From: a virus
Direction: 5' to 3' (one strand)
DNA length: 30,494 nt
Virus record (IMG/VR): IMGVR_UViG_3300022074_000238
Coordinates: 1 to 30,494 of that record
Shown here piece after piece: positions 1-30,494 of this stretch. Under the pieces are notes generated by a model. That model did not search any database and was not told where the DNA came from. It worked only from the letters and a program-made list of their open reading frames with translations. Within the stretch, counting starts at the first letter, position 1. Each line of letters starts with the position of its first letter. The position numbers were made by a program, and so were the translations under genes.

Positions 1-82
1 TGTTTTTAGTTAGTTTTGTTTTTTTTGTGTATTCTAGTTATCAGTGGTTGTCGTATGTTTTCACAGGAGGGGGAACTTAAAA

Positions 83-1525
83 ATGGAAGTTAAACATAAA
101 ATAATAAAAGACTTGGAGGAGCTTGCAGTTCCAATTGATAAGTTCAAAGCTCTGCCTGGTAATCCTAGGAAGGGTAACGTTGAGGCTGTTGTTAAAAGCT
201 ACGAAAAGTTTGGCCAACGAAAGCCAATAGTTGCAAGACGAGAAAAAACAGATCTCGGTGAGTTGCTTGTAGTTATCTCTGGTAATCATCAACTGATGGC
301 TGCGACAAAACTTGGGTGGACTCACATTGCTGCGACAGTTGTTGATGAAGATATTTCTGTATCTGAGGCTTTTGCTTTGGCTGACAATAGAACAGCTGAC
401 CTTGGAACTTATGACGATTCTGCTTTGGCTGAAATGTTAGAACGTGTTGCTGTTGATGAGTCGATGCTTGATGCTACTGGTTATGACTTGTCTGACCTTG
501 AGAAATTGCTAGGTATGGATGTTGACTTGCCTAGTGAAAAAGAACTAATTGAAAAGCCTAAGGTTCCAATTACTCAGCCTGGTGATGTTTATAAACTAGG
601 AGATCATTATCTTGTTTGTGGATCAGCCACAGAGGTTTCAAGTTATGCAAATCTTAAAAATCCTGCACAGTTATGTCTTACTGACCCACCGTATAATGTT
701 GCTTATAAAGATTCACAGGGTCGTGAGATTGAAAACGATAAAATGGCAGAAGCTAAATTTACAGAGTTTTTGTATGACGCTTTGTCTTTGATTCATTCTT
801 TTACTGATGGAGCGGTCTATATGTTTTATGCAACTGCCGCAACTCGTTCAGTCTTTGAAGCCTGGGACAACGCAAAGATGCACTACTCGTCCAACATTAT
901 TTGGGTAAAAGATTCATTTGTTTTAGGTCGTTCTGACTTCCATTGGAGGTTTGAGCCGATTATGTATGGTTGGCCTGAAGGCAAGAGTCATTATTTTTTT
1001 GGTAAGAGAGACATATCTAATGTTTGGGATGATGTTGAGTCTGAGTCTTTAGGCAATGCTCAACTAGATACTTTTGAAAATGGTTTTAATTTAACTGTTG
1101 ACCTAAATGAAAAAGCAAAGGCTGAATATTTTTTAGATCATATAAACGATGCTAAAAATGAAGAGTTAAGTCTTGGTCTGTTTTCAAAAAATGGTGAGGA
1201 GTTTGTTGATGGTTCTCGTAACTACAGCATTGCTGACATGGTTTGGGGTCCTGCTAATGTTTGGAATATTCCTAAACCTAGAAATAACAAAGAGCATCCG
1301 ACAATGAAACCATTGGAGCTTTTGTCTAGAGCTGTTATGTATTCAAGTAAGCCTGGGGACTTCGTTCTTGACCCTTTTGCAGGTTCAGGTTCTACGTTGA
1401 TAACTTGTCAGGCTATGGGTCGTAAGTGTTACACGATTGAACTTGACCCTGGTTATTGTGATGTAATCGTTGACAGATTCACAAGTGCTTACCCTGATGA
1501 GCCTGTTAAGAGGATTCGTGGGTAA
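83..1525 (+). CDS. ParB-like domain fused to N4/N6 DNA methyltransferase
   Basis: This 480-residue protein is predicted to methylate adenine N6 or cytosine N4 in DNA. The N-terminal ~120 residues read as a ParB/Srx-like domain, with PGNPRKG near residue 26 and SGNHQLMAA near residue 66. The catalytic part follows: DPPY at residues 201-204 and DPFAGSG at 430-436. Motif IV before motif I is the beta-class order. I chose ATG 83 over an in-frame start at 44 because an AGGAGGGGG Shine-Dalgarno lies just before it. The small terminase gene overlaps its stop. Such fusions are common beside phage terminase genes, and no restriction enzyme gene is visible. The family is clear; the methylated site and base are not. 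Confidence 0.92.
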   Translation: MEVKHKIIKDLEELAVPIDKFKALPGNPRKGNVEAVVKSYEKFGQRKPIVARREKTDLGELLVVISGNHQLMAATKLGWTHIAATVVDEDISVSEAFALADNRTADLGTYDDSALAEMLERVAVDESMLDATGYDLSDLEKLLGMDVDLPSEKELIEKPKVPITQPGDVYKLGDHYLVCGSATEVSSYANLKNPAQLCLTDPPYNVAYKDSQGREIENDKMAEAKFTEFLYDALSLIHSFTDGAVYMFYATAATRSVFEAWDNAKMHYSSNIIWVKDSFVLGRSDFHWRFEPIMYGWPEGKSHYFFGKRDISNVWDDVESESLGNAQLDTFENGFNLTVDLNEKAKAEYFLDHINDAKNEELSLGLFSKNGEEFVDGSRNYSIADMVWGPANVWNIPKPRNNKEHPTMKPLELLSRAVMYSSKPGDFVLDPFAGSGSTLITCQAMGRKCYTIELDPGYCDVIVDRFTSAYPDEPVKRIRG

Positions 1526-2030
1526 GCGAGGACCACTTCCAAAGCCTTCGGACGAAGCTCAAGGGCATAGGTCTCGTGAATTGCAGATCATTTCAGGTCA
1601 CTCTGAGCTTAAGACTTCCCCACCGAAGCCAACACGTGGCTGGTTAAAGGGAACACGTGACCGTTGGTATGAATATTGGGACTCAGATGTTGCGGGTGTT
1701 GCTCAAAAGGTTGACCTGCCTGCTGTTGAGCGTCTGTTTGGAATGTATGACCAATATGCAAGGGTTCAAAAAGTTGTAAAAAAGTCACTTGTGGTTCGTG
1801 GTTCAACTGGACAAATTAGAACTAATCCATTAGCGGAGCATGCTCTAAAACTAGAAACGCAAATATTGAGGCTAGAGAATGAGTTGGGTCTTACTCCGAT
1901 GGCTCGTCAAAGACTTGGCATTGCTGTTGGTGAGGCTGCTACTTCTCTAGCGTCAATCAATGATTTGTTAAACGCAAGCGATGACGCTGCGACTGACCCT
2001 AGGATTTTAGAACTCCTGGAGGAAGAGTGA
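1518..2030 (+). CDS. terS: Terminase small subunit (P27-like)
   Basis: This 170-residue protein should recognise phage DNA and start packaging with the large terminase. The N-terminus GKRGPLPKPS matches the G-[RK]-RGPxPKP opening of P27-type small terminases. A helical middle (LEIQILRLE-like segment) and an acidic tail follow. GTG 1518 is preferred because this opening begins there and AGAGGA sits just upstream; the frame stays open back to ATG 1470, deep inside the methyltransferase gene. The stop overlaps the next gene as GTGA. Unusually, two cytosine methyltransferase genes separate it from the large subunit. Assignment rests on the opening motif and on position. Confidence 0.78.
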   Translation: MGKRGPLPKPSDEAQGHRSRELQIISGHSELKTSPPKPTRGWLKGTRDRWYEYWDSDVAGVAQKVDLPAVERLFGMYDQYARVQKVVKKSLVVRGSTGQIRTNPLAEHALKLETQILRLENELGLTPMARQRLGIAVGEAATSLASINDLLNASDDAATDPRILELLEEE

Positions 2031-2665
2031 ACGTTATAGAATTATTTGCTGGCAGTTGCAGTTTTTCTGATGTTGCAAAGGAGCGAGGTCACAAAACAAT
2101 CACGTCTGATAATGGAAAGGATTTATTTACTGTTGAACAGTTTTCTAAAATTAATTTAGTTGAAAACATTTTATTTTTAGAGTCTGATGTATTTGTAAAT
2201 TTTAAGCCTGATGTCATTTGGGCTAGTCCACCTTGCACTTATTTTTCCGTATCAAGTATCGGCAAGCATTGGAATAAAGACAACACTCCTAAATCAACTG
2301 AGGCTGTTCTTGGTGTTAAGTTAGTGCAGAAAACTTTTGAACTTATAAATCAGTTAAATCCACAGTTTTACTTTGTTGAAAATCCTAGGGGTAAGTTAAG
2401 AAAACTAGATTTTATGAGCGAATATAAAAAGCAGACTGTTACGTATTGTCAGTATGGTGATGAGAGAATGAAGCCAACTGACATATGGACTGACTCGTCC
2501 TGGGTTGGACGTCCAATGTGCAACTATGGTGACGATTGTCACGAGTCTGCACCTCGTGGTTCTACTTGGGGAACGCAAGGACTTGACAATGCTTTTGAAA
2601 GGTCAAGGGTTCCTGAGGAGCTTTGCTTAGAGATCATCAAATGGTTGGAGGTCAAGTGCGTGTAG
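2027..2665 (+). CDS. Small cytosine-C5 methyltransferase-like protein
   Basis: This 212-residue protein resembles a shortened cytosine-C5 DNA methyltransferase. It opens with NVIELFAGSCS, an SAM-binding motif I of the FxGxG type. WASPPCTYFS near residue 65 is the catalytic PPC motif IV, and FVENPRG near residue 118 replaces the usual ENV. No C-terminal motif IX/X (RxLxxxGNAV) is visible, so the target-recognition part is reduced or differs. The GTG start at 2027 overlaps the preceding stop and follows GGAGGAAG. It lies directly before a full-length cytosine methyltransferase. Small phage proteins of this type are often annotated as DNA methylase; activity is unproven. Confidence 0.75.
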   Translation: MNVIELFAGSCSFSDVAKERGHKTITSDNGKDLFTVEQFSKINLVENILFLESDVFVNFKPDVIWASPPCTYFSVSSIGKHWNKDNTPKSTEAVLGVKLVQKTFELINQLNPQFYFVENPRGKLRKLDFMSEYKKQTVTYCQYGDERMKPTDIWTDSSWVGRPMCNYGDDCHESAPRGSTWGTQGLDNAFERSRVPEELCLEIIKWLEVKCV

Positions 2666-4083
2666 GCAGTTTGTTTTCAGGCATTGGGGGTCTTGAGTAT
2701 GGTCTTGAACGTGCAGGTCTTGTGACTTCTCATGAGTGGATGATTGAAATGGATGAGTATTGTTGCACGGTCTTGCGTAAAAATTTTAAGAATTGTTTAA
2801 TAATTAATGATAAAGTTGAAAATATAAACCCTAGGGACTTGCCTGGAATTGATATTTTAACGGCTGGGTTTCCTTGTCAGCCTGTATCTGTTGCTGGTAA
2901 TCAAAAGGGTTTGAATGATGAAAGGTGGTTATGGGATGAAGTTTGGCGTTTTGTCAATGATTTACGACCGCGATACTTCCTCGTGGAGAATGTCCCGGGG
3001 ATATTTACAGCAAATAAAGGCGAAGCAATCAACAGAGTTCTCAAAGATATTGCCGAGAGCGGGTTATATCGATTTGAGTGGCAGGTTATTTCAGCTAGAT
3101 CCGTTGGTGGTCCACACTTACGCAAGCGATTCTTTGGAGTTGGGACGTTGGGAGACTCCAAACACCATGGACCACTTGCCGGCAAGGACAGGGGACGCTT
3201 ACGTCAAAGCTCTGCACCGGGGAGACCTAACCAAAAACACGAGGAGGACTTCAACTGGGAACTTGAGAGAAAATCCCAAGGTGACCGGGAACTGGCCGAC
3301 TCCAACGACAAAGGGCTACAGAGCATCGGAGGGCGAGGTCATGATAATGAGAGCCGAAGTAGAGAAGGGCAACTTGACGGAAGAGGAAGCCGAGACGATG
3401 TTGGGTTCGACGCTGCGTCCACCAAGGATGAAGGCTTGGCCGACTCCATCAACTCAAGACAACGAGCACGAGGACTTGAAGTTAAACGAAAAGGGCAGAA
3501 GGAAAGCAAAGAACGGAGGCGAGAGCAGATCATTAAATCTAGCCGACAAGGTTCAGGTTCAGTCCTGGTCGACTCCGAGAGCAAGTCAGGCCAGCAAACC
3601 AATAAATCAAAAGGCACCAAGCGTAAAAAACAAAAAGCACGGCTCGACTCTAGAGATGGACGTGGGGGAACGCAACAAAAAACTAATAGGTCGGAGGCTC
3701 AACTATGGATGGGTGGCACGGCTGATGGGCTACCCAGATGGATGGCTCGACTTGGATTAGTGAATGTTTGGATTGGTAACACTCAAAAGTTTAGCACTCC
3801 TATCACAAGTTCTAACCGTCCAAGCACTAAAAGAATATTAGAAGGTAATAATCCAAAAAAAAATTTAGCAGAAGACCCGAAGATTTATTTCGAGGAGGGT
3901 TATGACTTGTGGGAGTACGGAATGCCACGGTCCAAGGATGAATACCCTGGTCGTGTTGACAAATTAAAAGCATTAGGAAATGCTGTAGTTCCTGAATGTG
4001 CAGAACTTGTTGGTCGTCTTATTAAACGTGCTGATGAGCTTGGCACTATGGTTTTTGATTTAAGTTTATTGGAGGAGGAATGA
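2656..4083 (+). CDS. dcm: DNA cytosine-C5 methyltransferase (Dcm-like)
   Basis: This 475-residue enzyme is predicted to transfer a methyl group from SAM to cytosine C5 in DNA. Motif I is SLFSGIGGLEYGL, the catalytic motif IV is GFPCQPVSVAG, motif VI is FLVENVPG, motif VIII is HLRKRFFGVG, and the C-terminus carries KLKALGNAVVPECAE (motif X). GTG 2656 lies five bases after GGAGG and overlaps the preceding gene. Between motifs VIII and X is a long, low-complexity, charged insert with repeated L-x-D-S motifs (3148, 3292, 3436, 3565). That insert is co-encoded with a second open frame. The stop overlaps the large terminase start (ATGA). Target site unknown. Confidence 0.9.
   Translation: MRVGSLFSGIGGLEYGLERAGLVTSHEWMIEMDEYCCTVLRKNFKNCLIINDKVENINPRDLPGIDILTAGFPCQPVSVAGNQKGLNDERWLWDEVWRFVNDLRPRYFLVENVPGIFTANKGEAINRVLKDIAESGLYRFEWQVISARSVGGPHLRKRFFGVGTLGDSKHHGPLAGKDRGRLRQSSAPGRPNQKHEEDFNWELERKSQGDRELADSNDKGLQSIGGRGHDNESRSREGQLDGRGSRDDVGFDAASTKDEGLADSINSRQRARGLEVKRKGQKESKERRREQIIKSSRQGSGSVLVDSESKSGQQTNKSKGTKRKKQKARLDSRDGRGGTQQKTNRSEAQLWMGGTADGLPRWMARLGLVNVWIGNTQKFSTPITSSNRPSTKRILEGNNPKKNLAEDPKIYFEEGYDLWEYGMPRSKDEYPGRVDKLKALGNAVVPECAELVGRLIKRADELGTMVFDLSLLEEE
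2936..3760 (+). CDS. Overlapping-frame WPTP-repeat protein within the Dcm gene
   Basis: A 274-residue frame lies wholly inside the cytosine methyltransferase gene, one base out of phase. It resembles a phage protein type found with Dcm genes: an N-terminal DTSSWRMSRG, then ILPRAGYIDLSG. Next come W-[EPS]-T-P repeats near 3149, 3293, 3437 and 3566, then a C-terminal VARLMGYPDGWLDL. Each WxTP is made by the same bases as an LxDS motif of the methyltransferase. ATG 2936 follows AAAGGTGG by seven bases; ATG 2915 is an alternative. The function of the family is not known to me. It could be a methyltransferase partner or specificity part. The match is from memory of the motif pattern, and translation is unproven. 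Confidence 0.62.
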   Translation: MKFGVLSMIYDRDTSSWRMSRGYLQQIKAKQSTEFSKILPRAGYIDLSGRLFQLDPLVVHTYASDSLELGRWETPNTMDHLPARTGDAYVKALHRGDLTKNTRRTSTGNLRENPKVTGNWPTPTTKGYRASEGEVMIMRAEVEKGNLTEEEAETMLGSTLRPPRMKAWPTPSTQDNEHEDLKLNEKGRRKAKNGGESRSLNLADKVQVQSWSTPRASQASKPINQKAPSVKNKKHGSTLEMDVGERNKKLIGRRLNYGWVARLMGYPDGWLDLD

Positions 4084-5528
4084 GTAAAATCGTTTTGCCT
4101 GAGACTCGTGGTAGTCGTGTTGTTAAGTTCATTCAAAACTTCTGCGTGCATGGTGAGGGTGACTTTTACGGTCAGCCGTTCCGTTTAGATAATTGGCAGA
4201 GGCAGATTATTTATCATTTGTATGAATTAAATGATCAGGGTCAGCGTCAGCATCGTGAGGCTCTACTTGGAGTTCCAAAAGGTAACGGCAAGAGTGCATT
4301 GATTTCTGCTCTTGGTCTTTATGAACTCCTAGGCAACGGCACCACTTCCCCACTTGTAACTGTTGCAGCTGCTAGTTTTGAGCAAGCTGATATTGTCTTT
4401 GGAAACATGAGGAGCATGTGCGAACAATCCCCTTATTTGAAATCTCTGACCGAGGTTTATCAAAATTCTATAGGTGTCAAGGGTGGTCCTGGTCGTGTTT
4501 ATCGTGTTGCTGCAAAGGCGGGAACTGCTGACGGTGGACGAAACTCTGCGTTTATAGCGGATGAAGTTCATGAATGGTCAACTCCAAACTTGCAAAGAGT
4601 TCACTATGTTTTGTCCAACAACACGGCTAAACGTCAGGATTCTTTAATTTTAAATATTACTACTGCTGGTTATGACCTGGACACGCTTTGTGGTCGGCTT
4701 TATTTAAGAGGTAAACGTAAACAATCAGGTGAGTCTAAAGACCCTGATTTTTATTTTTATTGGCTTGAGCCTGATGAAAATGATGACTTTGAAAGTGAGG
4801 AAACCTGGGCAAAGGTAAACCCTGCAATTGCAGGTGGTTGGTGGCCGATTGATAATTTACGAAGGCGACGAGCTGCTTTGCCACTTCCTGAGTTTCAAAG
4901 ATACCATCTTAACATGTGGACTCGCACTCAGGATGAGTCCTGGTTGCCTGAGGGTCTTTGGACTGAGCTTGCTGATTCTTTTGAGCTTGAGCCATCACTC
5001 CCCACTTATGTTGGTGTTGATATGGCTATTAAACACGATTCTGTTGCTGTTGTTTGGGGTCAAATGGGCGAGGATGGACTGATCCGTGTGGATTCAAAGA
5101 TTTGGCGGAACGATGGAGTTATGTTTGATTATGCTGAGGTGGAGACCTTTATTGTTAATTTAAACCGTAATTTTAACCTGGTTGAGGTTGCATATGACCC
5201 TGCATTTTTTGAGCGGTCTGCTCAAGCTCTATATGACCAGAACGTTCCAATGGTTGAGTTTCCTCAATCTCACGGCAGGATGGTTCCTGCTTGCGGTCTC
5301 AGTTATGAAGTCATAACATCTAAAAAATTAAGGCATAAAAATCAATCTACTTTTAATGATCAGGTTTTAAGTGCTGTATCTCGTCCAACTGATAGAGGTT
5401 TTAGATTATCAAAAGGTAAAAGTAAGAGAAAGATTGACGGTGCTATAGCCATGGTGATGTGCCTGGACAGGTTGACGTATCCAACTAGGCCACCTGAGGA
5501 TTCCAATGTAGGTATAGTAGAGTGGTGA
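4080..5528 (+). CDS. terL: Terminase large subunit
   Basis: This 482-residue DNA-packaging motor drives DNA into the prohead and cuts it. The ATPase part has Walker A GVPKGNGKS at residues 64-72, Walker B FIADE with the acidic pair near 161-162, and a coupling segment LILNITTAGYD. The nuclease part has VGVDMAIKHDS with Asp 314, and KIDGAIAMVMCLDR with Asp 453, as in RNase H-like terminase nucleases. Length suits the HK97-type family. The ATG overlaps the preceding stop (ATGA), and GGAGGAGGA supplies the ribosome site. A small membrane-peptide gene and then the portal follow. Confidence 0.95.
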   Translation: MSKIVLPETRGSRVVKFIQNFCVHGEGDFYGQPFRLDNWQRQIIYHLYELNDQGQRQHREALLGVPKGNGKSALISALGLYELLGNGTTSPLVTVAAASFEQADIVFGNMRSMCEQSPYLKSLTEVYQNSIGVKGGPGRVYRVAAKAGTADGGRNSAFIADEVHEWSTPNLQRVHYVLSNNTAKRQDSLILNITTAGYDLDTLCGRLYLRGKRKQSGESKDPDFYFYWLEPDENDDFESEETWAKVNPAIAGGWWPIDNLRRRRAALPLPEFQRYHLNMWTRTQDESWLPEGLWTELADSFELEPSLPTYVGVDMAIKHDSVAVVWGQMGEDGLIRVDSKIWRNDGVMFDYAEVETFIVNLNRNFNLVEVAYDPAFFERSAQALYDQNVPMVEFPQSHGRMVPACGLSYEVITSKKLRHKNQSTFNDQVLSAVSRPTDRGFRLSKGKSKRKIDGAIAMVMCLDRLTYPTRPPEDSNVGIVEW

Positions 5529-5533
5529 GAGGT

Positions 5534-5662
5534 ATGTTTTATGCTATTGAGTTTGCTGGCTTATGTTTTATCGTTGCCGGTGTTTATTCTTTTAGCCAAG
5601 CATTAGCCTATATAGTATTTGGAGCTGGTTTATTACTAGGGAGCTATTTTTATAACCGATGA
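5534..5662 (+). CDS. Small two-helix membrane protein
   Basis: This 42-residue peptide fills the space between the large terminase and portal genes, and its stop overlaps the portal start (ATGA). It has two hydrophobic stretches, about residues 7-20 and 24-38, and ends in YFYNR. GAGAGG lies only one base before the ATG, so the initiation signal is imperfect, although coupling to the terminase stop is possible. Small membrane proteins at this place occur in some actinobacteriophages. A competing 21-residue frame from ATG 5541 has better spacing but no overlap with the portal. Function unknown. Confidence 0.5.
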   Translation: MFYAIEFAGLCFIVAGVYSFSQALAYIVFGAGLLLGSYFYNR

Positions 5663-6858
5663 GTATTTTTGCACAGAATAATGAGAAACGAGACGCTGCT
5701 TTAGGTAATCTTGCTGATTTAATATCTCAAAGAGAGGGGTTGCCATCTTATTCTGGTGAGAGCGTTAATGAAGTAACTGCTCTTGGTGTATCAACAGTTT
5801 TATCTTGCGTTTCAATCCTGGCTGATTCAATCGCTGCACTTCCAATAAAAGTTTACCGTGAGTTTGATGACCGTAATTTAAAGCTAAAGACTCCAAGGTT
5901 TTTAAGGATTCCAAATAATAACCAATCAAGGTTTGAGACAATTCATCAAATAGTTTCATCTCTTGCTTTGCATGGGAATGCTTTTGTTTTAGTCGATAGG
6001 GACACAGCTGAGAGACCTATTGCTATGACCGTAATTCATCCTGATAAAGTAAAACTAAAAATGGAAGGCAACACCAAACTATTCAAATTTAATGACCGTA
6101 TGTATTCTAAAAATAATATTTTACACTTCACTTGGATGACGCATGCTGGTTCTTATTACGGTGTATCCCCACTCAAAGCTCAAAAAAATACTATAGGAGT
6201 TGCTTTAGCCATGGAGCGTCACATTGGACAGTTCTACGGTCAAGGTGCTACTCCGTCATCAATACTTGAAACTGACCAAGCAATGACTAAAGAGCAGGCA
6301 GAAGTCTTGCAATCTACTTGGACAACTTCTCACAATCGTAACAGAAAGCCTGCGGTTCTCACTGGTGGTTTGAAATGGAAGGCAATTAGTGACGCAGCTG
6401 GAGAGGAACTTGTAAAAGCAAGAGATCAGATTGTTAAAGAAATAGCTAGGGTTTACAGGATTCCTAGTTATTTAATTCATGCTGAAGGATCTACTGGTCT
6501 TTATTCAAATGTTGAGAGTTCTGGTATTCAGTTTGTTAGGCATACCCTACTCCCCTGGCTTACTCGTATTGAGGAAGGTTTCAGTTCTTTATTGCCTGGT
6601 TCATCTTATGCAAGGTTTGACGTATCCGAGTATCAAAGAGGTGACCGTGCTAATACAATTCGTGCCGCTCAAGTTGCGATTACTTCTGGTATCTTTACAC
6701 CAAATGAAGTGAGGCAACAGTTAGATTATGAGCCTTATGAGGGTGGTGATAACTTTTACCTTGGCTTGCAAGGAGCACCTGTTGGTCCTGATATTCCACC
6801 TGTTGGTAAGGATGAAGTCGAGCCTGTTTTAACAACTGAGGAAATGAAAGATAATTAA
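5659..6858 (+). CDS. Portal protein (HK97-like)
   Basis: This 399-residue protein should form the dodecameric portal ring through which DNA enters the head. The pattern is typical of the HK97/SPP1 superfamily: V-STVLSCVSILADSIAALPIKVY near the start, LHGNAFVLVDRD, then AGSYYGVSPLKA, RIPSYLIHAEG, NVESSGIQFVRHTLLPWLTRIE, and a late TSGIFTPNEVRQQL. The acidic, proline-rich tail is usual. ATG 5659 overlaps the preceding peptide, and the stop overlaps the next start (TAATG). Position between terminase and protease agrees. Confidence 0.95.
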   Translation: MSIFAQNNEKRDAALGNLADLISQREGLPSYSGESVNEVTALGVSTVLSCVSILADSIAALPIKVYREFDDRNLKLKTPRFLRIPNNNQSRFETIHQIVSSLALHGNAFVLVDRDTAERPIAMTVIHPDKVKLKMEGNTKLFKFNDRMYSKNNILHFTWMTHAGSYYGVSPLKAQKNTIGVALAMERHIGQFYGQGATPSSILETDQAMTKEQAEVLQSTWTTSHNRNRKPAVLTGGLKWKAISDAAGEELVKARDQIVKEIARVYRIPSYLIHAEGSTGLYSNVESSGIQFVRHTLLPWLTRIEEGFSSLLPGSSYARFDVSEYQRGDRANTIRAAQVAITSGIFTPNEVRQQLDYEPYEGGDNFYLGLQGAPVGPDIPPVGKDEVEPVLTTEEMKDN

Positions 6859-8729
6859 TGCCTTATTCAATTACAACTAATCATGATGATTGCGATGGTT
6901 TTGGTGTTGTTAAGGACTCTGATAATAAATTGATGGGTTGTCATGACTCAAGAGAAAAAGCTAAAAAACAAATAACTGCACTTAATATTGCTGAGTCTGA
7001 GTCTGGTGGATATCGTCAAGCTGACCCTGAAAATGATATTTATGAAACTCAAGAGGAGGCTGAAAAAAAAGCAATTGAGATTGGTTGTGTTGGTTCTCAC
7101 ACTCATGAAATTGACGGAGTCACTTATTTCATGCCTTGTGAAAAAATGAGCGACTATGTTGAGTTGACAGGAATGAAACACGCAAGTGATGAGGACTACA
7201 CTTTAATAGATGCTGATGATGAAAGGGCTGAGTCTGAGCCAGCACCAAAAAAAGACCAAGTTACTGGATCAGCTAAAAATAAGCCTGGTAGTGCATCTGG
7301 AAAGTCTGGAAGTATTAAGTTTTCTGAGCAGACCGAGAAATCAATAGCAACAATAGTTGAAAATCATAACGATCAGGTTAATTCAAAAGGCATGAGCACT
7401 TGGAGACGTCTGCGGTCTGGAACCGCTAAGGCTGTAGTGCGTAGAGGTTTTGGTGCTTATTCTGTATCTCATCGTCCGGGAGTTTCAAGGAATGCCTGGG
7501 GTCTTGCTCGACTCAAAGCATTCAGTTACTTGTTAATAAACGACAAACCAAAAAATCCAAAATATGTTGGTGACAACGATTTACTTCCTGAGGCTCATCC
7601 AAAGCACAGCAAACAAAAAAAGAAAGAAAAAAATAATCTCAGGCATGAGATTAATGTTCCCGCATTTATTAGAGACAATGCTGCTCGTGGACTAGAAAAT
7701 TTAGAATTTGCAGGTTCTGGTCTTACTGAAAAAACAAAAAGAGAGGCACGGTCTATGCGTGATGGTGTTGTATCTCATGATAAAGCTATGCGAATGCAGG
7801 CATGGTTTAAACGTCATTTACCTGATTTTCAAGGTGAGGGTGCTAAGAAGTTTCTATCTGGTGAGTCCGACAAAATGTCACCTGGTTTGGTGGCTTGGCT
7901 TTTGTGGGGTGGATCTTTGTCAAAAAACACCAGACTTGATGCTATGAGGTGGGCTGAGAGGCAGGTTGCAAGGCACGAAGATGACCGTTCAGGGTCTAGG
8001 CCACAGCCGTTCAATCAAGCTGTTGGTATTATTAAACGCATGAGTGAAAACAAAGAGACTAGGTTTTTTGAACTTAGAGCTGAACCTTTTGAAGTCGATT
8101 CTGATAATTTAATTTTTACAGGCTACGCATCTGTATTTGACTCCCCTTATTCAGTTGCTGATTCTCGTGGTGTTTACCAGGAAACTGTAAACCCTGGAGC
8201 CTTTACTAAAACTTTAAGTGAGCGAGATGATGTTAAATTTTTAATTAATCATGATGGTATTCCACTTGCTCGCACCAAGTCAGGAACTCTTGAACTTCGA
8301 GAAGATGAGCACGGTCTGTTTGTAAAAGCAGAGCTTGACGAGTCAAATCCAAGAGTTGCTGAGATTTCAAGTGCATTAAAACGAGGAGACTTATCTGAGA
8401 TGAGCTTTGGTTTTCATGCAATAAAAGACGAGTTTTCGAGTGACGGAGAGCAAAGAACTCTTAAAGAACTCAGATTATTAGATGTATCAGTTGTTACTTG
8501 GCCTGCAAATCCATCAACTCTTGCGACAATTCGTGGAGTGGATTTAGGCGAACTTCAAAATGTCCTGGCTGAAGCTAGGGATGGTTCGTTCAATAAAGAC
8601 CAAGTAACAAAAATAAAAGAGGCAATTGACCAATTAAGTGAGTTATTGCCGAAGCCTAAAACTTCAAGGTCAAACGTTAGGGCTGCTGTTCGAGATCTTG
8701 AAATTTGGGAGATGCAGAGCCGTTCATAA
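6858..8729 (+). CDS. Three-part fusion ending in HK97-type prohead protease (S78)
   Basis: The protein has 623 residues, against about 200 for a stand-alone prohead protease. Residues 1-115 hold YSITTNHDDCDGFGVVKD and a Cys/His segment (EIGCVGSHTHE, then MPCEKM). Residues ~175-400 resemble a phage structural region with RRGFGAYSVSHRPGVSRNAW, then LTEKTKREARSMRDGVVSHDKAMRMQAWFKRH in outline, then PGLVAWLLWGG. The C-terminal part from ~395 is the S78 protease: FTGYASVFDSPY, His 465 in LINHDGIPLA, and Ser 516 in SEMSFGFH. It should cleave the capsid N-terminus. I see no strong internal start for the protease part. The N-terminal roles are unknown. Confidence 0.88.
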   Translation: MPYSITTNHDDCDGFGVVKDSDNKLMGCHDSREKAKKQITALNIAESESGGYRQADPENDIYETQEEAEKKAIEIGCVGSHTHEIDGVTYFMPCEKMSDYVELTGMKHASDEDYTLIDADDERAESEPAPKKDQVTGSAKNKPGSASGKSGSIKFSEQTEKSIATIVENHNDQVNSKGMSTWRRLRSGTAKAVVRRGFGAYSVSHRPGVSRNAWGLARLKAFSYLLINDKPKNPKYVGDNDLLPEAHPKHSKQKKKEKNNLRHEINVPAFIRDNAARGLENLEFAGSGLTEKTKREARSMRDGVVSHDKAMRMQAWFKRHLPDFQGEGAKKFLSGESDKMSPGLVAWLLWGGSLSKNTRLDAMRWAERQVARHEDDRSGSRPQPFNQAVGIIKRMSENKETRFFELRAEPFEVDSDNLIFTGYASVFDSPYSVADSRGVYQETVNPGAFTKTLSERDDVKFLINHDGIPLARTKSGTLELREDEHGLFVKAELDESNPRVAEISSALKRGDLSEMSFGFHAIKDEFSSDGEQRTLKELRLLDVSVVTWPANPSTLATIRGVDLGELQNVLAEARDGSFNKDQVTKIKEAIDQLSELLPKPKTSRSNVRAAVRDLEIWEMQSRS

Positions 8730-8744
8730 AAGCCGATTATTCAC

Positions 8745-8772
8745 TTTTACCGAACACTCACACTTGTAAGAT
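8745..8772 (+). promoter_or_regulatory. Possible promoter before the capsid gene
   Basis: TTTTAC (8745-8750) and TAAGAT (8767-8772) are separated by 16 bases in the 67-base gap before the capsid gene, one of the few gaps in the head module. An extra promoter for the most abundant protein would make sense, but the -35 match is weak. Confidence 0.25.
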
Positions 8773-8796
8773 AAATAATTTTTATAGGAGTAAAAA

Positions 8797-10128
8797 TTGA
8801 AAATTAAAGAAATGTTAGAAAAAAGAGAGGGACTTGTTGACGAAGTCAAGGCTATGACCGAGCTTGCTGAAAAGGAAGACAGAGACTTTAACGACGAGGA
8901 AACTCAAAAATATGACTCCCTTAAAAGTGAAATTAACGAACTTGGCGACAGAATAACTGAAGCTGAGGAAATTAGAAAAGCTGAGAAAGAAATAGCCGAG
9001 AGCCGTGAAAAGCTAGGGGTTGTTGAGGAAAGACTAGAGCCTGTTGTTGAGGAAATAACAGAGCCTGGTGTCTACCGTCAAGGTGGAGAGCACTCATTTC
9101 TTAGTGACGCTTTTAACAGTCGTCAAGGTGATTACCAAGCTCAAGACAGAATTAACAGGCACCAAGCTGGAAATGGTGAGAAGAGAGACGTAGGAACTGG
9201 TGCATTTGCCGGTCTTGTCGTTCCTCAATACCTTACTGACTTAGTTGCACAAAAGGCCAGAGCTGGAAGTCCATTTTACAATGCTTTACCTAAGGCACCT
9301 TTACCAGATAAAGGTATGAAGGTTGAGCTATCTAGAATTACTACAGGTTCTGCAAACGCATTTCAGGCCACAGAAAACTCTGCACTTCAAGAGACCAACA
9401 TGGATGACACTCTCTACACAGTGAATGTCAACACCATCGGTGGTCAGCAGGATGTATCTCGTCAAGCAATTGAGAGAGGCACCGACCTTGAAGGCATTAT
9501 TTTTAGTGACTTGATTGCTGCTTATTACACAGAACTTGATGAAAAATTAATTAATGGTGATGGCACAGGTGGAGCACCTGAAGGCATTAGAAACGTTACA
9601 GGAATAAACACCGTAACTTATACTGATGGAACTCCAACAGTTGGAGAGCTTTATCCTAAGTTAATTGATGCGATTCAAAAAATAAATAGCAATAGATTTG
9701 CTGCGGCTACAGCGATCATTATGCATCCACGTAGGTGGGGTTTCTTTTCTGCTGGAGTAGACGGAAACTCAAGACCATTGGTCTTGCCTGCTGGAAATAA
9801 TCCAAGCGATGCATTTGGTATCGGTGAGGCTGCTGGCTACGGTCAAGTTGTTGGTCAGATTGCTGGTTTACCAGTTATTGCTGATGCAAATATCACAACT
9901 TCTGACGGTGGTGGAAATAACCAAGACCAAATTTATGTAGTTAAGGCTGACGACCATATTCTCTTTGAAGAGTCTGGAAGTCCGTTCAGACTTAGATTCG
10001 ACGATGTCGGGTCCGGGTCACTTACAGTCAAGTTGGTTTGTTATGGCTATGTTGCTTATGCATCAGGTCGTTACCCAGCTGGAATTACAAAAATTCAAGG
10101 AACTGGATTAATTACACCTAGCTTTTAG
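8797..10128 (+). CDS. Major capsid protein (HK97 fold)
   Basis: This 443-residue protein builds the capsid shell. The first ~85 residues are charged and predicted coiled coil, matching the HK97 delta (scaffold) domain that the maturation protease removes. The body reads as HK97 fold: GTGAFAGLVVPQYLTDLVAQ, SALQETNMDDT, GQQDVSRQAIERG, INGDGTGGAPEGI and AIIMHPRRWGF, ending in LVCYGYVAYASGRYPAGI. The start is TTG 8797, supported by TAGGAG six bases upstream; no ATG is placed to encode the full delta domain. A strong hairpin follows the stop. Confidence 0.95.
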   Translation: MKIKEMLEKREGLVDEVKAMTELAEKEDRDFNDEETQKYDSLKSEINELGDRITEAEEIRKAEKEIAESREKLGVVEERLEPVVEEITEPGVYRQGGEHSFLSDAFNSRQGDYQAQDRINRHQAGNGEKRDVGTGAFAGLVVPQYLTDLVAQKARAGSPFYNALPKAPLPDKGMKVELSRITTGSANAFQATENSALQETNMDDTLYTVNVNTIGGQQDVSRQAIERGTDLEGIIFSDLIAAYYTELDEKLINGDGTGGAPEGIRNVTGINTVTYTDGTPTVGELYPKLIDAIQKINSNRFAAATAIIMHPRRWGFFSAGVDGNSRPLVLPAGNNPSDAFGIGEAAGYGQVVGQIAGLPVIADANITTSDGGGNNQDQIYVVKADDHILFEESGSPFRLRFDDVGSGSLTVKLVCYGYVAYASGRYPAGITKIQGTGLITPSF

Positions 10129-10138
10129 TTAGGATTTT

Positions 10139-10166
10139 TTAGCCAGGGCTTTAGGGTCCTGGCTAA
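10139..10166 (+). terminator. Stem-loop after the capsid gene
   Basis: TTAGCCAGG (10139-10147) and CCTGGCTAA (10158-10166) form a perfect 9-bp stem around a 10-base loop. The next bases are A-rich with no U tract, so this is not a standard intrinsic terminator. It may stabilise or attenuate the capsid transcript. Confidence 0.5.
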
Positions 10167-10185
10167 ATTAAAAAGAGGAGTATTC

Positions 10186-10395
10186 ATGGCTAAAAAATTA
10201 AAACTTAACAAAGATGAGATCTCTGCGTTGCTTGATGAACTTAAAGGTTATTTAGTTCACAAAAAAACAAAAAGAGCTAATGAAGTTAAAAAAGTTTTAA
10301 AGGATGCGGGAGTTCCTGAGTCTGCAATGGCGAAGCCTAAGGCTGAAACTGCAGCAAAGAAAAAACCTGTAGCTAAATCAAAACCTAAAAAATAA
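10186..10395 (+). CDS. Small Lys/Ala-rich protein
   Basis: This 69-residue protein lies between the capsid and head-tail connector genes and starts after a clear GAGGAG site. The first ~45 residues look helical (NKDEISALLDELKGYLV) and the tail is a Lys/Ala/Pro-rich run of the kind seen in DNA- or RNA-binding tails. I do not recognise the family. Position suggests a head-associated protein, for instance a decoration or DNA-contacting factor, but no motif proves it. Confidence 0.7.
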   Translation: MAKKLKLNKDEISALLDELKGYLVHKKTKRANEVKKVLKDAGVPESAMAKPKAETAAKKKPVAKSKPKK

Positions 10396-10397
10396 AA

Positions 10398-11024
10398 ATG
10401 GCTATTAATAATGGCTACTGCACCTTGGCAGAGATAAAATCATTTGTAAATATTTCTGATTCAACTGACGACGATGAACTAGAGGATGCAGTAAATTCTG
10501 CAAGTCGTCAAATCGATGCTTATTGTGGTCGTCAATTTTTTGCTGACGGTGCGGCAACTGCTAAAGTTTACAGAACTCGTAACCCCTACCAGGTTACTGT
10601 TGATGATATATCTACTTCTACTGGTCTTGTTTTAAAGTATGACGATTCCGATGATGGCACTTATGAGACTACCGTTGCATCAACTGATTTTATTTTACTT
10701 CCACTTAATGGCGAGGCTTTTGGTATTAGCGGTCTTGGTTTTACTTCTATTGAGCTTTTAACTGACGGATCTCACGAGTTTCCAACAACTATGTCAAATA
10801 ACAGACCTAGGATTCAAGTAACAGCTAACTGGGGGTTTGCTGCCGTTCCTGAGCCTGTTCGTCAGGCTTGTTTAATGTTAAGTAGTGAAAACTTTGCAAT
10901 GAGAAACACTCCCCTGGGCATTGCTGGTGTCGGTGAGTTTGGTGTCTTGGCTGTTCGTCAAAATCGTCAAATCACTAGAATGCTTGACCCTTATCGACGT
11001 GGGGACTCAGTTGGTGTTGCATAG
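10398..11024 (+). CDS. Head-tail connector protein (gp6-like)
   Basis: This 208-residue protein should form the ring that joins portal to tail. The N-terminus YCTLAEIKSFVNISDSTDDDELEDAVNSASRQIDAYCGR, quoted here in outline, matches the gp6-like adaptor pattern: a helix starting from T-x-x-E-[IL]-K, then D--L---I--AS--ID-YCGR-F. A beta-rich middle follows, then WGFAAVPEPVRQACLML and a C-terminal PYRR. The position after capsid and before the tail-end gene fits. The stop overlaps the next GTG start by one base. Confidence 0.85.
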   Translation: MAINNGYCTLAEIKSFVNISDSTDDDELEDAVNSASRQIDAYCGRQFFADGAATAKVYRTRNPYQVTVDDISTSTGLVLKYDDSDDGTYETTVASTDFILLPLNGEAFGISGLGFTSIELLTDGSHEFPTTMSNNRPRIQVTANWGFAAVPEPVRQACLMLSSENFAMRNTPLGIAGVGEFGVLAVRQNRQITRMLDPYRRGDSVGVA

Positions 11025-11446
11025 TGGCATCGTTTTCAACTATAAGATCTGCAATAAAAACAACCCTAGCTGATAACATTTCAGGTCTTAGGGTCTATGA
11101 CACTATTGATGACATGATTAATGTGCCTGCATGTGTTGTAGTTCCAAATTCTATTGATTTTAACGAGGCTATGGCTCGTGGGACTGACAAGTATGACTTT
11201 GATGTCCTGGTCGTTGTCAGTCGTGCTGATTCACGGTCTGGTCAAAATCAATTGGATTCTTTTATAAATGGATCAGGTTCAAATTCAATAAGGCAGGCTA
11301 TTTTTCAAAATTCAACTCTAGGCCAATCAGACACGTCTGCTGTTGTCACTACAATGAGTGATTATGGAGGAACTTACGCAGTTAATGGTGTCGAGTCAAT
11401 CGGTGCAAGACTCGGAGTTACTGTTTATACCAAGGGGTCAAGTTGA
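11024..11446 (+). CDS. Tail terminator / tail completion-like protein
   Basis: This 140-residue protein begins at GTG 11024, overlapping the connector stop by one base, so translation is probably coupled. The pattern STIRSAIKTTLADNISGLRVY, then PACVVVPNSIDF, a central DKYDFDVLVVVSR strand and a late IGARLGVTVYTKG is typical of proteins that cap the tail tube at the head end. The order connector, tail-end protein, tail tube supports this. Only weak sequence motifs exist in this family, so the call rests on pattern and place. Confidence 0.7.
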   Translation: MASFSTIRSAIKTTLADNISGLRVYDTIDDMINVPACVVVPNSIDFNEAMARGTDKYDFDVLVVVSRADSRSGQNQLDSFINGSGSNSIRQAIFQNSTLGQSDTSAVVTTMSDYGGTYAVNGVESIGARLGVTVYTKGSS

Positions 11447-11598
11447 AGTATAAAATTATTGGAAATAAAAAAATTGACGGCATAGAGCCTGGTGAGATTA
11501 TTGAAATCAAAGATGATAAAAAAGCAGACTCACTTGTTGCCGGTGGTCATATTCAAAAAATTAAAAGCGAAGCTAAAAAGAAAAAAGGAGCTAAATAA
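11443..11598 (+). CDS. Small Lys-rich protein, TTG start
   Basis: This 51-residue frame starts at TTG 11443, overlapping the preceding stop as TTGA, with AAGGGG just upstream. The product opens MKYKIIGNKKIDGIEPGE, has a short beta-like segment around LVAGGHIQKI, and ends in a Lys-rich tail. The opening resembles small head-tail proteins with a single compact fold, but I cannot assign it. Its stop overlaps the next start by one base, and the codon pattern matches neighbours. Confidence 0.6.
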   Translation: MKYKIIGNKKIDGIEPGEIIEIKDDKKADSLVAGGHIQKIKSEAKKKKGAK

Positions 11599-11675
11599 TG
11601 CCTAAAGGAATAGGTTACGGTGGCGGTAAAAAGAAAAAAAAGGGAATGAAAAAAAGCGGAGGTAAACGAAGGTAA
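11598..11675 (+). CDS. Tiny Gly/Lys-rich basic peptide
   Basis: A 25-residue frame sits exactly between two genes, sharing one base with each (TAATG on both sides). GGAG occurs eight bases before its ATG. The product is almost wholly Gly, Lys, Arg and Met after MPKGIGYGGG. I recall similar short basic peptides from uncultured marine phage genomes, but their role is unknown. It may bind nucleic acid or be a coupling device for the next gene. Confidence 0.45.
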   Translation: MPKGIGYGGGKKKKKGMKKSGGKRR

Positions 11676-12406
11676 TGGCGACATTTGTCCTAACTGACGG
11701 CAGGTTATTCATGAATGGGTTTGATTTATCAAGCCATACACAGTCTATGACTTTAGATTTGTCAGCTGACGAGGTCGACGTAACTGCTATAAACTCAGGA
11801 GGTTTTAGGTCAAAAATTGCAGGACTTCAAGATGCAAGTTTACAAGCATCAGGTTTTTTTGAAGCAGGAACCGATAAGCCTGACGCTCTTTTAGGTGTAT
11901 CTGCTGGTGCTGAAGTTATTTCTACTGTATCCCCTACTTCATCTGCTGGTGACATAGCTTATTTTTTAAAGTCTAGGCAGTTTAGTTATAATATTGGTGG
12001 TTCTGTTGGCGATGCTATGCCGTTCTCAATAAATAATTCAAACAGTTCAGACCGTGCTGTTCGTGGCACGATTATGGTCGATGATTCTGCAAATCTCACA
12101 GCTACTGGTAATTCAACAGGTCGTGAGCTTGGAGCTGTTGCTGCTACAAAATCTCTATTTGTTGCGGCTCATGTGGTCTCGGTCTCAGGCACTTCTACCC
12201 CTACCCTGGCTTTGAAAGTTCAAAGCGATGACAACGGATCATTCACTTCTGCTACAGATCGTATAACTTTAACTAATTTTACTGCGGTTGGAGCTCAATA
12301 TTCAAAAGTTGCTGGGGCAATTACTGACAATCATTTTCGTATTAATTACACTTTGTCTGGAACTTCCCCATCGTTCAAGGTTTTTATAACTGTAGGGATT
12401 GTATAA
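11675..12406 (+). CDS. Tail tube-like protein, long form
   Basis: This 243-residue protein opens MATFVLTDGRLFMNG, then DLSSHTQSMTLDLSADEVDVTA in outline. The same pattern occurs in the protein at 18991, so the two are paralogues. The first ~145 residues correspond to the tail tube fold. The last ~95 residues are an extra beta-rich domain (ALKVQSDDNGSF, then HFRINYTLSG), like the surface domains appended to some tail tubes. It follows the tail-end protein, the normal place for a tube gene. It is not followed by chaperones and tape measure; those follow the second copy. Confidence 0.72.
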   Translation: MATFVLTDGRLFMNGFDLSSHTQSMTLDLSADEVDVTAINSGGFRSKIAGLQDASLQASGFFEAGTDKPDALLGVSAGAEVISTVSPTSSAGDIAYFLKSRQFSYNIGGSVGDAMPFSINNSNSSDRAVRGTIMVDDSANLTATGNSTGRELGAVAATKSLFVAAHVVSVSGTSTPTLALKVQSDDNGSFTSATDRITLTNFTAVGAQYSKVAGAITDNHFRINYTLSGTSPSFKVFITVGIV

Positions 12407-12414
12407 TTGTTTTG

Positions 12415-12527
12415 GCTCACGCAAGTGAGACACGGCACTTCTTGTTGCTAACCCATCAGGACCCCGGCAGATAAATTCGATGACTCGTCATTGCAGCACC
12501 AGTCTGCCGGGAGTGTCGTTCTTGAGC
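12415..12527 (+). other. Nested hairpin element downstream of tail gene
   Basis: A gene-free stretch holds nested inverted repeats. CCCGGCAGA (12463-12471) pairs with TCTGCCGGG (12503-12511), nine base pairs. Inside it, ATGAC (12480) faces GTCAT (12487). Outside it, GACAC (12429) pairs with GTGTC (12513), and GCTCA (12415) with TGAGC (12523). CTCAC-GCAA-GTGAG at 12416-12429 is an alternative local hairpin. This may be a structured RNA or a protein-bound DNA site. I recognise no known family. Confidence 0.5.
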
Positions 12528-12551
12528 TAATAAAAATATCTTATTAATGAC

Positions 12552-12580
12552 TTGATATCTATCTCTAATTATGGTGTTAT
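12552..12580 (+). promoter_or_regulatory. Sigma70-like promoter for a short transcript
   Basis: TTGATA (12552-12557) and TGTTAT (12575-12580) are separated by exactly 17 bases. Transcription would start near 12587 and end at the terminator 12699-12721, giving a transcript of about 135 bases with no convincing gene. Confidence 0.5.
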
Positions 12581-12586
12581 TAAGTA

Positions 12587-12721
12587 ACTTCAATAAGCGA
12601 GATGGGGTTAATTAAATCCTCAGACGCTGGGCGAAAATCCCACGAAAAAACTAGAAAAACTGAGGGCCGAAGCTGACCGTGAGAAGTTAAAACAAAGGAA
12701 CCACCAACAGGTGGTTTTTTT
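12587..12721 (+). ncRNA. Putative structured small RNA
   Basis: Between a promoter-like element and an intrinsic terminator lies a ~135-base segment with no credible + strand gene. CCTCAG (12618-12623) can pair with CTGAGG (12660-12665), and TGGG (12628-12631) with CCCA (12639-12642) inside that loop. The terminator forms the 3' end. I see no match to tRNA, tmRNA, 6S RNA or a known riboswitch. It could regulate the fibre/lysis block or act on the host. Expression is inferred only from the signals. Confidence 0.42.
12699..12721 (+). terminator. Intrinsic terminator
   Basis: AACCACC (12699-12705), loop AACA and GGTGGTT (12710-12716) form a 7-bp stem that leads into a run of T to 12721. This is a standard rho-independent terminator between the head/early tail genes and the fibre block. 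Confidence 0.85.
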
Positions 12722-12729
12722 GTTTGTCC

Positions 12730-12761
12730 TTGGTCTTTTGTCCTGGCTGTTCTAGACCATA
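12730..12761 (+). promoter_or_regulatory. Possible promoter with TCTAGACCATA box, upstream of fibre gene
   Basis: TTGGTC (12730-12735) stands 17 bases before TAGACC inside TCTAGACCATA (12751-12761). The same 11-mer occurs at 18918-18928, upstream of the second tail tube gene, also about 18 bases after a TTGACA. This could be a shared late-promoter element; the -10 part does not resemble TATAAT. Confidence 0.3.
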
Positions 12762-12799
12762 AAACCTTTAGATCATAAAAATTAGAGTATTCTTTGCTC

Positions 12800-13501
12800 A
12801 TGGCTAATGGTTTTAAAGTTTTCAGCGTATCTGAGGTTCTTACTGCCGCTGATGTTAATGATTATTTAATGGAGCAAAGCATCAGCATTTTTGCAAACTC
12901 GACCGCACGTGATGCACAGATATCTAGTCCTGTTGAAGGGCAGTTTTGTTATTTGGCAGATTCAAATGTTCTGCAATTCTATAACGGAAGCAGTTGGGCA
13001 GGATATATTGATGAGGGAGACATTTCATCTGTAGTTGCTGGCACTAACATTGGAGGCGGTGGCACAAGTGGTGCCGTGACTTTGAACTTAGCTATTGATA
13101 GTGCAGTCGCTTTTGCTGACCAGACTGCGTCTGCAATTGTTTTAAAAGATTACGCTGAGACCGATGTGGCTATAACTTCAGGGACCACACTTGCTATTGA
13201 TTTAGCAAACGGTAACACAGGAAGCGTGACACTTGCTCATAGTGTTACTGATATAGATTTTACAAACGTTCCAACTAATGGAGTTTCAAGTTTTACTTTA
13301 AAAGTCACGCAAGATGGCACAGGGTCTAGGACTATGGCTATCAATGCGGTTACTGTAAATGGTGGAGGAAATGTAACAGCAAAGACTCCTGGTGCAGGTG
13401 GTCTTACTTTATCAACAGGTGCAGCTGACGTTGATTTATTAACGTTCTTATTTTTTGATGCAGGCACTCCCCTTTTAAATTCATTATTAGATTTTAGTTA
13501 G
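12800..13501 (+). CDS. Fibre-associated structural protein
   Basis: This 233-residue protein opens MANGFKVFSVSEVLTAADVNDYLMEQ. That opening, quoted here as two parts (MANGFKVF, then LTAADVNDYLMEQ), is common in virion or fibre proteins of marine phages. An early SSWAGYIDEGD and a beta-rich, Thr/Gly/Asp-rich body follow, consistent with a fibre shaft or tip. ATG 12800 is preferred over TTG 12794 because the conserved opening begins there. The ribosome site is weak (AGAG). A terminator lies upstream, so it probably has its own promoter. Confidence 0.7.
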   Translation: MANGFKVFSVSEVLTAADVNDYLMEQSISIFANSTARDAQISSPVEGQFCYLADSNVLQFYNGSSWAGYIDEGDISSVVAGTNIGGGGTSGAVTLNLAIDSAVAFADQTASAIVLKDYAETDVAITSGTTLAIDLANGNTGSVTLAHSVTDIDFTNVPTNGVSSFTLKVTQDGTGSRTMAINAVTVNGGGNVTAKTPGAGGLTLSTGAADVDLLTFLFFDAGTPLLNSLLDFS

Positions 13502-13509
13502 GAGTTTTT

Positions 13510-14361
13510 ATGCCACTTGGTGCAGCAAGGTTTGGACTTCAGTCAGGTGTCGTCAAAATGGATGCATCTGGTGGTTCAACTTCCACTTATACTGAGGGTG
13601 GTAAAAATTACAAAGCACACACTTTTACAAGTTCAAGTAATTTTGTTATTTCAACTTTAGGTGACGGTGCTACCCAGATTCTAATTGTTGCAGGTGGAGG
13701 TAGTGCAGGTGGCGGTAATGATGACCCTAATTCAGGAGGCGGTGGCGGTGCAGGTGCTTTTGTAGAAGATACTTTAACGTTTTCATCAAGTGGGACTTAT
13801 CCAATAGTAATTGGTGCGGGTGGTGCACAGGTAAGTCATACAAATGTTGGTAATCAAGGAAATGCTAGCCAAATTCAAGCCATTGGTGGTGGTTCAAATT
13901 TAAAACAAGGTAATGGTGGAGGTCGTGGTGGAGACCCTGGTGGTGTTGGTGGTGGTTCAGGTAACCCGAACGGTGGTTCTGGTGGGGGATCTGGTGGTGC
14001 AAACACAGGCACTTCATCAGGAGGTAGTAAAGGTAATAATGGCGGTCCTGGTGACGGTGGTGACCGTGCTGGTGGCGGTGGCGGTGCAGGTGAAAGTGGA
14101 AACTCAGACGGTCAAGGTGAGGGCGGTGATGGTTCCTCAAACACTTATAAAGACGGCTCAACAGATTTTTACGCTGGTGGTGGCGGTGGCGGTCGTGATG
14201 GTGGCTCTAATGGTGGCACTGGCGGTGGTGGCGATGGCACAGATGGTCAAAGTCCACACGCAGGAACCGCTAACACAGGCGGTGGTGGCGGAGGGGCCAA
14301 AGGAGCTCACGTTGGTCGTGCAGGAGGATCTGGCATTGTTGTGATAAGGTATGAGGTCTAA
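13510..14361 (+). CDS. Glycine-rich tail fibre / adhesin
   Basis: This 283-residue protein should be an exposed fibre that contacts the host. The first ~85 residues are a beta-rich Ser/Thr domain (YKAHTFTSSSNFVIS, then ILIVAGGGSAGG). Residues ~70-270 are dominated by Gly runs with Asn, Ser and Asp, the composition of polyglycine-II sandwich adhesins such as T4-like gp38. The C-terminus GSGIVVIRYEV is a recurring end of such phage fibres. TTAGGAG precedes the ATG by about five bases. The stop overlaps the next start by one base. Gly repeats could promote variation of receptor binding. Confidence 0.8.
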   Translation: MPLGAARFGLQSGVVKMDASGGSTSTYTEGGKNYKAHTFTSSSNFVISTLGDGATQILIVAGGGSAGGGNDDPNSGGGGGAGAFVEDTLTFSSSGTYPIVIGAGGAQVSHTNVGNQGNASQIQAIGGGSNLKQGNGGGRGGDPGGVGGGSGNPNGGSGGGSGGANTGTSSGGSKGNNGGPGDGGDRAGGGGGAGESGNSDGQGEGGDGSSNTYKDGSTDFYAGGGGGGRDGGSNGGTGGGGDGTDGQSPHAGTANTGGGGGGAKGAHVGRAGGSGIVVIRYEV

Positions 14362-14696
14362 TGGCACACTTTGCGGAACTTGACAATAATAATATTGTTA
14401 CTCGTGTCATTGTAATTTCTAACAGTGAGCTTGTTGACGAAAATGGAGACGAGCAGGAAAGTTTAGGAATAAATTTTATAACTAACACTTTAGGTTTTAG
14501 TGGGACTTGGAAGCAAACAAGTTATAACACTTTTGGTAATCAACACCTTGAAGGTGGCACTCCCCTGCGTGGTAACTTTGCAGGAATTGATTTTTCTTTT
14601 GACAGCACTAACAATGTTTTTATTGCACCTGAGCCAAATATTCCTGGTAAAACATACACTCTTAATAATTCAACTTGGTTATGGGAGATGGATTAA
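14361..14696 (+). CDS. Conserved phage tail-region protein, unknown function
   Basis: This 111-residue protein opens MAHFAELDNNNIVTRVIVIS and contains DENGDEQESLGINF, GTWKQTSYN, NFAGIDFSFD and a C-terminal W-x-W. Proteins of this layout (MAHFA-LD-NN-V-V--V, W-QTSYN, G--YD-----F--P-P) are frequent beside fibre genes in marine phages, including cyanophages, with unknown role. The location between the Gly-rich fibre and the endolysin fits a fibre accessory or chaperone. Overlaps of one base join it to both neighbours. Confidence 0.7.
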   Translation: MAHFAELDNNNIVTRVIVISNSELVDENGDEQESLGINFITNTLGFSGTWKQTSYNTFGNQHLEGGTPLRGNFAGIDFSFDSTNNVFIAPEPNIPGKTYTLNNSTWLWEMD

Positions 14697-15433
14697 TGCT
14701 TTTAGAAGTTAAAAGGACTCAGTTTGGTTCCGATGCCACAAATGGCGAGCTGTTCATTGATGGTGTCCGGGAGTGTTTTACCCTGGAGGATGAAGTTCGA
14801 GATGGTCCTAAGGTCTACGGCGAGACCGCTATTCCTCTTGGCGAGTATGAAATAAAATTACGAACCGTTGGCGGTTTTCATGACCGCACAAAAAAGCACT
14901 ACGATTCAAAGGATGGTTTTGGTCCTGGTTGGCATCAGGGTATGTTGTGGCTACAAGATGTGCCTGGGTTTGAGTTTATTCTTATTCATTCAGGTAATAC
15001 AGATGAGTCAACTGCTGGTTGCTTATTGGTTGGCAGGACTCAGCAAGATCTTAATATTTCTAAGGATGGATTCATTGGTCAATCTCGTGCTGCTTATGAG
15101 GCTTTGTATCCAAAAGTTCGAGATGCTTTGTTGTCTGGTCAAAAAGTGACAATTAAATATTCTAATCTAGGCCAAACAGTTGAAGCGGTCTCTGATGATA
15201 AAATTGAAAAAAAGGAGCACTTGTTGTCTAGAGGCGATAAAGGTTTAAATGTTAAATTTTTGCAATCACTTTTATTAAAGTGGGACGCAAATTGTTTGCC
15301 TAAGTTTGGAGCTGATTCAGACTTCGGTGGCGAGACTGAGGAAGCTGTAAAAAAGTTTCAATCAGCTAATAATTTAGACCCATCTGGCTTAATCGATTTT
15401 ATGACCACTATTGCTTTGTCAGTATACGTTTAG
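14696..15433 (+). CDS. Endolysin-like protein: DUF5675 plus peptidoglycan-binding domain
   Basis: This 245-residue protein probably acts on the cell wall during lysis. Residues 3-150 match DUF5675: GELFIDGVRECFTLEDEVR in outline, TAIPLGEYEI, and IHSGNTDESTAGCLLVG with His 98 and Cys 109, reminiscent of an L,D-transpeptidase-like His/Cys site. Residues ~180-245 look like a peptidoglycan-binding repeat: LLSRGDKGLNVKFLQSLL, then FGGETEEAVKKFQSANNLDPSG. ATG 14696 overlaps the preceding stop (TAATG); an in-frame ATG at 14675 lies inside the preceding gene. A holin-like gene follows. DUF5675 catalysis is not established. Confidence 0.8.
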   Translation: MLLEVKRTQFGSDATNGELFIDGVRECFTLEDEVRDGPKVYGETAIPLGEYEIKLRTVGGFHDRTKKHYDSKDGFGPGWHQGMLWLQDVPGFEFILIHSGNTDESTAGCLLVGRTQQDLNISKDGFIGQSRAAYEALYPKVRDALLSGQKVTIKYSNLGQTVEAVSDDKIEKKEHLLSRGDKGLNVKFLQSLLLKWDANCLPKFGADSDFGGETEEAVKKFQSANNLDPSGLIDFMTTIALSVYV

Positions 15434-15442
15434 GAGAAAAAA

Positions 15443-15646
15443 ATGGATTTTAAGTCTTGGGCTATCAATGTAGGGATTAGGACACTAAGGACTTTCATTC
15501 AAGCATTTTTGGGGATTCTAACGGCATCAGGCACAGGAATGGTTGAGATGGATGTTTTAACCAACGCACTTGTTGCGGGTCTTGTTGCTGCTGTTACAGC
15601 TCTACAAAATGGACTTGAAGAGTGGACTCCAAAAAATAAAGGCTAA
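15443..15646 (+). CDS. Holin-like membrane protein
   Basis: This 67-residue protein follows the endolysin-like gene after a strong AGGAGAAA site. It has hydrophobic or amphipathic segments at about 17-30 (TFIQAFLGILTASG) and 42-57 (LVAGLVAAVTALQ). A charged tail, EEWTPKNKG, follows. The layout RTFIQAFLG ... ALVAGLVAA resembles r1t-type actinophage holins, which permeabilise the membrane so that the endolysin can reach the wall. Size and position support this; sequence evidence is modest. Confidence 0.7.
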   Translation: MDFKSWAINVGIRTLRTFIQAFLGILTASGTGMVEMDVLTNALVAGLVAAVTALQNGLEEWTPKNKG

Positions 15647-15651
15647 TTTAA

Positions 15652-17490
15652 ATTAACCTAGTTAAAAATTTTAATACTTTAGTTCGTCTTGGTCTTGTAA
15701 TATTCTTATTAGTTCCTATCCCGGTAATTGCTGACCACGTTCCAACTCAGCCACCTTACGACCAATCTTTAGCACTTGATACTTCAACAGGTGATTTAAC
15801 AGTTGGCATTTATTCGTCTGATGGTTTTGAGGACTCTCCACCTGAAAAATACACAATTTGGTTTACTATTTCTGAGTCTGAGTTAGACACTTCATCGGCT
15901 TATTGTATTTCGACCACTTTTGGTCATGGAGATAACTTGTCCTGGCAGTATCATGTTTTCAGCCTGGAAGACTTGCAGACTTACTTTGAAGTTCCTAATG
16001 GAACTTTTAGGACAAAAATAAGAGCAGATAATGACACCGATAACAGTTTCAGCACCTTAACTGCTGAGATGACTATTTCAATTCCTGACCAACTTCCATT
16101 TGTTAATTTAGCTGATTGGTCTGCACCGTCTAACACTTGCACGGACACTTCAACGACTACAACTAGTTCAACTACTTTAGATCCCTTGACAATTGAAAGA
16201 AACGCAAACTTTGAAGAGACTGGCATCTATGAAACTAACCAGGAACGTGAGGACCGTGAATATGATGAATACCTTGAGGAACTTGAGGAGGAACGAGAAG
16301 CTGAAGAGGAGGCTGCTCGTTTAGCAGAAGAGCAAAGGTTAAATGAGGAAAGAGAAGCAAACTTTAACGAGACAGGAATACTTGAGACTGATGATGAAAG
16401 AAATGACCGAGAAGAGACAGAGTATCAAGCAGAGCTTGAGGCAAACTTCCTGGAGACAGGTTTTTATGAAACGAATGATGAAAGAGAGGAACGAGAAGAG
16501 CTAGAGTATCAAATTTATTTAGAGGAACTTGAGGCTGAAGCTGAGGCTGAAATATTGGCTGAACTTGAGGACTCAATTGATTTGGAGACTTTAGGTCTTG
16601 TTGTTGTAGATTGTATTGAAGGAGATGAGGAGTGTGAAAATTTAACTGATGATGAAATTGCTGAAATTGAAGCTGAACTTCAAGAGTTTATTGACACGAT
16701 ACAAGAGATTGAAGAGAATACTGACTTTGAAGTTTTTGAAATTGAAGAGGAAGTTATCGAGTTAGAGGACATAAATATTGACGATGATGTTGTTGTAATA
16801 ATTATTGAGGAGTTGGAGGATGAAGAGCAAACGGATCAGGTTCCAATTATTGAGGATTATGACTCTGATGAAATTGAGGAAGTCAAGGAGGTTATTGAAA
16901 TTGTTGAGGATGTTATTCCTGAACTACCTGATGAAATTCTTGAACCTGAAGAGGCTGAGGAAATAATTGAGGAGTTTGTTGAGTCTTTAGAGCCTGAGAC
17001 CAAGGTTGAAATAATTGAGGACGTTGTTGAGGTTGGTGTTGAGGAGCTTACTGAGGAGCAGGTTGTTGTTGTCCAGGAGGTTGTTGAGTCTGCTATCCAA
17101 GATGTAGAGGTTTTATCTGTGGAGCAAGTTGAGACTGTTGCTGAAGTCTTGGGTCTTGAAGAGTCAGATGATGTTGGTGTTATTGCTGAGGCTGTCAAGA
17201 CAGACGAGGCTGTTGCTGAAGCTGTAGAGTCTTTTGTAGAGCGTGCTGTTGAGAACAAAGACGTTGAGGACTATAACTTGTCCGATGTTGTTGTTGAGGT
17301 TCAAGTTGAGGAGTTTCTTGAAAATCCTGCTGTAATTTTTCAGGTGGACTTTGAAGAGATTAACTTAGTTAGTTTGGGCGACGATTTAACTAATCAACAG
17401 AAAGAAAAGGCACAGGAGGTTGTCGTTCCAGTTATTATTGCTAGTCAGATTATCTCTGCTAGTGTTGTGCCGTTTAGGAGGCTAAATTGA
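15652..17490 (+). CDS. Exported, highly acidic repeat protein; apparent ATT start
   Basis: This 612-residue frame has no ATG, GTG or TTG until TTG 15937, yet the upstream 285 bases are open and encode a good signal peptide. If ATT 15652 initiates, residues 1-29 read as a basic n-region (NLVKNFNTLVR), a core LGLVIFLLVPIPV and a cut near VIA-DH. AAAGG lies about ten bases upstream. Residues ~30-165 are beta-like. Three 23-residue repeats follow (residues 185, 236, 264; ANFxETGxxET, then ER-DRE--EY). A long Glu/Asp/Val-rich region fills most of the rest. It lies in the lysis region. Function unknown; an exported wall or host-surface protein is possible. Confidence 0.6.
   Translation: MNLVKNFNTLVRLGLVIFLLVPIPVIADHVPTQPPYDQSLALDTSTGDLTVGIYSSDGFEDSPPEKYTIWFTISESELDTSSAYCISTTFGHGDNLSWQYHVFSLEDLQTYFEVPNGTFRTKIRADNDTDNSFSTLTAEMTISIPDQLPFVNLADWSAPSNTCTDTSTTTTSSTTLDPLTIERNANFEETGIYETNQEREDREYDEYLEELEEEREAEEEAARLAEEQRLNEEREANFNETGILETDDERNDREETEYQAELEANFLETGFYETNDEREEREELEYQIYLEELEAEAEAEILAELEDSIDLETLGLVVVDCIEGDEECENLTDDEIAEIEAELQEFIDTIQEIEENTDFEVFEIEEEVIELEDINIDDDVVVIIIEELEDEEQTDQVPIIEDYDSDEIEEVKEVIEIVEDVIPELPDEILEPEEAEEIIEEFVESLEPETKVEIIEDVVEVGVEELTEEQVVVVQEVVESAIQDVEVLSVEQVETVAEVLGLEESDDVGVIAEAVKTDEAVAEAVESFVERAVENKDVEDYNLSDVVVEVQVEEFLENPAVIFQVDFEEINLVSLGDDLTNQQKEKAQEVVVPVIIASQIISASVVPFRRLN
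16204..16509 (+). repeat. Three 23-residue coding repeats
   Basis: Copies begin at 16204, 16357 and 16441 inside the acidic protein gene. Each encodes ANFxETG, then a short acidic stretch ending in ExY. Copies 2 and 3 are separated by only five residues, copies 1 and 2 by 28. The repeats point to internal duplication and a likely helical, charged fold. Confidence 0.75.
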
Positions 17491-17696
17491 TAAAAAAAAT
17501 AACAGGGCTGCTTAGAAAAATTAAAATTTTTAAGTGGATTAAAAGCATATTGCAAGAGACTCTTGCTCAAACTTTTACACTCCTTGGTTTTTTTATTGCC
17601 TGGTTAACTCTTACCGGAACAGCCAAGGATATAGTTGGCATTGCTATACTGATATCACTTGGCTTATGGTTGTTGACCATTGGCTTTAGAAAATAA
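17487..17696 (+). CDS. Small two-helix membrane protein, possible second holin
   Basis: This 69-residue protein starts at TTG 17487, overlapping the preceding stop (TTGA), with AGGAGG six bases before. The N-terminal ~20 residues are very basic (KKITGLLRKIKIFKWIKS). Two membrane segments follow, about 30-45 (TFTLLGFFIAWLTL) and 49-67 (IVGIAILISLGLWLLTIGF). Two helices, small size and a transglycosylase gene next door suggest a holin or antiholin partner to the protein at 15443. There is no family-specific motif. Confidence 0.65.
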   Translation: MIKKITGLLRKIKIFKWIKSILQETLAQTFTLLGFFIAWLTLTGTAKDIVGIAILISLGLWLLTIGFRK

Positions 17697-17707
17697 CTAG
17701 GGGGTAT

Positions 17708-18139
17708 TTGCTAAGTTTATTGATGGCTTGCTCTTTGAGTATGCCTGCAACTATGCAAGATGTGGCTGAATATCAGCATTGTCTTGAATACCAGGACGTA
17801 TGGGTCTTGGGTCTTGAATGGTCTAATTTAATTCAAGATCACTTTGAAATTAAAGATCACGAGACTGCTTATCGTGTTATTGGTTGTGAAAGTTGGGGAA
17901 TACCTACAGCTAAAAACCCCACCTCTACTGCAAAGGGTTTATGGCAGTTTATAGATAAAACATGGACCTGGGTGGAGTCTAAGTTAAAAATCAAAGGGTC
18001 TGCGTTTGACCCTCATCTATCCACTCATTACGCATCATTTTTAGTTTACAATACCGAGCAAGGCTGGGGTCATTGGTCTGAGTCTGCTCATTGCTGGGAG
18101 GCACCAAATGAAAAAAATAAACCTACAAAAATTAATTAA
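17708..18139 (+). CDS. Transglycosylase/lysozyme-like wall enzyme
   Basis: This 143-residue protein resembles a lysozyme-fold transglycosylase that cuts the glycan strands of peptidoglycan. YRVIGCESWGIPTAKNP holds the likely catalytic Glu 61, followed by STAKGLWQFIDKTWTWV and late GWGHWSESAHCW, the usual ES-G ... GL-Q---TW ... W pattern. The N-terminus LSLLMACS is short and hydrophobic, with a lipobox-like L-M-A-C, but lacks a basic n-region. TTG 17708 follows AGGGGG closely; ATG 17723 is an alternative. It may help lysis or DNA entry. Confidence 0.72.
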   Translation: MLSLLMACSLSMPATMQDVAEYQHCLEYQDVWVLGLEWSNLIQDHFEIKDHETAYRVIGCESWGIPTAKNPTSTAKGLWQFIDKTWTWVESKLKIKGSAFDPHLSTHYASFLVYNTEQGWGHWSESAHCWEAPNEKNKPTKIN

Positions 18140-18248
18140 TTTAAAACTTGACCTTTATTGGGAGCTTTGGTGGTGGCTTGACTCTAAAACCACAGTTATC
18201 TATAAATGGTTAATTGAAAAAGAGAAACAACGACCTAACTCTGATTAG
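18108..18248 (+). CDS. Trp-rich 46-residue protein
   Basis: A short frame begins at ATG 18108, six bases after GGGAGG, and overlaps the end of the transglycosylase gene by 32 bases in another frame. The product has a basic N-terminus and a central YWELWWWLD. A basic, charged tail ending in RPNSD follows. The strong ribosome site argues for translation. Aromatic clusters flanked by charge suggest interface-bound membrane attachment, perhaps as a lysis accessory, but no family is recognised. Confidence 0.5.
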   Translation: MKKINLQKLINLKLDLYWELWWWLDSKTTVIYKWLIEKEKQRPNSD

Positions 18249-18251
18249 TTA

Positions 18252-18289
18252 TGGTAATATCCGACCTGGTTAGCAATAAGGAGGATAAA
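18252..18289 (+). promoter_or_regulatory. Extended -10 promoter and GGTTAGCAA leader
   Basis: TGGTAATAT (18252-18260) is an extended -10 element. The predicted leader contains TGGTTAGCAA and then AAGGAGG before the ATG at 18289. A nearly identical leader precedes the gene at 24306, so this looks like a shared control element rather than chance. Confidence 0.5.
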
Positions 18290-18687
18290 TGACCGAAAGA
18301 ACTAGGAGGGTAACACCACCTGTAGAGTTCGATATGCCACGTGGTGCTAGGGTTTATGACAATAAACTCATCATCAAACCTGGACAGCTTAATGCCTTTT
18401 ATACTGACGTAAAAAGAGCATTTGACATGAAGGAAGCAAGGAAGAGAAAAAGCCGAGCAACTCGCTTGGGTGACGCTCTTGGTCTTGTGACCGATGCACG
18501 TCTTGAGGTCGAGGACCTTAAGGGTGAGATTGAGGAGTGGAAAGAAAACCTAGAAGGCACCAACTTCGAGAGTTCAATGAAGTATGAACAGCTTGAGGAA
18601 TGCTTAGACGCTCTTGACGAGTTAGTTTCTAACTTAGAAGAGTGCGAGAGTGCTGACGGAAATATTGAGTTTCCAGGTATGTTCTAA
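18289..18687 (+). CDS. Coiled-coil protein of unknown function
   Basis: This 132-residue protein starts after AAGGAGG with its own promoter-like leader and ends just before a strong terminator, so it is probably transcribed alone. The N-terminal half is basic (TERTRRVTPPVEF, then EARKRKSRATRLGDALG). The C-terminal half is strongly acidic and heptad-like, from VTDARLEVEDLKGEIEEW onward, suggesting a coiled coil. I recognise no family. The isolated, well-signalled unit could be an abundant or regulatory protein expressed apart from the late operon. Confidence 0.75.
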   Translation: MTERTRRVTPPVEFDMPRGARVYDNKLIIKPGQLNAFYTDVKRAFDMKEARKRKSRATRLGDALGLVTDARLEVEDLKGEIEEWKENLEGTNFESSMKYEQLEECLDALDELVSNLEECESADGNIEFPGMF

Positions 18688-18709
18688 CTAAGACCTACAT
18701 GGGATAAGA

Positions 18710-18736
18710 AGGCAGGCTTAAAGCCTGCCTTTTTTT
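18710..18736 (+). terminator. Intrinsic terminator
   Basis: AGGCAGGC (18710-18717), loop TTAAA and GCCTGCCT (18723-18730) form a perfect 8-bp stem followed by seven T residues. It ends the short unit at 18289-18687. Confidence 0.92.
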
Positions 18737-18990
18737 AGCCTAAAAACATTGATTTACGCATTTTTTCTCTGACAGCCTCATATTTGCGTTTTAAGGGCTA
18801 GTTGTTCATAGCTTAGTGCTTGTGCGTAGGCACATTCCATTTGGCACACAGAGGCTACAAATGGCTAATATAGACCGTTTTAGAGACATAAATCTTTGAC
18901 ACTTAAGTTTGCCTGGGTCTAGACCATATGCTCTTGCTCCTGGTTCTTTTGTCCTACTCTTTTGGTAAGTAAAAGAAAAGGATATTTATT
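18737..18990 (+). other. Gene-free segment before second tail tube gene
   Basis: No gene is supported in this segment. It holds an inverted repeat CCATTTG (18837) / CAAATGG (18858), whose central 14 bases include GCACACAGAGGCT. That 13-mer recurs at 27025 near the integrase. TTGACA (18896-18901) is followed 17-18 bases later by TCTAGACCATA (18918-18928), a box also found at 12751. A promoter for the tail operon here is likely, though its -10 is unclear. Confidence 0.5.
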
Positions 18991-19398
18991 ATGGCTACTT
19001 TTGTTTTCACAGATGCGTCTGTGACTATAAACTCCGTAGACTTATCTGACCATGTTCGTTCTGTTACGCTGGATCTCTCAGCTGAAGAGCAGGACGATAC
19101 CGCTATGGGAGCGACCTTTCGTAGCAGAAAAGGTGGACTTAAGGATGGCTCGATTTCGCTTGAATTTAATTCTGACTTTGCAGCTGCTGAAATTGATGCG
19201 ACAATATTTCCAATCCTTGGGACTAGTGTTGCTTTTGTTGTCAAGCCTACAAGTGGTTCAGTAAGTTCTACAAACCCAAGTTACTCAGGCAGTTGTTTGG
19301 TAACTCAGCACGTTCCTGTTGGGAATGCCGTAGGGGACTTGGCGACGACATCCGTGTCTTGGCCTACCTCTGGGACTATCAGTAGAGCTACGAGTTAG
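18991..19398 (+). CDS. Major tail (tube) protein, short form
   Basis: This 135-residue protein is predicted to polymerise into the tail tube. The opening MATFVFTDASVTINS and DLSDHVRSVTLDLSAEEQD match the start of the protein at 11675. The rest (ISLEFNSDFAAAEIDATIFP, then LVTQHVPVGNAVGDL) is the usual compact tube domain without an extra C-terminal domain. AAGGA precedes the ATG. The tail chaperone pair and tape measure follow directly, the classic order, so this copy is the better candidate for the main tube subunit. Confidence 0.8.
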   Translation: MATFVFTDASVTINSVDLSDHVRSVTLDLSAEEQDDTAMGATFRSRKGGLKDGSISLEFNSDFAAAEIDATIFPILGTSVAFVVKPTSGSVSSTNPSYSGSCLVTQHVPVGNAVGDLATTSVSWPTSGTISRATS

Positions 19399-19400
19399 TC

Positions 19401-19670
19401 ATGGCAGGTTCATCAGGGTTACACCAGCTCACTTTGGTGTATGTAGACGAAACTAAGCAAGAGCTTGATTTAAGACCTATTGACTTTGTCGCTGTAGAGC
19501 GTAAATTTGGGACTCGTCCTGCTGCCGAACTACAAAATTTGGCATTTGAGGAGTTAATGTATTTATGTTGGCATTCAGCCAAAAGGTTAGGAGTTACTGA
19601 AACTTTTGACAAATGGCTTGAAAACGTTGCAAAGATTGACGGTCTTGAAGGGGATGATTCCCCGGGGTAG
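19401..19670 (+). CDS. Tail assembly chaperone (gpG-like)
   Basis: This 89-residue protein should act as a chaperone for the tape measure during tail assembly. The pattern TLVYVDETKQELDLRPIDFVAVERKFG, in outline, and LAFEELMYLCWHSAKRLG is typical of the upstream member of the G/GT pair. The stop TAG follows directly on CCCGGGG. A second open frame then continues in phase -1. It lies between the tail tube and the gp10-like and tape measure genes. Most ribosomes should end here and make the short form. Confidence 0.82.
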   Translation: MAGSSGLHQLTLVYVDETKQELDLRPIDFVAVERKFGTRPAAELQNLAFEELMYLCWHSAKRLGVTETFDKWLENVAKIDGLEGDDSPG

Positions 19671-19828
19671 TTGAGGGTCACTTTGTTAGCTTGATTTGTG
19701 ATGTGGCTTTGGCTGCAGGACTAAATCCTTACGAGGTGGCTCAGTTACCGTTAGAGTTCTTTGTTGGTTTACAAAACTCGTTAATTAAAAGAAACGAACA
19801 GGAGAGGCAATCGATGGGTAATGGCTAG
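19401..19828 (+). CDS. Tail assembly chaperone GT fusion by -1 frameshift
   Basis: A -1 slip at C CCG GGG (19661-19667) would read through the stop into a frame that runs to TAG 19826, adding 53 residues to the 89-residue upstream protein. The extension reads SLICDVALAAGLNPYEVAQ, then LPLEFFVGL. The opening resembles the downstream part of frameshifted tail chaperones. The -1 frame is blocked upstream by TGA at 19655, so the shift must occur between there and the stop. The extension has no start of its own. The family commonly uses this device; efficiency cannot be judged. Confidence 0.72.
19661..19667 (+). promoter_or_regulatory. Slippery heptamer CCCGGGG
   Basis: The sequence C CCG GGG fits X XXY YYZ, with X = C, Y = G and Z = G, in the frame of the upstream chaperone, and the stop codon is the next triplet. 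Both tRNAs can re-pair after a -1 slip (CCG to CCC, GGG to GGG). Confidence 0.72.
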
Positions 19829-20459
19829 CATAAAAAAACAAGCAGCAGGCTCAGGCATTGCTGTTGAAGGTTTAAACGATGTTATTTTTGGCTTGCGTGG
19901 TATGGAGCGTGCTACTGAGGTTAGAAAAGAACTCAGGGGTTTTCATAAAGGTTTAGCTAAAGAGGTCGAGTCAAAAACAAGACAGGAGGCTTTACGTCAA
20001 AGAGAAGATGGTTCAGCCGTTCCTAAAAGAACATTAGGTTCTCGTGGTTTTGTTGGTGGTGGAACTGACAGATCAGCATTTCTTGACATTCGTAAGACCA
20101 ATAAATTTGCTAGAAACCTTGAGTTTGGCCGAAAGTATCAATTTATTCCTAACTTGATAGTTGGTCGTGCTGTTGACAGACCGTCTAGTGCAATTTCTAA
20201 GACTCAACGAGGAGCTGTTGCACGTCCACAGGGTCAAGGTGGTATTAAAGGTTCCTACTACCCTGCATCAAAAATGAAGCGAAGGGTTTACAAGGAGTGG
20301 GTCGGTGACTTTTGGGACCGTCAGGGTGGTTTTCCTGAAGGCACAAAATTTGGAGGTTATGTAGCTGAAAAAACAATAGCAAGGATTACACCTGGCTTGT
20401 CTGAGGACTATGCAGATGAAATGCTTGGCATTGTTAAAAAAGCTATAAAAGGTAAGTAA
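19821..20459 (+). CDS. HK97 gp10-like tail protein
   Basis: This 212-residue protein contains LRGMERATEVRKELRGFHKGLAKEV in outline, a central RNLEFGRKYQFIPNLIVGRAVD, and a C-terminal YADEMLGIVKKAIKGK. This resembles HK97 gp10-type proteins (early helix with Arg/Lys, then a beta core, then a terminal helix). Those usually lie between the connector and tail terminator genes. Here the gene lies between the chaperones and tape measure, so the family call is tentative. ATG 19821 overlaps the chaperone extension. The stop overlaps the next ATG by one base. Confidence 0.5.
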   Translation: MASIKKQAAGSGIAVEGLNDVIFGLRGMERATEVRKELRGFHKGLAKEVESKTRQEALRQREDGSAVPKRTLGSRGFVGGGTDRSAFLDIRKTNKFARNLEFGRKYQFIPNLIVGRAVDRPSSAISKTQRGAVARPQGQGGIKGSYYPASKMKRRVYKEWVGDFWDRQGGFPEGTKFGGYVAEKTIARITPGLSEDYADEMLGIVKKAIKGK

Positions 20460-22678
20460 TGGCAGAAGTAAAAACATTAAGGTTTGAGTTCCTAGCTGAC
20501 ACTAAAAAGTTTTTAGGAAAGGTTGGAGCTGTTGGTAAGAAGTTTGACGCTTTAGGCAAAGACATGAACCGAGTAGGTGGTCAAATCAATAAAGTTTTTG
20601 CGGGTCTTGGTGTTGCGGCAGGTGCAGGTGCGGTCAAAGCAATAAGTGAGTTTCGTGCTTTTGAGGATGGAATGCTTGAAGTCTTTACCCTTATGCCTGG
20701 CATCTCTAAAGAGGCAATGGATATTATGGAGGCTGATGTTCTTGCTGTATCAAAATCAATTGGTAAGTTGCCTGAGGATGTCATACCATCTTTGTATAAT
20801 TCTTTATCTGCTGGTGTGCCACCTGATAATGTTTTTGCGTTTATTCAAACTGCTAATAAGTTAGCTGTTGGTGGTGCTACTGATTTAGGCACAGCTGTTG
20901 ATGGTTTAACTTCTGTTGTAAATGCTTTTGGTCCTGAAGCTGTTAGTTTTGAGAAAGCGTCTGATTTAATTTTTACTGCTGTAAAAGGTGGAAAGACCAC
21001 AGTTGATGAGTTATCTAGATCATTATTCCAGGTTGCACCAGTTGCGGCAGGTCTTGGGGTTGAGTTTGGTGATGTGACAGCGGCTTTAGCAACTTTGACA
21101 GCAGCTGGAACACCTACGTCTGTTGCAGCAACTCAGCTGAGAGCGGTCTTTGCAGAGTTATCAAAGCCTACAACTGTTATTTCTAAAAAGTTCCAGGAGT
21201 TAGCAGGCAAGGACTTTGCTGCGTTTATTGCTGAAGGTGGAAACGTTGCAGATGCATTAAATTTAATTAAACAAGACGCTGATTCCTCTGGAGTATCTTT
21301 GTCTGCATACTTTGGTTCTGTTGAAGCGGCAGGTGCTGCTCAAGTTCTAACTGGTAAGGGTGCTGAAAAGTTTGCGGCTGAAATAAAAGCGGCAGGCGAT
21401 GCGGTTGGTGCCACGGACAAAGCATTTCAAACTGGAGCGTCTGGTATTGGTTTAGTCCTGGATAAAATAAGAGCGGGCATTTCTGTTTTCACAATTGAAA
21501 TAGGACAAAAACTTGCACCAGTTCTTTTAGATTTTATTGAAAATGCTAGAGCTACTTTTGAAAGATTACAGCCAAAAATTAAAGCCTTTAGTGATAGCAT
21601 TCGTGAGTTCATTGGGTCAGATCAGTTTCGTTCAATCATTAATGGTATAAATACTGCTTTTAGTGAGCTTGAGGCACGTCTATCCCCTGTTTTTGAAAGG
21701 ATCAGGGAGTTTTTCAAAGAAAACCCTAAGGTTGCTTTTACTGGTCTTGCTGTTGTTGTTGGTGGTATATTGCTTGCATCGGTTGTATCCCTGGCTACAG
21801 CTTTTGCTGCTTTGTTTAGTCCGTTTACAATTGTTTTGGGTCTTATTGCAGGTCTTGCAGCAGGTTTTCGTTTTGCTTTTGATAATGTCAAAGGCTTTAG
21901 AGACTTTGTTAACAACTCTATAAGTTTCCTTAAAGGTTTATTTAGTAACTTCATAGCATTTTTTCAAGGTGATGGTTTTCAAAACGGAATAAAAACGGCT
22001 TTAGACTTTGTAACTGTTCAATTTTTTAATATTAAGAAGTTTATTGATGGTGTTGTTGTTTTTATAAAAGGTTTATTTAGTGGTGATGTTCAGCTTGCTG
22101 TTGCTGGTTTTAAGTTAGCGTTTTCAGGGATTCTTGATTTTTTCAAAAATAATTTTAATTTATTTAAGGTTCTAAAAGATATATTTGTTGGTGCTTTGGG
22201 TAAATTAAAAGATTTCTTAAAACCAAAGCTCAAAGAGTTTGGTTCTAACTTCCTGGAAACTCTTGGCACAGTTTTTAAAACTTCTGCTGGTGTTTTGCTT
22301 GAAGGTGTCAAATTTGTATTCAACAAAGTAATTGACAAAATAAACGACTTTATTAATAAAGTGAATGATGGACTGGGTTTCAGTTTCTTTGGCATTGACA
22401 TTGACCCACCAAACATTCCAAACTTACCACGATTGGCCAAGGGTGGTATCGTAACTCAGCCGACTCGAGCTTTAATTGGCGAGAGCGGTCCTGAAGCTAT
22501 AATTCCGTTGTCGAGAGCTGGCGACAACCTTGGCCAGACAAATATAAACCTCACGGTCAACGCAGGCTTAGGGACTGATGGAGCTAGTGTTGGTCGTCAA
22601 ATTGTTGATGAACTTAGGAAGTTTCAACGCTCTAACGGTCCACTACCACTTCGTTTAAGTGGTTTTGATATAGCCTAA
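20459..22678 (+). CDS. Tape measure protein (TP901-like)
   Basis: This 739-residue protein sets tail length and is ejected with the DNA. The first ~340 residues match the TP901-type minor tail domain: FRAFEDGMLEVFTLMPG, SLYNSLSAGVPPDNVF, AVDGLTSVVNAFG, SLFQVAPVAAGLGVEFG and TPTSVAATQLRAVFAEL, each quoted in part. Hydrophobic segments at ~425-475 are the usual membrane-active stretch. Several FIKGLFSG/FLKGLFSN-type helical repeats follow. The C-terminus has LAKGGIVTQPTRALIGE and SGPEAIIPLSR, a common tape-measure ending. It is the longest gene in the window, as expected. Confidence 0.93.
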   Translation: MAEVKTLRFEFLADTKKFLGKVGAVGKKFDALGKDMNRVGGQINKVFAGLGVAAGAGAVKAISEFRAFEDGMLEVFTLMPGISKEAMDIMEADVLAVSKSIGKLPEDVIPSLYNSLSAGVPPDNVFAFIQTANKLAVGGATDLGTAVDGLTSVVNAFGPEAVSFEKASDLIFTAVKGGKTTVDELSRSLFQVAPVAAGLGVEFGDVTAALATLTAAGTPTSVAATQLRAVFAELSKPTTVISKKFQELAGKDFAAFIAEGGNVADALNLIKQDADSSGVSLSAYFGSVEAAGAAQVLTGKGAEKFAAEIKAAGDAVGATDKAFQTGASGIGLVLDKIRAGISVFTIEIGQKLAPVLLDFIENARATFERLQPKIKAFSDSIREFIGSDQFRSIINGINTAFSELEARLSPVFERIREFFKENPKVAFTGLAVVVGGILLASVVSLATAFAALFSPFTIVLGLIAGLAAGFRFAFDNVKGFRDFVNNSISFLKGLFSNFIAFFQGDGFQNGIKTALDFVTVQFFNIKKFIDGVVVFIKGLFSGDVQLAVAGFKLAFSGILDFFKNNFNLFKVLKDIFVGALGKLKDFLKPKLKEFGSNFLETLGTVFKTSAGVLLEGVKFVFNKVIDKINDFINKVNDGLGFSFFGIDIDPPNIPNLPRLAKGGIVTQPTRALIGESGPEAIIPLSRAGDNLGQTNINLTVNAGLGTDGASVGRQIVDELRKFQRSNGPLPLRLSGFDIA

Positions 22679-23904
22679 TGGCTGCACCTACTCTGCGTGT
22701 TAGGTTTGGTTTCACTCCTAATAGGTTTACGCTTGATGATGCTATACGTGGTCGTCTTGACTCCGGGAACGTTTTAGGTGGTGCTACAACTTTTACTGAT
22801 GTAACTTCTTTTGTTCAGTCAGTTTCAATAAATCGTGGTAGATCTCGAGACCTTAACTCTTTTAGTTCAGGATCAGCATCAATTGTTTTAGAAAACTCTA
22901 CGGACGGAAGGTTTAACCCTGCTAACACTAACGGACCTTATTTTCCTGGTATCGAGCCACTTATTGATGTAATTGTTGATTGTTTGGTTGCAGGTGAGTC
23001 AACTTATACAAATCTTTACACGGGTCTTGTTACTGATTGGGTGACTCAGTATCCTAATAAAACCACTTCTAAGGTGCAGGTTTCATGCTCTGATGACTTT
23101 GTTAAGTTAGCAAATATTGAAACTACAAGTTTGTCAGTGAGTTCAACGGATTCAGGTTCAATGATTTCAAGTATCCTGGCTAATTCTCAAGTTGCTTATT
23201 CTGGCTCTACTTCAATTGATACAGGTAATTCAACAATGCAGTCAATCAACAAAAGCAGCAACGCTTTAGATTTAATTCAAGAGATTGAAAAAAGCGAGAA
23301 CGGAGCATTTTTTGTTGGTGCTGATGGCACTCTTAACTTTAAAAACAGGCACGCATCATTTCCTACAACAACCACGACAACGTTTTCAGATGACGGCTCT
23401 GATATACCTTATCTTGAACTTAACCAGCCTGTTGATGATGACTTAATCTTTAACGTCATAAATCTAAAACGTGAGGGTGGTTCTGTTCAAACTGCAACGG
23501 ATACAGCTAGTCAAGGTAAATATTTGAAGCGTTACCTTGAGAGATCTAACTTGCTTAACTCATCTGACTCTGATGTTGGTGATGCTGCAAAGTTTTTGCT
23601 AGCTAAATTCAAAGACGCTTTACCTAGGTTCAGTTCAATGGTTCTAAATGTTGACACTTTATCCACTGCTAATCAGTTAGTGGTCTTGGGTCTTGAACTT
23701 ATTTCTGGAATAAAAATAGAGATTACTCCACCTGGTGAGTCATCTCAGGTATCTCGTGAGTCTGTTATTGATGGTATCAATCTTGCAATAACCCCACAGG
23801 ACTTTGTTGTGCGTTTTAACGTATCTGATGCAGTCAACTCTGCATTCTTTAGGCTTAATTCTGCGACTTATGGTCAGCTCGATGACGATAGGCTTGCTTA
23901 TTGA
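22678..23904 (+). CDS. Distal minor tail / baseplate hub-like protein
   Basis: This 408-residue protein follows the tape measure, the usual place of the distal tail or hub protein. The opening region has VTSFVQSVSINRGRSRDL and SIVLENSTDGRFNPAN, typical of phage minor tail proteins with a gp27-like first domain. ALDLIQEIEKSENGAFFVGADGTLNFKNR, quoted in outline, matches the hub pattern in which a ligand-free domain reads F-D--G-L-F--R. The C-terminus is beta-rich. A repeat-rich gap follows, so this is the last late gene. The fibres are encoded far upstream, which is unusual. Confidence 0.75.
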   Translation: MAAPTLRVRFGFTPNRFTLDDAIRGRLDSGNVLGGATTFTDVTSFVQSVSINRGRSRDLNSFSSGSASIVLENSTDGRFNPANTNGPYFPGIEPLIDVIVDCLVAGESTYTNLYTGLVTDWVTQYPNKTTSKVQVSCSDDFVKLANIETTSLSVSSTDSGSMISSILANSQVAYSGSTSIDTGNSTMQSINKSSNALDLIQEIEKSENGAFFVGADGTLNFKNRHASFPTTTTTTFSDDGSDIPYLELNQPVDDDLIFNVINLKREGGSVQTATDTASQGKYLKRYLERSNLLNSSDSDVGDAAKFLLAKFKDALPRFSSMVLNVDTLSTANQLVVLGLELISGIKIEITPPGESSQVSRESVIDGINLAITPQDFVVRFNVSDAVNSAFFRLNSATYGQLDDDRLAY

Positions 23905-23946
23905 CAGTGGGGGTTTATCCCCTGGACTTTTACAAATCGCTTAGAA

Positions 23947-23970
23947 AGGCTACAAACTGCCTATTTTTTT
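23947..23970 (+). terminator. Weak terminator at end of late operon
   Basis: AGGC (23947-23950) and GCCT (23959-23962) flank an 8-base loop and lead into ATTTTTTT. The stem is short, but the T tract and position after the last tail gene fit an intrinsic terminator. Confidence 0.5.
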
Positions 23971-24090
23971 GAAACCGAGCCAAAACCGAGCCATTTAGCA
24001 TGTTTTATCTCGGTTTTAGCCTGGTATCTCCTATCGTTCTTGCTTATTTGCGTAAAAGGTCGGTGGTGTCCTACTCTCCCCATGGTTTGT

Positions 24091-24131
24091 GGAAACTATG
24101 GAAACTATGGAAACTATGGAAACTATGGAAA
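24091..24131 (+). repeat. Direct repeat GGAAACTAT, four copies plus GGAAA
   Basis: Perfect 9-bp units begin at 24091, 24100, 24109 and 24118, and a partial fifth at 24127. They are the left half of a larger symmetric array with the TTCC units at 24161-24200. Confidence 0.95.
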
Positions 24132-24160
24132 GAAAACGGCATATTTTTTGGGTCTTAGTT

Positions 24161-24200
24161 TTCCATTAATTCCAATAATTCCAATAATTCCAATAATTCC
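24161..24200 (+). repeat. Direct repeat TTCCAATAA
   Basis: TTCC recurs every 9 bp at 24161, 24170, 24179, 24188 and 24197. The middle three units are perfect TTCCAATAA and the first is TTCCATTAA. This is the right half of the dyad; each TTCC mirrors a GGAA on the left about a centre at 24145/24146. Confidence 0.95.
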
Positions 24201-24227
24201 GAGCCAAACCGAGCCAAAACCGAGCCA
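24199..24227 (+). repeat. Helically phased CCGAGCCA boxes, right cluster
   Basis: CCGAGCCA begins at 24199, 24209 and 24220, spaced 10 and 11 bp, so all face the same side of the helix. Two more copies lie at 23975 and 23986 on the other side of the 9-bp arrays. An inverted relative (CTCGGTTTTAGC) lies at 24009. Confidence 0.9.
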
Positions 24228-24264
24228 AAAATATATAAATTTATCCAACTAATCTTGGGGTTTT

Positions 24265-24305
24265 GAGTTAAAATCTTACTTATTGGTTAGCAACAAAGGA
24301 GTAAA
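24265..24305 (+). promoter_or_regulatory. Promoter-like TAAAAT and GGTTAGCAA leader of early operon
   Basis: A TAAAAT hexamer around 24265-24271 is followed by TTGGTTAGCAACAAAGGAG and the ATG at 24306. The leader matches the one at 18289. No good -35 is seen. Confidence 0.4.
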
Positions 24306-24758
24306 ATGACCGAAAATATTAAGCCAACTGAAAAACAGAAGGCTTTACTTAAAGCTACTGGTTTTGTCAGTAGTAAAAATCAACAGATCAGCTGCGATTG
24401 TGGTTGTGATGTTCGTGGTTTAACTGAGTATCAGTTATCTGCGTATAGAAAAAATACGGAGCTCAAAAGTTATGAGACTTATAATCCTGAAAGAAAAGTA
24501 AACGAGTTAGTTACTGTGCCTAAGCACTTTAAGAACCGTGAACATCTTTGGGGTGTATCTCTTGGGCATCATGAGAGTGAGATAAGAGCTTTTAGTTCAG
24601 CTCTTGCAATGGTTAGAAAAGTTGCAATTGATATCTTGCTTACTCAGGAACTTGCCGACTCTATCGAGTGGTTTGAGTTTTGGAGTGAGGATGAAAAACT
24701 TGCTGTTCTAAAAGTTGAAGGTGACGAAATCGTCAGCGCAGGTCTTGACCGTGGCTAG
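24306..24758 (+). CDS. Hypothetical early protein with Cys cluster
   Basis: This 150-residue protein is the first gene after the repeat locus and has a strong AAAGGAG site in the shared leader. Near residue 30 it has SCDCGCDVRG, a compact Cys cluster that could bind metal. The remainder has a charged, helix-rich look (HHESEIRAFSSALAMVRKV, then SIEWFEFWSEDEKLAVL). I recognise no family. Its place, before small genes and the integrase, suggests an early or lysogeny-related role. The next gene overlaps its end by eight bases. Confidence 0.72.
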   Translation: MTENIKPTEKQKALLKATGFVSSKNQQISCDCGCDVRGLTEYQLSAYRKNTELKSYETYNPERKVNELVTVPKHFKNREHLWGVSLGHHESEIRAFSSALAMVRKVAIDILLTQELADSIEWFEFWSEDEKLAVLKVEGDEIVSAGLDRG

Positions 24759-25116
24759 CGTTGGTATCACTACTTGTAAGCACGGCACTCCCCTGCATGA
24801 GCAGGGTGAGGTCGGTAGTGGTGATTGGTTTCATTCTAAAAAGTGCACAGCTGAGTATTGTCTGCCTATCCCTTTTGACCCTCGTCATTTCAAAAATGAG
24901 AGCGTCATTGAATGGGTTGACGGTGGCTATCTTGAGTCGTTCTCTTGCGAAGGGCATGAGGGCGAGTGCGATAGTTATGCTCGTGACGTTGCAGGTCCTG
25001 ACAGGTGTGCTGAGTGTGGCTACGGTTTTGAGGACGTTGAAGACCTTAATGACCCAAGTTATCCAATGCATATGTGGAAGCATCCTATATGTCCTGGAGG
25101 TGACTTCCGTGGCTAA
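24751..25116 (+). CDS. Cys/His-rich hypothetical protein
   Basis: This 121-residue protein starts at GTG 24751, overlapping the preceding gene, with AGGTC upstream. ATG 24715 is in frame but lies inside that gene. It is rich in Cys and His: TTCKHG, KKCTAEYC, SCEGHEGEC, and CAECGYGFEDVED, which has the form of half a zinc ribbon. The C-terminus is MWKHPICPGG. These spacings suggest two metal sites, but no named family is recognised. The next gene overlaps its end. Confidence 0.7.
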   Translation: MASVGITTCKHGTPLHEQGEVGSGDWFHSKKCTAEYCLPIPFDPRHFKNESVIEWVDGGYLESFSCEGHEGECDSYARDVAGPDRCAECGYGFEDVEDLNDPSYPMHMWKHPICPGGDFRG

Positions 25117-25354
25117 AGATAAAAAATTCATTCTCAATATTGAACTTCCTACAACTATCGAGGTGATGGCTAGTGATTGGCGAGAAGCCAAAGAGTTAGG
25201 TAATCAACTCATGTATGGAGTAAATATTGAGTTAAAACATAAAAAAGAACTAATTGACAAGGTTGTGAAGTTAGAAGTTCACGACATGAATGTTGACGAA
25301 GTTCTTGACGAAAATGGCGAGTTTCCAAAGGGTTCATTTGGAGAGGAGGAATAA
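25109..25354 (+). CDS. Small charged hypothetical protein
   Basis: This 81-residue protein begins at GTG 25109, eight bases after GGAGG; GTG 25100 is in frame but lies on the ribosome site. The frame is open much further upstream, but that part is the shadow of the Cys-rich gene. The product begins AKDKKFILNIELPTT, has a helical middle, and ends in an acidic tail. The lone beta-strand opening and charged helices suggest a small regulatory or binding protein; the family is unknown. TAATG joins it to the next gene. Confidence 0.62.
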   Translation: MAKDKKFILNIELPTTIEVMASDWREAKELGNQLMYGVNIELKHKKELIDKVVKLEVHDMNVDEVLDENGEFPKGSFGEEE

Positions 25355-25512
25355 TGGCTAAAGGTAAAGGTATCAATAAGGCAACACAATTAACTTATCA
25401 GCTTATCGTTCATGACCATGGATTTGATGTCTTGAGCGTAGAGTTTGCTAAGGCTTTAGAAAAAGAGCATAGAAGGTTACTTCGACTACCTGCCGATAAG
25501 GTGGTGGAATAA
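25354..25512 (+). CDS. Small hypothetical protein, 52 residues
   Basis: This frame is joined to both neighbours by one-base TAATG overlaps and has a GAGAGGAGGA site. The product opens MAKGKGINKATQLTYQLIV, contains HDHGFDVLSVEFAKALEKEH and ends in LPADKVVE. The helix-rich pattern could be a compact DNA- or protein-binding unit. I recognise no family. Confidence 0.62.
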   Translation: MAKGKGINKATQLTYQLIVHDHGFDVLSVEFAKALEKEHRRLLRLPADKVVE

Positions 25513-25706
25513 TGCCGAAGGTAAAAATACCAAGTTCTGTTTTAAACAGTTTAGAAACTGTTAGGAGTTCTGGTCTTGTAAATATGGCTGACTTGCGTGG
25601 TATCAAAGAGTTGGTGCCTACGGAGGTTAGTGAGTGGCTTGATAGGAATAAATCTCTCTACATGGAGGGTTTCTTTTATGGCTTTGAAGCTGAGGAGGTT
25701 CAATAA
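25512..25706 (+). CDS. DUF5049-like small protein
   Basis: This 64-residue protein has LNSLETVRSSGLVNMADLRGI, then a helix with EWLDRNKSLYMEGFFYGFE. The pattern [IL]-x-x-VR-SG--NM-D, a spacer, and a final Y---[IF]--G matches the small phage family DUF5049, whose function is unknown. It lies immediately before the integrase and is joined to it by a TAATG overlap, so the two are probably made together. Confidence 0.62.
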   Translation: MPKVKIPSSVLNSLETVRSSGLVNMADLRGIKELVPTEVSEWLDRNKSLYMEGFFYGFEAEEVQ

Positions 25707-26902
25707 TGGCTTGGACTCATATTCGTAAACGTGAAACTAAAAAAGGCACGGTTTATCAGGCAAGTGTTAAAGAAGTTGTTGAGGGTAAAGATAAAACAAT
25801 TTGGTCAGGGACCTTCAAAACTAAGGGCGAAGCTCAAGCGTCTGTAACTGAGTATCTTGATGGTGTTAATAAAGGCACCATCAAGCATGTTGTTGACAAG
25901 ACTAATTTTAAAGCGTTTTGTCTAAATGTTTGGCTGCCGTCTTGCCGTGTAAAAGTTGAACGTGCTGAAACTTTAAAAAAGTATCAAATGTATTTGGATA
26001 ATCATTGGATGGAGCACTTTGGGTCTTTGAAAATGACAAAGATTGACTCTGTAATGCTTAACCGTTGGCTTGAGGTCAAGCGTGCTGAGGGCTTGTCTGA
26101 GGGCTACCTTGCTCGTTTACAGGGTGTTTTAAGCTCTGTATTTGAGTTGGCTGTTGAGACAAACTCCCTGGGCACAAATCCAATGAAAAAAAAGGCGACT
26201 GTTCGTGTCAAAATTCCAAAGACCAACCGTGACGCTTATTCTGTTGAGGAGGTCAGGGGTATCTTGGCTTATATCAAAGATAACGACATGATCAGGCGTG
26301 ACTATTTTTTCTTTTATCTTGCTTTGACGACAGGTCTTAGACGTGGGGAGCTTTGTGGTATAAGGCTTGAGGACATCAAGTATTCTGCTGATGGGCTGAC
26401 TTCCGTCATTTCAGTCACTAAACATGTTGAAAAAGTAAGAGATGGAGGACGAACCGTAGACTTTGTTGGGTCTAGCTCAAAGAAAAACCATAACCGTATG
26501 GTTCCTCTTGACGTCAGCTCAACTGCCGAACTTAAAAGGCACCTTGAGAGATGTCACTCTGGCGAGGTCTATGGTCGTTCCTGGAACTCCAACAATGAGG
26601 ACCGTGATATTTGGTCCAATGACGGTTGGTTATTCCATCGTGGTAATGGTCGAGCTGTTGTGCCTGACTCTTACACTGCCGCTTTTAAGCGATATTGTAA
26701 GCAGGGAGGTTTCCGTTATATGGGACTTCACGCTACTCGTCATACTGTTGCTACAGGTTTGCACCGTGCAAACGTTCCTATTGGCACTTCTGCCACTCTC
26801 TTGGGTCAAACTCCTGAGACGTTCTTACGCACTTATGTTCACATCTCGGATGATGACCTTGTTGCTGGCCAATCAGCTTGGGCTGATGAACTAAAAAACT
26901 AA
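25706..26902 (+). CDS. int: Tyrosine recombinase integrase
   Basis: This 398-residue protein should integrate the phage into, and help excise it from, the host chromosome. The N-terminal ~60 residues look like an arm-binding AP2-type domain (WTHIRKRETKKGTVYQASV in outline), followed by a core-binding domain at ~70-165. The catalytic domain has Arg 212 in TTGLRRGEL, H342-x-x-R345-H346 in HATRH, and Tyr 377 in FLRTYVH. All key residues are present. A strong bidirectional hairpin follows. The likely attP should lie close by, but no host att sequence can be identified. Confidence 0.95.
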   Translation: MAWTHIRKRETKKGTVYQASVKEVVEGKDKTIWSGTFKTKGEAQASVTEYLDGVNKGTIKHVVDKTNFKAFCLNVWLPSCRVKVERAETLKKYQMYLDNHWMEHFGSLKMTKIDSVMLNRWLEVKRAEGLSEGYLARLQGVLSSVFELAVETNSLGTNPMKKKATVRVKIPKTNRDAYSVEEVRGILAYIKDNDMIRRDYFFFYLALTTGLRRGELCGIRLEDIKYSADGLTSVISVTKHVEKVRDGGRTVDFVGSSSKKNHNRMVPLDVSSTAELKRHLERCHSGEVYGRSWNSNNEDRDIWSNDGWLFHRGNGRAVVPDSYTAAFKRYCKQGGFRYMGLHATRHTVATGLHRANVPIGTSATLLGQTPETFLRTYVHISDDDLVAGQSAWADELKN

Positions 26903-26933
26903 GTGCGTTCGTTGGCATAGAACGTTTAAGGTC

Positions 26934-26961
26934 AAAAACGGCAGGTAAAACTGCCGTTTTT
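26934..26961 (+). terminator. Bidirectional intrinsic terminator
   Basis: AAAAACGGCAG (26934-26944), loop GTAAAA and CTGCCGTTTTT (26951-26961) form a perfect 11-bp stem with T tracts on both strands. It can stop the integrase transcript and, in the other direction, the minus-strand gene at 27073. Confidence 0.92.
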
Positions 26962-27072
26962 GTTTTGTGCTTGTTTTATTGGTTTTTGAGTGTGGGACTA
27001 TGTTGCCTAGTTAAAATCTAAATCGCACACAGAGGCTTACAGGTGCCTGTTTAAAAGCCTTGTTTATTGGGT

Positions 27073-27270
27073 TTATGATTCCTTGGTCTTGTTGGGTCCT
27101 AAAGCCTCATTGATGTTGTTATGTCTTATTTCTTGTCTGTCTTTTAAGTTTAGTTGTTCTCGTTCGTCTACTGCACCTTGCAAGATGTCGACAATTTTCT
27201 CTAGGTCAATTGCTTTGAGTGTTGTTTTCCAACTGTTTATAAATTCTATAATTTTAGTTTGATTATCCAT
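27073..27270 (-). CDS. Small minus-strand protein, possible control gene
   Basis: This is the only credible minus-strand gene. It encodes 65 residues, charged and helix-rich: opening MDNQTKIIEFINSWKTT, then LEKIVDILQGAVDEREQ and a polar tail. Codon choice looks like that of the phage. It diverges from the early gene at 27432 across an operator-like region and ends before a bidirectional terminator, the position of a lysis-lysogeny regulator. No HTH motif can be recognised in so short a protein, and the ribosome site is weak. It could instead be an antisense frame. Confidence 0.48.
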   Translation of the reverse strand: MDNQTKIIEFINSWKTTLKAIDLEKIVDILQGAVDEREQLNLKDRQEIRHNNINEALGPNKTKES

Positions 27271-27344
27271 AAAATAATCTTAGAGTCCTGGCTATTCAAA
27301 AACAACCAAAGAGTGACAAAATAATTCTAAGGTCTAGGCGACGA

Positions 27345-27400
27345 TTTGTTTTTTTTGTAGTATCTTTATTCTTACGAAGTTACCTTTATTGCTTAACTTC
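27345..27400. promoter_or_regulatory. Divergent control region with inverted repeat
   Basis: GAAGTTA (27376-27382) and TAACTTC (27394-27400) are perfect 7-bp arms separated by 11 bp, the form of a dimer-binding operator. It lies between the minus-strand gene and the early genes. TTTGTTTTTTTTGT (27345-27358) just upstream also occurs at 15-28. A promoter is likely here, but its hexamers are not clear. Confidence 0.45.
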
Positions 27401-27431
27401 TAGATAGTCTAAAGATTGGAGTGGATTGACA

Positions 27432-27686
27432 ATGATTGCAAACGCACAACCCTGTCGTATACGTTCGAGTCATCCACTCCGTTCTTTAAATTACAAACAG
27501 GGCGACACAGTTCATTTAATTTATTCAAGGCATCCTAGTGAGATCATTGAATATAAAAATGCAATTTTCAAAAAGTGTCAGGTGCGAGGTTCTGTTGATT
27601 CAGTTATTTTTTCTTATAACAATGTTCAGTATGTTCTACCCTTGCATCAAATTGGTGTTATGGGGGTAGATATTGCAAAGCTCTGA
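27432..27686 (+). CDS. Early hypothetical protein
   Basis: This 84-residue protein is the first early gene to the right of the operator-like region. ATG 27432 is ten bases after GGAG; TTG 27426 in the same frame is four bases after it and is an equal alternative. The sequence reads beta-rich (GDTVHLIYSRHPSEIIEYK, then VIFSYNNVQYVLPLHQIGV). I recognise no family. The HTH gene overlaps its end by 14 bases. Confidence 0.62.
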   Translation: MIANAQPCRIRSSHPLRSLNYKQGDTVHLIYSRHPSEIIEYKNAIFKKCQVRGSVDSVIFSYNNVQYVLPLHQIGVMGVDIAKL

Positions 27687-27846
27687 CGATTTAATGACAG
27701 TTGCCGAAGTCTGCAACTTGTTAAAAATTTCAAAGTCTAGCGTTTATCAAATGGTAAATGATGGACGCTTGCCGTCTGTTAAGTTGCCTGGTGTTCGTAG
27801 ATTTTTTATAAAACGTTCTGATTTAGAGGAGATATTTAATGGATGA
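27673..27846 (+). CDS. HTH DNA-binding protein, excisionase/MerR-like
   Basis: This 57-residue protein starts at TTG 27673 six bases after GGGGGT; ATG 27694 is an alternative. It contains the excisionase/MerR-type helix-turn-helix: MTVAEVCNLLKISKSSVYQMV, then DGRLPSVKLPGVRRFFIKRSDLEEI, in outline. The T-x-E-x---L-IS--T-Y--V pattern and the wing with R-F-I-R-DLE are characteristic. It may act as an excisionase with the integrase or as an early regulator. Genes overlap on both sides. Confidence 0.8.
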   Translation: MQSSDDLMTVAEVCNLLKISKSSVYQMVNDGRLPSVKLPGVRRFFIKRSDLEEIFNG

Positions 27847-28273
27847 TAAATTATTGGAGCTGTTGGTTCCATTTCCAAAAGATTACATAAAAGAAAAACC
27901 GGGCAAGGCTCAAGCGTCTTATGTTCAACATGGTGTTGTGCGTCAACGCTTGCTAGACGTTCTTGGTTTTTACGAATGGCAGATAGACCGTGAGATATTT
28001 AATTCTGATGGATCATTAAGTGGTTGCGTTGGAACTCTTACAATTTTTCTCGATGGCATGCCGTTAAAAGTTTCAGGTTCAGGTGATGTTGAACGAGACC
28101 AAGGTTCAAATGGTGCAAATCTTAAGCATGCTGAGTCTGATGCTTTTAAACGTGCTGCTATGAATTTGGGACTTGGTTTGCATTTATGGTGCGGTGATGA
28201 ATATTTTATATATAATAAAAATAAAAAAAAGGGTGAACTATCAAATGAGCAAGCCGAGGCTGATAATTCATGA
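27839..28273 (+). CDS. Rad52-like single-strand annealing protein
   Basis: This 144-residue protein probably anneals complementary DNA during phage recombination. KAQASYVQHGVVRQRLLDVLG, then FYEWQIDRE and a beta-sheet region through VGTLTIFLDGMPLKVSG, lead to GSGDVERD and LKHAESDAFKRAAMNLGLGLHLW in outline. The K-AESDAFKRA---LG-G--LW block is the Rad52/Sak signature. Its length fits the core without a tail. It is joined to the HTH gene before and the WhiB gene after by overlaps, in an early operon. Confidence 0.82.
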   Translation: MDDKLLELLVPFPKDYIKEKPGKAQASYVQHGVVRQRLLDVLGFYEWQIDREIFNSDGSLSGCVGTLTIFLDGMPLKVSGSGDVERDQGSNGANLKHAESDAFKRAAMNLGLGLHLWCGDEYFIYNKNKKKGELSNEQAEADNS

Positions 28274-28964
28274 ATTTGAGGAAGATGCTTATTCGAGTGA
28301 GTGGTTTGCTAGGGCTAGTTGCTTTGGTCTTAGGACTTCGTTATTTTTTCCAAGCAATCCAAGAGAACACACGGATTTCCAACACTTTGAGTCGCATCTT
28401 ATCTGCCTTGGGTGTCCTGTAATGGACGAATGTGTTGCTACTTCTGTTATCCGTAATGATGACCAAGGGTTTATGGGTATCCCTGGACTCAATCGTCAAA
28501 AATTAGACTTAAATTCAAACGTTAAAAATGCTATAAAAAGAGCATCTCTTGAGTTCAACAATCTTGAACCACAGTTTTCTCGTGAAGGTAGGTTAATCTC
28601 AAGACGTTGCGTATCTTGTCACAGACGTGTTAAAAAAATTCCTATCAATAATAATGATTGGGGTGGTCGTCAATCACGTTGTGCGTCATGTCTTGTCAAT
28701 AACAAAAAGCCTGGAGTCCGTCAGTCAACTGCCGCACCAATCTTTAATGAGTGGGGTTCTTTAATTTCAAAAGTTTGTAGTAAGTGCAAAGAAAGAAAGC
28801 CAAGTATTGAGTTCTCTAAACGTGATAAAGGGATTGGACAGACTAAGTCGTGGTGTAAAGCCTGCGTAGTAAACTTTGAGAAGGCTTGGCGGTCTAAAAA
28901 GAAAAAGGTTAAAGATCTTAAAACTCCTGAGCAAATTGTAAAAGAACAGAAAGGTTTTAAATAA
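28245..28964 (+). CDS. WhiB-like protein fused to two zinc ribbons
   Basis: This 239-residue protein begins like a WhiB regulator: Cys 26 in RASC, Cys 54 and 57 in CLGCPV, and Cys 63 in ECVAT. The spacing C-x27-C-x2-C-x5-C suits a 4Fe-4S or redox cluster, and GFMGIPG stands in for the family's G-[VI]-WGG turn. From ~115 there are two related Cys4 units, each opening with E/W-G-x-LIS and holding C-x2-C near residues 120 and 172, with a second C-x2-C downstream of each. The C-terminus is basic. WhiB proteins bind sigma factor or DNA; the ribbons may add DNA binding. ATG 28245 follows AGGGTG. Confidence 0.85.
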   Translation: MSKPRLIIHEFEEDAYSSEWFARASCFGLRTSLFFPSNPREHTDFQHFESHLICLGCPVMDECVATSVIRNDDQGFMGIPGLNRQKLDLNSNVKNAIKRASLEFNNLEPQFSREGRLISRRCVSCHRRVKKIPINNNDWGGRQSRCASCLVNNKKPGVRQSTAAPIFNEWGSLISKVCSKCKERKPSIEFSKRDKGIGQTKSWCKACVVNFEKAWRSKKKKVKDLKTPEQIVKEQKGFK

Positions 28965-29230
28965 TGAACCTTGATGATGCCTGGTTTAAACAAATTGGGG
29001 ATAAATTAAGAAAGAAAAAGAAAGACGGCATCGTTCTCTTGCCTTGGCGACATGGTGTTGCTGATTCTCTACGGCATACTGTTCAGTTCATTCGTCAACA
29101 AAAAGACGAGGACTTTGCTTGCGTCACTAAAATCAATGATTCTGAATATGTAACAATTCCCTTTACTTTGTATGTCAAGTTGCTTGAAACTTACAAAACA
29201 GCCGAGTCTTTGAAAAAAGAGGAGCTTTAA
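28964..29230 (+). CDS. Hypothetical early protein, 88 residues
   Basis: This protein starts at a TAATG overlap after the WhiB-like gene. It opens NLDDAWFKQIGDKLRKKKK, continues DGIVLLPWRHGVADSLRH and TVQFIRQQ, and ends in a Lys/Glu-rich helix. The R-H-x-x-x-D-S-L pattern could form a compact alpha/beta fold, but I recognise no family. The stop overlaps the next ATG (TAATG), so it is made with the replication gene that follows. Confidence 0.65.
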   Translation: MNLDDAWFKQIGDKLRKKKKDGIVLLPWRHGVADSLRHTVQFIRQQKDEDFACVTKINDSEYVTIPFTLYVKLLETYKTAESLKKEEL

Positions 29231-29670
29231 TGTGGACTCGTGTTGATACAGGCTTGAGGGACCATAGAAAGGTTAGGAAGTTAGCTAGATCACTTGAAAT
29301 TGAGCAAGCTCATGCTCTTGGTCTTGTTGTTAACTTTTGGTTGTTTGCTTTGAATAACTGGGGACATGGATTCCTGGACAACGATGCTGATGAGGTTGCT
29401 CACGCATGCGTATGGCATAAAGACCCTGATGACTTGTTGTTTGCGTTGATTGATGTAGGTTTCCTTGAGAAACTGCCTAATGACAACGCTTTAAAGATTC
29501 ACGACTGGGATAACTACGGTGGTAAATATATTAAGCAGGTTGAACGAAACCGAGACCGTGCAGCTCAATGGAGAGAAGAGAAAAAAGAAAGAAAGCAGGA
29601 AGCTAAAGAAATAACAAAAAATTTAAATGGCTTTGACTTCTCTGACTTGGTGGATAAAAAATCATTATGA
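29230..29670 (+). CDS. Replication initiator / replisome organizer-like protein
   Basis: This 146-residue protein resembles the N-terminal winged-helix domain of phage replisome organizers: MWTRVDTGLRDHRKVRKLARSL, then a long helix AHALGLVVNFWLFALNN, DADEVAHACVW, and DPDDLLFALIDVGFLE ending LKIHDWDNY. That order (W-R---L-DH-K---LA, G-L, iA, L---GFLE, I-DW) is well known in this family. The C-terminal ~40 residues are a basic, charged helix. It could load the helicase at the origin. GAGGAG precedes the ATG. Confidence 0.75.
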   Translation: MWTRVDTGLRDHRKVRKLARSLEIEQAHALGLVVNFWLFALNNWGHGFLDNDADEVAHACVWHKDPDDLLFALIDVGFLEKLPNDNALKIHDWDNYGGKYIKQVERNRDRAAQWREEKKERKQEAKEITKNLNGFDFSDLVDKKSL

Positions 29671-29753
29671 TATTTATATCAAATGCTTTGCGTATGCATA
29701 CCGTATTGGTGACGTGGATGGATAAAGAAATAAAGAAAGAAAGAAATAAATAG
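29667..29753 (+). CDS. Very short reading frame, 28 residues
   Basis: This frame shares four bases (ATGA) with the end of the replication gene and one base with the next gene's GTG, the coupling pattern used across the genome. The product has a hydrophobic first half (FISNALRMHTVLVTWM) and a basic tail. The AAAGAAA-type repeats that follow are low complexity. No family, and it may only bridge translation to the next gene. Confidence 0.32.
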   Translation: MIFISNALRMHTVLVTWMDKEIKKERNK

Positions 29754-30106
29754 TGGTTTTTAAATCTGATTCAGCACGGTTAGTCAATGAGGTTGTGCCT
29801 GAGTCGTTTAGGTTTGCTGCTGATAACTTTAGAGAAATCATTAACGTTCATGGCTCTGGTATCACTTATCACTTCTCTGCGTGGAGAGATGATTCAAACG
29901 TTGTAAATGTAATTGACATTATTGTTCAAGCTGATAGAGGACCGTTGGCTGAAATTACTGCTGGTCAGTTCTCTTTATTGTTTAATGGTCAAGAGGGTCA
30001 ATCAATTCAAGCTGATTGTAATGCTAGGGAGGTTCAAGCCTTTTGCATGGCTTATGTTGAGGCTCTGATTGAACTAAAAAAAATGGGGGGTGGGGGTCCT
30101 GGATAA
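29753..30106 (+). CDS. Hypothetical protein, 117 residues
   Basis: This protein begins at GTG 29753, overlapping the short frame before it by one base. The sequence reads as alpha/beta with ITYHFSAWRDD, VNVIDIIVQADRG, AEITAGQFSLLFNG and a C-terminal helix CNAREVQAFCMAYVEALIELK, ending in a Gly run. I recognise no family. The Gly-rich end comes from a G-run that also supplies the ribosome site and GTG of the HNH gene. Confidence 0.65.
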   Translation: MVFKSDSARLVNEVVPESFRFAADNFREIINVHGSGITYHFSAWRDDSNVVNVIDIIVQADRGPLAEITAGQFSLLFNGQEGQSIQADCNAREVQAFCMAYVEALIELKKMGGGGPG

Positions 30107-30431
30107 AAAAAAACCACCACGTCCTTGTTTAAATTGCAGAGCTTTATTCACTCCTACTGTTAAGCAGAGGTCGTTTTGCCGTGTTTGTCAAAGGATCAGG
30201 CAGAGAAAAGGTCCGGGGAGGGCTTATAACCAAGGTGAGTATCGACGTAATCGTCAGATTCTGTTAAAAAACGCGATTTATTGTAATGAATGCAGGGGTG
30301 TGGGGATGCCTGGTGACCCTTTAACTGTTGACCACATCGTTCCTATTGCGAAGGGTGGGACCAATGATTTGGCTAACCTACAGGTCTTGCATCGTTCTTG
30401 TAACTCCAGCAAAGGTTCTAAAAGTGTTTAG
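30090..30431 (+). CDS. HNH endonuclease
   Basis: This 113-residue nuclease probably works with the terminase during packaging, as in HK97-type phages where HNH lies beside the terminase genes. The N-terminus has a Cys4 site (CLNC, then CRVC). The HNH domain has CNECRG, then VDHIVPIAKGGTNDLANLQVLH and RSCNSSKG: the catalytic DH, the middle N, and the final H-x-x-CN. GTG 30090 sits on a G-rich ribosome site and overlaps the preceding gene. If the genome is circular, this gene is just upstream of the terminase genes. Confidence 0.9.
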   Translation: MGVLDKKKPPRPCLNCRALFTPTVKQRSFCRVCQRIRQRKGPGRAYNQGEYRRNRQILLKNAIYCNECRGVGMPGDPLTVDHIVPIAKGGTNDLANLQVLHRSCNSSKGSKSV

Positions 30432-30494
30432 TTTATTGGTCCTTTATGGGGTGTGCCTGGGGACGGTGTTTTTTTTGTATCGGTTAGCGTGGGC

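Follow-up and report, generated by a model that had tools for sequence, protein, structure and literature searches.

When a second open frame lies inside a phage methyltransferase gene, does the stretch encode two proteins, and if so, what would the second contribute? The question is raised by a virus record of 30,494 nucleotides (IMG/VR IMGVR_UViG_3300022074_000238), analysed here as one window that takes in the entire record. The record is that of a tailed phage: it has genes for terminase, portal, head and tape-measure proteins and for an integrase. A gene for a C5-cytosine methyltransferase, here called alpha, sits between the small and large terminase genes. A preliminary description, made from the letters of the DNA alone, had placed a second frame, here called beta, wholly inside alpha; the frame is present, at an offset of +1 relative to alpha, and ends in GWVARLMGYPDGWLDLD as claimed. 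The two genes and the sequence ahead of the second are:

2656..4083, plus strand: alpha, putative large subunit of a C5-cytosine methyltransferase (Pfam DNA_methylase, 5.8e-49; phrog_363, 1.1e-56)
2915..3760, plus strand: beta, nested +1-frame gene of 281 amino acids (phrog_1008, 1.7e-11; codon constraint)
2903..2914, plus strand: Shine-Dalgarno-like AAAAGGG upstream of the beta ATG at 2915 (sequence)

The likely start of alpha is the GTG at 2656, within an open reading frame (2623-4083) that is open from a TTG at 2623. The ATG of beta at 2915 is followed by further ATGs at 2918 and 2936, and a second Shine-Dalgarno-like stretch, AAAGGTGG at 2921-2928, precedes the last of these. A Shine-Dalgarno-like match of at least 4 bases is found at 73% of beta first ATGs (198 distinct loci), as against 18% of controls, which were 2112 ATGs in the same relative frame inside other genes. 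Given the alpha protein and phage codon usage, the probability of finding the beta frame open is 2e-5. Conversely, given the beta protein, an alpha frame free of stops across the whole insert has a probability of 1e-16 under phage codon usage, or of 1e-5 under the usage of beta itself. The low values both ways indicate that both frames are kept open.

Beta consists of an N-terminal part, then four WxTP modules, then motif IX. Two stretches of the overlap need to be distinguished:

2915..3145, plus strand: dual-coding part, with alpha motifs VI-VIII (RYFLVENV ... HLRKRFFGVG) over the N-terminal part of beta (DTSSWRMS ...) (alpha fourfold sites 0.166 versus 0.28-0.30 outside the overlap)
3146..3705, plus strand: alpha insert, predicted to be disordered, with the WxTP array of beta on the same DNA (pLDDT; fourfold-site pattern)

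Beta could in principle be a chance open frame, an untranslated shadow of conserved alpha motifs: its N-terminal part lies over motifs VI-VIII, where conservation is partly inheritable from alpha, and DTSSWRMS is the +1 reading of RYFLVENV. In the insert, the substitutions refute this. Among relatives, substitutions at alpha codon positions 1, 2 and 3 are 0.08, 0.03 and 0.22 before the overlap, but 0.18, 0.05 and 0.04 in the insert, where the first position of alpha is the third of beta; after the overlap, the alpha third-position value is 0.26. The pattern in the insert is thus reversed and follows the codon rhythm of beta, with the alpha residues unconstrained.

Divergence at fourfold sites was estimated from 87 independent pairs of relatives with bootstrap 95% intervals, many of the pairs sharing deeper common ancestry. 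At alpha sites outside the overlap it is 0.296 (0.249-0.347) and 0.283 (0.222-0.352), falling to 0.166 (0.138-0.195) over motifs VI-VIII and reaching 0.052 (0.037-0.071) across the insert. For beta sites of the insert the value is 0.243 (0.214-0.271), an interval that shares part of the range seen at alpha sites outside the overlap. Even over motifs VI-VIII, 68 of 76 pairs show slower change at the alpha fourfold sites. This pattern indicates that beta is protein-coding, that alpha and beta are both constrained over VI-VIII, and that the alpha residues of the insert are nearly free to vary. Beta-type codon constraint is common to the relatives. The Shine-Dalgarno-like sites at beta starts and the presence of motif IX in beta but not in alpha (below) also oppose a chance frame. 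With codon-position substitutions, fourfold sites, open-frame probabilities and Shine-Dalgarno-like sites all against it, the chance reading is rejected, its probability being very small. Beta is a real protein-coding gene, and the alpha amino acids in the insert are apparently close to unconstrained.

The idea of two genuine proteins in one stretch, put forward in the preliminary description, is therefore borne out by codon constraint, open-frame probabilities and Shine-Dalgarno-like sites, and each of the observations on which it was said to turn falls on the same side: the second frame has relatives (phrog_1008), related phages keep it open, and the synonymous variation of alpha is lower in the overlap than outside. 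The reported shift in base composition is also seen, the overlap insert being 63% purine with a GC fraction of 0.53 and T of 0.14, versus 51-56% purine and GC of 0.38-0.43 in non-overlapping neighbours. The same DNA does encode WxTP in beta and LxDS in alpha at four sites (3148/3149, 3292/3293, 3436/3437 and 3565/3566). LxDS as a conserved alpha motif is nevertheless rejected: the alpha residues facing WxTP vary freely among D/N/Y/H and T/A/S/P, as third-base degeneracy allows, and their proportions are for the most part those of background codon use, ACT and CCG/CCT being somewhat in excess. At the third base of the x codon and of the T codon in WxTP, divergence is 0.17 and 0.20, compared with 0.21 at other beta fourfold sites of the insert. 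These bases are not fixed, so the fourfold occurrence of LxDS in the window is no family feature of alpha; it is the frame shadow of WxTP.

What beta contributes is suggested by the distribution of the motifs of C5-methyltransferases over the two chains:

3695..3757, plus strand: beta C-terminus with motif IX, RLNYGWVARLMGYPDGWLDLD (near-invariant in alignments A1 and A5; in beta, not alpha)
3940..4035, plus strand: alpha C-terminus with motif X, GRVDKLKALGNAVVPECAELVGRLI (motif alignment; higher-confidence helices in the model)

In the alignment of relatives (A2), alpha carries motifs I-VIII and X, including PCQ (IV) and ENV (VI), while motif IX, with the pattern LMG[FYW]P, is absent from alpha. 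By position and pattern, RLMGYPDGW of beta is motif IX. The methyltransferase had been described as keeping motifs I-X, which holds for I-VIII and X; motif IX has to be assigned to beta. Alpha belongs to the C5-methyltransferase family (PF00145) by its motifs and fold, but departs from the usual family trait of having motif IX and the recognition domain on the same chain, a trait that known split enzymes also lack. The predicted structure of alpha is confident over residues 1-167 and again, as helices, near motif X, with pLDDT below 50 at residues 168-273 and 297-353. Its best PDB match is M.HhaI, over 166 columns only (Foldseek, 7e-15).

Beta belongs to phrog_1008, 'DNA methyltransferase'; all 42 beta relatives scanned match this family, as does the window (1.7e-11). 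The second frame had been attributed to a methyltransferase-associated family of phage proteins, and this is the family in question. Residues 181-277 of beta also give a weak, sub-threshold match to positions 200-293 of the Pfam DNA_methylase profile (E = 0.23), which covers the region from the recognition domain to motif IX and is suggestive only. The AlphaFold model of beta alone (mean pLDDT 57.7, pTM 0.26) is too poor to interpret, and Foldseek fold search, phmmer and profile searches found nothing in the PDB for beta. Poor folding on its own might be expected of a detached part of a domain, and is not evidence for any fold. With motif IX in beta and none in alpha, beta looks like a subunit of the enzyme. 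The preliminary description had called it a partner protein; the association with the methyltransferase stands, an accessory role appears not to fit.

We therefore favour, at a probability of about 0.8, the reading that a C5-cytosine DNA methyltransferase of two subunits is encoded here, the gene for one lying inside the gene for the other. In such an enzyme, alpha would bind the cofactor and contribute the catalytic motifs PCQ and ENV as well as motifs VIII and X. It would be translated through the overlap, whose sequence would serve as an unconstrained linker. Beta would start independently within alpha, from its own ribosome site and in the +1 frame, and would bring motif IX and, in place of the target-recognition domain, about four WxTP modules in a row. 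Alpha and beta would then bind each other and so join into the active enzyme. Each module may read one DNA target, giving the enzyme several specificities, and the resulting methylation may shield the phage against host restriction.

A division of this kind has precedents among known enzymes. In M.EcoHK31I, the gene of the small subunit lies within that of the large one and is read in a different frame; M.EaeI is organized likewise. Nesting at +1 is observed directly at the present locus. In M.EcoHK31I, a two-polypeptide enzyme specific for YGGCCR (Lee, Kam and Shaw 1995, cited in PMC3404938), motifs I-VIII and X are on alpha and motif IX is on beta (PMC3404938), which is the division found here. 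Its recognition domain was predicted in the large subunit (PMC3404938). Here, in contrast, the recognition position is occupied by a variable, exchangeable array of modules, mainly in the small subunit and with some in the alpha frame. In M.AquI, a split C5-methyltransferase specific for CYCGRG, motifs I-VIII are on one subunit and IX on the other (PMC3404938). The window and most relatives differ from M.AquI in having motif X on alpha and beta fully nested. Ten distinct loci resemble it more closely in that motif X is also on beta, but with overlap. In these (L156, L171, L178 and seven other distinct loci), alpha stops after motif VIII and beta has the modules, IX and X.

A different kind of out-of-frame gene is known from the ShiLan methylase of actinophages: HNH genes lie out of frame inside phage methylases, and the in-frame reading is disordered (PMC11855218). 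Outwardly the present locus looks the same: a phage methylase gene harbours another, out-of-frame gene, and its in-frame reading is disordered. The insert could accordingly be viewed as a selfish element, a hidden homing endonuclease. In ShiLan, however, the extra frame is a homing nuclease contained in an insertion and not a part of the enzyme. Beta starts over motifs VI-VIII, not within an insertion, and holds the enzyme's own motif IX, which is missing from alpha. No HNH or other nuclease domain was found among the Pfam and PHROGs matches of beta and its relatives, which match phrog_1008. Furthermore, close relatives with complete loci all keep beta, with no pattern of presence and absence. 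A hidden homing endonuclease is rejected on the lack of nuclease matches in Pfam and PHROGs, and its probability is close to nil.

The breadth of the two-frame arrangement was surveyed in genome collections of viruses and bacteria, with beta, alignments of beta relatives and a single-chain enzyme described below (L145) as queries. These searches were keyed on beta-like patterns, and the counts that follow describe the 361 distinct loci found rather than a share among all C5-methyltransferases. In 309, beta is nested at +1 with motif X in alpha, and in one it is nested with no X detected. The genes overlap at +1 in a further 37, with X in alpha in 27 and in beta in 10. Six were classed as single chains and eight were left unassigned, several of them at contig ends. 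All 347 two-frame cases are at +1, and an offset of +2 was found in none of the 361 loci. Genome matches carry the titles Paenibacillus, Brevibacillus, Actinoplanes, Sphingomonas, Dictyobacter, Planctomycetota, Chlorobiota and Neomarinimicrobiota, and some may be prophages; a search of plasmids yielded 5 records and did not add to this. It is uncommon for an overlap of genes to preserve two working proteins over distant lineages. The +1 arrangement found here turns up in hundreds of phage contigs as well as in genomes whose titles fall under several bacterial phyla. Selection is clear on both frames over the catalytic motifs. The locus also shows how an overlap can last: of the two frames in the insert, one is conserved, and for the other it is enough to stay open.

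The single chains are informative on the place of the modules. Two of the loci classed as such (L281 and L369) have no motif X in the frame concerned and could be frameshifted, and only three others (L145, L337 and L338) are relied on here. These three carry motif VIII, WxTP modules and motif IX in that order in a single frame. The modules thus take the place of the recognition domain, and beta is therefore probably an array of recognition modules that has become detached, together with motif IX. Several distinct tandem modules between VIII and IX are the mark of multispecific C5-methyltransferases, and the overlap does lie at the target-recognition position, as the preliminary description had it. 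In L145 (single chain at 1874-3130), one further module and the N-terminal part of beta are still in the +1 frame, as if the remaining modules had changed frame. Single chains with the same parts in one frame might also suggest that, at the present locus, a programmed frameshift leads from one frame into the other, so that the product is a single long chain and not a pair of subunits. However, beta has its own ATG and a Shine-Dalgarno-like site in most loci, and both frames are open for hundreds of bases beyond any single shift point, which makes such a fusion quite improbable.

The window has four modules in beta and one in the frame of alpha:

3149..3292, plus strand: beta module 1, WETPNTMD...STGNLRENPKVTGN (alignment; cluster 0 of the module survey)
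3293..3436, plus strand: beta module 2, WPTPTTKGYRASEG...RPPRMKA (absent in close relative L004; cluster 2)
3437..3565, plus strand: beta module 3, WPTPSTQDNEHED...LADKVQVQS (absent in L004; cluster 6)
3566..3694, plus strand: beta module 4, WSTPRASQASKPIN...KKLIG (alignment; cluster 1)
3790..3906, plus strand: further module of the beta-module type in alpha's own frame downstream of beta, FSTPITSSNRPSTKRILEGNN...EEGYD (resembles the alpha-frame module type, cluster 9)

In the module survey, the insert part of beta splits at WxTP into modules with a median length of 40 amino acids, 0 to 6 per beta, which form 32 clusters with at least 5 members each. One long module type is in frame with beta 19 times; 26 times it lies downstream of beta, in the frame of alpha itself. 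The longest type (about 135 amino acids; L007 2998-4137 and L029 2718-4448), which is found in either frame, has a helix-turn-helix-like stretch (IKKTTVDHWFRKD...SYPSLEDW).

Modules are also gained or lost and exchanged as units. The close relative L004 is without modules 2 and 3 of the window owing to a clean 273-base difference, the ends of which are CTGG(C/T)CGACTCC, the sequence coding for WxTP. All 75 well-flanked indels over related pairs are multiples of three, and in 49 of the 75 both ends are at most 15 nucleotides from a WxTP site, for which about 17% of positions qualify per end; neither these indels, many of which share ancestry, nor the module pairs that follow are independent counts. 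Modules at least 65% identical occur on backbones less than 45% identical in 1729 pairs over 182 loci, and in 401 of these pairs the two modules are at different positions in the array. Similar modules seldom occur together in the same beta (10 of 1159 pairs). The discreteness, exchange and position of the modules are as would be expected of exchangeable target-recognition domains. The suggestion that the overlap is tied to specificity is plausible from the position and exchange of the modules.

The WxTP modules could alternatively be structural repeats, beta being real but its modules serving to join alpha and beta or to bind another protein, with target recognition left to alpha. The prediction for M.EcoHK31I (PMC3404938) places the recognition domain in alpha; module number varies from 0 to 6, some relatives having one short module only; and beta has no fold or sequence match in the PDB. 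Set against this, the model of alpha has no conserved or confidently folded segment at the place of the recognition domain, the modules take that place in the single chains, and exchange between distant backbones together with the scarcity of repeated types fits specificity modules better. We consider the structural reading unlikely.

Treating the modules as recognition domains, we lean towards a wider proposal: that a widespread class of phage and bacterial C5-methyltransferases holds its specificity in an overprinted second gene. That gene would be an array of recombining WxTP cassettes in the +1 frame, swapped between distant enzymes at WxTP boundaries and movable between frames, while the catalytic subunit would read the same DNA as an unconstrained linker. 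Tandem recognition domains as such are known from C5-methyltransferases of Bacillus phages, where they are about 40 amino acids each. The present array resembles these in having tandem modules at the variable region. In enzymes such as M.H2I, they give several targets (PMC8936443), but M.H2I-type enzymes are single-chain. The modules may be unrelated by sequence to the recognition domains of Bacillus phages: tblastn of phage records with a Paenibacillus beta listed Paenibacillus, Lacticaseibacillus and a few other phages, and no Bacillus phage was named. A module array on a separate, overprinted subunit is, by analogy with these enzymes, two known principles joined.

That the nested gene is a real subunit gene of a known enzyme class is well supported. 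The record of Paenibacillus phage Shelly gp56, of the same family, already annotates the nested gene as 'g55 internal gene'; the Shelly and phrog_1008 entries are without subunit role, module structure or motif division. The present analysis suggests a role for phrog_1008 proteins, of which the record says only 'DNA methyltransferase'. A literature search of partial coverage found no earlier phage report of this arrangement; within that coverage, neither its breadth nor the array of exchangeable modules appears to have been described. Should the modules be recognition domains, the stock of exchangeable methylation specificities in phages would be large (32 families with at least 5 members in the sample), and annotation of one frame per locus misses it.

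Other open frames within genes are also present in the window. A frame of 143 amino acids (13913-14344) lies at +1 within the gene at 13510-14361 (phrog_2295), and another of 143 amino acids (26463-26894) within the integrase gene at 25706-26902; both are without a PHROGs match and could be due to chance. Near alpha, a second, small C5-methyltransferase-like gene (2027-2665; phrog_757, 3.8e-30; Pfam DNA_methylase, 7.5e-6) separates alpha from the small terminase gene. L004 has alpha directly behind the end of the small terminase gene, indicating that the gene at 2027-2665 has been gained or lost. Just upstream, at 44-1525, is a fusion of a ParB-like and an N6/N4 DNA methyltransferase part (phrog_498, 6.4e-108), so that three methyltransferase genes flank the terminase genes.

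Follow-up and report, generated by a model that had tools for sequence, protein, structure and literature searches.

A mirrored 9-bp repeat array in a putative 5S rRNA attachment site of marine actinobacteriophages

Ten short repeats stand between the structural and the early genes of a virus, five in one orientation and five in the other. What are they for, and which protein would read them? The window (the whole stretch of DNA that was analysed) is a 30,494-base IMG/VR contig. Methylase, small terminase, head and tail genes extend to 23904, the site follows, and the early region beyond it encodes an integrase, an Erf-type annealing protein, a WhiB-fusion protein, a replication-initiator-like protein and an HNH protein. 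A first-pass annotation had placed the site at the late/early boundary, and the gene order agrees. N6/N4 and C5 DNA methyltransferase genes lie on either side of the small terminase gene (44-5528). The WhiB-domain protein (28173-28964) has a C-terminal fusion part that matches endonuclease VII and Lar-like families. A blastn search with the site returned zero matches among GenBank phages. An Rfam scan of the site gave chance-level matches only, the 5S core described below being too short for the model.

The mirrored array and the attachment site around it

GGAA motifs occur at 24091, 24100, 24109, 24118 and 24127, in exact 9-bp steps, and TTCC motifs at 24161, 24170, 24179, 24188 and 24197. 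The two sets mirror each other about 24145.5. All ten positions were re-found as first reported, as was the innermost pair of units, ATGGAAA and TTTCCAT. The left half-array consists of five 9-bp units of the form (Y)GGAANNNN (24090-24134, plus strand). The right half-array has five 9-bp units, WTTCCNNNN, in the opposite orientation (24159-24200, minus strand). The mirrored array is real and well beyond what chance would produce. At a single constant step of 7-12 bp, an exact 4-mer recurs up to 5 times in succession in the window, compared with up to 3 in each of 60 first-order Markov control sequences, and Tandem Repeats Finder scores the two arrays at 84 and 73. The spacers do differ between the halves, as had been noted, and the site is not one simple palindrome: complementarity outside the TCC is 2.52/6 for mirrored units and 2.48/6 for non-mirrored units. 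Because mirrored units are no more complementary than the others, the dyad points to the geometry of a protein and not to a hairpin.

A feature that the first-pass annotation missed lies to the left of the array: bases 24055-24080, on the minus strand, repeat the 3' end of a 5S rRNA gene (GGGAGAGTAGGACACCACCGACCTTT as the reverse complement). This core is identical at 23 of 26 positions to the 5S 3' ends of Ca. Actinomarina in the window, and at 21-25 of 26 in the relatives. Two genomic insertions, described in the next section, have ends inside this core segment. The box CCGAGCCA is found at 23975 and 23986 (11 bp apart) and at 24199, 24209 and 24220 (steps of 10 and 11 bp), with no further exact copies anywhere in the window. 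The first-pass description of two boxes left of the array and three right of it is therefore confirmed. The left pair comprises two copies of AAACCGAGCCA at an 11-bp step (23975-23993, plus strand). On the right (24199-24227, plus strand) the boxes at 24209 and 24220 form a conserved pair, and the third overlaps the last TTCC unit and is present in the window and relative L002 only. An inverted relative of the box, earlier noted at 24009, was recovered (TCTCGGTTTTA, about 24006-24016) as part of a degenerate extra arm-type site (24004-24016, minus strand). Judged against the arm sequence of each phage itself, the closest match lies inverted at -65/-66 from the core T in the window, L002, L003, L007, L025 and L028; it is tied second in L008 and absent in L004. 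The 4-letter specificity of the boxes varies by phage (CCGA, CTGA, GGGA, TCGG, GGTG), and the left and right boxes change together. From this layout, and from the integrase gene, the boxes are presumably integrase arm-type sites.

The integrase gene (25706-26902, plus strand) begins 1.6 kb downstream of the core. It encodes a tyrosine integrase with arm-DNA-binding and SAM-like N-terminal domains (PF00589 7e-17, PF14659 8e-6, PF14657 3e-4; phrog_1 8e-54). A 5S-like core, a tyrosine integrase 1.6 kb downstream and 11-bp direct-repeat pairs on both sides together make the site a well-supported candidate for the attP of a temperate actinobacteriophage, one that would integrate at the 3' end of the host 5S rRNA gene. 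The features of a tyrosine-integrase attP are found here: identity of core and attB, arm repeats on both sides and a nearby int gene, as well as integrated forms with attL and attR, represented by two integrase-less elements at 5S. A small Cys-rich protein is encoded between the site and int (24715-25116, plus strand) and in relatives is kept as the gene directly preceding int. The minus-strand gene that the first-pass annotation offered as a possible binder (24733-25191) is a spurious frame antisense to this conserved gene.

The integrase led to relatives L003-L009 and a core-plus-array pattern to 11 viral contigs; all of them have a 5S-like core at the homologous site. Distances were counted from the T of TCCTACTCTCCC in 10 distinct sites, nine of which have both halves readable; the L078 site is cut off on the right and was left out of the right-half counts. 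Position -94 is the start of the left arm pair in each of the nine phage sites. GGA stands at +22, +31, +40, +49 and +58 in 10/10 distinct sites, with the exception of a substituted fifth unit in L004. In each of the 9 measurable sites, 11 bp separate the last TCC from the conserved right arm pair. The gap between the halves is 35 bp in the window, L002, L003, L025 and L030, 34 bp in L004, and 25 bp in L007, L008 and L028, with which L078 agrees. From these fixed distances, the left half is locked to the core and the right half to the arms, and the centre alone varies, by about one helical turn. The whole 5+5 array occupies the 120 bp that separate the core from the right arms, that is, the int-proximal arm.

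The halves are convergent in all nine sites where both can be read. In the right half the three TCC letters are kept in 45/45, 43/45 and 44/45 units, and across the nine sites TCC or GGA is retained in 43-45/45 units in each half. The flanking letters are weakly conserved and the spacers drift between sites, without the covariation between halves that a hairpin would show. The frame is shared by other phages whose spacers differ, and the exact repeats of the window are therefore probably homogenised copies. The first-pass annotation had proposed that relatives be searched for loss of symmetry or freely varying unit numbers; when this was done, the 5+5 plan and the symmetry proved to be kept while the spacers drift. 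An array-only pattern matched 44 stretches in the viral collection. The new ones were nearly all repetitive coding sequence, and one, L078, is a 5S-type attP, the tenth of the family, with a one-base change in its core (GTTCTACTCTCCC).

A rho-independent terminator is found immediately left of the core in L004 (about 4930-4960) and L030 (5030-5070). In these cases integration would give a terminator back to the rRNA operon. No obvious terminator is present left of the core in the window phage.

Integrase-less elements at the host 5S gene

The core-plus-array pattern has exactly one locus in 84,980 genomes. This is L030, in Candidatus Actinomarina AG-333-E10, where the 5S gene lies at 5072-5188 on the minus strand. 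The element spans L030:2980-5080 and measures 2,094 bp from core to core. It reads, in order, 5S, left arm pair, a single large gene, right arm pair, the full 5+5 array and a second core. The cargo is a predicted AIPR/AbiU-like anti-phage gene (AIPR, PF10592 3e-34; PADLOC AbiU 1e-17). The element contains no integrase, and the sole phage-integrase-family gene of the genome encodes a 300-aa protein elsewhere that is probably a Xer recombinase. An additional 156-aa ORF (L030:2456-2926) sits between the outer core copy and the host gene that directly follows 5S in L036; it is perhaps an older insertion.

A second element was found by reading the 5S flanks across the order Ca. Actinomarinales, in which only the L030 and L047 genomes have arm-like pairs beside 5S. 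The L047 element (L047:700-1530) has 799 bp between its core copies and both arm pairs, and it also lacks an integrase. Its cargo is one 202-codon frame with a HIRAN domain (7e-5). Insertion is shown by the DNA past the second core, which is 83% identical over 160 nt to the post-5S DNA of the uninterrupted L044. The right arms are identical to those of phage L007, and the array is cut down to the last two TTCC units. L047 remains integrated after losing most of its array, which shows only that the array is dispensable for remaining in place. The loss fits an element that may no longer be able to leave.

The integrase scan found no full prophage of this phage family at 5S in 42 Actinomarinales genomes, and an integrase pattern scan of genome contigs gave unrelated stretches only. 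A class-level search with the exact 5S end of the window found no host. The window phage is linked to Ca. Actinomarinales by the cassettes and the 5S core. The first phages of Actinomarinales have been reported, with one prophage in tRNA-Val and prophages described as rare (PMC7771536). In the part of the open literature covered, nothing relevant was found on the 5S rRNA gene as an integrase target; papers on T. nautili and Aeromonas mention 5S rRNA, but not as an attB.

The cassettes (0.8-2.1 kb, with a single cargo gene) may have copied the entire attP of the phage, in which case the phage integrase and excisionase would move them. That two integrase-less cassettes occupy the same 5S site suggests that borrowed phage attachment machinery lets a streamlined marine bacterium acquire genes one at a time, a predicted anti-phage gene among them.

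The candidate excisionase and its rivals

The first-pass annotation saw no candidate binding protein adjacent to the array. An excisionase-family wHTH protein is nevertheless encoded 3.4 kb from the site, downstream of int (27673-27846, plus strand), in a gene below the size limit of the first list of ORFs. The predicted directionality factor is 57 aa long and has a TTG start. It matches PF12728 (1.1e-15) and phrog_66 (2.5e-8), and by sequence it belongs to the excisionase family, scoring 51.8 bits against TIGR01764 'excise' (7e-14) where the cut-off is 28.8. The gene is present in 5/5 related records that cover the region, and the other records appear to end before it. In Foldseek and VIA-align the best matches of its AlphaFold model were BldC-DNA complexes and Pukovnik Xis, with weak scores (E 0.055, Z 3.1) and a moderate model pLDDT of 76. 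It does not belong to the BldC family (NCBIfam HTH_BldC 18 bits, cut-off 77). A viral scan with the protein by peptide patterns gave no confirmed match, which is a limit of that method. A 64-aa gene just before int (25512-25706) was also considered as an excisionase and rejected: it occurs only in the window and L002/L009, and the other phages have the Cys-rich gene.

The array is most likely a landing strip for the excisionase of the phage. We consider it probable that the 57-aa wHTH protein binds the 9-bp units of this attP as two opposed filaments and thereby switches the reaction to excision. The integrase would engage the 5S-like core through its catalytic part and the CCGAGCCA-type arm boxes, left and right, through its N-terminal domain. 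The excisionase would place one protomer on every 9 bp, head-to-tail, building a five-protomer filament over each half-array, and the two filaments would run towards each other in opposite directions. Given that the halves are locked to the core and the arms, and that helical phase is preserved across the centre, binding of the array would give the 140 bp of arm DNA a defined folded shape. The folded arm would bring the right arm pair and the bound integrase ends to the core, and the reaction would then turn to excision, as with other directionality factors. Against this binder, its fold match is weak and the label 'excisionase-family' also takes in ordinary regulators. We advance more tentatively, as rather doubtful at present, the combined proposal of a new intasome plan, in which two convergent excisionase filaments zip the int-proximal arm into a folded unit between core and arms, together with integrase-less cassettes that parasitise the phage integrase and excisionase.

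The strongest rival keeps the attP and assigns the array to an architectural protein of the actinobacterial host, which would bend or bridge the DNA and fold the arm in the place of IHF. In lambda, the IHF site lies between the core and the P' arms. The array likewise lies between the core and the int-proximal arm, its centre keeps helical phase, and L030, an element without any phage gene, retains all of it. The arm boxes, moreover, change along with the integrase but the GGA/TCC core does not, and on that account a host protein could be the binder. Against this, ten sequence-specific 9-bp units are unlike known IHF or mIHF sites, and conserved along with the site is a phage wHTH protein whose family is known for binding 9-bp repeats. 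We regard the host protein as unlikely, although worth keeping in mind.

A much smaller chance is given to the array as a set of extra integrase sites, of a second arm-type or core-type class. Such sites would account for its rigid register with core and arm pair alike, but the unit looks unlike both the arm boxes and the core halves, the array evolves independently of the arms, and ten additional sites are more than an Int tetramer would need. Slightly less probable again is an operator array for a repressor that controls the early/int operon only. That operon begins downstream of the arms, at a distance of about 80 bp, and some RDFs, Apl among them, double as regulators (PMC7498355). The half nearest to the core is, however, locked to the core and not to a promoter, and the integrase-less L030 keeps the array without an early/int operon.

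Among the readings first offered, an operator array for a cooperative protein was of the right kind, whereas a replication origin and a partition site found no support. Iteron-like direct repeats at the late/early boundary recall an origin or partition site, and a replication-initiator-like gene lies at 29230 (phrog_9474 3e-26). This gene is 5 kb from the array, and no initiator or par gene is adjacent. Iterons beside an initiator gene and independent of att, as in an iteron origin, are not what is seen: in every relative the array is part of attP and holds a constant register with core and arms, and non-coding viral matches to the array-only pattern are nearly all beside a 5S core. The GC-skew analysis proposed for an origin was run and shows no switch at the site. 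An origin or partition site is highly improbable. An RNA or DNA hairpin, a repetitive peptide or a functionless slippage repeat is barely credible, for although the window copies are nearly perfect tandem repeats, the RNA fold has a z of -1.76 and a 70-aa TTG frame crosses the array, the spacers drift while unit number and phase stay, the halves lack covariation, no reading frame survives the centre changes of 10 and 1 bp, the core consists of rRNA sequence and free unit numbers occur in none of the 10 sites.

Significance and comparison with known systems

With the excisionase as the preferred binder, the locus supplies a complete and testable set of parts (core, arms, array, integrase and candidate excisionase) for the way in which phages of uncultured marine actinobacteria integrate, with 5S as the target. 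Its convergent 9-bp arrays would illustrate how a BldC/Xis-type excisionase builds a folded arm of fixed geometry.

The closest layout is that of the attP of mycobacteriophage Pixie (Cluster K3), which has arm sites of about 11 bp, with a pair on the left, three direct sites on the right and one inverted site on the left (PMC3203893). The arms described here are arranged in the same way. As in Pixie and CrimD (K1), the tyrosine integrase gene lies downstream of attP, the core copies the 3' end of a structural-RNA gene and Xis is encoded further right, theirs being MerR-like (PMC3203893). The target here is a 5S rRNA gene, whereas the targets given there are tRNA or tmRNA genes. A convergent 5+5 array of 9-bp units fills the right arm here, and none is described for Pixie in the available part of that source (PMC3203893).

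The integrase-less elements resemble CIMEs, the cis-mobilizable elements that lack an integrase and have att ends (PMC5704250). Those of L030 and L047 similarly retain both att ends without an integrase. What sets them apart from CIMEs is a length of only 0.8-2.1 kb, arms that match a phage family, a position at 5S and, in one of them, a lone predicted anti-phage gene.

Known RDFs bind tandem direct repeats cooperatively in the att arms and bend the att DNA (PMC7498355). The wHTH RDFs compared were lambda Xis, P2 Cox, 186 Apl, Pukovnik Xis and RdfS (PMC7498355, PMC11963761). The present system is like them in its small excisionase-family protein and in its tandem attP sites next to the Int arm sites, about one turn apart and five to each half, and a DNA-bending cooperative filament would be expected. 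In those systems the sites are repeated directly and in a single orientation, mostly at 10-11 bp, and Apl has five to seven of them. The int-proximal arm described here has ten, spaced at 9 bp and divided into two halves of opposite orientation. Ten RDF sites in two convergent halves are not among the published descriptions compared, as far as those accounts were available.

The 9-bp step is that of BldC and not the 10-11 bp of Apl. BldC binds with one protomer per 9-bp direct repeat, head-to-tail, at the consensus AATTNNNN(C), and bends the DNA; it is a wHTH protein without a dimerisation domain and occupies variable numbers of repeats (PMC5859096). The right half-array reads AATTCCNNN at 9-bp steps, compared with the AATTNNNN(C) of BldC. 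Both systems have 9-bp direct repeats with an AT-rich half followed by C and a wHTH protein that lacks a dimerisation domain, and BldC is the nearest fold to the candidate, with weak scores. However, BldC is a developmental regulator and not an excisionase, and its arrays run in one direction, whereas those described here converge.
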